64,000 nucleotides of DNA from assembly GCA_018660685.1 (NCBI GenBank), contig JABJJW010000012.1, positions 186,001-250,000 on the forward strand, read 5' to 3'. The DNA comes from Flavobacteriales bacterium. GTDB lineage: Bacteria > Bacteroidota > Bacteroidia > Flavobacteriales_G > Salibacteraceae. Made by a program: the position numbers and the translations under genes. This document shows, piece after piece, positions 1 to 64,000 of the stretch. The notes beneath the pieces were generated by a model that saw nothing but the letters and a program-made list of their open reading frames with translations, was not told the origin of the DNA and made no database searches. Within the stretch, counting starts at the first letter, position 1. Each line of letters begins with the position of its first letter.

Positions 1-143
1 TGAGTTCCAACTTGATTGGAACGCTTAGCGACAATGGTGATCGCTTCGTATAGATTTCCGCACTTCTCCTCCATTTTGTCAACATTTCTGGTAACAGCAC
101 TTGCTGGAGCTTCCAACTTTTGATAATCCTTCAATAAATCCAT
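1..143 (-). CDS. rpoZ: DNA-directed RNA polymerase omega subunit, 5' part only (runs off the window)
   Basis: Reading leftward from an ATG at 143, the 47 visible residues begin MDLLKDYQKLEAPASAVTRN and continue through EEKCGNLYEAITIVAKRSNQ. That is the pattern of the Bacteroidota omega subunit: a short acidic head, then the NxYEAixiixKRxNQ helix that wraps the beta-prime C terminus. Omega helps assemble and stabilise RNA polymerase. The gene begins 9 nt after the bamD stop, on the same strand, so the two are almost certainly co-transcribed, an order common in this phylum. The C-terminal half lies outside the window. Confidence 0.85.
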   Translation of the reverse strand, partial: MDLLKDYQKLEAPASAVTRNVDKMEEKCGNLYEAITIVAKRSNQVGT

Positions 144-152
144 ATGTATGCT

Positions 153-947
153 TTATGTGTCTCCCTTTTGCTTCTGAAGCGAATCGAACATCGACTCTGC
201 TTCCCTTAAATATTTGCTCTCTGGAAAACGGTCGACAAAAGTAACGTAAGCTTTCATAGCCTGATCAATTCTCTCATTTTTTTTGTCGTCTACGCTATTG
301 AAAGCCAAGAGATAACCGGCCTTGTATTCTAAGAACCAGCATTCCTCTTTGTGTTCGCTATAAGGATATTCCTTATTGAAGTTGGACAGTGCTTGTTGAG
401 CAGCACGGTAGCTCGATGTTTTATAGTACAACATTGACGCCCTGTAGTCCTTGTGTTCTAATTTACCTCTCAACTCATCCAACAGCATATTACAGCTATC
501 GATTCGTTTGCTATCTGGATAATCAATCGCAAATAGTTGGAAGGAGCGAATTGCCTTGTAAGTTTCGTTTTGATCGAGAGAAAACTTCGGAGACAACTGA
601 TAGTTACAATATGCAGCTAAAAATTCCGCTTCCTCCGCCATTTTTGAACTCGGGTAATTGCGATAGAATTGCTGAAATCGATGAGAGCCGAGCATATAAT
701 CTCTTAATAAGTAATCGCACTTGGCCTGGTAATAGGCAATCTTTTCCCCTTTTTCTGTTCCTCTGTAGGCTATGTTGAGTTCCTCAAAAAGTGGGTAGGC
801 TTTGGCGTATTTTCCGTCCTTATAGAACTCCAAGGCAGTATCGTATTTGTACTGCATGTCCGTGGATTTCAACACTTTCCTGTAATCAGAACAGGAAGAA
901 ATCAAGATCAAAGCCAAAAGCGCTGTCGCGAAAGAAATTCCTCTCAT
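153..947 (-). CDS. bamD: Outer membrane protein assembly factor BamD
   Basis: 264 residues. The N terminus is a lipoprotein signal (MRGISFATALLALILISSCS) with lipobox Cys about residue 19, so the mature protein is lipid-anchored to the inner face of the outer membrane. The rest is a run of tetratricopeptide-like helices (YKDGKYAKAYPLFEELN, DYMLGSHRFQQFYRNYP, YRAAQQALSNFNKEYP, KAYVTFVDRFPESKYLREAE), the five-TPR layout of BamD/YfiO. BamD acts with BamA to fold outer-membrane barrels. Length fits the family. It is the first gene of an operon with rpoZ. Sure of the family; the partner BamA is not in the window, although the BamA paralogue TamL is, at about 16 kb. Confidence 0.9.
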   Translation of the reverse strand: MRGISFATALLALILISSCSDYRKVLKSTDMQYKYDTALEFYKDGKYAKAYPLFEELNIAYRGTEKGEKIAYYQAKCDYLLRDYMLGSHRFQQFYRNYPSSKMAEEAEFLAAYCNYQLSPKFSLDQNETYKAIRSFQLFAIDYPDSKRIDSCNMLLDELRGKLEHKDYRASMLYYKTSSYRAAQQALSNFNKEYPYSEHKEECWFLEYKAGYLLAFNSVDDKKNERIDQAMKAYVTFVDRFPESKYLREAESMFDSLQKQKGDT

Positions 948-1041
948 AAAGCGTGCAAAACTAATGCTCTTACTGACTTATAGCTGTTAATAAGTGCTTC
1001 TTAGTCTAGACATTATTAATAGCCTTGATTTAAGTTAATAT

Positions 1042-1049
1042 TAAATTTG
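1042..1049 (+). promoter_or_regulatory. Bacteroidota -7 element TAAATTTG upstream of the SPT-like gene
   Basis: TAAATTTG matches TAnnTTTG, the -7 element of the Bacteroidota primary sigma factor. It lies 25 nt before the chosen ATG at 1074, which places transcription start near 1055 and argues against translation from 1047, inside the element. Confidence 0.6.
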
Positions 1050-1073
1050 CAGCACAGACTGAATCTGCGATTT

Positions 1074-2318
1074 ATGAGGGATATTTTCGAGAAAATCAGG
1101 GAGAACAAAGGTCCATTAGGTCAATACTCTCAAGTAGGACATGGTTACTTTTTCTTCCCTAAGCTAGAAGGTCCAATTGGCAATAAGATGAAATTCAGGG
1201 GCAAGGACGCCCTTACCTGGAGTCTCAATAATTATTTAGGACTGGCCAATCATCCAGAAGTAAGAGAAGCTGATGCGAAAGCGGCTGAAGAGTGGGGATT
1301 GGCTTATCCAATGGGCGCTCGTATGATGTCCGGAAACTCAAATCAGCATGAGGAGCTCGAAGCAGAGCTCACCTCTTTCGTTAATAAAGAAGATACCATC
1401 CTCTTGAACTATGGATATCAAGGCATGTCATCGTCCATTGATGCATTGGTTGATCGGAATGATGTAATCGTTTATGACAGTGAGTCGCATGCTTGTATCA
1501 TGGATGGAATGCGAATGCACATCGGAAAACGATTTGTTTATAAGCACAACGACATGGAAAGCCTCAGGGCTCAGCTTGCAAGAGCAACAAAGCTTGTAGC
1601 AGATACCACTGGAGGAATTTTGGTCATTACCGAAGGAGTTTTCGGCATGGCCGGAGATCAAGGTCTTCTAAAAGAAATAGTAGATCTGAAATCTGATTTT
1701 GATTTCAGACTTTTCGTTGATGATGCTCACGGAATCGGAACTTTAGGTCCGACTGGCGCAGGCACAGGTGAAGAACAAGGTTGCATGGACGGAATTGACG
1801 TCTACTTTGGCACCTTCGCCAAATCATTTTCACTCATCGGCGGCTTCATCTCGAGTGAAGAAAAAGTCATTGAGTACTTGCGGTACAATACGAGGTCTCA
1901 AATTTTCGCTAAGTCACTGCCAATGCCGCTAGTGATTGGTGCGCTGAAGCGCCTTGAGTTAATGCGAACACAACCTGAGCACAAAGAAAATCTATGGAAG
2001 ATCGTCAACCTCTTACAAGGCAAGCTTCGTGAGAACGGTTTTAATCTCGGGAGAACAAACTCGTGTGTCACACCTGTCTTCTTGAACGGAGGCCCATTTG
2101 AGGCAGCGAATGTCATTCTCGATCTACGAGAAAATCATGGCATCTTCTGTTCCATGGTCGTTTATCCTGTAGTACCGAAAGACACCATCATGCTTCGCTT
2201 GATACCGACCGCGGTCCATACGGAAGAAGATGTGAATTACACCATTGAAATCTTCACTCAGATAAAGAAGAAATTAGAAGACGGATTCTACGCCAAAGAC
2301 AAGATTGTCTACGAATAG
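1074..2318 (+). CDS. Alpha-oxoamine synthase family PLP enzyme, serine palmitoyltransferase-like
   Basis: About 414 residues from ATG 1074. An upstream in-frame start at 1047 would begin inside the promoter element, and MRDIFEKIRENKGPLGQYSQ is the usual family head. Fold-type I PLP motifs are in order: a glycine-rich GYQGM, ESHACIMDG (His stacking on PLP), DDAHGIGTLG (Asp pairing with the pyridine ring) and the Schiff-base lysine in TFAKSFSLIGG. The family condenses an amino acid with an acyl-CoA. In Bacteroidota this subtype is usually the serine palmitoyltransferase that makes 3-ketodihydrosphinganine for sphingolipids, but glycine C-acetyltransferase (Kbl) and 8-amino-7-oxononanoate synthase are close relatives. 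Monocistronic, with a terminator just downstream. Family certain; substrate inferred. Confidence 0.82.
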   Translation: MRDIFEKIRENKGPLGQYSQVGHGYFFFPKLEGPIGNKMKFRGKDALTWSLNNYLGLANHPEVREADAKAAEEWGLAYPMGARMMSGNSNQHEELEAELTSFVNKEDTILLNYGYQGMSSSIDALVDRNDVIVYDSESHACIMDGMRMHIGKRFVYKHNDMESLRAQLARATKLVADTTGGILVITEGVFGMAGDQGLLKEIVDLKSDFDFRLFVDDAHGIGTLGPTGAGTGEEQGCMDGIDVYFGTFAKSFSLIGGFISSEEKVIEYLRYNTRSQIFAKSLPMPLVIGALKRLELMRTQPEHKENLWKIVNLLQGKLRENGFNLGRTNSCVTPVFLNGGPFEAANVILDLRENHGIFCSMVVYPVVPKDTIMLRLIPTAVHTEEDVNYTIEIFTQIKKKLEDGFYAKDKIVYE

Positions 2319-2336
2319 AATCGGATACTACTTTTG

Positions 2337-2362
2337 AAGGGGTCGAAATCGGCCCCTTTTTT
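2337..2362 (+). terminator. Rho-independent terminator after the SPT-like gene
   Basis: A GGGGTCG / CGGCCCC stem with an AAAT loop (one G-T pair), followed by six T residues, 18 nt after the stop codon at 2318. Confidence 0.85.
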
Positions 2363-2385
2363 ATTGAATTAATGCACCGAAAAAT

Positions 2386-3252
2386 ATGAGAACAATTACT
2401 AGCACAATTATACTTTCTGCACTCCTCTCTCTCGGAGTCAGTGCCCAAAACCTTCCTAAACCAAGTCCTGATGCGACTGTTGAACAACGCGTTGGAATGA
2501 CCGATGTTTCCATTACATATTCACGTCCTGGCGTAAAGGACCGAGCAATCTGGGGTGATCTAGTTGCTTACGACGAAATATGGCGAGCTGGCGCTAATAA
2601 AGCAACAAAAGTGAGTTTCAGCACTCCAGTCAAAGTGGATGGAGTAGAATTGGCTGCCGGTGATTATTCACTTTTTATTATCCCTTCGAAAGAAGAGGCA
2701 TGGACAGTGATTTTCAATAACAATACAGAACTATGGGGCACCGGTGACTATAAACAAGAGGAAGATGCACTTCGCATTAAGGTCAAAGCCTCTACAACAA
2801 CATATGCCACAGAGCGACTAGAATATCACTTCACTCAAGTAAATATGATTGACGCAGTACTTTCTCTTGACTGGGCGATGATTCAATTGAACTTGAACAT
2901 TACCACAGAACCTAAGGAAATGATCAGCGCTGAGATTGATCGAGCACTCAATGAGGCTGAAGAAGATAAGAAGTGGAGAGTGTACAGAAATGCGGCTCAT
3001 TATGCTGGCGATGCTGACATGGTAGAACAAGGTCTTAAATGGATGGAAGAGTCTCTCAAATTGCACCAAGATAGCTGGTACAGCTATTGGGTTTATGCTG
3101 AGCTTCTTGCTGATAATGGCAACTATGAAAAAGCCATCGAGCAAGCAAACGTGTCCATTAAAAAAGGGAAAGAATGGTCGGTTGAAAACGAGAAGCCATT
3201 CAAGTACGAAGATGATCTTAACGAGGATATCCAAAAGTGGAGTACGAAGTAA
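2386..3252 (+). CDS. DUF2911 family secreted protein with C-terminal TPR helices
   Basis: 288 residues with a Sec signal peptide (MRTITSTIILSALLSLGVSA, cut before QNLPKPSPDA). Residues about 25-160 carry the DUF2911 signature: SPDATVEQRVGMTDVSITYS, RPGVKDRAIWGDLVAYDEIWRAGAN, AGDYSLFIIPSKEEAWTVIFN. After it comes a helical segment (MVEQGLKWMEESLKLHQ, NYEKAIEQANVSIKKGKE) resembling one to two TPRs. DUF2911 proteins are abundant periplasmic proteins in Bacteroidota with no established activity. It stands alone between two terminators. Family confident, function unknown. Confidence 0.85.
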   Translation: MRTITSTIILSALLSLGVSAQNLPKPSPDATVEQRVGMTDVSITYSRPGVKDRAIWGDLVAYDEIWRAGANKATKVSFSTPVKVDGVELAAGDYSLFIIPSKEEAWTVIFNNNTELWGTGDYKQEEDALRIKVKASTTTYATERLEYHFTQVNMIDAVLSLDWAMIQLNLNITTEPKEMISAEIDRALNEAEEDKKWRVYRNAAHYAGDADMVEQGLKWMEESLKLHQDSWYSYWVYAELLADNGNYEKAIEQANVSIKKGKEWSVENEKPFKYEDDLNEDIQKWSTK

Positions 3253-3270
3253 TCCGGCATTAAAAACAAA

Positions 3271-3307
3271 AAAAAGCCCCGTCTGAGATTCAGATGGGGC
3301 TTTTTTT
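3271..3307. terminator. Bidirectional terminator between DUF2911 and FKBP genes
   Basis: An 11-bp stem GCCCCGTCTGA / TCAGATGGGGC (one G-T pair) with loop GAT, an A-run before it and a T-run after it. It can terminate both the plus-strand DUF2911 gene and the minus-strand FKBP/DjlA operon that converge here. Confidence 0.9.
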
Positions 3308-3326
3308 ATTTCGTGCTCGAATGAAT

Positions 3327-4103
3327 TTACTCAAATGATATGAGCTCCACTTCAAATATCAATACTTCGCCTGGAGCGATGGATTGACCTGCTCCCCTAT
3401 CTCCGTAAGCCAAATTACTGGGGATGTAAAACTTATACTTTGAGCCCAATGGCATCAGCTGCAATCCTTCAGTCCATCCTTTTATAACTTGGTTTAATCC
3501 AAAGCTTGCTGGTTTCCCTCGCTGGACGGAACTATCGAAAACAGATCCATCCAATTTGGTACCGTGATAGTGTACGGTTACTTTGCTTTCGGCTGTGGGT
3601 TTCGCACCTTCCCCTTGCTTGAGAACTTCATACTGAAGGCCGCTCTCTGTTGTTTTCACTTCTTCACGTTCAGAATTCTTCTTTAAGAATTTCGCGCCTT
3701 CATCCTTTTTAGCCTGTGCTTTTTTCTGTGAGATTTCCATCATATAATCATTGATAAATTTTTGAGCTTCGACGTTCGTCATCAATCCGGGTTTCTGCTC
3801 GAGTGCTGAAGACATGGCTTGCATGAATGCTCCAAGATCCATCCCTCCCAACTCTTGCATTCGAAAACTTTCTCCAATTGAAATACCATACGCGTAACTC
3901 ATCTTAGTATTTGGGTCGTCAAGGTTTACCTCACCTCCCATTATCGCCTTGGCCTGTTCTTGGTTTTGGATTATTTGATTTAGCAAGGTGTTTACTTCCT
4001 TTTGGCTCTCGATTATTTGATCTTGCTTTTCACCAGATGGCTTTTGTGCCATTGTAAGCATTGAGATAAGCAAAGCGTTTACGAGTAAAATACTCCGTTT
4101 CAT
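3327..4103 (-). CDS. FKBP-type peptidyl-prolyl cis-trans isomerase, Mip/FkpA-like
   Basis: 258 residues. An N-terminal signal peptide (MKRSILLVNALLISMLTMAQ) is followed by a helical dimerisation domain (about 60-135, with KMSYAYGISIGESFRMQ typical of FKBP_N) and a C-terminal FKBP domain (about 155-258: TVHYHGTKLDGSVFDSS, VIKGWTEGLQLMPLGSKYKF, IPSNLAYGDRGAG, IAPGEVLIFEVELISF). The binding-pocket residues Y, F, D, W and Y are present. It catalyses proline isomerisation and chaperones envelope proteins in the periplasm. The start is 6 nt after the DjlA-like gene stop on the same strand, so the two form an operon. Confidence 0.92.
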   Translation of the reverse strand: MKRSILLVNALLISMLTMAQKPSGEKQDQIIESQKEVNTLLNQIIQNQEQAKAIMGGEVNLDDPNTKMSYAYGISIGESFRMQELGGMDLGAFMQAMSSALEQKPGLMTNVEAQKFINDYMMEISQKKAQAKKDEGAKFLKKNSEREEVKTTESGLQYEVLKQGEGAKPTAESKVTVHYHGTKLDGSVFDSSVQRGKPASFGLNQVIKGWTEGLQLMPLGSKYKFYIPSNLAYGDRGAGQSIAPGEVLIFEVELISFE

Positions 4104-4109
4104 TGATCT

Positions 4110-4832
4110 TTATTTTGATAGTTTGTCATATGCCTCTTGAACCTGCCTGAATTTCTCAATGGCCGCACTACTCACTTCATCACCAACATCACCGAGACGA
4201 TCTGGGTGATATTTCTTGGCCATTTTTCTGTAGGCCTTTTTGATTTCTTCCTGCGTAGCACCAGGCTCAATTTCTAAGATGCGATAATACCGATTTCTAT
4301 CCGTCTCAAACATGGCCCCCATTGACCTTAGATCTTGAGGGTTCACATTTAGATTTCGAGCAATGTTCTTTATTGTATCAATTTCAGATTGATGTAATTC
4401 TCCATCTGAATTGGCAATTCCGAGAAGAAAGTGGATGAGCTCGAGCCGCTGTGGGTGGCTCATATGAGATCTGATCTGTGCGCAAACTGGCGTAAGATTG
4501 ATATCTCGATTGAGAATGTCCTTTAGTACTACGAGTAGCTCATTGGTTTTCTGATCACCGTACTGAGCTCGCAAGAATTGTTTGACATAATTAAGTTCTG
4601 ATTTCAGGACTCTATTATCAGCTTTCATCACCGCCGCAGACAAGACGAGAAAGCTGAGTGCAAAATCTCCGGGTCTCGTCGAATGCCCTTGGGTTCTCCC
4701 ATCGGTGTACTTCGCATCAAGCGTGGCATTGTCTAACAAATAGCCTAATGAAAACCCAACCAAACCGCCAATTGGCCCACCGAATGCCCATCCTAAAGCT
4801 CCGCCTAACCATTTTCCATACTTCTTAGCCAT
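4110..4832 (-). CDS. TerB and J-domain co-chaperone, DjlA-like
   Basis: 240 residues. A glycine-rich hydrophobic N terminus (residues 5-35, [20 protein letters not shown]) probably inserts into the membrane. A TerB-like helical domain spans about 55-165 ([39 protein letters not shown]), and a C-terminal J domain about 178-240 holds the invariant HPD motif in [10 protein letters not shown]. This is the DjlA order of membrane anchor, TerB, J domain. J proteins stimulate the DnaK ATPase. First gene of an operon with the periplasmic FKBP isomerase, so both serve protein folding, though on opposite sides of the membrane. Confidence 0.88.
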
Positions 4833-4881
4833 ACAATGCCGCCAAAATTAAATCATTAAAATTGCTGTAAATCCCTTCGAA

Positions 4882-5310
4882 TTGCCTCAAGTCTACAAGA
4901 TCATTCCTCCTGGCATCCCTTCTGCGGGTAGATACTATTTCACCACCGAATCGGGGGTAAAGTACGAGGTTCGTTTTGGACGAAAGCAGAATAATGTACT
5001 GTCGGTCAACATTGTGTTCGGAGTGTTAAACGATGAGTACGAAGGGGAGGAATACGTTTTGACAAATAGAGGTGAGTTTTACTCCGTCATGGCAACGATT
5101 GAAAAGATCATCGAAGATTTTCGGAGTAACAACGCCAATGTACACACGTTTGAATTTGCTGGAGAGCCTGTCTCAAAGAGGCCCAAATCCAACGCTCCGA
5201 CCAAACGAACCAAGGTCTACATGAAGTGGGCGGTAAAGATTTTTTCTGCTGACCAATGGAAGATTACACAGGTTGGAAATAAGGTTACAATTAAAAGATT
5301 GCGGAGCTGA
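4882..5310 (+). CDS. Conserved-looking hypothetical protein, non-ATG start
   Basis: 142 residues from a TTG at 4882. The frame is open back to 4852 but contains no ATG; the N-terminal reading (ELPQVYKIIPPGIPSAGRYY) suggests TTG 4882 or an ATT slightly upstream. No signal peptide or membrane segment. The sequence is mixed alpha/beta with a basic C-terminal stretch (SKRPKSNAPTKRTKVYMKWA, KVTIKRLRS). Not recognised. It lies divergent from the DjlA-like gene, 49 nt away, and 58 nt before tRNA-Ser. Good codon pattern and length support a real gene; function unknown. Confidence 0.6.
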   Translation: MPQVYKIIPPGIPSAGRYYFTTESGVKYEVRFGRKQNNVLSVNIVFGVLNDEYEGEEYVLTNRGEFYSVMATIEKIIEDFRSNNANVHTFEFAGEPVSKRPKSNAPTKRTKVYMKWAVKIFSADQWKITQVGNKVTIKRLRS

Positions 5311-5340
5311 TTGACGTAGTAGGTTAATCTTCTATTTTTG
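5311..5340 (+). promoter_or_regulatory. Promoter of tRNA-Ser: TTG(-33) and TATTTTTG(-7)
   Basis: TTG at 5311-5313 and TATTTTTG at 5333-5340, separated by 19 nt, fit the Bacteroidota -33/-7 pattern. The tRNA starts 28 nt downstream of the -7 box. Confidence 0.6.
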
Positions 5341-5368
5341 CGCTCCATTTCGGATTTATGATCCAATC

Positions 5369-5456
<88 letters not shown>

Positions 5457-5461
5457 AGCAC

Positions 5462-5503
5462 AAAAGCGTAATTGACTTATTCATAGTTGGTTACGCTTTT
5501 TTC
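5462..5503 (+). terminator. Terminator after tRNA-Ser
   Basis: AAAGCGTAA pairs with TTACGCTTT across a 19-nt loop, followed by a T-run. The same AAAAGCGTAA stem core recurs after ssrA at 29383. Confidence 0.75.
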
Positions 5504-5703
5504 GTTTGTGATTAAGTCAACCAATAGTCAGTATTTCCTCACCTCTTAGTTCCATAATTGATGGAGTGCTGTTTTAGAATACTGTATCATCGATCTTAGG
5601 GGAAGCAAGTGCTGATATGTATAATACACTGATATAGTGAACATTATCAGTTAGGCAAGAGTTCTTCAGCCCCATCTGACGTTTAATCCCCATATACTTG
5701 ATT

Positions 5704-6008
5704 TTAAGTAGGTAGAGAAGGCATTGAATCTTCATAAATTGTCCCACACATTACATAGAGGTTGAGACAGTCTTCAACCAGTTCTCTCTCAACTGATTCT
5801 AGCTTTTTCCAAGCTCCTCTATTGAGTGAGGCTTTTTGAGGGACTATGTTCGAATAGTAGTTGACTTCATGCCATCTTTCATATCCATCGAATGAACCTA
5901 GTGGAGCCATATGCCCTCGGTCAAACTTTAAAGCTCCGTATGCTCCTCTATAGTCATCTGGACTAGGCTCCAAGGTTAGCGAATCATCAAGCTTAGGATC
6001 AGCCTTTG
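5704..6008 (-). pseudogene. DNA/RNA non-specific endonuclease fragment (both ends missing)
   Basis: The minus frame encodes the core of a beta-beta-alpha-metal NUC1-type nuclease: FDRGHMAPLGSF holds the DRGH catalytic motif and its His, and NYYSNIVPQKASLNRGAWKK holds the metal-binding Asn segment. Normal family members are about 220-280 residues. Here only about 100 remain: the head is replaced by antisense of another remnant at about 6005, and the frame stops right after NLYVMCGTIYED, where another 60-90 residues are expected. Presumably inactive. It lies in the scar between tRNA-Ser and the T9SS cargo gene. Confidence 0.7.
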
Positions 6009-6103
6009 AGATTGATGATCGCCCACACCTGGCTATCATGCCGCCCGATTATCACCACGATGATCCAAACGCAAGAGAAGAATTCTGGATTCCTGTGAAG
6101 TGA
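6002..6103 (+). pseudogene. C-terminal remnant, possibly a GyrI-like effector-binding protein
   Basis: On the plus strand a frame ending in TGA at 6101-6103 reads AFEIDDRPHLAIMPPDYHHD and then PNAREEFWIPVK. The ending (acidic patch, then E-x-W-I-P-V-K) resembles the last beta strand of GyrI-like/AraC effector-binding domains. There is no start or upstream homologous region; the frame collides with the nuclease fragment at about 6005. Assignment is tentative, resting on one short motif. Confidence 0.35.
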
Positions 6104-6111
6104 AAATCAAA

Positions 6112-7848
6112 TTATCGTCTCAGGAGTTTAATGTAGCCTTTCTCCTCGACGCGCAATAAATATACGCCCGACGGTAGATCCGATATATTCAATTCCGTTA
6201 TTCCTGCTGAGAGCGATTCTGATCTCAACAACTGACCAAGCTGATTGAGAATGTCAATTGCGAGTTGATCCGATCCGCCATTCGAAATAATCAGATTCCC
6301 ATCAGAGGGGTTTGGATAAATTTTCAAAATTGATTGTTCCGGTAGCGCTATGCCTTCAGGAATAGGGGGATATATTTCTATTGTATCCGAGGAGGCACAT
6401 CCGTTAGTGTCCAAAATATTGAGCCAATAAATCCCTGGAGTGTTAATATTTATTTGATGAAATCCACTCCCTGTGGACCATTGATACGAACTCATATTTG
6501 CCGGCCCATTTAGTAACAATGTCCCTGTGGTTGGTAGGGATTGATTGACTCCAAGAGTGAAAAATGGAGTTGGATTCAATGCCATTACCGAATCAGTCAT
6601 GTGAGCAGCACACCCGTTAAGATCTGTGATGGAATAGGTATAATTCCCGTTTCCTAAATTGAAAACATCGGTTTGGATGGTCCCTGCTGAATCATCCCAC
6701 AATCCCGAATAGGGAGCAACGCCACCAATGATTGTTGTCCAAATTTCACCAATTTGCGATTCAGGGCAAGTGTTATGCTCAACGCTATCTAAGCCGATTT
6801 GTAGCAATTCTGGTTGGGCTAGATAATAGGTTTCCAAGACTTCACAACCATTCGAATCTGTCACGGTAATGGAATAGCTCCCAGATTGAATGGCGGTGAT
6901 TATGGAATCGATGGAACTCGTATTCCAACTATAAGAATAAGGTGATATTCCTCCATTCGCGGCTACAGACAGACTTCCGTTTGCATCCCCGAAGCATAAG
7001 GGTTCCTGATCGTTAAACGCTAGTATTAAACTATCTGGTTGAGTTATTGAAACGGTCGTATCATAACGACAGCCTGAAGAGTCTTCAATTGTAACCGTGT
7101 ACTGCCCAGCAGTCAATCCGCTAATATTCGTGACATTTGAATCTAAATTTGACCATTCCATAACATATGGCCCCAATGAACCGGTAATGCTAGCTGTAAT
7201 TGAGCCGTTCGTGTCTCCATAGCAGAGTAAACTAGTTGGAGTTACGGCATCTGGATATGGTAATTGGCATCCTTCATAATATACTTCAACCCTCGCAATC
7301 GAAGCAGAAGTGCTGGGCATCCACACTACGCTCGGTGCTTGGTTATTTAATGGCGAATTTGCATTTAGCTTGTACAGAGGTGTCGAGTAACCATTAATGC
7401 TGGTACTGTAATTTGAGCTAGATGCATTCGAGCATTGCCCCACGTTTGACGAGGCATTCCATCTAGAACCAATAATCCCGATATGATCACCACTGAGAAT
7501 GGGAATATTACATGGAACCGAATCTGCCGCAGTTGTATCTTGAATTAGAAACAGAACCGTGTAGTTCGTTGCTGGACTTGTTGATGCACCACCACCGGTA
7601 AATTTCAACACTGCAATGCTCTGGGGATTGAATGGGTTCATTGAATCATCAGGAACCTTTAAAGCTTTAATTGTGATATCAGCAGGAGCCGTGAACCACA
7701 TTCCATTTGTGGGACCATTTGTTACCGAACTCTCTGACGGAAGAGACATCCATCCAAGTGAAGTCTGTGCCACAAGCTCAAGAACGGACAAGTAAAAAAT
7801 AGAGATGACGAATAAGAATAATTTCATACTAGCAGGAATGTAGGACAA
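6112..7848 (-). CDS. Secreted T9SS cargo with SprB-type repeats and type A sorting domain
   Basis: 578 residues. A signal peptide (MSYIPASMKLFLFVISIFYL, probable cut after LVAQ) is followed by a beta-rich N-terminal domain (about 30-185). Two clear SprB-like repeats follow (CYGDTNGSITASITGSLGPY..SGLTAGQYTVTIEDSSGC and CFGDANGSLSVAANGGISPY..YSITVTDSNGC) with one or two degenerate copies up to about 420. The C terminus is a type A T9SS sorting domain (ILKIYPNPSDGNLIISNGG, LPSGVYLLRVEEKGYIKLL). SprB repeats occur in the gliding adhesin SprB and relatives, so a surface or released adhesive protein is likely. Transcribed alone. Confidence 0.85.
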   Translation of the reverse strand: MSYIPASMKLFLFVISIFYLSVLELVAQTSLGWMSLPSESSVTNGPTNGMWFTAPADITIKALKVPDDSMNPFNPQSIAVLKFTGGGASTSPATNYTVLFLIQDTTAADSVPCNIPILSGDHIGIIGSRWNASSNVGQCSNASSSNYSTSINGYSTPLYKLNANSPLNNQAPSVVWMPSTSASIARVEVYYEGCQLPYPDAVTPTSLLCYGDTNGSITASITGSLGPYVMEWSNLDSNVTNISGLTAGQYTVTIEDSSGCRYDTTVSITQPDSLILAFNDQEPLCFGDANGSLSVAANGGISPYSYSWNTSSIDSIITAIQSGSYSITVTDSNGCEVLETYYLAQPELLQIGLDSVEHNTCPESQIGEIWTTIIGGVAPYSGLWDDSAGTIQTDVFNLGNGNYTYSITDLNGCAAHMTDSVMALNPTPFFTLGVNQSLPTTGTLLLNGPANMSSYQWSTGSGFHQININTPGIYWLNILDTNGCASSDTIEIYPPIPEGIALPEQSILKIYPNPSDGNLIISNGGSDQLAIDILNQLGQLLRSESLSAGITELNISDLPSGVYLLRVEEKGYIKLLRR

Positions 7849-7930
7849 TATTACATCTAGAATTCAGCTTTCCAGCAAATAATACATCTCGACCGATATA
7901 TAGTATACTTTTCTTTCATTTGAAAGGTCC

Positions 7931-8266
7931 ATGAACATTTCGGCTAATATTTCAAAGCATCTCCTTGAAGTCCATTTTGGCGGAAATTGGACCGCATCAA
8001 ATATGAAGGACCAACTTTTAGATGTGAGTTGGGATGAAGCCAAGACACAAGTCCATGGATTGAACAACATTGCAACACTCACATACCACATTCATTATTA
8101 TGTTGAGATAGCAACAAAAGTCTTGGAAGGCGGTCCTGTTGAAGGTAATGACGTTCCGATCACGTCCATGGCTCGAGGTATAGAAATAGACATTCGACAA
8201 ATGCTTGAAGAAACCGATTTGCCCGAGCCGATGAAACCAGTTGGCGATTTTAAAATCCTGTACTAA
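7931..8266 (+). CDS. DinB-family protein, apparently truncated
   Basis: 111 residues. The first 80 (MNISANISKHLLEVHFGGNW, LLDVSWDEAKTQV, IATLTYHIHYYVEIATKVLE, GGP) follow a Bacteroidota DinB-like four-helix family that is normally about 150 residues with a final helix carrying a second metal-binding His cluster. After VLEGGPVEG the sequence departs from the family pattern and stops at 8266. Metal-binding His residues in HIHYY are present, but the last helices are missing. The stop codon overlaps the ATG of the next DinB gene (TAATG), so they are translationally coupled. It may be a degenerated or diverged gene. Confidence 0.6.
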   Translation: MNISANISKHLLEVHFGGNWTASNMKDQLLDVSWDEAKTQVHGLNNIATLTYHIHYYVEIATKVLEGGPVEGNDVPITSMARGIEIDIRQMLEETDLPEPMKPVGDFKILY

Positions 8267-8763
8267 TGAGCTGGGATGTTGAGTTCAAAGAACAATCGAT
8301 CATTCGAATAAAAGAGAACCCTCCTCGAATCAAAAAATGCCTTGACCGACTCAGCGAGAAGGAAGTCTGGCAAAAAGCCAACGAATCTTCCAACAGCGTT
8401 GCCGTCTTGATCTTACATCTATGTGGGAATATTAGGCAGTATGCCATTTCATCCTTGGGTGATCAACCAGATGGACGGAACCGATCTGAAGAATTTTCCA
8501 CGGAAGGAGGGAAAACGAAGGCCGAACTTCTAGCCAAATTAGAATCCACTGTTGAAGAGGCATGTGATATAATTCACCAGCAATCTCAGGAACAACTTTT
8601 GCGTGTGCGATCGGTTCAAGGATTTGAGCTTAGCGGAATGGGCATCATCATTCATGTGACCGAGCATCTGAGTTATCACACTGGCCAAATTGCTTACTGG
8701 ACGAAAATCTTGAAAGATGATGATCTTGGTTTTTATGCTGGAGTAGATCTTGATGTCAAATAA
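8266..8763 (+). CDS. DinB/DUF1572-like four-helix protein
   Basis: 165 residues beginning MSWDVEFKEQSIIRIKENPP. Family features: VWQKANESSNSVAVLILHLCGNIRQYAIS (metal-binding His in the second helix), a central helix (KTKAELLAKLESTVEEAC), and HVTEHLSYHTGQIAYWTKIL with the paired C-terminal histidines. These give the DinB/YfiT metal-binding bundle, linked in other bacteria to thiol transfer or stress, but the specific reaction is unknown. It overlaps the preceding DinB-like gene by one base. Complete length, unlike its neighbour. Confidence 0.8.
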   Translation: MSWDVEFKEQSIIRIKENPPRIKKCLDRLSEKEVWQKANESSNSVAVLILHLCGNIRQYAISSLGDQPDGRNRSEEFSTEGGKTKAELLAKLESTVEEACDIIHQQSQEQLLRVRSVQGFELSGMGIIIHVTEHLSYHTGQIAYWTKILKDDDLGFYAGVDLDVK

Positions 8764-8893
8764 TGCATCAAAGACCGTTTTGCTATTTCTTCCATCTCTT
8801 CAATACACCACTCATCACCCAGATTGACACCTGAGATGTATGGTGCGAAGAATTGAAGTCTGATGTATTAGCTTAGCCTCACATACAGCTACT

Positions 8894-9424
8894 ATGAATA
8901 TCGACAAACCAATAAAGACCGCAGAATTCAGTCCCAAAATCAAAACCTACGTGATCATTGTGGTGGCAGCCCTTATCACCATCTCTGTTTTTGGAATTCC
9001 TCTATTGCTCGTTTGGTTTCTTGGATTAGGTCAATCCATTGGCAGAAGGTATCACGAAAACCTAGAGTGCGAGTTAACATTGCGACATCTCCGGTTTAAA
9101 AAAGGTGTCTTTTTTAAGGTGGAGAAGACAATTCCACTTGAAAATATTCAAGATCTCACCTTCATTGAGAATCCACTGCTTGACTTGCTCGAATTAAAGA
9201 TCCTAAAGGTGGAGACAGCTGGTAATAGCAGTTCCACAGGGAGCGACATGAAATTGATAGGAATTCTAGAGGCCGACAATTTCAAGAATGAAGTTCTTAG
9301 TCAAAGAGACCTCCTCACATCAGGCCAATCAAATTCTTCGATAGAAAATGCGGAATTCAGTGATGACGCTGTTGAACTATTGCGGGAAATCAGAGATTTA
9401 TTGAAAGCACAATCCAACGCCTAA
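8894..9424 (+). CDS. Membrane-anchored PH-like (bPH2, YdbS-type) protein
   Basis: 176 residues. A hydrophobic N-terminal segment (about 18-48, TYVIIVVAALITISVFGIPL) is followed by a bPH2-like domain (about 55-135: YHENLECELTLRHLRFKKGV, EKTIPLENIQDLTFIENPLL, LKVETAGNSSSTGSD) matching YdbS/YdbT relatives. The C-terminal helix (ELLREIRDLLKAQSNA) is probably a coiled coil. It acts in the inner membrane; function unknown. It stands alone; the 130 nt upstream contain no clear gene on the plus strand. Confidence 0.75.
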   Translation: MNIDKPIKTAEFSPKIKTYVIIVVAALITISVFGIPLLLVWFLGLGQSIGRRYHENLECELTLRHLRFKKGVFFKVEKTIPLENIQDLTFIENPLLDLLELKILKVETAGNSSSTGSDMKLIGILEADNFKNEVLSQRDLLTSGQSNSSIENAEFSDDAVELLREIRDLLKAQSNA

Positions 9425-9496
9425 AGATCCGTTTAAGAGTTAATTTCATTGTGAACAACGCCTAAAAACTATAGGGAAGGCGAGACACTTAATCTT

Positions 9497-9504
9497 TAGT
9501 TTTG
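9497..9504 (+). promoter_or_regulatory. -7 element TAGTTTTG of the aminotransferase operon
   Basis: A match to TAnnTTTG 16 nt before the ATG at 9521, implying a leader of about 10 nt for the 9.5-15 kb plus-strand run. Confidence 0.55.
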
Positions 9505-9520
9505 TCCTGAATTAGCGTGC

Positions 9521-10714
9521 ATGTCGAATTTATCCCAACGCATTCAACGACTTGCTGAGTCTGAGACCATTGCGATGTCCCAGCGGAGTCGTGACCTCCA
9601 ATCTCAAGGAGTTGATGTGATCAATCTAAGTCTGGGCGAACCAGACTTTAATACTCCCGAATTTATCAAGGAAGCGGCCATTCAGGCTGTGAGAGATAAT
9701 TACTCGCACTACCCTCCAGTTCCCGGGTATTTAGAAGTAAGAGAAGCAATTTCCGCTAAGCTGAAAAGAGACAACGGGGCAGAATACGCGCCAAATCAAA
9801 TTGTCATCTCGACTGGAGCGAAGCAGAGCTTAATGAATGCTGTACTTTGCCTCGTGGATCCTGGTGACAAAGTAGTCGTTGCTGCGCCTTACTGGGTGAG
9901 CTACCAAGCGATGATTGAATTTGCAGAGGGTGAATTGGTGCCGATCAGCACTGGGGTTGAGCAGAATTTTAAAATCACACCAGAACAACTGGATGAAGCG
10001 TTGGACTACGATGTCAAAGCGTTTATGTTTTCTTCTCCATCAAACCCCACCGGTGGTGCATACACCGCAGATGAATTGAAAGCGCTTGGAGAAGTTTTCA
10101 AAAAGTACCCGAACGTCTTCATTCTTTCAGATGAAATCTATGAACACATTCGATTTGTAGGTTCTCATTTTAGTCTGGCATCGATCCCGGAACTATACGA
10201 TCGGGTCATTACCATTAATGGCGTTTCAAAGTCATTTGCAATGACGGGTTGGCGTATTGGTTACATCGCAGCACCAATTCAGGTTGCTAAGGCTTGTACG
10301 AAAATGCAAGGACAATTCACTAGCGCCCCAAGCGGCATAAGTCAAATGGCAGCTAAGGCGGCAATGGAAGCCGATCCAGCCGATGTTCAATTCATGGTTG
10401 AGGCTTTTAGCAAGCGTCGCTCGATCATGATTAAGGGCTTAAACAACATACCGGGCTTCATTTGCAATGAACCTGAAGGGGCTTTCTATTTATTCCCCAA
10501 GATCTCAGATCACCTAGGGAAGTCCTTTGAAGGCCAACCAATTGACTCTGCTAAAGATTTTTGCATGTACCTGATGAATGAAGCGCATGTAGCCACTGTA
10601 CCTGGTTCTGCATTTGGTGCTGATGAATACATCCGCTTGAGCTATGCAGCCTCTGAAGAGCAACTCTTGGAGGCGCTGAGTCGAATTGAAACCGCCGTAA
10701 TGAAGTTGGATTGA
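9521..10714 (+). CDS. PLP-dependent aminotransferase, aspartate/prephenate type
   Basis: 397 residues, class I aminotransferase (I-gamma AspC group). Motifs: NLSLGEPDFNTPEFI (substrate N-terminal arm), STGAKQSLMNAV (PLP phosphate), SSPSNPTGGAYTADEL, LSDEIYEHIRF, Schiff-base Lys in NGVSKSFAMTGWRIGY, and the C-terminal carboxylate-binding Arg in EYIRLSYAAS. It transfers amino groups between aspartate (or aromatic/prephenate substrates) and 2-oxoglutarate. First gene of a tight plus-strand run; its stop shares one base with the next start (TGATG). Family certain; substrate range inferred. Confidence 0.9.
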   Translation: MSNLSQRIQRLAESETIAMSQRSRDLQSQGVDVINLSLGEPDFNTPEFIKEAAIQAVRDNYSHYPPVPGYLEVREAISAKLKRDNGAEYAPNQIVISTGAKQSLMNAVLCLVDPGDKVVVAAPYWVSYQAMIEFAEGELVPISTGVEQNFKITPEQLDEALDYDVKAFMFSSPSNPTGGAYTADELKALGEVFKKYPNVFILSDEIYEHIRFVGSHFSLASIPELYDRVITINGVSKSFAMTGWRIGYIAAPIQVAKACTKMQGQFTSAPSGISQMAAKAAMEADPADVQFMVEAFSKRRSIMIKGLNNIPGFICNEPEGAFYLFPKISDHLGKSFEGQPIDSAKDFCMYLMNEAHVATVPGSAFGADEYIRLSYAASEEQLLEALSRIETAVMKLD

Positions 10715-11706
10715 TGAATAGCTCGCGAATCATAGGAGCAATTGACAATTTCAAGGATCTCAAAATCCTTGTCATTGGGGATTTCATTCTGGATGCATAC
10801 TACAAGGGACATGTTGATCGAGTTTCACCTGAAGCTCCGGTGCCTATTCTCGATGTCGACTCTAAAGAATTCAGGCTAGGTGGAGCGGCAAACGTTGCCA
10901 GAAATCTGAGTGAACTTGGGGCAGAAGCAATTCTCTGTTCAGTAGTAGGAATAGATGACCCCGGTAAATTGTCTCTGGATTTGATGACACAGCGTGGACT
11001 GACAACTCTAGGTATTGTGAAGTCTGCCAAACGCCCAACATCAGTTAAGACAAGATTAATGAGCGAGCATGTTCAAATGCTCAGAATGGATGAGGAAATT
11101 ACTTCAGATCTTAGTGATCAGGAGGAATCGGCATTGCTGAACTCAATCGTTCACTTGATGGACACTCACAGTCCAACGGCTGTGGTTTTCGAAGATTACA
11201 ACAAGGGTGTTTTAACGGAAGTCGTCATTAAAAAGGTGATAGAACTTTCTAAAGCGCGAGGCATTATAACTGCTGTAGATCCAAAGCGTCAAAACTTCTT
11301 CACCTTTGCGGGGGTAAGCCTCTTCAAACCAAACATGAAGGAGCTTAAAGAGGGCTTAAACATGCCCAATCTGGATGCCACCCCAGTCCAATTGGACAAA
11401 GCTTTTACTGCGCTGAAAGAGCAGATGGCCGTTGATGTAGCCTTGTTTACACTTTCTGCTGATGGTGTTTACATCACCGCTGATAGCTCATCTCATCACA
11501 TCGGTGCAATCCCAAGGAATATTGCCGATGTTTCAGGGGCTGGTGACACGGTCATCGCCACTGCCACTTGCGCCCTTGCAAGCGGACTTAACTTAGAAGA
11601 AACAGCTTTTCTAGCTAACCTTGCAGGTGGCTGGGTTTGTCAGTTTCCCGGAGTTGTTCCGATAACCAAGGATGCCTTGAAAATCGAAACGGACAAAATT
11701 CTCTAA
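10714..11706 (+). CDS. PfkB-family sugar kinase, heptose-7-phosphate kinase (RfaE/HldE1)-like
   Basis: 330 residues from ATG 10714, which overlaps the preceding TGA; an extra in-frame TTG at 10711 is less likely. RfaE domain I features: VIGDFILDAYYKGHVDRVSP, EAPVPILDVDSKEFRLGGAANVARNLSELG, and the C-terminal PfkB signature DVSGAGDTVIATATCALASG with the catalytic Asp. The enzyme would phosphorylate D-glycero-D-manno-heptose 7-phosphate on the ADP-heptose pathway to LPS core. No cytidylyltransferase (domain II) is fused or nearby. In Bacteroidota many such kinases are annotated HldE by similarity only, so substrate is inferred. Confidence 0.8.
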   Translation: MNSSRIIGAIDNFKDLKILVIGDFILDAYYKGHVDRVSPEAPVPILDVDSKEFRLGGAANVARNLSELGAEAILCSVVGIDDPGKLSLDLMTQRGLTTLGIVKSAKRPTSVKTRLMSEHVQMLRMDEEITSDLSDQEESALLNSIVHLMDTHSPTAVVFEDYNKGVLTEVVIKKVIELSKARGIITAVDPKRQNFFTFAGVSLFKPNMKELKEGLNMPNLDATPVQLDKAFTALKEQMAVDVALFTLSADGVYITADSSSHHIGAIPRNIADVSGAGDTVIATATCALASGLNLEETAFLANLAGGWVCQFPGVVPITKDALKIETDKIL

Positions 11707-11707
11707 C

Positions 11708-13537
11708 GTGGACATCAGGTCACTTCGCGAGAAGATCAACATTCTAATTTATAACAACAAGGTCAAGCACCTCAGAAGGCTGAAGTGGATGTCCATCATT
11801 GTTTCTACGGTAGCGATAGGTAGCCTCTTTTGTTTTCACGGTCTCAAACTGGACCAGCGTACATCCCATATTCTTCAACTGATCGTTGAAAGTTCGTTTG
11901 CATTCTATGTTCTGCACTATCTAATCAAGATTTTTTACGACTTCAACCCGAGGGAGTTTATCAAGGCCAATTGGTTTGAAGGCGTCATGGTTCTCTGGCT
12001 TGTCATTGAAGGTGTCAGTTTCAATCTATTTGATGTTCTTATCCTCGAAAGCTTGTTTGGCGCCATAGGTCTTGAAAGTATGAGCACGCTTTCGGTTGTC
12101 TTTCTGCAGATATACCTCTTTGTGATGGTCTTCTTTGAACTGAATGATAAGACAAGCTTGATTTCGAATATTAAGCTTCACCCTTCAACCATTTTCATCT
12201 TTTCATTTCTCGTCATCATCGTTGCAGGCACCATTCTTTTGATGATGCCTGAAATGACGGTTGATGGTGGAAGCATGCGCTTCGTTGATGCACTATTCAC
12301 ATCTGTATCCGCAACTTGTGTGACTGGGTTAATCGTCGTTGATACCGCTACGTTTTTCACGTATAAGGGGCATTTTGTCATCATGATGCTCATGAAGCTC
12401 GGCGGCTTGAACATTGTTTCGTTCGCATATTTAGCTGCATTTCTTAATCGAGCTGGGGTGAGTTTGAAACAAGATGACATCATCGAGGATTTCATCACCA
12501 AGGATGCATTTTACAACGCTAAAGGCATGTTACTCAAGGTGTTCTTTCTCAGCATCATTATCGAAGTAGTTGGAGGCTTGTTGATCTACTTTTTGATCAC
12601 TCCAGACATGCCATTTGAGAATGAAGGGGATCGCTTATTCTTTGGAATATTCCATTCGATTTCTGCATTCAACAATGGAGGCTTTTCCACCATCACCCAT
12701 GGTATGTATGCTCCTTTTCTCAAGAGCGCGTATCTGATGCACATGGTGGTAGCTCTACTCATTTTACTTGGTGCTTTCGGCTTTACTGTCATGTTCGACC
12801 TATTCACGCCAAGTCAAATGCGCGATCGACTACGTCATCCATGGAAGCGACCCCACATGAGCACACTCCTTGCCGTGAGAACACATATGATCCTAATTGG
12901 GATTAGCGTGGGACTTTACCTTCTAGCTGAATGGAACAAATCACTGGGCGACCTCAATTTTCTTGAAAAGTCGATGGTAGCTCTGTTTCAGTCCGTTTCT
13001 GTACGATCAGCTGGACTCAATACTGCCGACATATTCTCCTTGACGACGGCCACTCTATTTATGTTGATCATCATGATGTTCATTGGCGGGAATACCTTCT
13101 CTACAGCAGGCGGTATCAAGACATCCACCTTTGCTTTGATATGTATCAACACCTACTCGACTATTCGAGGAAAAAAGAATGTGGAAGTTCTTGGAAGAAC
13201 CATTCCAACGGATGACATGCTAAAAGCATTCACGGTGGTAGTGACATTCGCAGGAGGAATGATGCTATGTACCTATTTGTTGTGTCTCACCGAACCCCAA
13301 ATTCTGGCACAACCTGATAGAGGTATTATCGATCTAGTCTTTGAAGAAGTGTCGGCTTTTTCAACCTGCGGATTGAGCACTGGGGTAACGAGCATGATGA
13401 GTGATTCTGGGAAGACAATACTCATATTCTCAATGTTCGTTGGACGTCTTGGTACGCTTTCAATCATTTTTGCCTTTGCGAGAAAAATCATTAGTACGAA
13501 TTATCGGTACCCAGAAGAACACATAATGGTAGGCTAA
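11708..13537 (+). CDS. TrkH/KtrB-type potassium uptake channel subunit
   Basis: 609 residues from GTG 11708, one base after the kinase stop. The protein has about 12 hydrophobic segments. The four selectivity-filter P-loops are visible: TSVSATCVTGLIVVDT, HSISAFNNGGFSTI, QSVSVRSAGLNTADI and EEVSAFSTCGLSTGVTS, with the conserved glycines. A C-terminal VGRLGTLSIIFAFARK is typical of TrkH/KtrB. It imports K+ across the inner membrane, normally gated by a cytosolic RCK protein (TrkA/KtrA); none is in this window, so the partner must be elsewhere. An extra N-terminal membrane region (about 25-150) precedes the TrkH core, as in other Bacteroidota. Confidence 0.9.
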   Translation: MDIRSLREKINILIYNNKVKHLRRLKWMSIIVSTVAIGSLFCFHGLKLDQRTSHILQLIVESSFAFYVLHYLIKIFYDFNPREFIKANWFEGVMVLWLVIEGVSFNLFDVLILESLFGAIGLESMSTLSVVFLQIYLFVMVFFELNDKTSLISNIKLHPSTIFIFSFLVIIVAGTILLMMPEMTVDGGSMRFVDALFTSVSATCVTGLIVVDTATFFTYKGHFVIMMLMKLGGLNIVSFAYLAAFLNRAGVSLKQDDIIEDFITKDAFYNAKGMLLKVFFLSIIIEVVGGLLIYFLITPDMPFENEGDRLFFGIFHSISAFNNGGFSTITHGMYAPFLKSAYLMHMVVALLILLGAFGFTVMFDLFTPSQMRDRLRHPWKRPHMSTLLAVRTHMILIGISVGLYLLAEWNKSLGDLNFLEKSMVALFQSVSVRSAGLNTADIFSLTTATLFMLIIMMFIGGNTFSTAGGIKTSTFALICINTYSTIRGKKNVEVLGRTIPTDDMLKAFTVVVTFAGGMMLCTYLLCLTEPQILAQPDRGIIDLVFEEVSAFSTCGLSTGVTSMMSDSGKTILIFSMFVGRLGTLSIIFAFARKIISTNYRYPEEHIMVG

Positions 13538-13540
13538 GTG

Positions 13541-14275
13541 ATGGAGAACAAGGCAGAGAGAATAAAACCCTATACGGAAGAAGGAAGCAAGAAGGAGCAA
13601 GTCGCCCAGATGTTTGACAACATATCTGGTCGCTATGACTTACTCAATCATCTTCTCAGTATGAACATTGACAAACTGTGGCGACGCACAGCAGTCAAGT
13701 TGTTGAAACCTTATAATCCTGGTGTTCTACTCGACGTTGCTACTGGAACTGGGGACTTTGCTGTAGAGTTAATGCGTCTAGCTCCCCAAGAGATAAAGGG
13801 AATCGACATTTCTTCGGGCATGCTCGAAGTGGGAAAGGAAAAAATGAAGAAAAAAGGCCTTTCCAATACCATTGAGCTGCAACTCGGGGATGCCGAGAAC
13901 ATCGATTATCCAGATGAATATTTTGAAGCCGTTACCGTGGCATTTGGGGTGCGGAACTTTGAAAACCTCCGAACGGGGTTGGATGAGATTCGACGGGTAC
14001 TCAAAGCCGGAAAACCACTGGCTGTTTTGGAATTCTCAAAACCTAAATCATTCCCTTTCAAGCAGTTCTACAACTTTTATTTCCGATTTGTATTGCCAAC
14101 CGTTGGCAAAACCATATCGAGCGATCCTAGAGCCTACACTTACCTCCCAGAATCAGTGAGTGCTTTTCCGGAAGGTGATGAATTCATCAACTTTTTGAAG
14201 GCAGCAGGTTATCATAATGTGCGAGAATATCGACAGACATTTGGCATTGCGACTATCTATATTGCAGAGAAATAA
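13541..14275 (+). CDS. ubiE: Demethylmenaquinone methyltransferase UbiE/MenG
   Basis: 244 residues from ATG 13541; a GTG at 13538 immediately before is an alternative. SAM-binding motif I LLDVATGTGDFAVELM, motif II around GDAENIDYPDEYFEAVTVAFGVRNF and the UbiE head QMFDNISGRYDLLNHLLSMN are unmistakable. It methylates demethylmenaquinone to menaquinone, the last step of the quinone pathway used in respiration. It follows trkH by 3 nt and precedes porT, an ubiE-porT order common in Flavobacteriia. Confidence 0.93.
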   Translation: MENKAERIKPYTEEGSKKEQVAQMFDNISGRYDLLNHLLSMNIDKLWRRTAVKLLKPYNPGVLLDVATGTGDFAVELMRLAPQEIKGIDISSGMLEVGKEKMKKKGLSNTIELQLGDAENIDYPDEYFEAVTVAFGVRNFENLRTGLDEIRRVLKAGKPLAVLEFSKPKSFPFKQFYNFYFRFVLPTVGKTISSDPRAYTYLPESVSAFPEGDEFINFLKAAGYHNVREYRQTFGIATIYIAEK

Positions 14276-14305
14276 ACAATTGCAGATCTCGTTTAAGAAC
14301 GACGG

Positions 14306-15025
14306 ATGAAAGGATTGAGATCAATACTCGTGTTATTGGCGATACTCATGTCGGGAGTGGCATTTTCCCAGCGTGATATCCCTGAGAATCTGCCGAAGTT
14401 CGATAACAAGCTCCTTCATTTCGGATTTCAGCTCGGACTGAGCAGCAACGGCTTTAGTCTCGATCCGGATTTGAGCAAAGCAGATTCCCTTATTAGTTTA
14501 GAAGTTCAGACTCAACCCGGCTTTATCATACATGTCGTTTCTGAACTTCATATTGGCCCTTACTTCGGCTTAAGATTCACACCCGGAATAGCATTTGCCG
14601 CACGAGATTTGAACTATTTCTACTATGGAAAGGAAGGACCAATTCCGTCACCGGTGGTTCGTACCATCGAATCTACTTTCATCGAAGCTCCTCTACTCTT
14701 GAAATACCGCTCCAAGCGAGTCAACAACTTCGCCTCCTACATATTCACAGGATTCAATTGGGGCATCGACCTAGCATCGCAGCAGTTTGTGGACAACTCG
14801 GTGGATGAGAAAGGTGAATTCTTGGTTAAGCTAAAGCGCAACAACTACCATGTGGAAATGGGAGTTGGGTTTGATTTTTTTCTCGAGTATTTCAAATTTT
14901 CTCCTGAGATAAAGTACAGTTATGGCATCAATAACATCGTGGTTCAGGATCGCACCAAGTTTGCCTATCCAATAAATAGTCTCAACTCAAGAATTTTTGT
15001 CGTGGCTTTGAATTTTGAAGGCTAG
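14306..15025 (+). CDS. porT: Type IX secretion protein PorT, outer-membrane barrel
   Basis: 239 residues with a signal peptide (MKGLRSILVLLAILMSGVAF, cut after FS before QRDIPENL). The mature part alternates beta strands (LLHFGFQLGLSSNGFSL, GPYFGLRFTPGIAFAARDLN, FIEAPLLLKYRSKRVNN, YHVEMGVGFDFFLEYFKFSP) and ends in a phenylalanine-rich strand (SRIFVVALNFEG), the pattern of the eight-stranded PorT barrel. PorT is needed for T9SS secretion and gliding. Position right after ubiE is the strongest support. Its TAG stop shares CTAG with the opposing methyltransferase stop. Confidence 0.85.
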   Translation: MKGLRSILVLLAILMSGVAFSQRDIPENLPKFDNKLLHFGFQLGLSSNGFSLDPDLSKADSLISLEVQTQPGFIIHVVSELHIGPYFGLRFTPGIAFAARDLNYFYYGKEGPIPSPVVRTIESTFIEAPLLLKYRSKRVNNFASYIFTGFNWGIDLASQQFVDNSVDEKGEFLVKLKRNNYHVEMGVGFDFFLEYFKFSPEIKYSYGINNIVVQDRTKFAYPINSLNSRIFVVALNFEG

Positions 15026-15759
15026 CCTTTCGTCCAGCTATACAGGAGTATTCCGGTAGCCACAGCCGCATTCAATGACTCTGCATTGCCCATCCCAGAA
15101 ATAGACACCTTCTTATCGGCAATTGAACTCACTTCCTTGCTAACGCCATGGGATTCTGAACCAATGATAAGAACACCTGGTCCACCATGTGATTCTAGAA
15201 TCGAAGAGGTTTCACCACTCATTTCCGCAGAGAATACTGCAGCGCCTTGATCCTTTAGTTCAAGTAGCAAGGTTGGCAACTCTGTTCTGTAAACATGAAC
15301 ACGGAATAAACTGCCCATGGTAGATTGAACAACCTTTGGATTGAATTCATCCACCGTTTCAGGAGATACGATGATGCTCTTGATACCAAACCAATCAGCG
15401 TTGCGAATGATTGTTCCAAGATTTCCAGGATCCTTAATATCATCGAGCGCTATAACCTGTGAATTTGCTAAGTTGACTGAAGTCAGCTCAATTTCTGGAA
15501 TTCGAACCACCGCCAATACTTCGCTCGGTGAGCTGAGCGTCGAAATGCTAGCCATTTCCTTCTGTGAAACCATTTGGCACTGAGCATCACCGGATAATTT
15601 CAACCGATCATTGGTCGAAAATATCTTCACTACCTCAGCTTGATTCAACAAAGCCTCATCCACTACTTTGCTTCCTTCAACGATGTATGATCCCTGTTCC
15701 CTCCTACCCTTTTTGGTGTGGAGAGATCGTATGAGCTTTATTTCATTCTTGGAAATCAG
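15022..15759 (-). CDS. SpoU/TrmH-family RNA 2'-O-methyltransferase, probable CTG start
   Basis: The C-terminal SPOUT core is clear: LDDIKDPGNLGTIIRNADWFG, then GVLIIGSESHGVSKEVSS and ISGMGNAESLNAAVATGIL, the three knot motifs that bind SAM. A start at GTG 15663 would give 213 residues and cut off part of the substrate-binding domain. In frame upstream the sequence continues with ISKNEIKLIRSLHTKKGRRE and QGSYIVEGSKVVDEALL, the normal family head, back to a stop at 15772. No ATG, GTG or TTG exists there; CTG at 15759-15757 sits exactly where family members have Met. A matching promoter lies at 15789-15796. The enzyme methylates a ribose in rRNA or tRNA. Confidence 0.85.
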   Translation of the reverse strand: MISKNEIKLIRSLHTKKGRREQGSYIVEGSKVVDEALLNQAEVVKIFSTNDRLKLSGDAQCQMVSQKEMASISTLSSPSEVLAVVRIPEIELTSVNLANSQVIALDDIKDPGNLGTIIRNADWFGIKSIIVSPETVDEFNPKVVQSTMGSLFRVHVYRTELPTLLLELKDQGAAVFSAEMSGETSSILESHGGPGVLIIGSESHGVSKEVSSIADKKVSISGMGNAESLNAAVATGILLYSWTKG

Positions 15760-15778
15760 TGCGGCAGAGATTTAGCCT

Positions 15779-15796
15779 AGCTTTGAATCAAAGATA
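15779..15796. promoter_or_regulatory. Back-to-back -7 elements driving the SpoU gene (left) and tamL (right)
   Basis: TAGCTTTG (15779-15786, plus strand) and TATCTTTG (minus strand, 15796-15789) lie only 2 nt apart, forming a near-palindrome TAGCTTTG-AA-TCAAAGATA. Both fit TAnnTTTG. Predicted starts are near 15792 (tamL, ATG at 15810) and near 15783 (methyltransferase, CTG at 15759), with leaders of about 20-25 nt. The two polymerases would overlap, so firing is probably mutually exclusive. Confidence 0.65.
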
Positions 15797-15809
15797 AGTC
15801 CCTATCTGT

Positions 15810-18239
15810 ATGCGGAAGAAACTTCATTTCTTCTCTATTTGTCTTAGTATAGTTGCCTTTACGAGTTGTAAGACCACACGACACATTGAGGCCGGCAAGC
15901 ACCTCTTGACGAAAAACTACATCCACTTTAACGGGGACGATAAATTTGAATACGATGCTGATTTTGAGGACATCGAATCGGCGGTCAAGCAAAGCCCAAA
16001 TCGCCGAATATTTGGGTTCATTCCTTTCCACATCAAGGTGTGGAACTATGCAAAATCCCAAAAAAAGCAGGGTAGATTGAATCAATACCTTCTGAATGTA
16101 GTGGGAGAGGAACCTGTGCTCTACGAGCCCATTTTGCAAGAGAAAAGTCGAGATCAAATCCTCAAAAGTTTAAAAAATCAAGGCTATTTTAATGCCAGAG
16201 TTGAAAGCTACTCTTGGTTGTCAAACAATGAAGCAGAACAGCATTTCTACGTGTATTCAGGCCCTGCATACACTTTAAAAAGCATCAGCTACTCTTTCGA
16301 AGACACGGCACTTATAAAGGAGTTTAAGAAAGGCGTTCATACTTCGTTGGTTCCTGGCTCCAGATACGACGTCAAACGGCTCGACATGGAGCGCAACAAG
16401 CTGATGAAGATCATGAAGAACCGAGGTTACTTCACTTTCGATAAAATTCATGTTGTGTTCGACATTGATACAAATTTGCCGGGTGAGAAGTTTGAAGTAG
16501 CGGTCAGACTACGGAACCTGCGCGTGGCGAAAGAGCTAGCCGGACGAGATACAATTATCGAGGAGTCACATCGAAAGCATTATCTAGCTGAAGTAATTAT
16601 TGATGAAAGTTATCAAGCTGGTAGATCAAGTTCAATCTTAGATTCAATACTCCACTGCCAAAAGCTCTACTTGTTTAAATCAAAACCTTATGTCCGGCCA
16701 GTCCGATTATCAAGAAATGTTTTTGTAGCTCCAGGACAACAATACTCTCTCGACAAGACGCAGTACACTTATGAGCGAATCAGTGCACTGAACAATTTTC
16801 GTTTCATAGATCTCCACTACGAGGAAAGTGAAAAAGACTCCGCCAAAGCCCTCCTCGATTTGAAAATCAACTTGACCAAAGCTCCCAAGCAGAGCATGAC
16901 CTTCGAAACTGTGGGCACAAACCAGAGCGGAAACCTCGGTATATCAGCTGGATTGAACTATACCAACCGAAACCTGTTTAGAGGAGCCGAGCAATTTGCG
17001 TGGAAAGTATATGGAGGGCTCGAATGGCAGAATACAAACAGTACAGTCAACACGCAATCTTCAGAGGTTATTGAAAATATTCGGTTCATCAATGCCTACG
17101 AATTCGGTTCGCATATCAGTCTGACAATTCCGGATTTCTTTGGACGGATAAGTACAGCTGATCTTCCATGGTTCAAGGAACCAAAGACAACTGTTTCTAT
17201 TACCGCCGACCGACAAAAGAGACCTCTTTACGAACGAACGCTTCTCAATACGTCCTACCAGTACACTTTGCGTCTTCGCCCGAGAGACCAGTTAATCATA
17301 GCCCCTATAGATCTCAGTGTGATTCAGCTCGTTAAAGACTCAGCATTCCGAGCTCAACTCAATGCGACTAATAATTCGCTTCTCATTAATAGTTACAACG
17401 ACCACATCATTCCTGCAGGAAAAATCTCGTATGCCTATAACTCCCAACAACTGAACAAGCTCAAGAACTTCTATTACTACAAGGTGAACTTAGAAGCTGC
17501 CGGGAATACGCTTCGTGCACTCTCAGGGGTTTTCAACCTCGACTATGATGAAGAGCAGGACAGCTACGAAATCAACGGAGTATCATTCGCTCAGTACGTC
17601 AAGTTTGACGTGGACTTCGCCAAGTATGTCAATCTGACTCGAGAATCAAGAATGGTTTATCGTGTATTTGCTGGATTGGGAATTCCATTGAGCAATTTGA
17701 ATGCTCTCCCGTTCGAAAGAAGCTTTTTTGCAGGTGGCTCAAATGACATGAGGGCTTGGCGCGCACGCGCACTTGGGCCTGGTTCACTATCCGACACACT
17801 CACGTATGGATTCGATCAGGTTGGCGAAATGCAGCTTGAAGTAAATATGGAGTATCGCTGGGAAGTAATCAAGCAAATCGAAGGAGCATTGTTTATGGAC
17901 ATTGGAAATATTTGGCTTTTACGAGAAGATCCTCAACGCCCTGGAGCAGAGTTTAATCTAACACGGTTCTACAACGATTTGGCAATTGCCCCAGGAGCCG
18001 GAGTTCGTTTTAATTTCAACTTTTTCATTTTCCGATTGGACGCTGGTTTGCAATTGAAGGATCCGTCGTTACCAGAAGGAGAGCGTTGGCTTTTCCAACC
18101 CAAGAATCAAACTATCGCCAACCGACGTAAAGCGAACATTACCCGTATCCGAAATGATCTCGATCCAATTGTTGCGTGGGGTTATGACAGATATAAGACT
18201 CAAATGACTTTCAACTTGGCGATCGGCTATCCTTTCTAA
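15810..18239 (+). CDS. tamL: BamA/TamA-superfamily lipoprotein, TamL-like
   Basis: 809 residues. The N terminus is a lipoprotein signal (MRKKLHFFSICLSIVAFTSC, Cys20), unusual for the BamA superfamily and diagnostic of the Bacteroidota TamL branch. POTRA-like repeats span about 40-330 (GYFNARVESYSWLSNN, NRGYFTFDKIHVVFDI, FRFIDLHYEESEKDSAKALL), followed by a 16-strand barrel (about 350-809) with the Omp85 motif in FFAGGSNDMRAWRARALGPG (usual VRGF/Y variant MRAW) and a final NLAIGYPF strand. TamL works with the inner-membrane TamB protein in outer-membrane biogenesis. No tamB is adjacent. Family confident; symbol by phylum convention. Confidence 0.85.
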   Translation: MRKKLHFFSICLSIVAFTSCKTTRHIEAGKHLLTKNYIHFNGDDKFEYDADFEDIESAVKQSPNRRIFGFIPFHIKVWNYAKSQKKQGRLNQYLLNVVGEEPVLYEPILQEKSRDQILKSLKNQGYFNARVESYSWLSNNEAEQHFYVYSGPAYTLKSISYSFEDTALIKEFKKGVHTSLVPGSRYDVKRLDMERNKLMKIMKNRGYFTFDKIHVVFDIDTNLPGEKFEVAVRLRNLRVAKELAGRDTIIEESHRKHYLAEVIIDESYQAGRSSSILDSILHCQKLYLFKSKPYVRPVRLSRNVFVAPGQQYSLDKTQYTYERISALNNFRFIDLHYEESEKDSAKALLDLKINLTKAPKQSMTFETVGTNQSGNLGISAGLNYTNRNLFRGAEQFAWKVYGGLEWQNTNSTVNTQSSEVIENIRFINAYEFGSHISLTIPDFFGRISTADLPWFKEPKTTVSITADRQKRPLYERTLLNTSYQYTLRLRPRDQLIIAPIDLSVIQLVKDSAFRAQLNATNNSLLINSYNDHIIPAGKISYAYNSQQLNKLKNFYYYKVNLEAAGNTLRALSGVFNLDYDEEQDSYEINGVSFAQYVKFDVDFAKYVNLTRESRMVYRVFAGLGIPLSNLNALPFERSFFAGGSNDMRAWRARALGPGSLSDTLTYGFDQVGEMQLEVNMEYRWEVIKQIEGALFMDIGNIWLLREDPQRPGAEFNLTRFYNDLAIAPGAGVRFNFNFFIFRLDAGLQLKDPSLPEGERWLFQPKNQTIANRRKANITRIRNDLDPIVAWGYDRYKTQMTFNLAIGYPF

Positions 18240-18264
18240 GCGATTGTTCTCTGCCAAATTGATA

Positions 18265-18272
18265 TAGATTTG
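18265..18272 (+). promoter_or_regulatory. -7 element TAGATTTG of accD
   Basis: TAGATTTG matches TAnnTTTG 22 nt before the accD ATG, with a TTG (18245-18247) 17 nt upstream as a -33 candidate. Confidence 0.55.
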
Positions 18273-18294
18273 CACGCTACTCTAAGATTCGTGT

Positions 18295-19140
18295 ATGGGT
18301 TGGTTTAAACGAATGACAGAAGGAATCCGCACTCCGACTAAGGAGAAGCGTGAAACACCGGAAGGTCTTTGGTACAAGTGCAGAAAATGCAATCATGTTG
18401 TGAGTTCGGAAGAGCATGCACATTCTCTATGGGTATGTGAGAATTGCAGCTACCATGAGCGAATCAGCTCTCAGAAGTATTTCCAGCTTTTGTTTGACAA
18501 CAACCGCTATACCGAGTTGAATCCACACATCATTTCTGGTGATCCATTATCTTTTGAGGATAACAAAAAGTATGCGGATCGGCTCCAAGCTAGCATTACC
18601 AAAACAGGTCTGCACGATGCTGTAAAAACGGCCACAGGAAGCATGAACCGAAAAAAAGTGGTGATAGCTTCGATGGACTTTGAGTTCATCGGTGGAAGTA
18701 TGGGTTCCGTTGTCGGCGAAAAGATTTCTCGCGCCATTGATCACTGCATTGAACACAACACTCCTTTCATTATGATATCGAAGAGCGGTGGTGCAAGAAT
18801 GATGGAAGCAGCATTTTCGTTAATGCAAATGGCAAAGACGAGTGCGAAGCTTACCCTACTGGCCCAAAAGAAAATTCCATACGTCTCCGTTTTGACCGAT
18901 CCAACGACGGGCGGGATTACGGCTTCGTTCGCGATGCTCGGAGACATAAACATTGCAGAACCAGGCGCGTTGATTGGATTTGCTGGACCTAGAGTTGTAA
19001 AAGAGACAATTGGGAAAGACCTTCCGGAAGGGTTTCAGACTTCAGAATTTGTGCTCGATCATGGATTTCTGGATTTCATCGTAGATAGAAAGGACTTGAA
19101 GGCCAAAATCCATCAATTTATCACCCTCTCCAAAAATTAA
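18295..19140 (+). CDS. accD: Acetyl-CoA carboxylase carboxyltransferase beta subunit
   Basis: 281 residues. A zinc ribbon with Cys29, Cys32, Cys48 and Cys51 ([21 protein letters not shown]) heads the crotonase-fold carboxyltransferase domain: [73 protein letters not shown]. It forms an alpha2-beta2 complex with AccA and transfers CO2 from carboxybiotin to acetyl-CoA to make malonyl-CoA for fatty acids. accA is not in the window. Length and motifs are standard. Confidence 0.95.
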
Positions 19141-19170
19141 CCCAAGCGGTTGATTAACAGCAGATATTTC

Positions 19171-19178
19171 TATCTTTG
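19171..19178 (+). promoter_or_regulatory. -7 element TATCTTTG of rpsO-pnp
   Basis: TATCTTTG matches TAnnTTTG, with TTG at 19150-19152 as a -33 candidate 18 nt upstream. The predicted leader before rpsO is about 35 nt. Confidence 0.6.
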
Positions 19179-19216
19179 CGCCCCTTAATAAGAAAGTAGG
19201 ATAAAGACGGTTAAAG

Positions 19217-19486
19217 ATGTATTTAACGACAGAAAAAAGACAAGAGATTTTCAAGGAGCATGGTAAAGGAGCCACTGACACTGGAAGCGCAGAAGGACAA
19301 ATTGCTCTATTCTCACACCGCATTGCTCATTTGACAGACCATTTGAAGGCAAATCGCAAGGACCATGCTACCCAACAAGCACTTATCAAAATGGTTGGTA
19401 AGCGCCGTAAACTTCTCAATTACCTCAAGTCAAAAGATATTGAGCGTTACAGAAACATAATCAAGACCCTGAATCTCAGGAAATAA
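19217..19486 (+). CDS. rpsO: 30S ribosomal protein S15
   Basis: 89 residues, the exact family length. It contains the S15 signature EGQIALFSHRIAHLTDHLKA, DHATQQALIKMVGKRRKLLN and YLKSKDIERYRNIIKTLNLR. S15 binds 16S rRNA helices 20-22 early in 30S assembly. It precedes pnp, as in many bacteria, and a small hairpin with a T-run separates the two. Confidence 0.97.
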   Translation: MYLTTEKRQEIFKEHGKGATDTGSAEGQIALFSHRIAHLTDHLKANRKDHATQQALIKMVGKRRKLLNYLKSKDIERYRNIIKTLNLRK

Positions 19487-19504
19487 TATTTACACAAGAC
19501 GGAA

Positions 19505-19527
19505 GGCAATATCACATTGCCTTTTTT
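19505..19527 (+). terminator. Hairpin terminator or attenuator between rpsO and pnp
   Basis: GGCAAT / ATTGCC stem with a 5-nt loop and six T residues, 18 nt after the rpsO stop and 22 nt before the pnp ATG. No TAnnTTTG promoter lies between it and pnp, so pnp probably depends on readthrough; compare the intergenic terminator and processing hairpin at the same place in enteric bacteria. Confidence 0.7.
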
Positions 19528-19549
19528 CTTATTTACACTTATCGAAAAC

Positions 19550-21685
19550 ATGTTAATTGGAACAACACAATCCATTGCCACCTCTAATGGCGATGAGATT
19601 ACAATAGAAACGGGCAAGCTTGCAAAGCAGGCTGATGGGTCCGTTGTCATAAAGCAAGGAGGAACCATGTTGCTGGCTTCTGTAGTATCTTCTAGAGATG
19701 CTCGTGAAGGAGTTGACTTTCTTCCTCTCACTGTAGACTATAGAGAAAAATATGCTTCTACCGGAAAATTTCCTGGTGGATTCTTCAAACGAGAAGCTCG
19801 TCCATCTGATGGAGAGGTTCTTACGATGAGACTGTGCGATCGCGCACTTAGACCTCTATTCCCAAAAGATTATCACGCAGAAGTGCAGGTAATGATCAGT
19901 TTGATCTCTTCAGACAAATCAATTCAACCAGATGCATTAGCTTGTTTAGCAGCTTCAGCTGCGATCTCTGTTTCTGACATTCCTTTTGCGGGACCAGTTT
20001 CAGAAGCACGTGTAGGAAGACTTAATGGTGAATTCATTATCAACCCAACATTCGAACAAATGGAAGAATGTGATGTTGACGTTATGGTTGCGGCCACGTT
20101 AGACAACATCATGATGGTTGAAGGAGAAATGGACGAAGTTTCTGAAGCAGTTATGCTTGAGGCTATCAAAATAGCGCATGAGGAGATCAAGAAGCACTGC
20201 CAGGCGCAGTTGGATCTTGCTTCGAAAATTGAGAAGTCCAAGGTTAAAAGAGAATACTCTCACGAAGACAGCGACGAAGACCTAGCAAAAGCTGTTGACG
20301 CTTACTGCTTTGACAAATGCTTTACAATCGCATCATCAGGATCCGCTAAGCAAGATCGTTCGGAAGCTTTTAGAGCACTACGCGACGAGTACCTTGCTAC
20401 ATTGAGCGATGAAGATCAGGATGAAAAGAAAGATTTAGTTGGAAAGTACTTTCACGATGTTGAGAAGGCAGCGATGAGAAAAATGATTCTCACCACTGGT
20501 CAACGTTTAGATGGAAGAAAAACCGACGAGGTTCGACCAATATGGTGTGAAGTGGATTACCTACCTGGAACCCACGGTTCAGCGGTATTCACACGGGGTG
20601 AAACTCAGTCACTCACAACAATTACTCTCGGAACTAAATTAGATGAGCAGACCATTGACGGTGCGCTTCGCGAAGGTTCTGAGAAATTCTTATTGCATTA
20701 TAACTTCCCTCCTTTCTCTACTGGAGAGGCCCGACCTATTCGTGGCGTATCAAGAAGAGAAGTTGGACACGGTAACCTTGCTCTTCGAGCTTTGAAGGGA
20801 ATGATACCAGGAACAGAGGACAATCCTTATACAATTCGTATCGTTTCTGACATCCTTGAATCTAACGGTTCATCTTCCATGGCTACTGTTTGTGCAGGAA
20901 CGCTTGGACTTATGGATGCTGGTGTCAAGATAAAGCGACCGGTAAGCGGTATCGCTATGGGATTGATCATGGGAGAAGATGGTAACTACCAAGTTCTTTC
21001 TGACATCTTAGGAGATGAAGATCACCTTGGTGATATGGACTTTAAAGTAACCGGAACCACTGAAGGTATCACTGCATGTCAGATGGATATCAAGGTTGAC
21101 GGTCTTGCATACGAGGTTCTTGAAAAAGCGCTTAACCAAGCAAAAGAAGGTCGTTCACACATTCTCAATGAGATGATGAAGACAATCTCTGAACCAAGAG
21201 AAGATTACAAACCACACGTTCCAAGAATTGAAACAATTCTCATTGAAAAGGATCAGATTGGAGCTGTGATTGGTCCAGGTGGAAAAATCATTCAAGAGAT
21301 TCAAGCAACAACAGGTACAACCATCAGCATCACAGAAGATGAGAACAATGGTATTGTTCAAATCGCATGTGACAATGTTGAAGGAATGAATCAGGCAATG
21401 GCAATGGTCAAAGGAATCACTGCTAAGCCAGAAGTTGGCGAAGAATACATGGGTAAGGTTAAAAACGTAGTTGCATTTGGTGCATTCGTTGAGATCATTC
21501 CAGGTAAAGAAGGCCTCCTTCACATCTCTGAAATTGACCATAAAAGAATTGAGAATGTCGAAGATGTCCTCAAACCAGGCGACCAAGTGAAGGTAAAATT
21601 GATCGAAATCGATCAAAAAACGGGAAAATTGAGACTTTCTAGAAAAGCTCTCATGCCACGGCCAGAACAGAAGCCAGTGGAATAA
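19550..21685 (+). CDS. pnp: Polynucleotide phosphorylase
   Basis: 711 residues from ATG 19550. A TTG at 19517 in the same frame would start inside the terminator hairpin and add a non-family head. Domains in order: RNase PH 1 (about 5-140), alpha-helical linker, RNase PH 2 (about 310-540, with [27 protein letters not shown]-like [11 protein letters not shown] and catalytic-site [17 protein letters not shown]), KH domain ([20 protein letters not shown]) and C-terminal S1 domain ([20 protein letters not shown]). The trimeric enzyme degrades RNA 3' to 5' with phosphate. The downstream terminator closes the rpsO-pnp unit. Confidence 0.97.
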
Positions 21686-21711
21686 ACCCCACTGTTTACA
21701 GCACTCTTAAC

Positions 21712-21748
21712 AAGGCGGTATTTATAAATCTAAATACCGCCTTTCTTT
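21712..21748 (+). terminator. Strong terminator after pnp
   Basis: AAGGCGGTATTTA pairs with TAAATACCGCCTT over a 6-nt loop (13 bp), followed by a T-rich run. It separates pnp from rpoD. Confidence 0.9.
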
Positions 21749-21793
21749 TTGGCGTTGGTGTTGACGTTTCTTTATCATGAGAAAAATCAACCT

Positions 21794-22663
21794 ATGCGTC
21801 AGCTAAAAATTACCCAGCAGATTACAAATCGAGAAACAGCGTCTCTCGATAAATACCTTACTGAAATTGGTCGTGAAGACTTGATTACAGCGGAGCAGGA
21901 AGTCGAACTTGCAAAGCGCATCAAACAAGGCGATCAAATTGCTTTAGCGAAAATGGTCCGGGCCAACCTTCGTTTTGTAGTGTCGGTATCCAAGCAGTAT
22001 CAAAATCAAGGCCTAAGCCTTCCAGATTTGATCAATGAGGGTAATCTCGGATTAATTAAGGCAGCAAAGCGATTCGATGAAACGCGCGGCTTTAAGTTCA
22101 TTTCGTACGCTGTATGGTGGATTCGACAGTCAATTCTACAAGCATTAGCTGAACAAGCACGTATTGTGAGGCTTCCTCTCAACAAGATTGGAAACATCAA
22201 TAAGATTAATAGAATCTATGCAGAGCTTGAGCAGAAGTATGAGCGAGAGCCGACCGTAGATGAAATGGCATCAGCTCTGGAGCTTCCAGAAAAGGATGTT
22301 TCCCAGAATATAAAGAATAACCGACGACATGTTTCTATGGACGCTCCTTTGCCAGGAGCCGAGGATGATGACAGGAATATGTATGACCTAATGCCGGGTG
22401 AGCAACATCAGAATCCTGAGTCAAGCCTGTTAAATGAGTCATTGCGTCGTGAAATCGAAAGATCTCTCGCTACTTTATCCGAAAGAGAAGCAGATGTGAT
22501 ACGTCTCTATTTTGGACTTACAGGGCAGCATCCAATGACTTTGGAAGAAATTGGCGAGGAATTCGAACTAACAAGAGAGCGTGTTCGTCAAATTAAGGAG
22601 AAGGCTATTCGAAGATTGCGGCATACTTCAAGAAGTAAGCTTCTTAAGTCTTACCTAGGATAG
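21794..22663 (+). CDS. rpoD: Primary sigma factor RpoD/SigA (short Bacteroidota type)
   Basis: 289 residues from ATG 21794 ([20 protein letters not shown]); a longer frame from 21749 would add 15 residues not typical of the family. Region 1.1 is absent, as usual in this phylum. Region 1.2 ([20 protein letters not shown]), region 2 ([40 protein letters not shown]), region 3 and region 4 ([20 protein letters not shown]) are all present. This sigma factor recognises TTTG(-33)/TAnnTTTG(-7), the very element seen before many genes in this window. It ends 3 nt before the convergent OmpA-family gene. Confidence 0.95.
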
Positions 22664-22666
22664 GAA

Positions 22667-23979
22667 TTACTCGACCTTAATTATTTCTACTCTTCTATTC
22701 TTAGCTCTACCCTCAGCGGTACCGTTGTCTCCTATTGGAGCAGACTCACCCTTTGGAACGACCTTCAAACGTGTATCCTCGACACCAGCCATTTCGATGT
22801 GATACAACACATTGGAAATTCTGAGTACAGCCATTCTATAGTTCACTTCATCTGAACCTCGGCTATCCGTATGTCCTTCCAGTACAAGCTCCATATTCGG
22901 GTTGTCCCTTAGCATTGGAATGACAACTTGATATAAGTACTCTATTTGACCATCATTCAGTAGGAATTTATTGAAGTCAAAGTGAACGTCCCAGCCTCGC
23001 TCGGTTTGTTCAACTTCCAATATATCATCTCCAATTCTCCAGTCGCTGTCATCCATAACCGCGGTTGCAGTCTTGGTCCCTGGACCATCGTCTTCGATCA
23101 CAGGCTGAGCGGTCTTAAAGGGCCTGTCATTTTGAGATTGACTTTGGTCATTGGATGCTGAGGATCCTGCCGTTCCTGAAGAACCAGAAGATCCGGACGA
23201 TTCATCTGCCCCAGAAGTACCGGCTGAAGTGCTTCCTGAATTTGAAAATCTGAACCAGACCCACAGTCAACATAGTCATCGGAACCATCAAAACGAAGGG
23301 TATTTCCAGATCCTGGTCGTTTAACGTAGTCCTCAATTTCCGAACATCCTTTCACACAAGCGTCTGGAGTATATGGCGTTACGTTGTTAAACACCCAGTT
23401 ACTCACATCCATCAATTCCTGTCGAATACTTGTTGCCAATCCGCGAGTTCGCACACAACTGTACTGCCAATTATCTTGGTGAGGGTTCAGTAGAATCGCA
23501 TCGACCCCATCTGTTAACTCGGGGGGAAGCTTAGAATCAGTGGCATTTACAGGCGTGGTTAGCCAACCTCCGTTGTCAATATTTACTCCAGCAAGAAATG
23601 TAGTGGGAAGATTTAAGCCCGTCCCGTGATATGCCAAAATCGCATCGCCCGATGCGTTGATATCAAATCCGTTGTCTACATCAACGATGTCTCCAATATT
23701 GGAACTATCGGGCCCAGGGTGAATCCGAATTTCTGTTCCACAAGGCAGATTTCCGATGTAGTACCAAAGCAAAGTACCCTCAGAGGTATTGTGCCAACTG
23801 GTATCATTCCATCCATTGTCGGTGAAATAAATTCCTGTTGAGTCTTGAATGTCAGTAAGAAGGACGAAGCTGAAAATCTTTGGTGCATCAGCATTCATGG
23901 AGGTAAAGGCAATATCACCGGGGCCCAAATCGGACGCACGCATACCGCATACCAATAGGCATAGGCTTAGTAATATCAC
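22667..23979 (-). pseudogene. Secreted protein with OmpA C-terminal domain, split by a -1 frameshift
   Basis: Two frames overlap at 23098-23101. The upstream one (from about 23979, with a signal peptide after RIIRKKL) encodes a lamin-tail-like secreted domain (LGPGDIAFTSMNADAPKIFS, GIYFTDNGW) and then runs into out-of-frame residues after GSGSDFQ. The other frame, read on from the same point, gives SNSGSTSAGTSGADESSGSS, a Ser/Gly linker, and an OmpA domain (FDFNKFLLNDGQIEYLYQVV, LVLEGHTDSRGSDEVNYRMA) with the peptidoglycan-binding Asp and Arg. One extra T in the TTTT at about 23253 would join them into one protein of about 430 residues. It is either an inactivating deletion, an assembly error, or, less likely, programmed frameshifting. 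Confidence 0.75.
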
Positions 23980-24113
23980 CAGTTTTTTCCTAATAATCCG
24001 TAGTCAGTCTCAAACTGAACACTGTCCTGAAAAACGACCGAGCGCATCATTTTCAGTTCTTCTCTGATTGCTGGTCCAAAGATTTTCAAAATGTCCGTAA
24101 CACCTGCAATCAA
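23976..24113 (-). CDS. Possible 45-residue ORF overlapping the next start (GTGA)
   Basis: A minus-strand frame from TTG 24113 reads LIAGVTDILKIFGPAIREEL, KMMRSVVFQDSVQFETDYGL and LGKNW, and its TGA overlaps the GTG start of the split OmpA-family gene (GTGA). The codon pattern looks coding but there is no ATG, no promoter and no recognised family. A second frame (ATG 24156, stop 24010) overlaps it. It might also be the tail of a decayed gene. The rest of the 313-nt gap 23980-24292 shows nothing except the promoter at 24281. Confidence 0.25.
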   Translation of the reverse strand: MIAGVTDILKIFGPAIREELKMMRSVVFQDSVQFETDYGLLGKNW

Positions 24114-24280
24114 TGGGCCTTAGGTTAGTTTCTATTGGCTCCACACTATAGTTCATTTGGATCAACGTGAAACCCGCATGATATCTAGCAAAGTGGTGCT
24201 AAAGAACAGTTAAAACGCAATCTATAAGCAAGAGGTTGGTTAGAAATTTACAGAAGCAAGTGCTCAGCAGAATTATCTAC

Positions 24281-24288
24281 TATGTTTG
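24281..24288 (+). promoter_or_regulatory. -7 element TATGTTTG placed for a near-leaderless transcript
   Basis: TATGTTTG matches TAnnTTTG and ends 4 nt before the GTG start of the histidine kinase, so the predicted RNA start falls on or next to the start codon. Confidence 0.55.
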
Positions 24289-24292
24289 ATCT

Positions 24293-26161
24293 GTGCGAAA
24301 ACAAGCTTCCATTTCCACATACCTCTCAGTCATCAAGGCAGTTATACTCGTCTTGACCTTGAATGTTTCATTTATTTTCTTGGTCCAAAGTCAAGAAGAA
24401 AATAATAATCAAACAACGGAGTCTTCAACTGACCCCAAATCATTTGGAGAATTACAATCAGACGCAATCAGAGCGGGACTTGAAGGAGACTATTCAAATG
24501 GACTTTCTATCCTCAACAAGCTGCTAGCGAATGGGCAGCTGAGCGATCAACAAATTGTACAGATCACAGTACTTCAGCGTAATTTTTACTTCGATCTACA
24601 TTCCTACGCAAAAGCAATTGAAATTCACAGGACGATCAATTGGGAAGAAGCTCCGGCGCATTGGGAATCACTAGTTCCAAATCATTTCATTGCTCTAGTC
24701 AACTATGAAACTCGAAACTTCAACCTGGCGCTGGACGTTTTGAAAAATTCATCGAAAATATTGTCGGGAGCCGGTTATTTTGAGAACTCATTTCAGTCAA
24801 GTTTAACTCTTTGTAAGGCTTATCAAAATTTGCGAAAAGTGGATAGCGCCCTATTTTATTTGGATCAAGCAAATTCCTACTTAATCCAAAACGCTCTGTC
24901 CGATTCGTCTGGAAGTTACGCGGAAGAACTAAGATTTTTGAGAGCCTCACTCTTCTATGATCAAGGTGATTTCCTGAAAGCGATTCCTCTTTTCAAGGCT
25001 GATACCTCGTTCTATCTTCATTCTCAGGAATTTAATGAACAAGTCAAAGACGGAACATCCAGCACTCTTCAGCTCGCTGCCGCCCTTATTGAAATTGACC
25101 AATTTGACCTCGCAAAATCAACCCTGAGGCGAGCCGAGAAATTATTGCTCCGTTTTCCTAATCCAGAACAATACCATATTTTATTGCGTCACCGCATAAA
25201 ATTCTACGAGAGCACCAATCAACTTAACAGTGCTCATGCTTTGACCAAGGGTTATGTGGCCATGTGGGACATACTGCTTCAAAACCGAAGTCTTGAAAAG
25301 TCACAAGCTCAGCAGATTGCGTTCACGGCCATTCTCGAAGAAGAAAGACTTGCCCAAGCCAATGTGCAATCCAAGGTGATCGCCGAGGAAGAAGAAAAGA
25401 GATACCGGTTGCTCATCCTGATCGCGATTGTCATCCTTGTAGGTGTTCTTGTTATTCTTCTCATCTACCAATTCTACCATCGACTCCTCAAGGAAAAAGA
25501 GAAACTCGCGGCTACCAGCGATGAATTGAAAGTTAAAAGCACAGAACTCGAGAAGACACTTCACGAAAAGGAATTACTGGTGAAGGAGGTGCACCATCGT
25601 GTAAAGAACAACTTGCAAATGATCTCAAGTCTCTTTTTCATTCAATCGAAAAACGTATCGGATCCCATAGCGAAATCGGTCATCAATGAGGGACAGGCTC
25701 GAGTTCAGGCGATGGCTTCGATACACCAAAAGCTATATGATTCTGACACGATCGATGAAATTGACATGAACTCTCATTTTGATTCTCTCTGTCATCAAAT
25801 CATTTCATCGTATGCTCCTGCGGAGAAAAAGATTGACCTGCACCTCGACATTTCTAATGTCAATCTCAACGTGGATATCGCACTACCGTTAAGCCTCATT
25901 GTGAATGAGCTCATCTCCAACTCCATCAAACATGCTTTTCAAGACGGAGATCAAGGATCAATCGATATCTACTTGCGCTCCGATGGTGGCAAAGTCGAAC
26001 TCAAGTATAAGGACAGCGGAAAGAGCTTTGACCAGAGTAAAATTCAGACCGAAGGTGGGATTGGGCTTAAGCTTATTCAATTGCTAAGTTCTCAGTTAAA
26101 GGCTAATCTTCAAGATGATCTAAAGAATGGATCATTCCACATGATCATTCCACTGAGTTGA
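24293..26161 (+). CDS. TPR-containing membrane sensor histidine kinase (HisKA_2 type)
   Basis: 622 residues from GTG 24293, which is needed to include the N-terminal hydrophobic signal (VIKAVILVLTLNVSFIFLVQ). A periplasmic TPR-like sensor region spans about 45-340, one transmembrane helix about 363-386 (RLLILIAIVILVGVLVILLI), then a coiled coil (LAATSDELKVKSTELEKTLH). The HisKA_2 phosphoacceptor box KEVHHRVKNNLQMISSLFF contains His434/435. The HATPase domain ends the protein (PLSLIVNELISNSIKHAF N box, IGLKLIQLLSSQL G box). No response regulator is adjacent, so it is an orphan kinase; HisKA_2 kinases often signal to LuxR or LytTR regulators. Confidence 0.87.
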   Translation: MRKQASISTYLSVIKAVILVLTLNVSFIFLVQSQEENNNQTTESSTDPKSFGELQSDAIRAGLEGDYSNGLSILNKLLANGQLSDQQIVQITVLQRNFYFDLHSYAKAIEIHRTINWEEAPAHWESLVPNHFIALVNYETRNFNLALDVLKNSSKILSGAGYFENSFQSSLTLCKAYQNLRKVDSALFYLDQANSYLIQNALSDSSGSYAEELRFLRASLFYDQGDFLKAIPLFKADTSFYLHSQEFNEQVKDGTSSTLQLAAALIEIDQFDLAKSTLRRAEKLLLRFPNPEQYHILLRHRIKFYESTNQLNSAHALTKGYVAMWDILLQNRSLEKSQAQQIAFTAILEEERLAQANVQSKVIAEEEEKRYRLLILIAIVILVGVLVILLIYQFYHRLLKEKEKLAATSDELKVKSTELEKTLHEKELLVKEVHHRVKNNLQMISSLFFIQSKNVSDPIAKSVINEGQARVQAMASIHQKLYDSDTIDEIDMNSHFDSLCHQIISSYAPAEKKIDLHLDISNVNLNVDIALPLSLIVNELISNSIKHAFQDGDQGSIDIYLRSDGGKVELKYKDSGKSFDQSKIQTEGGIGLKLIQLLSSQLKANLQDDLKNGSFHMIIPLS

Positions 26162-26173
26162 AGAATGAAAATC

Positions 26174-26181
26174 TAATTTTG
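26174..26181 (+). promoter_or_regulatory. -7 element TAATTTTG of rpe
   Basis: A match to TAnnTTTG ending 4 nt before the rpe ATG; again an almost leaderless arrangement. Confidence 0.5.
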
Positions 26182-26185
26182 CGCC

Positions 26186-26839
26186 ATGAGTAACACGATC
26201 GTCGCCCCTTCTCTCCTATCCTGCGATTTTGGAAGAATTAAAGAGGAATCCGAACTGCTAAATGCAAGCGAGGCGGATTGGTTTCATCTCGACGTGATGG
26301 ATGGCGTATTTGTTCCTAATATTTCCTTTGGCCTACCCATCATCGCGGCATTCAGAAAGCACACGACAAAGCCGCTTGACGTTCACTTGATGATCGAAGA
26401 CGCGAATCAATATGTCTCCGACTTTAAAAAGGCAGGAGCCGACATTCTCACTGTACACTATGAAGCCTGCACTCACTTACACCGAACCATTCAAGCCATT
26501 AAAGCAGAAGGAATGAAGGCCGCTGTCGCGCTGAATCCACATACTCCAATAAGTGTACTATCCAGTATTCTGCCAGATTTGGACATGGTCTTGATCATGA
26601 GTGTCAATCCAGGGTATGGAGGTCAGAAATTCATTGAGTCATCTTATGATAAGATTAAGGCCCTGAGAGCAATGGCCAACGCTTCAAATCCAAATTTGAT
26701 CATTGAAGTTGATGGAGGTGTGAATCTCGAAAACGCCCCGAAACTGGTAGAAGCAGGAGCAAATGCGCTCGTAGCTGGGAGCACCGTTTACAAGTCGGAC
26801 AATCCATCGGAGACGATAAGTGCATTGAAGCGCGCTTAG
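26186..26839 (+). CDS. rpe: Ribulose-phosphate 3-epimerase
   Basis: 217 residues, standard TIM barrel. SLLSCDFGRIKEE, the metal site HLDVMDGVFVPNISFG, LDVHLMIED, the phosphate loop MSVNPGYGGQKFIESS and IEVDGGVNLENAPKLVEAGA are all present. It interconverts D-ribulose 5-phosphate and D-xylulose 5-phosphate in the pentose phosphate pathway. The stop shares TTAG with the convergent dehydrogenase stop. Confidence 0.96.
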   Translation: MSNTIVAPSLLSCDFGRIKEESELLNASEADWFHLDVMDGVFVPNISFGLPIIAAFRKHTTKPLDVHLMIEDANQYVSDFKKAGADILTVHYEACTHLHRTIQAIKAEGMKAAVALNPHTPISVLSSILPDLDMVLIMSVNPGYGGQKFIESSYDKIKALRAMANASNPNLIIEVDGGVNLENAPKLVEAGANALVAGSTVYKSDNPSETISALKRA

Positions 26840-28038
26840 CTATTCACCCACTCTCTCAAATACGAGTAGTGGTCAGTGATCTTTCCATCTTGAGCGATTG
26901 TCGCTCGATCTAAAATCCCATGCTTGTCGCCATTCAAAAATGACGGCAACACGTGGTGAATGAACATTTCGCCAAAATCAAAACTTGCGTCTCGAGGTAG
27001 CTCACAGGGTAAATTGTCGACTGCCATAACGGTGACCGCACCGGCACCATCAAATGCTACTTCTTTCTCAGTTTTGGGATCATACCCATAGTGCGGATCC
27101 GCAATCGTGGATGGTCTGATGGTAGATGCAACTGGGCCGTCGATGTCGCAACTGATGTCCGCAACCAATTCAATATTGAAATCAGGCCTTCGCACATCAT
27201 CTCTGGTAAAAAGAAATGGTGCGTTCGAATCCCAATAGTGGCCTGTGATCAGTAAGTCAGCATGAGCACCATATTTCATGAATTGAGATTCATAATTCTC
27301 CGGGTGTTCGTAGAAATCCGAGGTTTGAAATTCAGATTCAGACTTATGCTTAAAATAATCCTTGAAGGTGATTTGGCAATAGACCGGACGCTCACCATCG
27401 TTAGAGATGAAGTCACGCTTCCCCACCTTCTCAATTCCAAGCTCATCTAAAATTTCCATGGCTCCTTTTGCCACCTTGCCTCTGCCGGTCAAGAGGATTC
27501 TCAGAGGTGGAATCTTGATCTTCATGAGCTCCGACTGGAGTTCTTTCCGATCAACACAATCTGTCGCCTTTTTCAGGTCGAATGTTTTGTGTTTAAGCCC
27601 ATATGTTCTGAATGCATTGTATGTACCGACAATTCCGGCGTAGCGCCCAAAGCCGATCAACCGTCTTCCCGACGCGTCGGTCAAACACTCCCAATCAATG
27701 AGCCGAACATTGTTGTTGAGCACGGCTTGTAATAACGGCTTGTTGTATTCCTGCAGCTTGATGGTGTGGGAGAAGAACAAGTATGTTTTGTTTGGAATTA
27801 GATCATCGATCTTCACTTCTTTCACTCCAACGAGAACCTCCTGATCTTCTACAGTTGCGGCCATATCAACTCCTGCAGCGACGTACTCTTCATCCTGAAT
27901 TCGTCTTACGGCTGACTCTTGAACTTTTAGGGAGATGTCGGGATGTTCTTGGACGATAGAAACGCACTGATTTGGTGTCAAGGGCACTCTCTCATCTGGT
28001 GGAACTTTGCCCTCTCGAATCACGCCAATTCTTATCAT
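26836..28038 (-). CDS. LYS1-type saccharopine/alanine dehydrogenase family NAD(P)-dependent oxidoreductase
   Basis: 400 residues. The N-terminal domain has the AlaDH/PNT/saccharopine dehydrogenase head (IGVIREGKVPPDERVPLTPN), LVGVKEVKIDDL and YLFFSHTIKLQEYNKPLLQA, matching fungal Lys1 (lysine-forming saccharopine dehydrogenase) better than alanine dehydrogenase. A Rossmann segment RILLTGRGKVAKGAMEILDE lies at about 185, and ELVADISCDIDGPVASTIRP at about 285. In Bacteroidota this group is usually annotated as NAD(P)-dependent oxidoreductase or saccharopine dehydrogenase. It overlaps the next gene by 4 nt (ATGA) on the same strand. Family fair, substrate uncertain. Confidence 0.75.
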   Translation of the reverse strand: MIRIGVIREGKVPPDERVPLTPNQCVSIVQEHPDISLKVQESAVRRIQDEEYVAAGVDMAATVEDQEVLVGVKEVKIDDLIPNKTYLFFSHTIKLQEYNKPLLQAVLNNNVRLIDWECLTDASGRRLIGFGRYAGIVGTYNAFRTYGLKHKTFDLKKATDCVDRKELQSELMKIKIPPLRILLTGRGKVAKGAMEILDELGIEKVGKRDFISNDGERPVYCQITFKDYFKHKSESEFQTSDFYEHPENYESQFMKYGAHADLLITGHYWDSNAPFLFTRDDVRRPDFNIELVADISCDIDGPVASTIRPSTIADPHYGYDPKTEKEVAFDGAGAVTVMAVDNLPCELPRDASFDFGEMFIHHVLPSFLNGDKHGILDRATIAQDGKITDHYSYLREWVNS

Positions 28039-28844
28039 CTACCCTTTCCTTTCTTGCTGAACTTCTTGACGTCGCCTTGACGCTTCTTTTGGCCGAACGT
28101 GTATCCTACTCTAGCGAAAGCAGTGAACATACCGTCATATTTCTTGGTAGCAAGCGCATCAATATTTTTGGTGATATAGACATGGTATTGCATTTCGAAT
28201 CCCAAGCTCCACGCTGGGGTGAATCGGTATCGCATTCCGAATACCACTGGAACGTACATTCCAAATCCTCCACCCGATCCTGAGTTGTCGATGGGAACAA
28301 AAATGGTGGTATCCGTACTTATCATCGTAATGGAATCGACCCAAGTGACCGTTTGCTTGACATACATTCTAGATGTATAGGACGAGCTGAACAGCGCACC
28401 GCCGAAACCCACTCCGACATATCCATTTGTCTTTCGGACAGGATCTCTATCGGTAAATTGCCTTACGGTGAAATCTTCCCAGCGCAAGAAACTATACTGG
28501 AAGGTGAGATTTCCTTCCCAGAGTTTCCCGGTCATTTGATCCAGCGCGTCTTCATATCCACCGTGATCCTTTTCGCCTTCATAACTACGTCCGGCGAGCT
28601 CCAATGCAAAACCAATTTTAGGGCGCCATTGATATCGCGCACCAAGGCCATAGGCCAGCTTCCATTTGTTGAACAAGGAGCCATCCGTTTTGATGTCGCC
28701 CGTATACATTCGGAATCCACCGCCGCCATCGATGGTCAGATTTTTAATCTTCTTCTCTTTGGTTCCGGATTGCCAATAGTAACGTTGGGCGCTGCTTTCG
28801 ACAGCGCAGAGGACTAAAATTGCTATGATAAGTACCCACCTCAA
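28035..28844 (-). CDS. Outer-membrane beta-barrel protein of unknown function
   Basis: 269 residues. A signal peptide (MRWVLIIAILVLCAVESSAQ) is followed by alternating strands with aromatic ends (GGGGFRMYTGDIKTD, KLAYGLGARYQWRPKIGFAL, LTFQYSFLRWEDF, NGYVGVGFGGALFSS, GMYVPVVFGMRYRFTPAWSL, GMFTAFARVGYTFGQKKRQ). It resembles the DUF6089-like barrels found in Bacteroidota, but I cannot assign a function. First gene of a two-gene operon with the dehydrogenase (4-nt overlap). Confidence 0.72.
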   Translation of the reverse strand: MRWVLIIAILVLCAVESSAQRYYWQSGTKEKKIKNLTIDGGGGFRMYTGDIKTDGSLFNKWKLAYGLGARYQWRPKIGFALELAGRSYEGEKDHGGYEDALDQMTGKLWEGNLTFQYSFLRWEDFTVRQFTDRDPVRKTNGYVGVGFGGALFSSSYTSRMYVKQTVTWVDSITMISTDTTIFVPIDNSGSGGGFGMYVPVVFGMRYRFTPAWSLGFEMQYHVYITKNIDALATKKYDGMFTAFARVGYTFGQKKRQGDVKKFSKKGKGR

Positions 28845-28955
28845 TTCGGCACAAAAATATTGAAGTAATCACGCAGGGATTGTCGATTCAGGAATATTCT
28901 CTCAGAATAAAACAACTCCATCGGTAATAAAACGTTGTTGAAGGCGGTGTCATTG

Positions 28956-28963
28956 TAATTTTG
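28956..28963 (+). promoter_or_regulatory. -7 element TAATTTTG of ssrA
   Basis: A match to TAnnTTTG 19 nt before the tmRNA 5' end, with TTG at 28936-28938 as the -33 candidate 17 nt upstream. Confidence 0.6.
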
Positions 28964-28982
28964 CACTAGTTATTTGAAATCT

Positions 28983-29379
28983 GGGGCTGACTGGTTTTGA
29001 CAGCGAGATGAATGTTTGTGTAAGCAAGCCGGGGTTTGAATAGCACCTCGTCAAAACGTTGTTCAAATTTTAACTGGCGAAACTTCTTACGCTCTTGCAG
29101 CTTAATCATCCGATAGGAGATTAGGCTTAATTCCGGTATTAGATATCGGAACAGGACGTCTTCGGTTCGGGTTTGTCTATCCCCTGAGCTAATGAAGGCG
29201 CGGTCGATGATAGAATAGGAATAAAGATGCTTCGGCTTTAATCCAAAACTTAAGAAGCTAAGTTATTCTTAGCCTGCCTTTGGGCAGAGAATAATCGAAA
29301 ACCTAAACAATAGGCTAAGCTTGTAGAAAGCATTCTCGTTCCTTGTTTGGACGTGGGTTCGACTCCCACCAGCTCCACA
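28983..29379 (+). ncRNA. ssrA: Transfer-messenger RNA (tag GETSYALAA)
   Basis: The 5' end GGGGCTG pairs with CAGCTCC at 29370-29376, and the T arm GTGGGTTCGACTCCCAC precedes it, giving the tRNA-like domain. The tag frame starts at resume codon GGC (29076-29078): GGC GAA ACT TCT TAC GCT CTT GCA GCT TAA, read as GETSYALAA. Downstream pseudoknot stems are visible. tmRNA with SmpB rescues stalled ribosomes. CCA is only partly encoded (ACAA). A terminator follows at once. Confidence 0.95.
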
Positions 29380-29382
29380 AGT

Positions 29383-29424
29383 AAAAAGCGTAACTCCTTG
29401 CATAAAAGGTAGTTGCGCTTTTTT
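29383..29424 (+). terminator. Terminator after ssrA
   Basis: AAAAAGCGTAACT pairs with AGTTGCGCTTTTT over a loop, followed by a T-run. Confidence 0.85.
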
Positions 29425-29489
29425 ATTTTTCAAGTTAGGCAACAATCACCTATTAACCCTTTTCGAGTGTCCTCAGTTAATCGGTAAGC

Positions 29490-29652
29490 TGTGTTTGACC
29501 CCAAGGGGTTTTCAGATCTGTTTTCCCGTTGCAAAATCTATGGGGTTGTTTAAGGTTATAATACAGTCTTGGGTGGTGTAAAGATTTCCCTGAGGATTAT
29601 AAATCTTTTATTTTACAACATGATGCCTCTACCTTCTGGTAGGGGCTTTTTG
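29490..29652 (+). ncRNA. Candidate structured transcript ending in a strong terminator
   Basis: No coding frame is evident in this stretch after the ssrA terminator, yet a 9-bp terminator (GCCTCTACC / GGTAGGGGC with loop TTCT, then TTTTT) lies at 29624-29651. Just upstream, AAAGATTT (29580-29587) pairs with AAATCTTT (29601-29608), extendable to TGTAAA/TTTACA, and ACCCC/GGGGT forms a small hairpin at about 29498. This suggests a short untranslated RNA of 100-160 nt transcribed rightward. No clear TAnnTTTG was found; the 5' end is a guess. The surrounding 29425-29489 and 29653-29828 hold nothing I recognise apart from a 23-codon minus frame. Confidence 0.35.
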
Positions 29653-29828
29653 TGTTTCAGGGGTGGGATATTCTAAATCGGTTTTCTTTTAACTTCCCCA
29701 ATTCAAATAACTACAGAAACCCTTTGTCCAACTATCAAGATATTTCCTCCTTAATTTGGAAAATATGTGATGATCTCCTCTTCCGATAGGTTGTCAAGTG
29801 GATTTTGATCTTCTTCTGTCATGATTCA

Positions 29829-30086
29829 ATTCCTAATCTTCAATATGCCATAAAATGGGGAAGCGCATTTTACGGCACGAAAGAGTTAGGTTGGCTAATA
29901 GAGGTGGCTGCATACGCAGTCTCGGCTAATATCGTGTTTCTCAATGGGGCGGCATTTGATCCTAAACCTTCGATGGGCAGCGGAGATCAGACGAGATACA
30001 TTAAGATAAAATCAATTGAGGAAATTAAAGAGCCTGTGATCATTGATTATATCGGTCAAGCTGGACAATTTAATGGGTGGAAATAA
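29829..30086 (+). pseudogene. DUF1801 (YdhG-like) protein, N terminus missing
   Basis: The frame reads IPNLQYAIKWGSAFYGTKEL, GWLIEVAAYAVSANIVFLNG, AAFDPKPSMGSGDQTRYIKI and KSIEEIKEPVIIDYI, the second half of the DUF1801/YdhG fold. The first 40-50 residues expected before it are absent: upstream of about 29829 the frame gives non-family residues and the only start is TTG 29805. A stray 23-residue minus frame (MTEEDQNPLDNLSEEEIITY, 29751-29822) abuts the break. Most likely a decayed gene; a short functional version cannot be excluded. The motif at 30092-30120 follows its stop. Confidence 0.6.
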
Positions 30087-30230
30087 TTAATAACTACTGC
30101 CAACAAAGGCTATAAACCATGCTCATTAAGAGTTAGACTGAAATTCTATCTTTCAACTCAAATTTATCCTTGGCGACAACTTTTGAGGATCGAGATCCGC
30201 ACGAGTTCATAGTCAAACCCGTTGTGAAAA

Positions 30231-31571
30231 ATGAATAAAACATTAATACTTACCTGTCTACTTTCTTTAGTAAATGTTCTTGCTACCTTGGCTCAAAACA
30301 AAGAAGACTCTTTGAAAAAAGTTACCATCGGACTGAATTCGGAATTTTCTTATAAAATGCTGGAACCGAACGAGGACCTAAGAAAAGTTAACATCTTCAT
30401 CAGTGAGCGAGAAAAAGGAAACATTAATTCTGGATCCGTGATAATCGGAAGCTCCTTAATTGCGCTTGGCGACTATCAAGTCTCGAATACAGATTCGAAG
30501 TTTGGCTACTTAATGCGGCACCCAACTGCCAATAATCAAATAGGAACAGAGGTAAGTGAGGCCGTTCTTCATTCATTTCAATTATCAATAGCAGGTACTA
30601 TTAATAACTGGTTGGCAGCCTATTCAGAATTACTATATAATCCACAGCAGAGTTTTGGCACCGGTTTAATTACATATTTGGAAAGAAATCAAATTCAACT
30701 ACGGAAAGGGTTTATACTTATCGGAGACCTTAATAAATTTCCGGTTTATGGAGCAATTGGAAAGATGGACGCCCCGTTTGGTCAAATGGGTACAGTAAGT
30801 CCGTTCACCAATTCAACTATCTGGCACGCGTTTGGTGGATTAGGATATGGTGCACAAGTTGGATTTAAAAAATGGGGCCTACATACTACAGTAATGGCTG
30901 TGCAAGGTGGTGCTCAATTTAGGGCTATGAACACACCGGTAGGAGATTCTACGAACATACCTTCCAAACTAAATAATTTCGTTGTTGATGTTAACTACAC
31001 TGTAAATTTAGGTTCAAACAATAGATTTATTTTTGGAGGGTCCTATTTACATGGAAGTGCCTATTGCCATGAATTTCCAGTTTTTCATTTTGATCCTTGT
31101 TACGAAAACAACCCCGCTTGGACTGCTTACGGAAAATTATTGCTGAATGACAGAATTACTATTAAAGGGGGATTTGCCAAAACGCTTAACCTTTGGCCTG
31201 GAACTCATAATCCTGCACCACCTCTTGACATATATGCAGCATCAAAAGTTTCTTCTAAAGACATTGGTGTTAAATACACTTTTAATAGTAATTCTGAGAT
31301 TAAACATTCTATTTCTGCAGAATTTTCTGATTTTGTTGCAGGACCATCGGGTGCACCTTGGGAAAGACAAAATCAAATTGTTATAGGCTATTCTGTCATG
31401 ATTAAAAAATCTTCTAAACTCTTTCTTGAACTGTTTAGAACCGATGGTTACGTCCCTTTGAATTGGATCAGCGGAAGTAATCCATTCGCACCATTCCCTC
31501 CTGGTGAGACACATAGTGTAAGAAATGCTTTTAGCCATGGAGTTGTACTTGGTGGCCAAATAACATTTTAA
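30231..31571 (+). CDS. Outer-membrane porin-like protein, LbtU-like
   Basis: 446 residues with signal peptide MNKTLILTCLLSLVNVLATL (cut before QNKEDS). The mature part is a large beta barrel: VIIGSSLIALGDYQVSNTDS, FGYLMRHPTANNQIGTEVSE, AFGGLGYGAQVGFKKWGL, RFIFGGSYLHGSAYCHEF, ending AFSHGVVLGGQITF with a terminal aromatic. The DSKFGYLMRHPTANNQ-like strands recall LbtU/DUF3573 siderophore porins of gammaproteobacteria; this is from memory and not verified. Its composition is more AT-rich than neighbours and it sits in a scarred segment after ssrA, so transfer is plausible. A terminator follows. Confidence 0.6.
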   Translation: MNKTLILTCLLSLVNVLATLAQNKEDSLKKVTIGLNSEFSYKMLEPNEDLRKVNIFISEREKGNINSGSVIIGSSLIALGDYQVSNTDSKFGYLMRHPTANNQIGTEVSEAVLHSFQLSIAGTINNWLAAYSELLYNPQQSFGTGLITYLERNQIQLRKGFILIGDLNKFPVYGAIGKMDAPFGQMGTVSPFTNSTIWHAFGGLGYGAQVGFKKWGLHTTVMAVQGGAQFRAMNTPVGDSTNIPSKLNNFVVDVNYTVNLGSNNRFIFGGSYLHGSAYCHEFPVFHFDPCYENNPAWTAYGKLLLNDRITIKGGFAKTLNLWPGTHNPAPPLDIYAASKVSSKDIGVKYTFNSNSEIKHSISAEFSDFVAGPSGAPWERQNQIVIGYSVMIKKSSKLFLELFRTDGYVPLNWISGSNPFAPFPPGETHSVRNAFSHGVVLGGQITF

Positions 31572-31632
31572 ACTTTTCACAACAAAAGTAACTGATGCGC
31601 AACCCTCTTTTCTTCAAAATCTGACATCAAAT

Positions 31633-31658
31633 AAGCCTGTTTAAGCAGGCTTTATTTT
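31633..31658. terminator. Terminator after the porin-like gene
   Basis: AAGCCTG / CAGGCTT stem with loop TTTAAG, then TATTTTT. It faces the transposase remnant. Confidence 0.75.
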
Positions 31659-31677
31659 TGGGTTTAACCCAGAGTTT

Positions 31678-31926
31678 CTAAAATTTCAGGCTCGGATACT
31701 GGCTGAAAATCAGCCCTATTTCTCTGAGTAATTCGAGCATGCTTCTTTGAACCACTTTGGCTTCAGTTTTCACCAGCTTTTTCGTGAACTTCAGGTACTT
31801 TTTCAGGTTGTAAGCCATGGCCGCAAACAGCATGCACTTGTTGGCATTGGAGATTCCGTGCGTGTTGATCTTTCGCAGTCCCATGAACTGGGTTAGTGTG
31901 CCAAACACTGGTTCAACCGTCGATGA
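31678..31926 (-). pseudogene. Transposase C-terminal remnant (IS1182-like DDE)
   Basis: The minus frame reads TVEPVFGTLTQFMGLRKINT, HGISNANKCMLFAAMAYNLK and KYLKFTKKLVKTEAKVVQRS, the tail of IS1182/IS5-group transposases: the catalytic Glu lies in VEPVFG and the AAMAYNLKKYLK helix follows. A stop lies just upstream at 31927, and the first several hundred residues are missing. No terminal inverted repeats were found. Inactive. Confidence 0.75.
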
Positions 31927-31929
31927 TCA

Positions 31930-32272
31930 TCCCGCTAAAAACCAAAAGAACTATTATCAACTCGAGCTGGGAGAAAACGGCCCTTCACCCATCCTATCAG
32001 TTGAGTACATTGAGTTGGGGCTAAACACTGTCAAAATATTCCCAAACCCCATATCAACACGCTTTTCACTCGCGATACAAAATCGGGTGAGCGACGAGAT
32101 TTTGGTGGAGGTGTTTGACATGAGTGGCCATCTAATTTACAGGCAAGTTTTTCGTTCGAGCTTGATTACCACAGACGTCAGCAAATGGCAGGGAGGTATT
32201 CATATCATACAAATCACGAATCTTGAAACACAAGAAACGAGCATTCAGAAAATTTCTATCCTGGGTGGATAA
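31930..32272 (+). pseudogene. Orphan type A T9SS sorting domain (5' part lost)
   Basis: The plus frame encodes NTVKIFPNPISTRFSLAIQN, ILVEVFDMSGHLIYRQVF, KWQGGIHIIQITNLETQETS and IQKISILGG, a complete type A sorting domain with its usual linker. There is no signal peptide or functional domain: upstream of about 31930 the frame runs antisense through the transposase remnant, so the cargo gene has lost its 5' end there. The chance frame from ATG 31817 should not be treated as a gene. Confidence 0.65.
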
Positions 32273-32333
32273 TTCTGCTGAAAATCAGATTGAAATTGCT
32301 TTTTCAGAACGAGCTTTGCCGTAAAATCTGAGC

Positions 32334-32729
32334 ATGTTAAAAGGCAGCAAACTTTACAGTATTCTCGGGCAAAAATGTCCAAAGTGTCATGTGGGAGAAC
32401 TCTTCAATGTGAAGAATCCGTATAAGCTCAACCGCATATTCGACATGGTTGATAAATGTGAACATTGCGGACAGACCTATCAATTGGAACCTGGCTTCTT
32501 CTTCGGCGCCATGTTTGTGAACTATGGGCTAACCGTTGGAATCGGAATTGCCGTTTTTCTTGCGATGAGAATTCTTGGAGGTGAATGGGCATTGCATGGG
32601 TATCTGATTGGAATCATATTGGCCATCGTTGCTCTCGCACCGTTGACCTTTCGTCTAGGCCGTTCTATTTGGATAAACTTCTTTATCAAATACGACCCGG
32701 CCAAGTCTACCGCAAACTCACAGCCGTAG
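32334..32729 (+). CDS. DUF983 family membrane protein
   Basis: 131 residues. An N-terminal zinc ribbon (CPKCHVGELF and CEHCGQTYQLEPGFFFGAMFV: Cys pairs CxxC about 15-18 and 42-45) is followed by two transmembrane helices (YGLTVGIGIAVFLAMRIL, GYLIGIILAIVALAPLTF). This is the DUF983 pattern. It lies in the inner membrane. Some DUF983 genes cluster with cytochrome oxidase genes elsewhere, but not here. Function unknown. Confidence 0.85.
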   Translation: MLKGSKLYSILGQKCPKCHVGELFNVKNPYKLNRIFDMVDKCEHCGQTYQLEPGFFFGAMFVNYGLTVGIGIAVFLAMRILGGEWALHGYLIGIILAIVALAPLTFRLGRSIWINFFIKYDPAKSTANSQP

Positions 32730-32761
32730 TATCGCGTCTTCCTTTTAATTCCTTTGCACCC

Positions 32762-33571
32762 GTGAAACAATTTCTACCAATCGGAATGTTAGCTGCGTTT
32801 ATCATCCTACTTAGTAGTGCTTGCTCTAAGGGTGATGATTTGATTCCAAATCCGTCTGCGGATGATCAAGACTCGCTGTTTGACACGATTGCAAGAGTTC
32901 ACTTCTTAATTAGCCATAGCATCCACACTCCATCGGCTGCTAATGGTCGTTCTCGTCGCGTATATAAGTACGGAGAGGAAATGGATTTACTGAGTACCGA
33001 TGTCTATACGAGTGATGAGGGAGGTAGCTCGCTGTATTTTCTGAGAACAGACGAGGCGCGCTATTCGCTCAACAGAATTGAAGTCGGGGCGATGACATAT
33101 CACTTGAATGAAAATCAACTCGTTTATCAAATTGATCATGGTATTCGTACTACAGAAATCGGCTATGACAGTTTGAAGAGAAAAATAACAAAACGGGTCT
33201 TTAAAAACGAAAAATTGGAGAGTGAGCATCGCTATAAATGGAAAGGATCGCTTCTATCAAAAGATTCGGCTTACTATCCGGACGATCTGTACACCGTAGC
33301 CATTTCAAGGTTCACTTTCAAGGATGAAAATTCACCGACTATAAATCATGGAGATCTTCAGCTCTTCGGTGAATCAAACAGTCGAGAACCCACTAGAAAT
33401 ATTACCGATTACTACAATGAAGAAGGGGTGCTCAAGTACACGACGTACGCCAAGTATCTCTTCGATATCGACGGAGACAGCATCGTTCGGGAGCAAAAGT
33501 TTTGGAATAGCATTTATGTGGATAGTCTGAGCGTGTTTCAGACGGATATCTACTCGTTCAGAGAGCTTTAA
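32762..33571 (+). CDS. Lipoprotein of unknown function
   Basis: About 269 residues from GTG 32762; a longer frame from 32585 overlaps DUF983 and reads as a shadow. The N terminus VKQFLPIGMLAAFIILLSSA then Cys is a clean lipobox. The mature part is charged with repeated strand-like segments (YHLNENQLVYQIDHGIRTTE, KRVFKNEKLESEHRYKWKGS, VAISRFTFKDENSPTINHGD), recalling the YD/RHS-like text-repeat pattern of Bacteroidota DUF4595/DUF5074-type lipoproteins, without clear assignment. The stop TAA shares TTAA with the convergent gene. Confidence 0.65.
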   Translation: MKQFLPIGMLAAFIILLSSACSKGDDLIPNPSADDQDSLFDTIARVHFLISHSIHTPSAANGRSRRVYKYGEEMDLLSTDVYTSDEGGSSLYFLRTDEARYSLNRIEVGAMTYHLNENQLVYQIDHGIRTTEIGYDSLKRKITKRVFKNEKLESEHRYKWKGSLLSKDSAYYPDDLYTVAISRFTFKDENSPTINHGDLQLFGESNSREPTRNITDYYNEEGVLKYTTYAKYLFDIDGDSIVREQKFWNSIYVDSLSVFQTDIYSFREL

Positions 33572-33993
33572 ACCAGTACAGAATCTCTGGGGCAGTAGAT
33601 TCCAAAAATCACGACGCCGCCTTGTGAGCTAGAGAATTTAACAGTTTTGTCGTCTGTGATTTTAATGCGTTTGTGAAATCCAGTGTTGCTGCTGAACAAA
33701 GTAGAAACATCAATTTTGGGTCGCTTGAACTGAAGCACATAGTTGTTGTCTTCTACTGACCAAGTCCCTTTCATTCTATAGTTCTTGTTCTCATCAGCTC
33801 GATCTAGCTTGAGCATGAACTTTTGATCTTGTTCCAAGCTCAGTTCTATATCAGCCATGCCGTTACCGACTGACTTATACTTGACCTGACCAAAGGAAGC
33901 ATGGGCAAGTGCGAGCGACAGAGCAAGCGAAGCATATCGCCTTCTTTTGCTCAGCAAGTACTTATATCGAACCATGCGCATAATTCCCATCAC
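33568..33993 (-). CDS. Small secreted protein of unknown function
   Basis: 141 residues at most. The start is uncertain among ATGs at 33993, 33990 and 33978; after a basic segment (YKYLLSKRRR) a signal peptide (YASLALSLALAHASFGQ) precedes a mature beta-rich domain (VKYKSVGNGMADIELSLEQD, KNYRMKGTWSVEDNNYVLQF, HKRIKITDDKTVKFSSSQ, GGVVIFGIYCPRDS), reminiscent of lipocalin-like or NlpE-like small beta proteins. Not recognised. Lies alone, converging with the lipoprotein by a 4-nt stop overlap. Confidence 0.6.
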   Translation of the reverse strand: MMGIMRMVRYKYLLSKRRRYASLALSLALAHASFGQVKYKSVGNGMADIELSLEQDQKFMLKLDRADENKNYRMKGTWSVEDNNYVLQFKRPKIDVSTLFSSNTGFHKRIKITDDKTVKFSSSQGGVVIFGIYCPRDSVLV

Positions 33994-34097
33994 GTATAAG
34001 ACGGATAAAAACCATAAAAGGTCTGTGCGCAGTCCGCTATTCTAAAACTATTGGATAAATTGGGATGATAATTAGACCAAGGGAAGAATTGGACAGA

Positions 34098-34949
34098 TCA
34101 ATTACTCACTTCAATCACCAAGTAGGCCGTGGCAGACCAGAAACGCTTCCGGTCCACGATCCGCAATTCTTCAATTTCACCTTTGTCATTTTCAGTGAAT
34201 TCATATGACCCGCTTGGATGGTTGGTGATCAACTCTGCCTTTTTCGAATAAAGTGGAACAGTCACTAAGTCTCGTTGATCAGTAGACTTGAAAACGTCTG
34301 GATTGAGATTGCTCACATCCAACTTTTTAGAGGCTCCAATACCAAGCAATCCTCCTTCTTTTGAAACGACTCCCTTTTCAAGAAGCTCTTTTTTCTCCCC
34401 AACTGTATAATGAACAATATGCATTTCCTCATCCATATTGATCAAGTCCTCGGTCAGCTCAATCTGATCGATCCGCATGCTATCGACCACTTCCTTAATT
34501 TCAGCAATCTGCATATCACGATCGCCCAGCATTTTCATGAGGTCGTCAATTTGGCTTTCTCTTTCGGCAATCCGCTCCTGCATGCTTTTTACAAGATTCT
34601 CTAACTCCTTGTTTTTTAGATTACTAGAGCGCATTTTCTTATACAGATTATCGAGCTTCGACTGATTCGTCGCTAGATAGTTATCTAAATTTTCAACCTT
34701 GGCAATGATTGTTTCTTTAGAGAGAACCTTGCCTTCCGTTGTATCAAACTCAATGATGCCATTTCGCAAATTGATTTCTTCTATGCTGGAAGAAATTGCC
34801 TCCAGTTCGATTTTAAACATATCGAGCAGAGAATCTTGTTGGGCCTGAAGAATTGAATCTTGTTGTGCCTTTTCAGCCGCTTCTTGTTCGGGGTTCACAC
34901 AAGAAGCAAGCATTAAAACAGGGAGCAAAAGAATGAGATGGCGTTTCAT
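34098..34949 (-). CDS. Coiled-coil lipoprotein
   Basis: About 283 residues from ATG 34949; the open frame to 35015 gives a non-signal head. MKRHLILLLPVLMLASC is a lipoprotein signal. A long coiled coil follows (about 25-165: EAAEKAQQDSILQAQQDSLL, SMQERIAERESQIDDLMKML, GDRDMQIAEIKEVVDSM), then a compact domain (HIVHYTVGEKKELLEKGVVS, KEGGLLGIGASKKLDVSNLN, PSGSYEFTENDKGEIEELRI, RFWSATAYLVIEV). This layout matches a conserved Bacteroidota lipoprotein family, some of whose members are named Cbp1-type collagen-binding proteins. Function here unknown; acts at the periplasmic face. Confidence 0.75.
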   Translation of the reverse strand: MKRHLILLLPVLMLASCVNPEQEAAEKAQQDSILQAQQDSLLDMFKIELEAISSSIEEINLRNGIIEFDTTEGKVLSKETIIAKVENLDNYLATNQSKLDNLYKKMRSSNLKNKELENLVKSMQERIAERESQIDDLMKMLGDRDMQIAEIKEVVDSMRIDQIELTEDLINMDEEMHIVHYTVGEKKELLEKGVVSKEGGLLGIGASKKLDVSNLNPDVFKSTDQRDLVTVPLYSKKAELITNHPSGSYEFTENDKGEIEELRIVDRKRFWSATAYLVIEVSN

Positions 34950-35059
34950 AATCTGATTTCCATCAAAATTACGACACTCGGTTCTATTCCATTTCATCGC
35001 GGTGCAAGGAATCATTCGCTAATGTGAATTATCGAGGTCTAGGATGCCTTGCAGGCTAT

Positions 35060-35067
35060 TACTTTTG
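35060..35067 (+). promoter_or_regulatory. -7 element TACTTTTG of the phosphohexomutase
   Basis: A match to TAnnTTTG, 20 nt before the ATG at 35088. Confidence 0.55.
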
Positions 35068-35087
35068 GCCGTTCTTAATACAGATTG

Positions 35088-36785
35088 ATGACGGCAAAGG
35101 AAAAAGCAGAACGTTGGCTAGAACAAAGCATTGACGAAAACACCAGGCAGGGCATAATCAGCCTCCTCGCGGGATCGGAAGATGCACTCGAAGATGCGTT
35201 CTACAAGGATTTGGAGTTTGGGACCGGCGGAATGCGCGGAGTAATGGGAGTTGGATCAAACCGAGTCAATAAGTACACATTTGGTTCTTCTACTCAGGGA
35301 CTCGCCAATTACCTAAATACTCAATTTCCATCTCAGGAAATCAAAGTTGCCATAACGCACGACTGTCGCCATAACAGTCCCGAGCTTGCCCGAATGGCGG
35401 CTGAGATTCTCTCGGCAAATGAAATCAAGGTTTATCTCACCAGTGAGCTGAGACCCACACCCCTTCTGTCGTATGCTGTCCGACACTATGGTTGTCAAAG
35501 TGGTATCGTCATCACCGCCTCCCACAATCCACCAGAATACAACGGTTACAAAGTATATTGGGAAGATGGAGCCCAAATCGTCGCCCCTCACGACGCAGGC
35601 ATCATAAATGAAGTTAAAGCCATTGCAGATCTCGGTGATATTAAATTCACTCCAAAAGAAGATCTGATCATTACGAGTGAGAGTGAATTGGATGAGGCGT
35701 TTTATGCTGACTCCTTGAAGCAAAGAGTTTCTAAGTCCCAATCATCGAATTTGAAGGTGGTATTCACTTCTCTTCATGGAACATCTATCACGATGCTCCC
35801 AGAGCTTCTATCGCGGGCAGGATATTCAGACGTCCACGTTGTGGAAGAACAAGCTACTCCTGATGGTGATTTCCCAACGGTCGATAGTCCAAATCCGGAA
35901 GAACGCGAAGCACTCAATATGGCGCTAGAACTCGCCGACAAAGTCAAAGCAGACTTGGTTATTGGAACGGACCCAGACAGTGATCGAATTGGAGTTGCGG
36001 TTCGCGATGGAGATACAATGACGCTCTTGAATGGAAACCAATGCGGGGTATTATTGACCGATTATCTACTTGACAAAAGTGAATTGCAGGGAAACGAGTT
36101 TATCGGATATACCATTGTCAGCTCCGATCTTTTTGGAGATGTCGCGTCCCACTATGGTGCCGGCGCTGACGTGTGTTTAACAGGATTCAAACACATTGCT
36201 AAGCTGATAAGAGACAATGAAGGTACACGGCGCTTTGTAGGCGGTGGTGAGGAAAGCTACGGTTACATGGTTGGCGATTTTGTTCGAGACAAGGACGCGC
36301 TCACATCTGCCCTTCTTTTCTGTGATTTACTCTCAGACGCAAAGTCATCTGGAAAAAGTGGGATTAATTTGCTAGAGGAAATCTTCAAACGACATGGCGT
36401 TTATCAGGAGCGATTGATCAGCCTCACCAAAAAGGGAAGAGATGGAAGCGAACAGATTAGGTCCATGATGGAGGCATTCCGAAATGATCCTCCGAGTAAC
36501 TTGGGTGGCGAAAAAGTTGTTCGCATTGACGACATCAATTCAGGTGAATCTCGAAATATGTCTACAGGTGAATTGACGGCGATAAATCTACCCTCGTCTA
36601 ATGTTCTTCAATTTTATACTGAAAGTGGCTCCAAGATCTCTGCTCGCCCTTCAGGCACAGAACCCAAGATCAAATTTTACTTCAGTGCGAGATCGGATTG
36701 GCAAAATGATCTTAGTCTGAGTGAGCAACAAAAAATCCTCAACCAACACATTGATGCGTTCATTGAGGATTTGAGATTGTCTTAA
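35088..36785 (+). CDS. Phosphoglucomutase/phosphomannomutase family enzyme
   Basis: 565 residues from ATG 35088 (a TTG just before is in frame). Alpha-D-phosphohexomutase motifs in order: FGTGGMRGVMGVGSNRVN, the phosphoserine loop ITASHNPPEYNGYKVYWEDG, metal loop VIGTDPDSDRIGVAVRDG, sugar loop FVGGGEESYGYMVGDFVRDK and phosphate site ISARPSGTEPKIKFYFSAR. The length and EESYGY motif place it with the PGM/PMM2 (YhxB-like) group. It moves phosphate between C6 and C1 of glucose or mannose to feed nucleotide-sugar synthesis. Confidence 0.93.
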   Translation: MTAKEKAERWLEQSIDENTRQGIISLLAGSEDALEDAFYKDLEFGTGGMRGVMGVGSNRVNKYTFGSSTQGLANYLNTQFPSQEIKVAITHDCRHNSPELARMAAEILSANEIKVYLTSELRPTPLLSYAVRHYGCQSGIVITASHNPPEYNGYKVYWEDGAQIVAPHDAGIINEVKAIADLGDIKFTPKEDLIITSESELDEAFYADSLKQRVSKSQSSNLKVVFTSLHGTSITMLPELLSRAGYSDVHVVEEQATPDGDFPTVDSPNPEEREALNMALELADKVKADLVIGTDPDSDRIGVAVRDGDTMTLLNGNQCGVLLTDYLLDKSELQGNEFIGYTIVSSDLFGDVASHYGAGADVCLTGFKHIAKLIRDNEGTRRFVGGGEESYGYMVGDFVRDKDALTSALLFCDLLSDAKSSGKSGINLLEEIFKRHGVYQERLISLTKKGRDGSEQIRSMMEAFRNDPPSNLGGEKVVRIDDINSGESRNMSTGELTAINLPSSNVLQFYTESGSKISARPSGTEPKIKFYFSARSDWQNDLSLSEQQKILNQHIDAFIEDLRLS

Positions 36786-36795
36786 TTGTAAAGCT

Positions 36796-37122
36796 CTACT
36801 GTCCCTGTGCAGCGCTTCGTCGCACTAAATACTCATCCATCGCTGCTTGATGATGCGACATCCAGTTGAACCAAGTTTCTTTTCTACCTAGCCCGTTCTG
36901 TCCGCTCGTCGGTACATCAAATTCTTCGATGTAATTGCCGATCCAAGCGTTTTGTGCGGTTGGAGTTTGCTTCCATTCATCCCATTCAAGGACGACTTCA
37001 TACATATCATATGACAATCCAAGCTCAGTATCAGCTGGCGCCGATTGATTTGCTGAAGATTGTGCAAAGCTCATCGCAGAGATGGCAATGACAGATATTA
37101 TGGTGAGAATAGTTGATTTCAT
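36796..37122 (-). CDS. Small secreted protein at the end of the PKD operon
   Basis: 108 residues with signal peptide MKSTILTIISVIAISAMSFA (cut before QSSANQ). The mature 88 residues are acidic and aromatic (YDMYEVVLEWDEWKQTPTAQ, NAWIGNYIEEFDVPTSGQNG, LGRKETWFNWMSHHQAAMDE, YLVRRSAAQGQ). No T9SS sorting domain; not recognised. It lies 6 nt after the second PKD gene, so it is co-expressed with the two giant cargo proteins and may assist them, an inference from position only. Confidence 0.65.
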   Translation of the reverse strand: MKSTILTIISVIAISAMSFAQSSANQSAPADTELGLSYDMYEVVLEWDEWKQTPTAQNAWIGNYIEEFDVPTSGQNGLGRKETWFNWMSHHQAAMDEYLVRRSAAQGQ

Positions 37123-37128
37123 AGCTTC

Positions 37129-40100
37129 TTATTTATCGTCTGATTTAGATATGATGAAATTGCCGTAAACTTTTTGTCTTGTTCTTTCAAATTGCTTGTA
37201 CTCTACAGCATAAGAGTAGCTACCAATTGGTAATGTTATACCATCCATTTTTCCGTCCCAGGAAGGTATGCTCATTTCATCTCCTTCGCCATAGAACAAC
37301 TGCTTACCCCAACGATCAAAGACCCACATTCTTACGAATTCAAGATCCTCTCCTTCCACTTGGAAGAAATCGTTGTGTCCATCACCATTTGGTGTAAAAC
37401 TGGTCGGGATATACATCGTCTGATGACGTTTGATGTAAACCTCCTTGCTAATTTGGTGTAAACATCCAAAATCAGTGCTGGTTAAAAGTGAAATATTATA
37501 GGTACCAGGCTCAAGGTAAGTATGTGAACCAGGATTAAACTGGCTACTATAAGCACTGTCACCAAAGCTCCATTGCCAGTACTCACCGCCAACCGATGTG
37601 TTTGTGACAAACACTGTTGGTTCGAGAATGGTCAAATATTCACCATCAATTTCAAAATCAGCGAGTGGATTTGAATAGATGGCAACTTTCTCATCGTGTG
37701 TGTACGAATCCATACACCCGAAAGGAGAAGTCACTTGGAGAGAAACACTGAATAAACTTCTGTTTAATCCGTCTTCAATTGAATAACAATGTGAAGGATT
37801 CACCTCGTCGCCAGTCTCACCATCGCCGTAGCTCCAAGCATAAGTGAGATCGCTACCGGAACCAATTCTACTCTTATCGAAGAATGTTACACAGTGTGGC
37901 GAACAACCTTCAATAGTATCTGGCAAGAACTCAGCAATTGGATTATGATAGATGAGCGCTTCTTTCGTTGAACTGTCAATACAGCCAAACGTCGTTTCTA
38001 CAACCAACATGGATTCAAAGAACCCACCGTCCCTATAAACGTGTCCCGGATGTTGCTCGTAAGATGTTTTTCCATCTCCAAAATTCCAAGACCATTGAGT
38101 TACTCCAATTGTGTCATAGGTATAGTCAAAGTAGGTCTCATCTCTAAAATGAACTTCATTGTCGGCACAAACTTCATCGTCCATAATCAGAATGTTTGCT
38201 TCTGGTCGTGGTCTGAGTAAAATGTCTGTCAACTCAGTGGTGTGGCATCCATAATTTGAATATGGTGTTTGAGCCAATGTGAAGTAGCCTGGATCTTGAT
38301 AGAAATGCCCCACTGTCTTGTTGGTCGTGGCCGAACTATCTCCAAAGTCCCAGTGGTAACTCACCAACGACGAATTGAACATTGTATCAATGTAGGAGTT
38401 GTCCGTGAACGTAACTGTTTGTCTTTCACACTGTCCTTCTTGTAAAAATGCAGGTTCAGGAACAGGATAAGCCTTGTGTGGCAACACAACCGTGCTTGTA
38501 CACTGCTTATCAGTAGCAACTGTCAAGCGAACATTAAAGGTTCCGTGTCCGGGGTATACGTGCGCTGTGTTTTGATTATAATCAACAGGAGCTCCGTCGC
38601 CAAAATCCCATTCCCAATAATTGATGGTTCCTTGAGATGACGTCGAGATATCTGTGTAGAACACAGAATCATTAGCACACTCATGTGGCATTGTGAAAAC
38701 CACGGCCGGCACCGAGAAAACTTCTATTGTATCTGCGTAGGAAACTTCACAACCAAAGAGCGATGTTACGGTCAAAGTCACAACATACTTCCCGTCTTGG
38801 GCGTATACGTGTGCCGCATTCTGAGCTCCACTCGGGGCAGAACCGTCTCCAAATTGCCACTCCCAAACATCGAGGTTTCCAGTAGTAATCGTTGTTTGAT
38901 CAGTGAAGTTAATTACCTCTCCTTCACAATCAGGATCATACGTAAAGCCTACAATAGGATTTGGGAAGACTTCGACTGCCTGAACGAGTGTGTCAGTACA
39001 TCCGCCATTTGCGATAACGACCAGCGTGCATTGATGTACTCCTAATGTGGTATATGAGTGATTGAAAGCATTTGTGGTGTAGTCGAAGCTGCCATCACCA
39101 TCTACATCCCAGTTCCAAGATATTATTGTCCCTCCCAGAGCGTAAGAATTGTCGGTGAATGCAATAGCTGTATTATGGCAGCCGTCATCAACTGAATATC
39201 CTGCGACGGGTATTGGCAGCACATTGACGTTAACCTCATCAAAGGTTGAATCACATTCTGCATTTCCAAGTGTCCATCGGAGTGTGTTAACTCCAGGTGC
39301 AAGACCTGAAACGGTAGTTGTACTTAAGTTGGCGTTAGCAAATGTTCCAGCTCCGCCCATGACTGTCCAAACTCCAGTTCCATTGTTTCCTTGTAGCTGA
39401 TAAGTAGTAGCACATATTGATGTATCAGGCCCAGCGTCAGATCCAGGAGGATTAATGACAATTGGGAAACAAGTATCAACTGTGGTGCATGTATCAGACA
39501 TTTCAATACAGATCGTATCGTTCACTACGTTTCCGTTGAACACGATCTGAACTTCAGTACTGTCGTTATTTACCCCAACGATTGTTCCTGAACTACCTGC
39601 AATCCAATTCCAACCAGTGGCAAGAGAATAAGGCTGAACTGAATATGTAAATGTGTCGCCTGGGCATACCTGATTAGGTGCGGCGGTAAGTTGTGGTGTA
39701 GGAGGTGGTGGACAGCAGTGATAGAATATTCGTCCATTCCAGATCCTTGGATTAAAATTCGTTGTACCGAATGGATAATCCTTACCGTAAGCATAGGAAA
39801 CTTGAATGTCCGTGTTTTGATTGTACAATTGACCAGCGGTAGAACCACCTGGACCATTCGTATAGCGCATCCAAGGTGCCGCATTCGTCAACTGAGCTCT
39901 TGTTACATAGAATGCAACAGTATTACCTGCAGGAATAAATTGATTTATCCAAATTGCAACATGAGTGAATTGGTTGAATCCAGCAGATGTAACGCTAGTT
40001 ACGCTATCAATCATCGTCCAACCTGCCGCTGAGTTTGCGTTTCCAACAAATGTCCCTGGGCGTGTCCAAATCTCAATTTCTGAAATCGTACCTGTACCGA

Positions 40101-40281
40101 AATTACACCACACAGAGTCGATATATACATTCTGAAGTGCGGTAATGTTGAACATGTTACCATCCTGGCCATTGTTATAGTTCATGATGGTATTATGCGG
40201 TCCACACTGCGCTTGTGCTTCTGACAACCCAAAGGTCATCAACATAGCTAAGCCGGTCAATATTTTAAATGCGTTTCTCAT
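37129..40281 (-). CDS. Giant PKD-repeat protein, T9SS type B (gliding motility-associated C-terminal domain)
   Basis: 1050 residues. A signal peptide (about 1-26) is followed by an N-terminal beta-sandwich domain (about 30-190, NYNNGQDGNMFNITALQNV through GTTNFNPRIWNGRIFYHCC), then about seven PKD domains, each marked by a W-x-(F/Y)-GDG turn (WNWDVDGDG, WEWQFGDG, WEWDFGDG, YHWDFGDS, WSWNFGDG, YAWSYGDG, WQWSFGDS). The C terminus (YIPTSFTPNGDGHNDFFQVE, FDRWGKQLFYGEGD) is the CHU_C type B sorting domain. A secreted surface adhesin or matrix protein is expected. It starts 2 nt after its paralogue stop. Confidence 0.88.
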   Translation of the reverse strand: MRNAFKILTGLAMLMTFGLSEAQAQCGPHNTIMNYNNGQDGNMFNITALQNVYIDSVWCNFGTGTISEIEIWTRPGTFVGNANSAAGWTMIDSVTSVTSAGFNQFTHVAIWINQFIPAGNTVAFYVTRAQLTNAAPWMRYTNGPGGSTAGQLYNQNTDIQVSYAYGKDYPFGTTNFNPRIWNGRIFYHCCPPPPTPQLTAAPNQVCPGDTFTYSVQPYSLATGWNWIAGSSGTIVGVNNDSTEVQIVFNGNVVNDTICIEMSDTCTTVDTCFPIVINPPGSDAGPDTSICATTYQLQGNNGTGVWTVMGGAGTFANANLSTTTVSGLAPGVNTLRWTLGNAECDSTFDEVNVNVLPIPVAGYSVDDGCHNTAIAFTDNSYALGGTIISWNWDVDGDGSFDYTTNAFNHSYTTLGVHQCTLVVIANGGCTDTLVQAVEVFPNPIVGFTYDPDCEGEVINFTDQTTITTGNLDVWEWQFGDGSAPSGAQNAAHVYAQDGKYVVTLTVTSLFGCEVSYADTIEVFSVPAVVFTMPHECANDSVFYTDISTSSQGTINYWEWDFGDGAPVDYNQNTAHVYPGHGTFNVRLTVATDKQCTSTVVLPHKAYPVPEPAFLQEGQCERQTVTFTDNSYIDTMFNSSLVSYHWDFGDSSATTNKTVGHFYQDPGYFTLAQTPYSNYGCHTTELTDILLRPRPEANILIMDDEVCADNEVHFRDETYFDYTYDTIGVTQWSWNFGDGKTSYEQHPGHVYRDGGFFESMLVVETTFGCIDSSTKEALIYHNPIAEFLPDTIEGCSPHCVTFFDKSRIGSGSDLTYAWSYGDGETGDEVNPSHCYSIEDGLNRSLFSVSLQVTSPFGCMDSYTHDEKVAIYSNPLADFEIDGEYLTILEPTVFVTNTSVGGEYWQWSFGDSAYSSQFNPGSHTYLEPGTYNISLLTSTDFGCLHQISKEVYIKRHQTMYIPTSFTPNGDGHNDFFQVEGEDLEFVRMWVFDRWGKQLFYGEGDEMSIPSWDGKMDGITLPIGSYSYAVEYKQFERTRQKVYGNFIISKSDDK

Positions 40282-40282
40282 T

Positions 40283-43200
40283 TTAATCTACTCCAATTAC
40301 TGATACGCTGCCTTGATGATCAAATTCTTCCCCTGTCTTATCAACATAGCTGATACGATAGGTGTACAGACCTTGTTGAACAAGTCCACTTTGATTGTTT
40401 CTTCCGTCCCAGAAGGCGGCAAGTCCTTCTTCTGAGTGAATTACATGTCCCCATCGGTCAAAGACCTCCAGTTTAAAATCTGTCACATTCTCAATTCCTC
40501 TTGCAAAAAAGACATCGTTTATTCCATCCCCATTCGGCGTAAAAGCACTTGGAACGAATAAGATGTTTGCGTGTTCTACAATTGCCGTCTTACGAATTGT
40601 ATCCGTACATGAGAATACATTCTTGGCAATTAGAACCACATCGAATACTCCTTCGGTTTGATACTCGTAGAATGGATTGTGTTCTGTAGAAGACTGACCA
40701 TCACCAAATCTCCACTTGAATCGGCTAGCTTGACTCGATGTGTTTTGGAATTGAATGAAAGGACGAACCGTACTCACAGCATCAATTGATGGATCTGATT
40801 CAAAATCAGCTATCGGCTGTGGCAAGAGTGTTATTGCGCTATCTAATGTCAGGTAGGAAACACAACCTTGATCAGTCGTGATCTGTAGTGTGACGTCATA
40901 ATTTCTTGTACGTCCCGAGTAATTGAGGTAAACATACTCAGCCGTATCAATTCTGTTAAACCCATCGCCATAGTGCCAAGTCTGTGTCATCTGACGATTG
41001 GTGTGGCTTACCGTGGCATCTTCAAACTCAACATACAGCGGACTACATCCACTATCAGGGCTCATTGTGAAAGAAGGAATTGGGCGTTCGTAAACAGCAA
41101 CGGGATACGTAATCGTATCTGTACATCCTTTGAACGTCTCTACTGCGAAGGTCACGTCGTATGTTCCAAAATCCACATAGGTATGAGTAGGATTCCGATC
41201 CAAGCTTGTAGCGCTATCACCAAAGAACCACTTATAGGACTTTAAAGCTGCCGAGAACTTGCTGCTGTCGAGAAACTGTATCGCTACATCTTCACACTGG
41301 CTTTCAAATTCAAATTCGGCGAAAGGGATGTCATAAACTGGCACTTCTTTCGTCAAGGTATTCTTACATCCTGCATTGGACTCGATATCAAGTTGAACCT
41401 CATACCAACCAATTTCGTCGAAGTGATGCGTCGCCATTGTTCCTTGATAGAAGAACGAATCGGCCACAGTCCAATTGATACTATCAATAGTTCCATAGTC
41501 AATGAAAGAGACATCTTCCAGTTCTAATAAATCACCCAAGCAAACACGATTGGTATAATTGAATTCTGGGGTTGGTGTCGGATACACCTCAATTTCTTTG
41601 ATGGAATCATCATAACATCCCTCCGTTGACCAAACTTGAAGTCTAACCGGAATAACGCCATTCGTTGTGTAGTTGAAATCCGGATGCTTCGTTGAGGATG
41701 TATCTCCTGCAGCGTTGAATGTCCATAACCAAGAAGCAATCTGAGCACCACCACCCACTTGTGCTGCGCTATGAAACTTTGTATCCTGGAATTGGCAAGA
41801 AGTGGCAGAAGTGAAATTCGAAACCGGAATATGGAATACTTTCACCTGAGCGACATCTGTCTGGATACAACCAGCATGTGAAATCAGCGTATTGGTGATC
41901 GTATATGTTCCTGGGTTAGAATAAGTATGATTTGGAAGATTGAGTGCGCTCACCAATACATTGAGATTAATCGCAGAATCAATGGCTGAACCATCTCCAA
42001 AATCCCAGATATCGTAGTCGATACTTCCCAGTGTTATCGAACTATTGTTTGTGAAATTGGTTGGCGTACCAAAACAGTCGTCATCAGCAGCCATGTCTAC
42101 CACAGGAAGCGGATTAACATCAACACCCTTGTAAAGTGTATCAGCACAACCGTTCGCATTCACAATTAGTCTCACTGTATACTGACCTGGATTCGCATAA
42201 CTGTGAATCGGGTTCTGAATAATGTAATTATCAACTCCGTCGCCATCTGTATCCCACAACCATGATGTGACACTTCCATTGCTTTGATCTTGGAATGTCA
42301 CTGGTGTTCCTTCACAAACATTCGCAGTAGTGAAATCTGCAGTTGGAGCCAGCGTGATTGCAATAATCATCTGATCAAGAGATGTGGGACATGTTCCGGA
42401 GCCCGTCTCCCATTGAAGTACATGTTGACCGGGAACGTTCGAAGTATAAGTTGCGTTGTGCTGAGTCGGATCGGAGAATGTGCCAGGATTATTAAACGGA
42501 GCTGTGACCACAGTCCATAATCCATTTCCAATACTCGGATTGTTTGCATTTAGAAATGCTTGCTGCCCTTGACATATTGAAATATCAGATCCGGCATTAG
42601 CCAATGTTGGGAGACCTGAAACGAAAATTTCTTTACAAGTTGAGTCGCTCGTCGCACAATCATCTGTTACCTGCACACACACATCACCTGATGCGATTCC
42701 AAACTTTACATAAATGGAGCTGCTATCATTGGTTGCGCCAATAATGGTTGCGCCAGCAGGAATTGACCACGAATAAGCGATCACGTTGCTATTTGGTGGA
42801 ACTGAATACCACGAGGAGTCGTTTTGACAAATTGTATCAAGCCCAGTGATGTTTACCGGAGCGGCCGGTTGATCGATCGTATACGTGATGCACGTATCAG
42901 GTCCCGTTGTACAGGTATCAACAATTGCAACACAAATTGGACCTCCAACAGAGCCTGGACCAACTACCATTGTCATCATAGAATCAGAAGCTCCCGAAAT
43001 AATCGAATCTGTACCAGGAATTGTCCATTCATATTCCACGGCAAGAGAATCCCATGGAACCCAATATGTCATGGTGTCACCGATACAGGCGACTGTATCT
43101 CCTGTGATCGGACCTTGCGGAGTAACGGGTTGAGGACAGCAACTGTAGAAAATTCTACCGTTCCAAATTCTTGGATTAAAGTTCGTTGTGCCAAAAGGGT

Positions 43201-43726
43201 AATCCTTTCCGTATGCATATGAAACTTGAATGTCAGCATTTTGGTTGTAGAGTTGACCAGCTGTTGAACCACCAGGGCCATTCGTATATCGCATCCAAGG
43301 AGCAGAGTTTGCAAGCTGAGCTCTTGTGACGTACAGAGCATACGTGGAACCCGCAGGGATCTGAAGGTTTATATGGATATTGACATGGGTGAAATTGTTG
43401 AATCCGGCTGAGGGAACTGAGGTAACACTATCCACCTTTGTCCAACCGGCAGAAGAGTTTGCGTTTCCGACAAATGTTCCTGCTCGGTACCAAATCTCTA
43501 TTTCTGAAATTGTTCCTGTACCGAAGTTGCACCATACAGAATCAATCGTAACGTCATTGATTGCGGTGACATTGTACATATTACCGTCCTGACCATTGTT
43601 ATAGTTCATGAGGGTGGTATGCGGACTGGCACACTGTGAATATGCATCGTTAGTGACGAGGGTCAATAACCCCATTGCCACTAGCATAAATGCATTTTTC
43701 AAAAGCCTATTGATCTCTGTTTTCAT
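40283..43726 (-). CDS. Giant PKD-repeat protein, T9SS type B, paralogue of the next gene
   Basis: 1147 residues from ATG 43726; the frame opens 7 residues earlier (43747) but MKTEINRLLKNAFMLVAMGL is the signal peptide. The N-terminal beta-sandwich (about 40-195) is nearly identical to that of the downstream gene, with Ig-like and PKD-like repeats (about 200-1030; WLWDTDGDG, YDIWDFGDG, WLWTFNAAGD, YKWFFGDS, QTWHYGDG, FKWRFGDG and one degenerate INWTVADS). The CHU_C sorting domain ends it (FVPSAFTPNGDGINDVFFAR, FDRWGHVIHSEEGLAAFWDG). Secreted and likely surface-attached. First gene of the operon with the second PKD gene and the small secreted protein. Confidence 0.88.
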   Translation of the reverse strand: MKTEINRLLKNAFMLVAMGLLTLVTNDAYSQCASPHTTLMNYNNGQDGNMYNVTAINDVTIDSVWCNFGTGTISEIEIWYRAGTFVGNANSSAGWTKVDSVTSVPSAGFNNFTHVNIHINLQIPAGSTYALYVTRAQLANSAPWMRYTNGPGGSTAGQLYNQNADIQVSYAYGKDYPFGTTNFNPRIWNGRIFYSCCPQPVTPQGPITGDTVACIGDTMTYWVPWDSLAVEYEWTIPGTDSIISGASDSMMTMVVGPGSVGGPICVAIVDTCTTGPDTCITYTIDQPAAPVNITGLDTICQNDSSWYSVPPNSNVIAYSWSIPAGATIIGATNDSSSIYVKFGIASGDVCVQVTDDCATSDSTCKEIFVSGLPTLANAGSDISICQGQQAFLNANNPSIGNGLWTVVTAPFNNPGTFSDPTQHNATYTSNVPGQHVLQWETGSGTCPTSLDQMIIAITLAPTADFTTANVCEGTPVTFQDQSNGSVTSWLWDTDGDGVDNYIIQNPIHSYANPGQYTVRLIVNANGCADTLYKGVDVNPLPVVDMAADDDCFGTPTNFTNNSSITLGSIDYDIWDFGDGSAIDSAINLNVLVSALNLPNHTYSNPGTYTITNTLISHAGCIQTDVAQVKVFHIPVSNFTSATSCQFQDTKFHSAAQVGGGAQIASWLWTFNAAGDTSSTKHPDFNYTTNGVIPVRLQVWSTEGCYDDSIKEIEVYPTPTPEFNYTNRVCLGDLLELEDVSFIDYGTIDSINWTVADSFFYQGTMATHHFDEIGWYEVQLDIESNAGCKNTLTKEVPVYDIPFAEFEFESQCEDVAIQFLDSSKFSAALKSYKWFFGDSATSLDRNPTHTYVDFGTYDVTFAVETFKGCTDTITYPVAVYERPIPSFTMSPDSGCSPLYVEFEDATVSHTNRQMTQTWHYGDGFNRIDTAEYVYLNYSGRTRNYDVTLQITTDQGCVSYLTLDSAITLLPQPIADFESDPSIDAVSTVRPFIQFQNTSSQASRFKWRFGDGQSSTEHNPFYEYQTEGVFDVVLIAKNVFSCTDTIRKTAIVEHANILFVPSAFTPNGDGINDVFFARGIENVTDFKLEVFDRWGHVIHSEEGLAAFWDGRNNQSGLVQQGLYTYRISYVDKTGEEFDHQGSVSVIGVD

Positions 43727-43858
43727 AGGTAATCTATCTGGTCGCAAATAGGTTAGATTCTAATTGCGGCAAAATGAAGGGACTAAAATAGCCATTTTAT
43801 TTGTTCCTTCTAACAGGAAGTCGTAAGGGTTTGCAGTAGGTTGCCGCTAGTTTTGTAA

Positions 43859-45310
43859 TTAATTTCCAAGCTTTTGAACAAGATGTTTCGAACGGAGTAA
43901 GTCCTTCACCTCTTTCACAGGGTTAAATGTGTCAATTGGAACCTCTACAAACAAGGTGATCCAATGGGCCATTCCACCGTTCCAGAGGCCCGGCCATTCC
44001 AATGCAAGAATTGGTTCTCCCTGAAAGCTTTTTCCACTTATAAAGTACTGATTATCATCAACATATTCTTCTAAATTTATTGATTCTCCCCCCAAGTTTT
44101 GAAGATAACAAACAAGGTCTACAGGATTGAAATGGCTGGAATTTCTGAGAATCATTTGCTGCTGTAAATCCTGTGTATTGATCTGCGACTGTTCTACGAT
44201 TTGCAGGCTTTCTCCTGTATGTTCATCGTGACACCAAAATGGACCACCACCGGGTTCGCCTTCATTCCTTACCATTCCACAGACCCGAATCGGCCTTTGT
44301 AAGTAGGCTTTGAAGCTCCTATATGCCTTCGGAATTCTCAGTCCCCATTTATTTCGACATTCCTGAATCGCAATTTCATCGACCAAGCCTTTTTTGAGCT
44401 GATGATGCAAAACTTTTAGATCATCTCTCAATTCAAATAAGACACCAGCCAGGACTTGTTTGTAATCCACAGTGCGGTTTAGAAAATCCTGATGCACCAC
44501 GTTGTCAATGTTTTTGACAAAAACCAAAGAAGCATCGAGCTTGTTTAGATTGTGCAACAACGCTCCATGCCCACCAGGGCGCGTTAGTGGGTTTTCATTC
44601 GACCCAATTATCTGAAGCTTAGGATCGACGGCAATGGTGTCGGTTTTTGGTTCTTGGGAGGAAAACTTGATTTCCCACTGAACTTCATTAAAAGGGCTCT
44701 CTTTTTTGAGCTCATCTACCTTGGCCATGAAGGAACCGATGTATTCATCGCTGACAGTAAAATGCAATTTGCACAAATCGCCCGATTTTGCATAACCCAA
44801 CGCTTCGTGCATGTGTTCCTCAACAGGAATAGCTACATGCGCGTCGTATTGATGAAACTCAATAAGGCCCTTAGGCAGTAAGGCAAGTCCAATACCATCA
44901 GAAGAAACAAGAATTCTCAACCATTTAACCTGGCTCTCTAGGCCAACTTTAAAAGTTTCGATATCCAGTTCATTAACCTTGGACATCCATTGCTCGAAGA
45001 ATGGAAGCTCTTCTGCGCGATTGAAAAACTGTGCAATTTCATTTGCATGTTTTTCTGGTTCTTCAATCCATTCAAATATTCGCTTAAACATTCGCGTAGC
45101 AGCACCTGAGGCTGGCACGAACTTCATGACGTCTTCGGAATCAATTCTCGATTGAAAGAGTTGCTTGTAAAACTCTACAGCGCTGCCACCGAGACGGATG
45201 ATTCCGTCTGAAACCACCGCAGGTCTGAGTAGCTGGACATGGTTGGTTCCACGCTTAAAAAGCATTAGCTGATGCTCGATTTGTTCTTCACTTAAATATG
45301 AAGCAGCCAT
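43859..45310 (-). CDS. DUF4301 family protein (nucleotidyltransferase-like)
   Basis: 483 residues, no signal peptide. The pattern VKFVPASGAATRMFKRIFEW, ENPLTRPGGHGALLHNLNKL, LVFVKNIDNVVHQDFLNRTV and RVCGMVRNEGEPGGGPFWCH matches DUF4301, a Bacteroidota family that resembles UDP-N-acetylhexosamine pyrophosphorylase (GGxGxRxF-like SGAATRMF, LKNIDN-like strand). The reaction is unknown. Divergent from queE, 94 nt apart, with opposed -7 elements in between. Confidence 0.8.
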   Translation of the reverse strand: MAASYLSEEQIEHQLMLFKRGTNHVQLLRPAVVSDGIIRLGGSAVEFYKQLFQSRIDSEDVMKFVPASGAATRMFKRIFEWIEEPEKHANEIAQFFNRAEELPFFEQWMSKVNELDIETFKVGLESQVKWLRILVSSDGIGLALLPKGLIEFHQYDAHVAIPVEEHMHEALGYAKSGDLCKLHFTVSDEYIGSFMAKVDELKKESPFNEVQWEIKFSSQEPKTDTIAVDPKLQIIGSNENPLTRPGGHGALLHNLNKLDASLVFVKNIDNVVHQDFLNRTVDYKQVLAGVLFELRDDLKVLHHQLKKGLVDEIAIQECRNKWGLRIPKAYRSFKAYLQRPIRVCGMVRNEGEPGGGPFWCHDEHTGESLQIVEQSQINTQDLQQQMILRNSSHFNPVDLVCYLQNLGGESINLEEYVDDNQYFISGKSFQGEPILALEWPGLWNGGMAHWITLFVEVPIDTFNPVKEVKDLLRSKHLVQKLGN

Positions 45311-45337
45311 AGTCTTTTGTCAATCTTTCCAAACCGA

Positions 45338-45391
45338 CAAAACTAGTTGTCATTTCTGACTCAAGTGGTGCCTATAATGAACTTACTTTTG
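45338..45391. promoter_or_regulatory. Divergent -7 elements for DUF4301 (left) and queE (right)
   Basis: TAGTTTTG on the minus strand (45345-45338) and TACTTTTG on the plus strand (45384-45391) both match TAnnTTTG. They lie 27 nt before the DUF4301 start and 13 nt before the queE ATG. Confidence 0.55.
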
Positions 45392-45404
45392 ATGCCGAAT
45401 TCTT

Positions 45405-46019
45405 ATGACCACTTCGACTATCACTGAATATCCAGTCATGGAACATTTCGCCACAATTCAAGGTGAGGGGTTTTATGCTGGAACGCCTGCCTATTTTATA
45501 CGCCTAGGCGGCTGCGACGTAGGCTGTCATTGGTGCGATGTGAAGGATAGCTGGCCGATTGACACCCATCCAAAAATCGAGTCCAAAGATCTGGTTGATG
45601 CGGTTTTGGAAAGTGGATTGAACATCGTTGTCATCACCGGCGGTGAGCCTGCAATGCACGATTTGACTGCGCTGATATCTTCATTAAGGAGCGCAGGTTT
45701 AAAATGCCATATTGAAACATCAGGGGCGCACACGCTTACCGGAAATTTTGATTGGATTACGTTTTCTCCGAAGAAATTCAAAGCGCCACTTGACTCGGTT
45801 ATCAGTTTGGCAAACGAATTGAAGGTCATCGTATTCAATCGTTCAGATTTTCAATTTGCGGATGAGTACAAATCGAAAATGGAAGTTGGTGCGCAATTGT
45901 TCCTTCAGCCAGAATGGGAAAAACGTGATGAGATGACCCCATCAATTATCGAATACATAAAAGAGCATCCTGAATGGAGGATCTCACTTCAGACACATAA
46001 ATACATGAAGATACCATGA
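45405..46019 (+). CDS. queE: 7-carboxy-7-deazaguanine synthase
   Basis: 204 residues. A radical-SAM CX3CX2C motif (GGCDVGCHWCDVKDSW) is in the short QueE form, with VMEHFATIQGEGFYAGTPAY at the head, VVITGGEPAMHDLTALI, and the ETSG segment HIETSGAHT. It makes 7-carboxy-7-deazaguanine from 6-carboxytetrahydropterin for queuosine tRNA modification. The stop overlaps the start of the PorE-like gene (ATGA), so the two are translationally coupled, although their functions seem unrelated. queC/queD are not in the window. Confidence 0.92.
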   Translation: MTTSTITEYPVMEHFATIQGEGFYAGTPAYFIRLGGCDVGCHWCDVKDSWPIDTHPKIESKDLVDAVLESGLNIVVITGGEPAMHDLTALISSLRSAGLKCHIETSGAHTLTGNFDWITFSPKKFKAPLDSVISLANELKVIVFNRSDFQFADEYKSKMEVGAQLFLQPEWEKRDEMTPSIIEYIKEHPEWRISLQTHKYMKIP

Positions 46020-47950
46020 GAGCATTGATCGTTACGCTATTAAGTCTCGTGTCGTTTGTGGGTTTTAGCCAAGATTATCGAACGGAAGACAAGCGGGCCA
46101 TTAAGTATTACCAAGAAGCGATGAACGCGCTCCAATATGGCAACTATGAGATTGCAGAAGTGAGCCTTGAAAAGGCCCTCGCTCGGGACGACAACTTCCT
46201 AGATGCAAAATTTGACATTGCCCAACTCTACCTCTTCACTGAGCGACAGGCGAAAGCCAAAAGCCATTTGGTGTCGATTTTTAAAACCGATCCTGCATTT
46301 GAGCCGGTTGTGGGTTTTACTCTTGGTACAATGGAAATCGGAAAAGGAAAGTATGAACTAGCTGAATGGTATTTCCGGAAAACACTTGATATTGAAATTG
46401 ACAATCCAAAGCTCGAAAAGGCCATCAGGCTAGGCTTGGCAAATTGTCTATTTGCAAAAGAAGCGGTGGCTAATCCAGTAGAATTCAATCCACAGAATTT
46501 AGGCGGAAACGTAAACAGCAAAACGGACGAGTATTTTCCGGCGCTTACCGCTGATGAAAGCCGGTTATTGTTTACACGCTTACTGTCTTCACGTGAAAGT
46601 CCTGATGGGAAAGATGAAGACTTCTTTTTCTGCAACAAATCAGGTGACGAATGGGGAAAAGCATACAATCCCGGTCCGCCGATTAATACTCCCTTTAAGG
46701 AAGGCGCTCCAACTCTATCACCCGATGGCAAATACATCATATTTACGGCCTGTGAGCTTTATGGAACATACAGCCCAGGGAAAAAAGGATTTGGCAGCTG
46801 CGACCTATTCATCTCAGTGAGAAACGGAGAGCGATGGTCAAAACCCATGAACATGGGCAGGACGATTAATTCACCTCACTGGGAAACTCAACCTTCATTC
46901 GCCAGCGACGGGAAAACATTGTACTTCATCCGAGGTAAACGGACGAAAAAAGGGGTAACCAATTCAGACATTTACATGAGTGAATTGGTCAATGGCAGAT
47001 GGTCCAAAGCGATGCCGCTACCCGACAACATTAATTCTGGAGAGTCAGAAGAATCAGTATTTATTCACCCCGATAATCAGACGCTTTATTTTTCCTCCAG
47101 AGGACATGTCGGAATGGGAGATATGGACATTTACCTCAGCAGAAGAAAGGAAGATGGCACATGGGGCGATCCGATAAACTTGGGATATCCAATTAACACT
47201 CAAGGTCAAGAAAACAGTTTTCATGTTTCCGCAAGTGGAAACTATGGACTCATCGCCAGCGATCGTGAAGGAGGTTTCGGTGGCCTAGACTTATACTCTT
47301 TCGAACTTCCCGAACACGTTAGACCAAATCGAGTTACATACCTAAAAGGGAAGATCACAGATGCGAAGACTGGACAAACACTCGAGGCGAAATTTGAGCT
47401 AATTGATCTAGCCTCTGGCGACACAGTGGTGGAGTCTTATTCCGATAAGAAAGATGGTTCGTACTTAGTCGTTCTTCCAGCTAGCAAACGATACGCCCTC
47501 ATTGCGGACAAGGATGGCTATTTATATCACAGCGAAAATTTCGAACTCGACTTAAAAGAGAACAAAACACATTATACCAAGAACATCAAAATGCAACCGA
47601 TCGAGGCTGGCAGTAAAGTCGTGCTTAAAAATGTGTTCTTCGACACAGACAAATTCGATTTAAAACCTGAGTCGCTGACAGAATTGAACAAACTCAGCCG
47701 CTTGATGCAGTCAAATGCATCGATTAAAATTGAGGTCTCTGGTCATACTGATAATCAAGGAAACGCAACTGCCAATCAGGTTTTATCTGAGAATAGAGCA
47801 AAGGCCGTTGTTGAATTCTTGATCAGAAACGGAATTGAAGAAAGTCGATTGGCCTTTGCAGGATACGGTCAAAACCAACCAATCGCCACCAACGATACCG
47901 ACGAAGGACGTCAACTCAATCGGCGTACGGAGTTCATGGTTATCGAGTGA
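46016..47950 (+). CDS. PorE-like envelope protein: TPR, beta-propeller, carboxypeptidase-regulatory-like fold, OmpA
   Basis: 644 residues with signal peptide MRALIVTLLSLVSFVGFS (cut before QDYRTED). TPRs (about 30-150: AIKYYQEAMNALQYGNYEIA, YELAEWYFRKTLDIEID), a WD40/PD40-like propeller (about 160-430: YFPALTADESRLLFTRLLSS, APTLSPDGKYIIFTAC, SDIYMSEL), a CRD-like domain (about 440-530) and an OmpA domain (about 535-644: KNVFFDTDKFDLKPESLTEL, KIEVSGHTDNQGN, LSENRAKAVVEFLIRNGI). This is the PorE architecture, a T9SS accessory protein that binds peptidoglycan. Many paralogues share the layout, so the role in T9SS is inferred. Confidence 0.82.
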   Translation: MRALIVTLLSLVSFVGFSQDYRTEDKRAIKYYQEAMNALQYGNYEIAEVSLEKALARDDNFLDAKFDIAQLYLFTERQAKAKSHLVSIFKTDPAFEPVVGFTLGTMEIGKGKYELAEWYFRKTLDIEIDNPKLEKAIRLGLANCLFAKEAVANPVEFNPQNLGGNVNSKTDEYFPALTADESRLLFTRLLSSRESPDGKDEDFFFCNKSGDEWGKAYNPGPPINTPFKEGAPTLSPDGKYIIFTACELYGTYSPGKKGFGSCDLFISVRNGERWSKPMNMGRTINSPHWETQPSFASDGKTLYFIRGKRTKKGVTNSDIYMSELVNGRWSKAMPLPDNINSGESEESVFIHPDNQTLYFSSRGHVGMGDMDIYLSRRKEDGTWGDPINLGYPINTQGQENSFHVSASGNYGLIASDREGGFGGLDLYSFELPEHVRPNRVTYLKGKITDAKTGQTLEAKFELIDLASGDTVVESYSDKKDGSYLVVLPASKRYALIADKDGYLYHSENFELDLKENKTHYTKNIKMQPIEAGSKVVLKNVFFDTDKFDLKPESLTELNKLSRLMQSNASIKIEVSGHTDNQGNATANQVLSENRAKAVVEFLIRNGIEESRLAFAGYGQNQPIATNDTDEGRQLNRRTEFMVIE

Positions 47951-47954
47951 TACC

Positions 47955-49412
47955 TCACTTTACCAATTTGATTCTTTTGTATGCATTTGATCTTGAATCA
48001 TACAGCTCGAGGATTACCGGAGATTGAAACTTTGGGATTCGGGTCACGCCCTCTGAAAACACCTCTCTCCGCCATACTTCTTGACCCAATAAATTATACA
48101 AGGTCATGGAGCCGCTGAACTTTCTGGAATGGGCAATAACCCACTCGTCAAGTTCATTTTTAACCGTCAAATTATTGAACTTGTTGGTTTGGGTTCCAGC
48201 CGCTTGATTTGATGCGTTCTGATCGTCTTCAATCTCAGAATATCCTAGGCTGGTTGTCTTTTTGACCGAGGTGGTATGAACCAAAATAAAATCTTCTTGT
48301 CCTGCCCCGAATGATTCTGTTGTACCGAACATAATGTATGACGAATCAGCAAGAAAAGCACTGCTGGTCAAATGCTCATCTCTCTCTAAACCAAAAGAAG
48401 TACCGTTAATGAAATTACCACCTGATGAGTAATTGTATAAATGAAAATCAACCGGCTTACCAAAGGTTCTTGTCGACATCCCAATATATATGGTCCCATC
48501 AGAATGCTCAAAAGACTCAACCCCATAATCATCTTGATTAGTAACGGTTGTTGAATGCCCCATGCTTACTTGCCAAATGATTGAATCAGCATTGTTGACT
48601 TTAGCCAAATAGGCATCGTAGTCGCCCTCTGAATCCAATGAGTTGGTCGACCCTGTAAATAGCCAAGTTGAATCACTCATGATCATCATATGAGATGCGA
48701 TTTCAGAATTAGTCCATCCAAAATTCGCTTGGCTAAGAATCTCACCACTGGCATCAATTTTCATGTGAACTATATTTCTTTCACTCGAGTCTGCAGGAAT
48801 TCCATCTCCAAGAATGTGGAGCTCGGAATCCTTTATGATGTGATCAGCAAGATGGAACGAATCCATTTGAAGTTCAAAATCATCGATTAAATTCAACTCA
48901 AGGTCAAAGCGAGAATGCTTATAGAGGTCATCCTCAATTTGTCTTTCGATAAAAAGAGAAATCTCATTGGAATCTAAACTGAGAGAAATGGCGTCATCAT
49001 TTCCAAAATTGTTTAACCGCTTCGTGCGAATTAGTTCTAAATTCTCATCTACGACATATAGCTGAACGTCATAGTCAGAGGCCGAAAAGCCGTCGTATAC
49101 AACTGCAGCCAGCACAAATAGATTAGACATAGAATCGTATTCAACGCACCTCAACGTTTCGATTCCATGATTTCCAATTGGCACAAACTCCATAGGTTCA
49201 AATGCAGTATCAAGCTTGATGATGTAAATATCAGACTGACCTGCACCTACACCTCCAGTGCTTCCGAATAAGTACAGATTTGATTCTGTAGGTATTGCCC
49301 GAACTCCTATTTCTGTCCCTGGGGTTCCGTATGCAATATGCTGAACCGTGTCCTGCGCCAACGCCGCAGATCCGAGGACAGTACAAAGTGCTATGAATAA
49401 CGCCTTTACCAT
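47955..49412 (-). CDS. Secreted protein with C-terminal T9SS-like domain, third gene of the DUF5723 operon
   Basis: 485 residues with signal peptide MVKALFIALCTVLGSAALAQ. The mature part shows repeated strand patterns (LYLFGSTGGVGAGQSDIYII, DSTWLFTGSTNSLDSEGDYD, SSYIMFGTTESFGAGQEDFI), typical of bacterial propeller-like delta-60 repeats. The final 80 residues (MTLYNLLGQEVWRREVFSEG, VTRIPKFQSPVILELYDSRS) resemble a type A sorting domain without the usual P-N-P. It overlaps the DUF5723 gene by 7 nt. A surface protein; function unknown. Confidence 0.7.
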   Translation of the reverse strand: MVKALFIALCTVLGSAALAQDTVQHIAYGTPGTEIGVRAIPTESNLYLFGSTGGVGAGQSDIYIIKLDTAFEPMEFVPIGNHGIETLRCVEYDSMSNLFVLAAVVYDGFSASDYDVQLYVVDENLELIRTKRLNNFGNDDAISLSLDSNEISLFIERQIEDDLYKHSRFDLELNLIDDFELQMDSFHLADHIIKDSELHILGDGIPADSSERNIVHMKIDASGEILSQANFGWTNSEIASHMMIMSDSTWLFTGSTNSLDSEGDYDAYLAKVNNADSIIWQVSMGHSTTVTNQDDYGVESFEHSDGTIYIGMSTRTFGKPVDFHLYNYSSGGNFINGTSFGLERDEHLTSSAFLADSSYIMFGTTESFGAGQEDFILVHTTSVKKTTSLGYSEIEDDQNASNQAAGTQTNKFNNLTVKNELDEWVIAHSRKFSGSMTLYNLLGQEVWRREVFSEGVTRIPKFQSPVILELYDSRSNAYKRIKLVK

Positions 49413-50638
49413 AGATACTGAATTGAAAGTCTTATTCCAGCTCCTGCCCTGGTCTTCCCAAAGAGAATAGCATCAACATTTTGAACTTGGATTGCGGCAT
49501 TGATTCTCTCCCCAATATAACCCGCATTCAAGCCGACTTGGAGACCGGCATATCCACTATAACCCACACTTGCTCCACTTTCAACCGACTCATTGAATTG
49601 AAAACGTGAGGCTACCCAAGCATATGGCAAGTACCCGCTATTCCATCGAGCTGCGCCTCCAAATTCCATCTCAATTCCACGCGCTTTTATCTGAGATATT
49701 TTGGCCTGCATGCCGCCGGGAAGCAAGCGGGTAATCGTCCCATAACGGGTCGCCTTTTCAAATTCCATTTGCAATGAATCCGCAAGATCAAAATCCTGAT
49801 TCTCAATCTGTGTAATATCACCAACATTGATTCCAGAAAAACTAATTTTTTCATCGAGATCAATCTGAATTGATTGAGGGCTCCATTGCACCAACGAGAG
49901 GTTCTGCACCATCAAATCCAACCGCCATTTATCATCTTCCGCGCCCATGAATTGGGTGTAAACTACATCAACCGCTGCTCCTCCTCCGTTTGTCTTTCCG
50001 AAGCCAATATTAGCCGTATCACTGAACTGTCCGCCGGCGTCAACATCAGCGTAGACTGTATCTCCGAGCGCTGAAGTGAAAAGTTGTGTTGATCGAGTGT
50101 GAAGCTCAAACAGGGTTTCGGCGTTGATCACGGAAAGACGAAGTCCGATCGATACGTCTTCAGATGGAGAATAAAGCCATCCTATGCCGAATTTCTGAAA
50201 CCGAGTTAGATTGAGCTCGGCATTAGCAATTTGGGCTGTGTCGCCTGCAAAACCCTTGTTACCAAAAAGGCCCAAGCTCATTAAGTCTTTTGGAATCTTT
50301 CCATGGGCATGTGCTTCGTCTGAAACCCAAACCGAAAGTTGGTGATTCTGATTTTTGAGTGAAAGCCCGGCGCTTAGACCATAATTGTAATCTCCTCCTA
50401 TTCTTGTGAACGAATTGAGACCATCAAGTTGCTCGACTCGAACTTCACTGGAGAGCACGTCCTTGGTCATGAGTTCATTGATGAACGAATTATGAAATCC
50501 ACTGGACACAAAGCCGCCGTTTCCTGAAATCTGGGCATATGATTGATGACGAGTATTGGTCCAATTTTGCTCACTCAACTGCTGCCCAACCGAAAGAGTG
50601 GAATGGAGAATGAATGATATGACAAGAATATGCTTCAC
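49406..50638 (-). CDS. DUF5723 family outer-membrane barrel
   Basis: 410 residues with a signal peptide (MKHILVISFILHSTLSVG, cut before QQLSEQ). The mature part is a long beta barrel: SYAQISGNGGFVSSGFHNS, FTRIGGDYNYGLSAGLSLKN, FGIGWLYSPSEDVSIGLRLS, AKISQIKARGIEMEFGGAAR, GYAGLQVGLNAGYIGERINA, ending AGAGIRLSIQYLW with a terminal aromatic. This is the DUF5723/PorV-like long-chain transporter fold group of Bacteroidota. It overlaps the lipoprotein gene by 4 nt and the next gene by 7 nt. Confidence 0.75.
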   Translation of the reverse strand: MKHILVISFILHSTLSVGQQLSEQNWTNTRHQSYAQISGNGGFVSSGFHNSFINELMTKDVLSSEVRVEQLDGLNSFTRIGGDYNYGLSAGLSLKNQNHQLSVWVSDEAHAHGKIPKDLMSLGLFGNKGFAGDTAQIANAELNLTRFQKFGIGWLYSPSEDVSIGLRLSVINAETLFELHTRSTQLFTSALGDTVYADVDAGGQFSDTANIGFGKTNGGGAAVDVVYTQFMGAEDDKWRLDLMVQNLSLVQWSPQSIQIDLDEKISFSGINVGDITQIENQDFDLADSLQMEFEKATRYGTITRLLPGGMQAKISQIKARGIEMEFGGAARWNSGYLPYAWVASRFQFNESVESGASVGYSGYAGLQVGLNAGYIGERINAAIQVQNVDAILFGKTRAGAGIRLSIQYLW

Positions 50639-52227
50639 CGCGTATTCAGATTTACATCTGCTATCAAGCGAAACTCCATCGTCCCGTTGTTGTAGATATT
50701 AATCACCTCCTTGTTGTGTGTGCTCAGGTTTCCTTTGAATACGATTTGTTTTGCTTCATTGAACCGATCCATTCTTTCTTGATCAATCAGCAATTCGATG
50801 ACAGATTCAGACGCGTCGATTTCGGATCCAATTCCTATGGGAACACCAGATGCGATGACAGCCGGTGTTTCAAACAAACTATCGAGAGCAGTGGATTCCT
50901 CATCGAGAAGAATAAACTGGATCGTTCCTTCGATGGGAAAGCCATTTTCCAAATACAATATCAGTCTGCCATCATTGAGTGGTTTGAATTCGATCTGATC
51001 AGTAGAATCTGAAATATTGAATTCGAAGGTGTCCGAAAGCACTAATCCTTTAACCCCGACCTTGAGCGGAACATCTACTTCAAGAGTGGCACTCAAATCA
51101 TGTCCGTAGCGGACAAAATCATTCCCTAACGAAACATTACCAAAAGGGTTGATCTCAAGATCTAGATCAAAAATGAAAGCGTCTGGTTTCAATTCCAGCA
51201 ATTCATCCAAGTTAGAATTTGTCTCATTGAATTCAAATTCTTTGAGAATGTGTTTGACATCTTCCACTGTCGGATGAAGATCAATGGCTCGGCTGAATTG
51301 AAGTTTTGATCCAATTACAGAATGACTCAAATCAACCGATTGATTTTTCGTGGAGTTGAACGAGCCAATTCGATCCAGGCTCAACTGAAGGTCGGCTCCA
51401 ACCCCATTGTCAATTTTCATCTTGACGCTAAACTCCGTAAGGTCGATCATGTCGAAGTCGATGTTTGGCAAGAGGTCGATTGCTGTTGAGTCCGAAAACA
51501 ATGTTTGCTGTTGACCAAAATATCCCCTGGTGTATTCTGGGATAATCTTTTTGAATGTGAGATCAATGCCGAATTTATCACCAGCGCTGAAGGTGTGAGG
51601 AGCAGAAGCAGCCGGATCAATCATGATCTCCACATTGGTAATAATGGTGTTAGTTTTATCTCCATTGAGCCCGGTGAAGTTGATGTCGTATCCATCAAGA
51701 TCGTACTGGGTTTCGAACGTTGAATTAGCGTCGATCATTTCCTCGACTTTAAATGTATCTCCATCTAAGGTCGCCGACAATATGGAATAACGAAAGAGGA
51801 TGCGTTCATCAATAGTATTCTGCAATTCTACCGAGATAAGAGATTCGCGAATTTCTGCGAATGTCAATCCGATTTCCTTGAGTTTATACCTAATACGATT
51901 GGTGTCTCTATAAAAAACTACTCCCGGTGGAAAAGTGATATTCCCAATCGGAATTACGAATTCATTTGTAATCGTTGTGTCCGGTATTCCGATTAACGTG
52001 TCTAATCCAATTCGGAACAGTGTGTCTGAATATTGGAGATGATAGAGGCCCGCGTTATCTGCAACTAGGTGCTTTGATTTAATCAAGCTTGAAAGATCGA
52101 TTTTACCTTGCGCCAGAGGAGCAATCACATCCACATCCCAGCTTGCCAACTTCAAATCTTTTCGGCACGATACAATGCTAAAAGAAGCTATAAGTGATAA
52201 CAGAAATAGAAGGGTCTTCGTTTTCAT
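50635..52227 (-). CDS. Large lipoprotein, first gene of the DUF5723 operon
   Basis: 530 residues. MKTKTLLFLLSLIASFSIVS then Cys21 forms a clean lipobox. The mature protein has many beta strands in repeating 80-110-residue units (SWDVDVIAPLAQGKIDLSSL, PIGNITFPPGVVFYRDTNR, IDLTEFSVKMKIDNGVGADL, LSATLEVDVPLKVGVKGLVL), suggesting stacked immunoglobulin-like or LEA-type domains. No family recognised. Overlap with the DUF5723 barrel gene (ATGA, 4 nt) implies coupled translation and a shared complex. Confidence 0.7.
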   Translation of the reverse strand: MKTKTLLFLLSLIASFSIVSCRKDLKLASWDVDVIAPLAQGKIDLSSLIKSKHLVADNAGLYHLQYSDTLFRIGLDTLIGIPDTTITNEFVIPIGNITFPPGVVFYRDTNRIRYKLKEIGLTFAEIRESLISVELQNTIDERILFRYSILSATLDGDTFKVEEMIDANSTFETQYDLDGYDINFTGLNGDKTNTIITNVEIMIDPAASAPHTFSAGDKFGIDLTFKKIIPEYTRGYFGQQQTLFSDSTAIDLLPNIDFDMIDLTEFSVKMKIDNGVGADLQLSLDRIGSFNSTKNQSVDLSHSVIGSKLQFSRAIDLHPTVEDVKHILKEFEFNETNSNLDELLELKPDAFIFDLDLEINPFGNVSLGNDFVRYGHDLSATLEVDVPLKVGVKGLVLSDTFEFNISDSTDQIEFKPLNDGRLILYLENGFPIEGTIQFILLDEESTALDSLFETPAVIASGVPIGIGSEIDASESVIELLIDQERMDRFNEAKQIVFKGNLSTHNKEVINIYNNGTMEFRLIADVNLNTR

Positions 52228-52317
52228 CGATCGATGTCAAATGTCCAAAAATTTAACCTGAGTGAATCCATTGACGAAAATCATCGTACAAAGGTCAGAA
52301 TGAGGATGAATTGCCAC

Positions 52318-52325
52318 TAGTTTTG
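52318..52325 (+). promoter_or_regulatory. -7 element TAGTTTTG of the small membrane protein gene
   Basis: A match to TAnnTTTG ending 8 nt before ATG 52334, predicting a leader of a few nucleotides. Confidence 0.55.
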
Positions 52326-52333
52326 CAGTCGCT

Positions 52334-52774
52334 ATGAAAGGAGGACTTCCATCACCTGGAATTAAATTTTTTGCATCTTGGATAATCAGTTCCTTGTGCA
52401 TGTTCATGCTGTCATATATATGGCACGGTGTCGTGCTCAATGACTTAATCAAGCTGACTTATCCTACCGATATCTTCCTAACCATTTCCGCGCTTGTCTA
52501 TCTTGGAATAGGGTTTATTATAACTGTGGTAACCTATGTCATGAAGCGTCTCAAAGACTCTTTCAAATATGGCATGGCAGCAGGGGCACTTATCGGAATC
52601 TTCATATACGCCGTGGCTTTTGTGATGGGGCTGAGCTTCAATGACGTGGTCGATATCAAGATCATTGCCTTCGATTTGGGTTGGCAAGTGTTAGAACATG
52701 GTTTTGGAGGTCTGATGTGCGGCTGGGTCTATCGAACGCTCCATATTCGGGAGAAAAGAGTTCAGCTCGCTTAG
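52334..52774 (+). CDS. Four-helix inner-membrane protein of unknown function
   Basis: 146 residues with four hydrophobic segments (FFASWIISSLCMFMLSYIW, IFLTISALVYLGIGFIITVV, YGMAAGALIGIFIYAVAFVM, FGGLMCGWVYRTL). Glycine-rich turns and a conserved-looking HGVVLND and LEHGFGG. It resembles DUF1761/DoxX-size membrane proteins but is not firmly placed. Converges with the ABC exporter gene by a 4-nt stop overlap (TTAG). Confidence 0.65.
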   Translation: MKGGLPSPGIKFFASWIISSLCMFMLSYIWHGVVLNDLIKLTYPTDIFLTISALVYLGIGFIITVVTYVMKRLKDSFKYGMAAGALIGIFIYAVAFVMGLSFNDVVDIKIIAFDLGWQVLEHGFGGLMCGWVYRTLHIREKRVQLA

Positions 52775-54576
52775 GCTAAAACCTGCATCTCGCTCAACTT
52801 CCTATACAAGCCATTTTCAATTTTGATGAGTTCGGAATGAGTTCCACTTTCGCTGACTTCACCTCTATCAATAACGAGTATGTTGCTCGCCTTTCTCACA
52901 GTGCTCAATCGGTGAGCAATGATTATACTGGTTCTTCCTTCCATTAGCCGATCAAGCGCATCTTGCACGAGCAATTCACTCTCTGAGTCAAGCGCGGATG
53001 TTGCTTCATCAAGAATTAGAATCGATGGATCCTTCAAAATAGCACGGGCTATTGCCACCCGCTGACGTTGACCTCCACTAAGCTGCACTCCCCGCTCTCC
53101 TACCAATGTTTCAAATTTATCCGGAAAGCTTTCGATGAACTCAAGTGCATTTGCCTTGGCCGCAGCCTCAAAGATCTCCTCCTCTGTCGCCGTAGTTTTT
53201 CCGTAGGCGATGTTTTCGCGGATGGATCCTCCAAAAAGCAGTACTTCTTGCGGTACCAATGCGAGGTTGTCACGTAGCGATTTTAGGTCCATCGACCTTG
53301 AATCCTGATCGTCAAATAAAATCGATCCACTGTTGGGGTCATAGAACCGATAAAGGAGAGATGCGATCGTGCTTTTTCCAGATCCGCTCGATCCGACAAT
53401 GGCTACCCTTTCTCCTGCCTCAATCTTAAAACTAACATCGTCTAACACGGTTTTATCAGCTCTAGTAGCATATGCAAACTGGACATGATCAAACTGAATT
53501 TTACCCTTCAATTTGTTCTTGGTTGAGACTGAAGGAATGGCTGAATCATGTTCTAGTTTTTCCTTTTCTTCTTCCATCAGGTCGAACAGATTCTCTGTGG
53601 ATCCAATGGCCTTTTGCACTTTGCCAAAAATGTCGGCTACTCCACCGATTGACCCGCCTACAAACACAGAGTATAGAATGAACGAAGTCAATTCATCGAG
53701 CCCAATTTCTCCTGCATTCTTCAATTTGACACCGTACCAAATAACCAGGACAATGGCACCGAATAACCCAAAGATGATGAACGAGGCGAATGCTCCGCGC
53801 CACTTGGCGGCCTTCATTGCAACAGTCCTCACATTCTCGGTCACATTAAAGTATCTCGATATTTCGTGAGGCTCATTCACATAGGCCTTCACGCTTTGAA
53901 TTCCTTGCAATGTTTCTTCGACAACTACCTGAGATCGTGCGAGCTCATCTTGAGTAGCTTTCGACAATCTTCGGATGAACTTGCCAAAAAAGAACGCCGC
54001 AAGCATCATCACTGGCAAGCTGACTAGCATTACAAACGTCAATTCAATGGAATAAAAGAAGAGAAGCGTGACGCCGAATATGATGATGACTGCTTGTCTA
54101 ATCAACTCCGCCAACGTTGTCATGAAAGTTTCTTGAAGCTGACTAATGTCATTGCTGATTCTGCTATTTAACTCGCCAACTCGCTCCCTATTGAAGAAGG
54201 TCATGGGAAGTTGAATGATGTGCTGATAAACGTCCTGGCGAATCTTTGCGATTGCCCGCTCCGTAACATCGGCGAAGAGATAAATTCTCAAAAAGGAGAA
54301 GAGGGCTTGGAGTGCAAATGCAGCAAGAAGTAAAAGCGCAATTTGATTGACATTCTCCAGACTAAAGAACTGATCGATCGGGCTGTCGCTAACCTCATCA
54401 CCCCCGATGAGCCTTCCTAACAAACCGGGAAAGGTCATAAAAGTAAAGGCGCTCAAAAACAAGAAAACCACGCCAATACAAAACTTCAGCCTATGAGGCC
54501 ATACGTATCTGAAGATGCGAAGCGCTCTTCTGAATGATTCTTTGCTGATTCCTCTCTTTCTCTCTTTTTCCACCAC
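52771..54576 (-). CDS. ABC exporter, fused permease and ATPase (MsbA/multidrug type)
   Basis: 601 residues from GTG 54576 (a second GTG codon follows). Six transmembrane helices span about 30-325. The nucleotide-binding domain holds Walker A VAIVGSSGSGKSTIASLL, Q-loop LVPQEVLLFGGSI, signature VQLSGGQRQRVAIARAIL, Walker B ILILDEATSALD and H-loop IIIAHRLSTV. It works as a homodimer, exporting lipids or drugs from the inner membrane. The substrate is not deducible: MsbA-like lipid flippase and multidrug exporter are both possible. The start is far from any promoter match of high quality. Confidence 0.92.
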   Translation of the reverse strand: MVEKERKRGISKESFRRALRIFRYVWPHRLKFCIGVVFLFLSAFTFMTFPGLLGRLIGGDEVSDSPIDQFFSLENVNQIALLLLAAFALQALFSFLRIYLFADVTERAIAKIRQDVYQHIIQLPMTFFNRERVGELNSRISNDISQLQETFMTTLAELIRQAVIIIFGVTLLFFYSIELTFVMLVSLPVMMLAAFFFGKFIRRLSKATQDELARSQVVVEETLQGIQSVKAYVNEPHEISRYFNVTENVRTVAMKAAKWRGAFASFIIFGLFGAIVLVIWYGVKLKNAGEIGLDELTSFILYSVFVGGSIGGVADIFGKVQKAIGSTENLFDLMEEEKEKLEHDSAIPSVSTKNKLKGKIQFDHVQFAYATRADKTVLDDVSFKIEAGERVAIVGSSGSGKSTIASLLYRFYDPNSGSILFDDQDSRSMDLKSLRDNLALVPQEVLLFGGSIRENIAYGKTTATEEEIFEAAAKANALEFIESFPDKFETLVGERGVQLSGGQRQRVAIARAILKDPSILILDEATSALDSESELLVQDALDRLMEGRTSIIIAHRLSTVRKASNILVIDRGEVSESGTHSELIKIENGLYRKLSEMQVLA

Positions 54577-54721
54577 TGCAAAACTCTTAAAAGAATGATA
54601 TGGTCAGTAGATATTTGACGAATGGTGGGTAGGCCGTTGGAGTTATAAATATATGGCTGAACACAATGAAATGTGCATTGCTTTTGTTATCCTTGTGAAG
54701 GAATCAAAAACACTCTTGATT

Positions 54722-55318
54722 ATGATTAAGTCCTATTGGGATGAGGTCTGGAAACAGATCGATTTAGGGAAGGATAAGCTGCGGTACGACTATGCCGTAT
54801 CAAATTATGGTCGAATAGTTAGCTACTCGGACAATAGAGAAGAAGGAAGATTGCTGAAAGGAAGTCTCGTAGATGGATATCCTGTTTTTAGATACAAGCA
54901 GTTTCACAAAACGGATCAAGGAACAATAGTCAAGAACAAACAGATTTTTGTTCACAAGCTCGTGGCTGAATATTTCACTTCAGACATTGATCAAGAGAAA
55001 AAGTATGTAATTCACCTAGGTTACGACAAGCTCAATAACCACATCGACAATCTAAAGTGGACCACCAAACGGGAAATGGAGCAGCATCAGCAGATGAATC
55101 CAAACGTATTAGCGGCTCGCGAAAAAAGAAAAGAAACCAAGCCTTATAAAGGGCACAAACTGAATGCGACCCAAGTCAAGCGTTTGAAGAAAAAAATATT
55201 CGACCCAAATCGAAAAACAAGATTGAAGATCCTCGCCAAACAGTTTGGTATTTCAGAAATGCAGCTGTATAGAATTAAGTCAGGTGAGAATTGGGGTCAT
55301 GTCACCGTTGATGACTAA
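54722..55318 (+). CDS. NUMOD4/HNH-like DNA-binding protein
   Basis: About 198 residues from ATG 54722 (MIKSYWDEVWKQIDLGKDKL); the upstream extension to 54653 is not family-like. The head matches NUMOD4 (YDYAVSNYGRIVSYSDN, GSLVDGYPVFRYK), the centre an HNH-type core (FVHKLVAEYFTSDIDQEKKY, VIHLGYDKLNNHIDNLKWTT), where the usual catalytic H-x-N-H pattern is HLGYDKLNNHIDNL. The C terminus has a helix-turn-helix (ATQVKRLKKKIFDPNRKTRL, ILAKQFGISEMQLYRIKSGE). It is stand-alone, not within another gene. Related proteins are a conserved feature of Flavobacteriia genomes and may be regulators rather than homing nucleases. Confidence 0.75.
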   Translation: MIKSYWDEVWKQIDLGKDKLRYDYAVSNYGRIVSYSDNREEGRLLKGSLVDGYPVFRYKQFHKTDQGTIVKNKQIFVHKLVAEYFTSDIDQEKKYVIHLGYDKLNNHIDNLKWTTKREMEQHQQMNPNVLAAREKRKETKPYKGHKLNATQVKRLKKKIFDPNRKTRLKILAKQFGISEMQLYRIKSGENWGHVTVDD

Positions 55319-55336
55319 AAAATATTGAACCCGTAC

Positions 55337-55363
55337 CCTGACCTTGTGTCAGGATTTTTTTTT
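55337..55363 (+). terminator. Terminator after the NUMOD4 gene
   Basis: CCTGAC / GTCAGG stem, 5-nt loop, then A and nine T residues. Confidence 0.8.
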
Positions 55364-55396
55364 CCGCGTTCTCTTTGTAACCTTTGTCCAAAGACC

Positions 55397-58300
55397 ATGA
55401 TTATGAAACTAACCCATACCATCTTATACATATCAATTTTAAGCGTCTTTGCTCCTGCGTATTCTCAGAGTATTGATACCGCCAACACTCAGGTTTGGGT
55501 AGACCTCATGCAGGACCCAAATGCGAATTTCTTCGAAATTCAAAGAGCTTCTAACGTATACTGGGAAGGACGTGAGCACGAACGAGGAGATGGATGGAAG
55601 GTGTTTAAGCGATATGAGAATTACTGGCGAGATCGAATAAATCCAGATGGATCATTCCCATCTGCTGAAAGCACCAAAGATGCCTATGAGCAATGGAGGA
55701 TTGCCTACAATCAGAATCAAAGCGGAATGGAATCAGACGGTGGCGACTGGGTCAATCTTGGGCCATTTGATAAGCCAGACAATGGAACTGGACAGCCCAA
55801 TGGAAATGGACGTTTGAACACGATATGTTTTCATCCCACGGACTCAAATACAATGTGGGTTGGAGCTCCAGCTGGTGGTCTATGGAAAACAACAAACGGT
55901 GGTGTATCGTGGAGTTCTAATACGGATAACATGCCAACGCTCGGCGTTTCAAGTATTCTCATAGATCCAACCAATACGAGCGTGATGTACATGGGAACTG
56001 GAGACAGAGATGCATGGGATGCACCTGGGCTCGGTGTCTATAAGTCTACCGACGGTGGTGCTTCATGGGGCGTGTCGAATACCGGAATGGGCAATAGAAT
56101 AGTAGGCGCGATGATCATGCACCCGTCTAACTCATCATACATATTGGCTGCGACGAGCGGCGGAGTCTACCGAACCACCAATGGAGGTAGCAATTGGACC
56201 TTGGAGACAAGTTCTTACTACTTTAAGGATATTCAATTCAAACCTGGTGATCCGAATACGGTATACGCCACAGAAACCTCAAGTGGGGCAAATTTCTGGA
56301 AGAGCACAGACGGTGGAAATAGCTGGTCTGTAATTACATCAGGCCTGCCTACTAACGGTCAGCGATTTGCTATCGGCGTTTCTCCTGACAATGCAAACAC
56401 GGTTTACATTCTGTGCTCCATTAGCTCTGCTTATGGCGGACTATTTAAAAGCACGAATAGCGGAACATCATTCAGCACTCAATCTACCTCACCCAACATA
56501 CTGAGTTATAATGAAAGTCCTCCTACGACAGGTGGGGGTGGACAAGGTTGGTATGATCTCGCTATAGCAGTAGATCCAACAGACGAAAGCGTTGTCTATG
56601 TCGGCGGGGTTAACGTGTTTAAATCAATAAATAATGGGTCGACCTGGGATTGTGTAGCTCACTGGGTTGGGAGTTCAACAGCGGCATCAGTTCATGCGGA
56701 TCAACACTTTCTCAAGTACTCTCCTGTTACCAACAATTTATTTGGTTGCAATGATGGTGGCCTTTACTACACCTCAAATGAAGGCCAAACTTGGCCAGAG
56801 ATAAGTGATAGCCTCGCAATATCTCAGCTCTATCGAATCGGTGTCAGTCAACAGACGAATGAATTGGTTATAAATGGATATCAAGACAATGGAACAGCGC
56901 TCTACGATGACACGATTTTTAGAACTGAGCGTGGAGGAGATGGAATGGAATGCATTATTGACTACACCGATGATAATGTCATGTACATGTCGATTTACTA
57001 TGGAAATATCGCACGATCATTTAATAATGGGTATTCTCTTGGGTCATTCGCTGGACAAAACATAAATAGCATTACAGAATCAGGTGCTTGGATCACACCT
57101 TTCATTTTGGACAATGAAGATCCGAACACGATGTTCATTGGGTATAAAAACGTTTGGAGAACATCAAATGCCACAGCATCTTCTCCAACATTCGAAGCAA
57201 TAAGCTCTAATCTCGCAGGAAGCAACGGCTATAACATCCGAGATCTGAAACAGAGCAAAGTCAACATGAACCGACTCTGGATGATTCGCTCAGACAATAG
57301 ACTTTTTAGGAGCAATAATGCGCTAGCGGGAACCGTAACTTGGACTGACCTCTCTCCAAATTTGCCAGGTTCAGGAACTGTTCAGGACATCGAAACCCAC
57401 CCAACGTCCAATTCAACGATTTGGCTCCTTAGAAACAGCACAGTTTATATGTCGGTAAACTCCGGAATCACATGGATCAGTGCAAACGGCACACTGCCCA
57501 ACGTCTATAAATCATCGTTGCTCGCTGACCCATACTCAGAAGACGGGATCTATGTTGCCACAGATGCTGGTGTGTACTACATCGACGATAACCTCAGTAA
57601 TTGGATCGCGTTTGACGATGGACTTCCAGTCAATGTTGAAATTACAGAGCTCGAGCTGTACCATGAACAAGGCAATTGGGAAGGCGGAAGAATTCGTGCT
57701 GCAACGTATGGTCGAGGTCTCTGGGAAAGCGATCGATATGACCCGGGCTCTAACCCACCGCTTCCATTTTTCAGTTTGAGTATTGATACGACGGATATAT
57801 GTAGTTTCGACACGATTTCGATTTTAAACAATACGGCATATGGAATGGATTCCGTTCTATGGGAGTTCACTCCGTCCAGCGGAATCACATTCGTAAATGG
57901 AACGGATAGTAATTCGCTAAATCCACAGTTCGTTGTTTCTGAACTCGGGTCATACGACATTCTTCTAAAAGTTTACAATTCAAACGGATCAGACTCACTT
58001 TTGGTCACCGATGCCATTTCAATGTCCGGTGGAATTATTCCACAATGGACCGACGATTTTGAGTCGAATGTTGGCTGCGGGACCGCTGGATGTGTTACCG
58101 ACTGTGATGTTCTTGAATGGACCAACGTTACCAACGGAAATGGGGATGATATAGACTGGAGAGCAGATGCCGGCGGCACCCCTACGAGCAGCACTGGACC
58201 AGCAGTGGACTATGATCCAGGCACGAGCACAGGAATCTATCTCTATCTAGAATCATCTTCATGCGTGAGCCAAGAAGCAATCCTTGAGAGCCCGTGTTTT

Positions 58301-59824
58301 CAATTAACGAATTGTACAGCTCCTAAAGTCTCATTCGGTTATCATAGGTATGGCTACGCACCATGGATGGAAAGTTTGGCTGTCGATGTGCTATCAAATG
58401 GCTCATGGACTAACCTCTGGACACAGACAGGTACACAAAGCTCGTCGGACACTGATTGGAAAAGTCAGGTGGTAAATTTGAGTAGCTATCTCAATCAAAA
58501 TGTCAAGGTTCGATTCAGAGGGTTAAGTGGGTCTGGCTGGCAGGCAGATCAAGCTATAGACGGTATTGAGTTAATCGCCAGTCCACTTGCAGATTTCGAA
58601 GCGAGTGATTCCACGCCTTGCCTGAATACGACTATCACACTGTCAGACAGTTCAAGTCAAAACCCTACCTCTTGGTCTTGGACGATTACACCTTCTACAT
58701 ATCAGTACTTAGGAGGATCGAGTTCAAGCTCTCAGCATCCCCAAATAATGTTTACTCAACCCGGATCTTATAGCATCACTCTGCAAGCATCGAATGCCAA
58801 TGGTGGTGATTTTGAGGTAAAATCAAATTACATCACGGTCATCGATCCAGTCATAGACATCGAATCAAATAGCGATTCCAACAGGTTTTGCATTGATGAC
58901 ACGGTTATAATAACTGCTACAATTGGTCACGCGGTTTACAATTTCTATTGGAATGCAGCGCTGGCTCAAACGGGATCATCCAATCAATACTCGACCACTG
59001 CTTGGGCCGATTCGGACTATGTATATGTTTCCATCATGGATACAAATGGATGCCTCGACACCAGTGAAACACTTTACTTATACAGCAAACCAACCGCGGC
59101 GGGAGTGGTCGTTAGTAGCGATTCAGACAACGTGATTTGTGAAGGCGATACCGTGACAATGACGGTGAATGGATACCAGCTCACCTCCTACTCTTTTTAC
59201 CAATCTGGAACCCCAGTGCAAAGCGGTTCGGGTAATTCTTGGACCACTTCAGGATTAGCTGATGAAGACGAGATTTGGGCAGAACTGAACAATATCCATG
59301 AATGTCCCGGCTTGTCCGATACGTTGATTATTACCGTCAATCCCATTCCACCAACTCCAGCCATACAGCTGGTGCTAGACAGTTTGGGAGCCACTATTCC
59401 TGGTCAATTATACGAGTGGTCATTTAATGATAGTTCCACCATCTCGGGTGATTCATTGTATGCCAAGCACGGCGATGGGTCATACACGGTCAGAATATTC
59501 GTTGACGGCTGCTGGAGTCAGGTAAGTGCACCATTCGTGATACTAGGCGTCGAAGGATTGGACGATTTGAAAATCAAGGTCTACCCTTCACCTACTTCCG
59601 ACATTTTGAATATTAAATTGAGTCAATCAATACCGAATGAAGATGCGGTCGTCATGTTCTTCAATATGGCCGGTCAAATTGTTCTTACAGAAAATATATC
59701 GGGTCGATCTGGAGTTTCGAATTTCGAGCTTGATCTCAGCATCTTGCCTTCTGGCACCTATACAATGATCCTCCAAACGGGTGATCGAAACATTGCTGTG
59801 CCAATTATCAAAGAAAAAAGATGA
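55397..59824 (+). CDS. Large T9SS cargo: BNR/sortilin-like propeller, MAM-like and PKD domains
   Basis: About 1475 residues. ATG 55397 or 55403 gives the signal peptide MKLTHTILYISILSVFAPAY (cut after YSQ); the frame to 55325 overlaps the terminator. Residues about 150-800 carry repeated sortilin/BNR blades (GLWKTTNGGVSWSS, GVYKSTDGGASWGV, GVYRTTNGGSNWTL, FWKSTDGGNSWSVI). A MAM-like domain follows (about 890-1080, WTDDFESNVG..RFRGLSGSGWQADQAIDGIE), then PKD (WSWTITPSTYQYLG) and Ig-like repeats. The type A sorting domain ends it (IKVYPSPTSDILNIKLSQS, LPSGTYTMILQTGDRNIAVP). Secreted; glycan-binding or glycosidase activity is possible but unproven. Confidence 0.85.
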   Translation: MIMKLTHTILYISILSVFAPAYSQSIDTANTQVWVDLMQDPNANFFEIQRASNVYWEGREHERGDGWKVFKRYENYWRDRINPDGSFPSAESTKDAYEQWRIAYNQNQSGMESDGGDWVNLGPFDKPDNGTGQPNGNGRLNTICFHPTDSNTMWVGAPAGGLWKTTNGGVSWSSNTDNMPTLGVSSILIDPTNTSVMYMGTGDRDAWDAPGLGVYKSTDGGASWGVSNTGMGNRIVGAMIMHPSNSSYILAATSGGVYRTTNGGSNWTLETSSYYFKDIQFKPGDPNTVYATETSSGANFWKSTDGGNSWSVITSGLPTNGQRFAIGVSPDNANTVYILCSISSAYGGLFKSTNSGTSFSTQSTSPNILSYNESPPTTGGGGQGWYDLAIAVDPTDESVVYVGGVNVFKSINNGSTWDCVAHWVGSSTAASVHADQHFLKYSPVTNNLFGCNDGGLYYTSNEGQTWPEISDSLAISQLYRIGVSQQTNELVINGYQDNGTALYDDTIFRTERGGDGMECIIDYTDDNVMYMSIYYGNIARSFNNGYSLGSFAGQNINSITESGAWITPFILDNEDPNTMFIGYKNVWRTSNATASSPTFEAISSNLAGSNGYNIRDLKQSKVNMNRLWMIRSDNRLFRSNNALAGTVTWTDLSPNLPGSGTVQDIETHPTSNSTIWLLRNSTVYMSVNSGITWISANGTLPNVYKSSLLADPYSEDGIYVATDAGVYYIDDNLSNWIAFDDGLPVNVEITELELYHEQGNWEGGRIRAATYGRGLWESDRYDPGSNPPLPFFSLSIDTTDICSFDTISILNNTAYGMDSVLWEFTPSSGITFVNGTDSNSLNPQFVVSELGSYDILLKVYNSNGSDSLLVTDAISMSGGIIPQWTDDFESNVGCGTAGCVTDCDVLEWTNVTNGNGDDIDWRADAGGTPTSSTGPAVDYDPGTSTGIYLYLESSSCVSQEAILESPCFQLTNCTAPKVSFGYHRYGYAPWMESLAVDVLSNGSWTNLWTQTGTQSSSDTDWKSQVVNLSSYLNQNVKVRFRGLSGSGWQADQAIDGIELIASPLADFEASDSTPCLNTTITLSDSSSQNPTSWSWTITPSTYQYLGGSSSSSQHPQIMFTQPGSYSITLQASNANGGDFEVKSNYITVIDPVIDIESNSDSNRFCIDDTVIITATIGHAVYNFYWNAALAQTGSSNQYSTTAWADSDYVYVSIMDTNGCLDTSETLYLYSKPTAAGVVVSSDSDNVICEGDTVTMTVNGYQLTSYSFYQSGTPVQSGSGNSWTTSGLADEDEIWAELNNIHECPGLSDTLIITVNPIPPTPAIQLVLDSLGATIPGQLYEWSFNDSSTISGDSLYAKHGDGSYTVRIFVDGCWSQVSAPFVILGVEGLDDLKIKVYPSPTSDILNIKLSQSIPNEDAVVMFFNMAGQIVLTENISGRSGVSNFELDLSILPSGTYTMILQTGDRNIAVPIIKEKR

Positions 59825-59852
59825 TTTACATTGCATCTTCTGAAAAGACAGT

Positions 59853-59860
59853 TACATTTG
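59853..59860 (+). promoter_or_regulatory. -7 element TACATTTG of rpmH
   Basis: A match to TAnnTTTG, 22 nt before the rpmH ATG; TTG at 59831 is a -33 candidate. Confidence 0.6.
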
Positions 59861-59882
59861 CACCCCTTTTAGTAGATATAAG

Positions 59883-60041
59883 ATGAAACGGACATTTCAA
59901 CCTTCGGTAAGAAAGCGCAAGAACAAGCATGGATTTCGTGATCGTATGAGCACGAAAAATGGGAGAAAAGTGTTAGCAAGGAGAAGAGCGAAAGGAAGAA
60001 AGCGCTTGACAGTCTCAGACGAGATGCCTTTCAAGAGATAA
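59883..60041 (+). CDS. rpmH: 50S ribosomal protein L34
   Basis: 52 residues. [40 protein letters not shown] and [12 protein letters not shown]: the KRTFQPS head and the [17 protein letters not shown] core are diagnostic. L34 is a late-assembling 50S protein. It is usually next to dnaA/rnpA in other phyla but stands alone here, with its own promoter and a terminator downstream. Confidence 0.97.
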
Positions 60042-60064
60042 GGTTGAAAAGTTTGCATCATACG

Positions 60065-60092
60065 AAGGCGATCCAATGGGTCGCCTTTTTTA
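60065..60092 (+). terminator. Terminator after rpmH
   Basis: AAGGCGA / TCGCCTT stem closed over an inner CC/GG pair and AAT loop, followed by a long T-run. Confidence 0.85.
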
Positions 60093-60242
60093 TTTTTTCG
60101 ACCTGCGCCTAGACTGTTTCAGTTGATTGTTCAACATCCATTCAATCTGACCATTTACTGAACGAAACTCATCTTTAGCCCAGCGTTCAATATCCTTCAT
60201 CAGATCTTCTTCAACCCGAAGTGCAAACGGCTTCTTTGCCAT
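60090..60242 (-). CDS. Arc-type ribbon-helix-helix protein, 50 residues
   Basis: MAKKPFALRVEEDLMKDIER, WAKDEFRSVNGQIEWMLNNQ and LKQSRRRSKK give a classic ribbon-helix-helix: a strand (PFALRV) that reads the DNA, helix A (EEDLMKDIERWAKDE) and helix B with the RSVNGQIE turn, ending in a basic tail. RHH dimers bind DNA through the strand and usually repress their own operon. It starts 6 nt after the SPFH gene stop on the same strand, so it is co-transcribed. The three direct repeats in the shared promoter are its plausible operator. Confidence 0.82.
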   Translation of the reverse strand: MAKKPFALRVEEDLMKDIERWAKDEFRSVNGQIEWMLNNQLKQSRRRSKK

Positions 60243-60248
60243 AGAGCT

Positions 60249-61100
60249 TTATTGATAAAGTGAGCCTGTGTTAACGACTGGTGTAACTTCTTTATCGGAA
60301 CACAAAACAACCATCAAGTTACTGACCATGGTAGCCTTTTTATCTTGGTCAAAAGTGACAATGTCCTTGTCTTTGAGTTGCTCCAACGCATTCTCAACCA
60401 TTCCCACCGCACCTTCGACGATTTTTTCGCGAGCGGCGATAATGGCCGTTGCTTGTTGGCGTCTCAGCATAGCACTTGCGATTTCTTCTGCATACGCGAG
60501 ATAACCAATTCGTGCCTCCATGACCTGAATTCCAGCAATCTCTAATCTTTCTCCAAGTTCTTTCTCGAGGGCCTCGTTGACTTCACTCATCCCTGATCGT
60601 AACGTGATTTTGTAATCTTCTCCATCTTCCCAATCATCGTATGGATACGACCCAGCCATTTTTCTAACCGCTGCATCGGTCTGAACACGAACAAAGTTTT
60701 CATAATTGTCCACTTCGAAAGCTGCCTTAAATGTCTCACTGACCTTCCAAACCAAGATGACAGAGATCATTATTGGGTTTCCCAATTTGTCATTGACTTT
60801 CACTCGATCGCTATCAAAATTTCTTGCTCTTAAAGAGATCCGTTTTCTCATATAGAATGGATTCGCCCAATAGAAACCGCTTTCCTTAACAGTGCCTTTG
60901 TAAACACCAAACAGTGTCATCACGATTGATCCATTTGGGTATATGAAGAAGAAGCCTTTGGCGATCAACACAACACAAGCCACTCCAACAAACATCCCGA
61001 TGATGAGCTTAAATACCAGTGATGTGATGGCTAAACCAACAACCATCAATAAAACTACAAACATTGAGTATCCACTTCCTGGTTTCTTTTCCTTCTCCAT
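60249..61100 (-). CDS. SPFH/stomatin-like membrane protein
   Basis: 283 residues. Two hydrophobic stretches form the N-terminal membrane anchor (SMFVVLLMVVGLAITSLVFK, GMFVGVACVVLIAKGFFFIY). The SPFH (band 7) domain follows (about 65-235: GTVKESGFYWANPFYMRKRI, SLRARNFDSDRVKVNDKLGN, PIMISVILVWKVSETFKAAF, EVDNYENFVRVQTDAAVRKM), then a long alpha-helical coiled coil (ALEKELGERLEIAGIQVMEA, ASAMLRRQQATAIIAAREKI). Stomatin-like proteins form membrane microdomain rings. No NfeD partner is next to it; instead an RHH gene follows by 6 nt, which is the notable point. Confidence 0.87.
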   Translation of the reverse strand: MEKEKKPGSGYSMFVVLLMVVGLAITSLVFKLIIGMFVGVACVVLIAKGFFFIYPNGSIVMTLFGVYKGTVKESGFYWANPFYMRKRISLRARNFDSDRVKVNDKLGNPIMISVILVWKVSETFKAAFEVDNYENFVRVQTDAAVRKMAGSYPYDDWEDGEDYKITLRSGMSEVNEALEKELGERLEIAGIQVMEARIGYLAYAEEIASAMLRRQQATAIIAAREKIVEGAVGMVENALEQLKDKDIVTFDQDKKATMVSNLMVVLCSDKEVTPVVNTGSLYQ

Positions 61101-61113
61101 AATTCTACAATAT

Positions 61114-61141
61114 ATATCACAATAATATCATTTTGATATCA
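61114..61141 (-). promoter_or_regulatory. Three direct repeats of TGATAT, 11-bp spacing (candidate RHH operator)
   Basis: On the coding (minus) strand TGATAT occurs at 61141-61136, 61130-61125 and 61119-61114, i.e. exact 11-bp steps (one helical turn). It lies 14-41 nt upstream of the SPFH start codon, where the promoter must be, and the first copy forms ATGATATC. Direct repeats on one face of the helix are typical for RHH dimers binding cooperatively. No other copies of such a triplet were seen in the window by eye. Confidence 0.6.
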
Positions 61142-61174
61142 TTTATACAAAAAAAATATCGGTATAATAACCTG

Positions 61175-62458
61175 CTAGTAGCCGTATTTATCTTTCCAAC
61201 GTCCTTGTAAAAAAGTTCGAATCACATCTTCTCTTTGATTCTTAGCCGGTGTGTAAATGGTCTTTCCTGCTACTTCCTCAGGCAAAAACTCATGATCTGC
61301 AAAATTTCCTTGAAAGTCATGCGCATACTTGTAGTTATCTCCGTATCCAAGTTCTTTCATCAATTTTGTAGGAGCGTTTCGAATAGATAAAGGCACCGAC
61401 AAATCTCCGGTCTCTCTAACTAGTTTTTGCGCTGCCCCGATCGCTTTATACGCTGAATTACTCTTAGCAGAAGTTGCCAAGTATATCGTTGCTTGGGACA
61501 ACGGAATTCGACATTCAGGATATCCAATTGCGTGAACGGCCTGATAGCAATTATTCGCTATGACAAGCGCTGTGGGATTTGCCAACCCCACATCTTCGCT
61601 GGCTAAAATCACTAATCGTCGCGCGATGAACAATGGATCTTCCCCTCCTTCAATCATTCTCGCTAACCAATAGACTGAGGCGTTTGGGTCGCTTCCTCGT
61701 ATGCTCTTTATGAAGGCAGAAATAATGTCAAAATGCTGTTCACCTGTTTTATCATAGCGCGCCATCTTGGTCTTAACCACTCTACCGACATATTCATCGG
61801 TGATAGGTTTACCTTCTGATTGGGCAGTCTGAGCGACTAATTCTAATGTGTTTAGCATTCTTCGACCATCGCCACCGCTAAGTTGGAACAGAGCTTTGGT
61901 CTCTTTCAAATCCAGTTTGAGTCCTTTTAACCAATCATCTTCTTCGAGAGCTCGCTCTAATAGATTCTGTAATTCGGTTACCCCAAATGCTTCTAAAACA
62001 TAGACTTGAGAACGAGAGAGGAGCGCGGGGATCACTTCAAACGACGGGTTTTCGGTGGTTGCACCAATCAGGGTCACGGTTCCTTTTTCAACCGCTCCTA
62101 AGAGGCTATCCTGTTGGCTCTTGCTGAACCGATGAATCTCATCGATGAAGAGAATCGGCTTATCCTGAGAAAGAAGGTCTTTGCGGCTTGCTTGTTCGAT
62201 TACACTCCGCACCTCCTTTACTCCACTGTTAATTGCACTTAGCGAATACATTGGTCTCTCCAATTCGTCTGCTAGAATTTGGGCGAGGGTTGTTTTCCCC
62301 ACCCCTGGAGGACCCCAAAGAATCATGGATGGAAGCGAGCCGGCTTTGATGGCCAATCTGATGGGGCCTTCAGTACCAACGATCTCGTCCTGCCCAATGT
62401 AGTCATCAAGTTTTTTAGGGCGAAGCCGTTCTGCGAGTGGGATGTTTAAGTCTGCCAT
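61175..62458 (-). CDS. rarA: Replication-associated recombination protein RarA (MgsA)
   Basis: 427 residues from ATG 62458; three residues upstream (62467) are in frame but not family-like. The head [20 protein letters not shown], Walker [17 protein letters not shown], Walker [16 protein letters not shown], sensor [19 protein letters not shown] and the C-terminal MgsA domain ([55 protein letters not shown]) are complete. RarA is a AAA+ tetramer acting at stalled replication forks with single-stranded DNA-binding protein. It lies upstream of the SPFH operon on the same strand, 74 nt away. Confidence 0.95.
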
Positions 62459-62507
62459 CAGCCACAAACTTACCCCTCTACTAATGCATTACAAAGCAAT
62501 AAGATCA

Positions 62508-63416
62508 TTAAGGATTGATCGCCAAAACATCCTGAGTTGGTGCTTCGAAATCCAACCAATTTTTAACGTTGTCAACGAGCCATTCTGGTTGATCAATGGG
62601 AATTCCATGTCCCGAAACATCGTTCCAAACAATGTCCCCACCAAAATGATCACGAACCTTTACGATACACCCCGGCTGAACGAGTCTATCTGAAAAGGAA
62701 CCTACGACTAAGGTTGGGATTTCTGGGAAGTGCGTCGGTGGTGCATATCTCAGTCCGGCAATAGTTTGTCTAATCAGATTAGCGGTACTCATAGGTCGCA
62801 GTACTTGAATCTCCTTCCACTCTTTCAAGTTATCACCGAAACCAGTGGTGTCATTGCTATTAATCCTCAGTAGACGTTCTTCCTTTTTTACCATTTTCAA
62901 AGTGAATGGGACACTCAGTAATTCCATCCTGATTTTTGGATTAACTCTCTCAGAAAAACTACAGATTCCTTTAAATGAAGCGCGGATCATGATTAATGCT
63001 TGAAAATCTTCAGGGTACTTGGATATCCACTCCGTGGCGACCATTCCTCCTAATGAAGTAGCCATTATAATGTTCTGACCTCGTGTTGCTTCAATTTCTT
63101 CTTGAGAATGCACCTTCATAAACTCCATGAGCTTTGAAACTGTCAGTCCCGCCTTTTCCTGAAAATGAACCCCAGCACCTGGAAGATCTAAGGTGGTAAT
63201 CTTAGCATTTAGAAACTCTTCCTTCACATATTGGAAAAATTGCTGCCCCCAATGTCCAGATTCACGAGTCAATCCTCTTAGAAGAAATATGTTAATTGAA
63301 TCGTCACTTGAAAAAGGAATGCTTTGCGAAAAATTAGCTTGTTGCGAAAGACCACTATCAGGATTTAGAAGAAGTATGGTCATTGCAATAATCAGTAGGT
63401 TTCGTGCTCGTTTCAT
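62508..63416 (-). CDS. Secreted alpha/beta-hydrolase-fold protein
   Basis: 302 residues with a signal peptide (MKRARNLLIIAMTILLLNPD, cut about GLSQ). The nucleophile elbow reads MATSLGGMVATEW, so the Ser is flanked by A-T-S-L-G rather than G-x-S-x-G. IFLLRGLTRESGHWGQQFFQ (oxyanion strand), VVGSFSDRLVQPGC (catalytic Asp, with D in FSDRLV) and DVSGHGIPIDQPEWLVD (His) complete a Ser-Asp-His triad. It is periplasmic or exported; substrate unknown. Transcribed alone. Confidence 0.8.
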   Translation of the reverse strand: MKRARNLLIIAMTILLLNPDSGLSQQANFSQSIPFSSDDSINIFLLRGLTRESGHWGQQFFQYVKEEFLNAKITTLDLPGAGVHFQEKAGLTVSKLMEFMKVHSQEEIEATRGQNIIMATSLGGMVATEWISKYPEDFQALIMIRASFKGICSFSERVNPKIRMELLSVPFTLKMVKKEERLLRINSNDTTGFGDNLKEWKEIQVLRPMSTANLIRQTIAGLRYAPPTHFPEIPTLVVGSFSDRLVQPGCIVKVRDHFGGDIVWNDVSGHGIPIDQPEWLVDNVKNWLDFEAPTQDVLAINP

Positions 63417-63494
63417 AAGTCAAACCTACCCGAGGTATAAGGCGAAATGAAACGGCAAACCGCAGCGATAACAGCTGTTCTAGGAGTTTTTGCA

Positions 63495-63561
63495 AAAATG
63501 AATGGGAAGGATTGCCGGAAATTTGCAAAAAATGCAAATTCTCTTCCACGGCATTCATTTT
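63495..63561. repeat. Imperfect inverted repeat, 67 nt
   Basis: Outer arms AAAATGAATG (63495-63504) and CATTCATTTT (63552-63561) pair perfectly, as do inner arms AATTTGCA (63520-63527) and TGCAAATT (63533-63540) around a 5-A loop; between them the strands match loosely. There is no terminator T-run. It lies in the 198-nt gap between the hydrolase and the next gene, a small-mobile-element (MITE) or processing-structure candidate. The rest of the gap shows nothing recognised. Confidence 0.5.
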
Positions 63562-63614
63562 AAAGAAGAATGCGCAAAAAGTTTTTCTTAAAAGAGACTA
63601 ATAAATTGGGGGGG

Positions 63615-64000
63615 TCAGGGTTCTGGAACAGTTAAACTCGTGATTCGGAGATATTGAAAGACCAAGAGGGATTGCTCATCAGCCCCTTCACTGATTAAAT
63701 CGACGCCAAAGAACGGATCCATTCCAGAACTGGATGTGGATTCACTATTGCCAGTTAACCCAAAATCGGGATTCACCTTAATTCCATTTACCCAATATTT
63801 CATTCCATCACTATCCTGAAATATTTTGAGCACTCCGTTTTCAATATTGCTATCGACATCCAGAATGAGAGGAGCAAAATCAATGTTCATTTCGAATTCC
63901 TTATAGCGCAGCCTCATCCACAGCTCCGAGTCAGAATTTAATAAGAGCTCGGAAAAAGTAAACTCAAAGTCGAGGTCGGCCCAATCAAGATTCGAAATTT
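63615..64000 (-). CDS. Protein of unknown function, N terminus beyond the window
   Basis: The minus frame is open from the window edge to a stop at 63615, about 128 residues: SNLDWADLDFEFTFSELLLN, SDSELWMRLRYKEFEMNIDF, APLILDVDSNIENGVLKIFQ, WVNGIKVNPDFGLTGNSEST. It is beta-rich and acidic, like the C-terminal part of an envelope or jelly-roll protein. ATG 63917 is internal to this open frame, so the real start is most likely outside the window. Not recognised. Confidence 0.55.
   Translation of the reverse strand, partial: ISNLDWADLDFEFTFSELLLNSDSELWMRLRYKEFEMNIDFAPLILDVDSNIENGVLKIFQDSDGMKYWVNGIKVNPDFGLTGNSESTSSSGMDPFFGVDLISEGADEQSLLVFQYLRITSLTVPEP

Follow-up and report, generated by a model that had tools for sequence, protein, structure and literature searches.

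Three overlapping genes on the minus strand of a Flavobacteriales genome encode a lipoprotein (A), a predicted outer-membrane barrel (B), and a putatively exported protein (C). The question arises which of these products belong together and what they do at the cell envelope. The window, meaning the whole stretch of 64,000 nucleotides that was analyzed, shows the following features at this locus.

Architecture of the locus

50635..52227, minus strand: gene A, 530 aa, with the lipobox ...SFSIVSC21 and stacked β domains
49406..50638, minus strand: gene B, 410 aa, GTG start, predicted FadL-fold outer-membrane barrel with signal peptide and terminal aromatic residue
47955..49412, minus strand: gene C, 485 aa, with signal peptide, β-propeller–type repeats, and, judged at family level, a C-terminal domain like that of T9SS type A cargo
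50635..50638, minus strand: overlap of A and B, 4 nt, GTGA
49406..49412, minus strand: overlap of B and C, 7 nt, ATGGTAA
52228..52333, no strand: divergent intergenic region upstream of A, 106 nt, presumed operon promoter
46016..47950, plus strand: convergent neighbor, TPR–PD40 propeller–OmpA protein, PorE/CHU_0125-like, below both curated cut-offs

The open reading frames and both junctions were confirmed on the minus strand, which bears out the initial annotation in describing three genes with overlaps of 4 and 7 nt as one operon. The A/B junction reads ...CGGTGAAG..., with the letters GTGA shared by both genes, and the B/C junction reads ...CTATGGTAAAG..., with ATGGTAA shared. The convergent TPR–PD40–OmpA gene ends 4 nt from the stop of C. 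Promoter and terminator scans at the locus yielded scores no better than those of shuffles. Divergent from A lies a gene for a small multi-pass membrane protein (52334-52774), which is conserved in 26 loci and has no family match above the curated cut-off. In addition, the window encodes a T9SS protein of 1499 aa (55325-59824) that comprises a sortilin-like propeller, MAM, PKD, and Ig-like domains and a clear Por_Secre_tail.

Conservation of the A–B pair

Gene maps of more than 100 loci yielded 106 distinct A genes for which the next gene downstream can be seen. B is the next gene on the same strand in 98 of them, an arrangement far beyond chance; in 71 of these 98 pairs the two genes overlap, and in 40 the overlap is exactly 4 nt. 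The distance matrices of the A and B trees correlate with a Mantel r of 0.80 (n = 97), which includes shared species history; none of 999 permutations reached this value, the permutation maximum being 0.21. Independent support for co-inheritance comes from the paralogous pair of the genus, A2–B2, which groups with the same relatives in the A tree and in the B tree. These genetic grounds make it likely that A and B form a physical complex.

The window's genome contains three pairs, namely the A–B pair of the window, A2–B2 (G000:C17, locus L065), and A3–B3 (G000:C3, locus L150). The close relatives are uncultured Flavobacteriales; of 60 relatives examined, 56 have A and 52 have B. The pair spans the Bacteroidota and is ancient in the phylum. 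Within a phylum sample of 296 genomes, A occurs in 93 and DUF5723, the Pfam family to which B is related, in 179. One sampled genome (locus L131) carries a DUF4621 gene (E 6.5e-102) upstream, and the next gene encodes DUF5723. Short A-like lipoproteins of ~180 aa are encoded directly before DUF5723 barrels in a Flavobacteriaceae-like family, the name being an interpretive reading of the sample and not a search result. DUF5723 is also found without A, as several stand-alone barrels in loci L160-L170, one of which is fused to TSP3–OmpA.

SprA is present in 93 of 93 A-positive and 177 of 179 DUF5723-positive genomes, compared with 229 of 296 overall. The association is not strong evidence, phylogeny being a confounder: a single family (f36) supplies much of the SprA-negative set. 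Bacteroides ihuae possesses DUF5723 and lacks SprA.

In line with the initial annotation, which had stated no known role for the three products, no described role was found in the open literature searched. Neither a description of the A–B pairing nor a paper on the function of DUF5723, DUF4621, or 4h3w was found there.

Gene B: a predicted FadL-type barrel

The AF2 model of B is a β-barrel with a pLDDT of 86.3. Its structural matches include TodX (Z 19.4) and FadL (Z 18.9), both over ~310 residues with an identity of 7-10%, as well as the Flavobacterium johnsoniae BAM barrel entry 9n2d (Z 17.6), PorV (6h3i_F, Z 17.1), and the BAM barrels of B. theta (Z 16.3) and P. gingivalis (Z 16.1). By its predicted structure, B has a FadL/PorV/BamG-type fold and belongs to the FadL superfamily. 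A sequence-profile search of the PDB with B gave chance barrel matches only.

The DUF5723 label (PF18990) that B had first been given applies to its family and not to the protein itself: of 43 class-level homologues that occupy the corresponding place in the gene order, 36 hit PF18990, whereas window B shows no match to it at E ≤ 1. Followed through these intermediates, the sequence of window B is that of a divergent relative of DUF5723. Recorded with this relation is an hhalign comparison of A2 with a canonical member (E 4.6e-12). Some DUF5723 barrels carry additional C-terminal regions. The one at L164:5794-7971 extends into TSP3 repeats and an OmpA peptidoglycan-binding domain, and B3 of the window's genome (L150:6908-8719) is a canonical DUF5723 protein whose TSP3 repeats are cut by the contig end. 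Tails of the TSP3 and OmpA peptidoglycan-binding kinds imply that the C terminus of these barrels is periplasmic.

Proteins of the FadL fold carry hydrophobic molecules or hold other proteins, and are not protein translocators (PMC12611786, PMC9143113). B could be a channel for a hydrophobic substrate, A being a lipoprotein that binds and hands over this substrate and C an unrelated surface decoration. The match to FadL and TodX covers the whole barrel, and it is with these fatty-acid and hydrocarbon channels that B reaches its top Z scores. Moreover, the wide DUF5723 consensus retains an NPA motif in its N-terminal region, at the place of the hatch motif of FadL, and Fjoh_4941 of F. johnsoniae, another FadL homologue, adjoins a lipoprotein gene (PMC12045153). 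Window B, however, is devoid of the NPA motif; FadL and the other model channels work without a lipoprotein partner, and A, which reaches ~1060 aa elsewhere, is large for a substrate-binding protein. A channel function is hence improbable. The structural matches 9n2d and PorV, for their part, belong to protein-holding machines (PMC12611786, PMC9143113). PorV, the T9SS shuttle, shares the barrel fold with B; in contrast to PorV, B is paired with a lipoprotein, is present in several copies per genome, and finds no sequence-profile match.

Gene A: a lipoprotein related to 4h3w

The lipobox cysteine of A is residue 21; it follows a signal peptide and is invariant in 42 homologues. The AF2 model of A is all-β with a mean pLDDT of 86.8. 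Together with the barrel model of B, this substantiates the earlier description of a lipoprotein with β domains next to a barrel. The model of A matches 4h3w with a Z score of 17.3, aligning 287 of the 313 residues of 4h3w. A is thereby divided into a 4h3w/DUF4621-like core and a jelly-roll–like insert at residues ~79-234 (best Z 8.2). The entry 4h3w is BDI_1231 of Parabacteroides distasonis, a solved structure of unexplained function that belongs to the family DUF4621 (PF15414). The C-terminal ~200 aa of A are conserved phylum-wide. Across lineages, the length ranges from ~180 aa in the short lipoproteins to ~1060 aa, with the C-terminal part common to all.

Direct Pfam and NCBIfam matches to A, B, and C were of no use. 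Window A has no Pfam match at E ≤ 1 and hence none to PF15414, for which one of the 42 homologues gives a weak match (E 0.036). A wide A profile matches 4h3w with E 2.3e-15, one of its 13 rows being the DUF4621 protein of L131; the class-level profile provides the independent figure of E 0.018. By fold and by remote sequence match, window A is a remote relative of DUF4621 and 4h3w. As a wide marker, DUF4621 matches just one of 295 class genomes, so that wide A homologues need an alignment profile to be found.

At least two acidic residues among the six after the cysteine are present in 12 of the 42 homologues, and a lysine or arginine at position +2 in 31. Among the readable SusD proteins of the same genus, too, only about half would pass the test for the signal; these controls do not separate, and the export signal is therefore uninformative on the membrane face of A. 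One A homologue matches JHBP (TULIP) with E 1.5e-4. No TULIP structure is among the listed fold matches of A, which are filled by the jelly-roll domain.

Gene C: a frequent but optional partner

Homologues of C carry β-propeller repeats of the DUF5122/delta-60/SBBP kinds. A T9SS type A tail (Por_Secre_tail, PF18962/TIGR04183) is found in 17 of 24 positional homologues, whereas in window C the corresponding stretch (YNLLGQEV...KRIKLVK) can be aligned and stays below threshold. The T9SS-like tail of the initial annotation is hence a property of C's relatives, not one detected in window C itself. SprA is present in the window's genome.

The three genes had been expected to recur in relatives as an ordered triple. 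This is so for A–B, and for C in part: among 73 A–B pairs of middle length, C directly follows B in 25 and follows kdsA in 7 more, amounting to 32 of 73 in several families. The remaining 41 pairs lack C or have kdsA, flippase, or glycosyltransferase-like genes in its place. C is also missing from most distant A–B loci and from A2–B2 and A3–B3 of the window's genome, which means that the core function of the pair must be something other than holding C. A–B is the constant unit and C a frequent but optional partner.

It may be asked whether C is a bystander that shares the transcript by drift or by growth-related expression, a view compatible with a role of A–B in substrate transport or in outer-membrane biogenesis (see below). 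The 41 pairs without C in its place speak for it. Against it stand the 25 direct and 7 near-direct A–B–C arrangements, which extend across families and often include gene overlaps. On this evidence, C is unlikely to be a mere passenger.

In the initial annotation, the three genes were read as a module for secretion or surface display in which the barrel acts as conduit or anchor. Barrel, lipoprotein, and exported protein are indeed co-encoded. The FadL fold, however, is too narrow and is plugged for the passage of proteins, the relatives of C carry signals for the T9SS, of which SprA is present, and the A–B pair also occurs without C. A conduit role is thus not supported and is very improbable.

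Neighboring genes and a possible role in outer-membrane biogenesis

A PorE-like TPR–PD40–OmpA gene lies convergently downstream of A–B(–C) in 30 of 96 loci, or 31 when one same-strand case is included. The window's copy (46016-47950) was rejected as PorE itself, since it scores 278.6 bits against the curated cut-off of 600 bits for NF052230; a better PorE candidate of the genome, with 460 bits, is located at G000:C4:132787-134676. The protein encoded at 46016-47950 is a candidate peptidoglycan tether, a role that is doubtful at present.

Directly after B, kdsA, the gene for KDO-8-phosphate synthase, is located in 11 loci of several families (L063, L066, L073, L074, L079, L083, L086, L132, L207, L209, and L212), mostly in the order A–B–kdsA–C. 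The LPS-export permease genes lptF/lptG adjoin A or A–B in L058, L141, L144, and L146, mostly in convergent orientation. Both sets of neighbors are suggestive of envelope biogenesis, though they may reflect inherited gene order.

A corresponding explanation sees A–B as an accessory of outer-membrane biogenesis in which the lipoprotein, held by the barrel, would aid the folding or assembly of other outer-membrane proteins, lipoproteins, or LPS, with C as an incidental gene or a client. Its model is BamG–BamH of the Bacteroidota BAM complex, wherein the FadL-family barrel BamG holds the lipoprotein BamH (PMC12611786, PMC12578637). Like A–B, BamG–BamH combines such a barrel, which B resembles, with a large β-rich outer-membrane lipoprotein, is distributed phylum-wide, and has paralogous copies. 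The very wide distribution of the A–B pair and the link of kdsA to the synthesis of LPS KDO fit this explanation. Nevertheless, PDB profile searches with A and B found no BAM chain at E 10, so that the likeness resides in the fold of B, and no bam gene was recognized in the loci examined. LptFG is mostly convergent and hence not co-transcribed. The A and B genes adjoin and overlap, whereas bamG (Fjoh_1412) and bamH (Fjoh_0823) lie apart in F. johnsoniae. Furthermore, full-length A is absent from most of the sampled Flavobacteriaceae-like genomes, in which just a short form was observed. A role in biogenesis is therefore rather improbable.

Proposed model of a probable A–B complex

The reading we prefer, with a probability of roughly 0.4 for the model as a whole, is that A and B form a complex in the outer membrane and that this complex retains or handles C at the envelope. 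Herein, B would serve as the membrane platform in the form of a FadL-superfamily barrel, and A would be the lipid-anchored β-domain subunit docking on it. C may be a third subunit or a client gained in this lineage and exported through the type IX secretion system; that A–B holds it at the envelope is a tentative part of the model. The convergent PorE-like OmpA protein might tie the assembly to peptidoglycan. By analogy, the mode of working could be that of the PorE–PorP–cargo anchor or of the BamG–BamH pair, built from different families. The model is favored because its ingredients match, that is, a barrel, a lipoprotein, a T9SS-type propeller, and an OmpA-type neighbor. The pairing and co-inheritance of A and B, the folds, the lipobox, and the T9SS tails in relatives of C were computed directly. 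From the recurrence of the A–B pair across the phylum, we infer that it is probably an unrecognized outer-membrane complex.

For PorP/SprF, it was shown that these barrels hold T9SS cargo, while PorE provides the tether to peptidoglycan (PMC9143113). The PorE–PorP–PG1035 and SprF–SprB systems resemble the A–B–C locus in that the genes for a FadL-family barrel, for a protein exported by the T9SS, and for a lipoprotein with TPR, propeller, and OmpA parts are close neighbors. In contrast to them, barrel B is of the DUF5723 family and not of PorP/SprF, lipoprotein A is an extra and constant partner, and the PorE-like gene at A–B loci is convergent and not co-transcribed. In addition, the clients of PorP have type B tails, whereas the relatives of C have type A tails.

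DUF5723 and DUF4621, the respective homologues of B and A, stand side by side in L131 and are kept by Pfam as separate unknown families. The chances are about even that the DUF4621-like lipoproteins work together with the DUF5723 barrels in a single outer-membrane machine, present across the phylum and so far unnoticed. It would constitute a FadL-barrel module beside BamG–BamH and PorV/PorP, with several copies per genome and lineage-specific T9SS clients. Two unknown Pfam families and the orphan structure 4h3w are joined in one gene pair, which gives each a testable partner. Tractable strains for the complex are offered by the Flavobacteriaceae-like family with its short form of A and by P. 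distasonis with its solved DUF4621 protein.

Variant loci

Two loci contain tandem duplications. At L098:4607-10494, two A–B pairs follow each other in a row; at L094:5636-9983, two A genes do so, with no recognizable B. In L137, L139, and L145, a long A of ~690 aa is followed by a gene of ~397 aa other than B, which in L137 is phosphoglycerate kinase by sequence.
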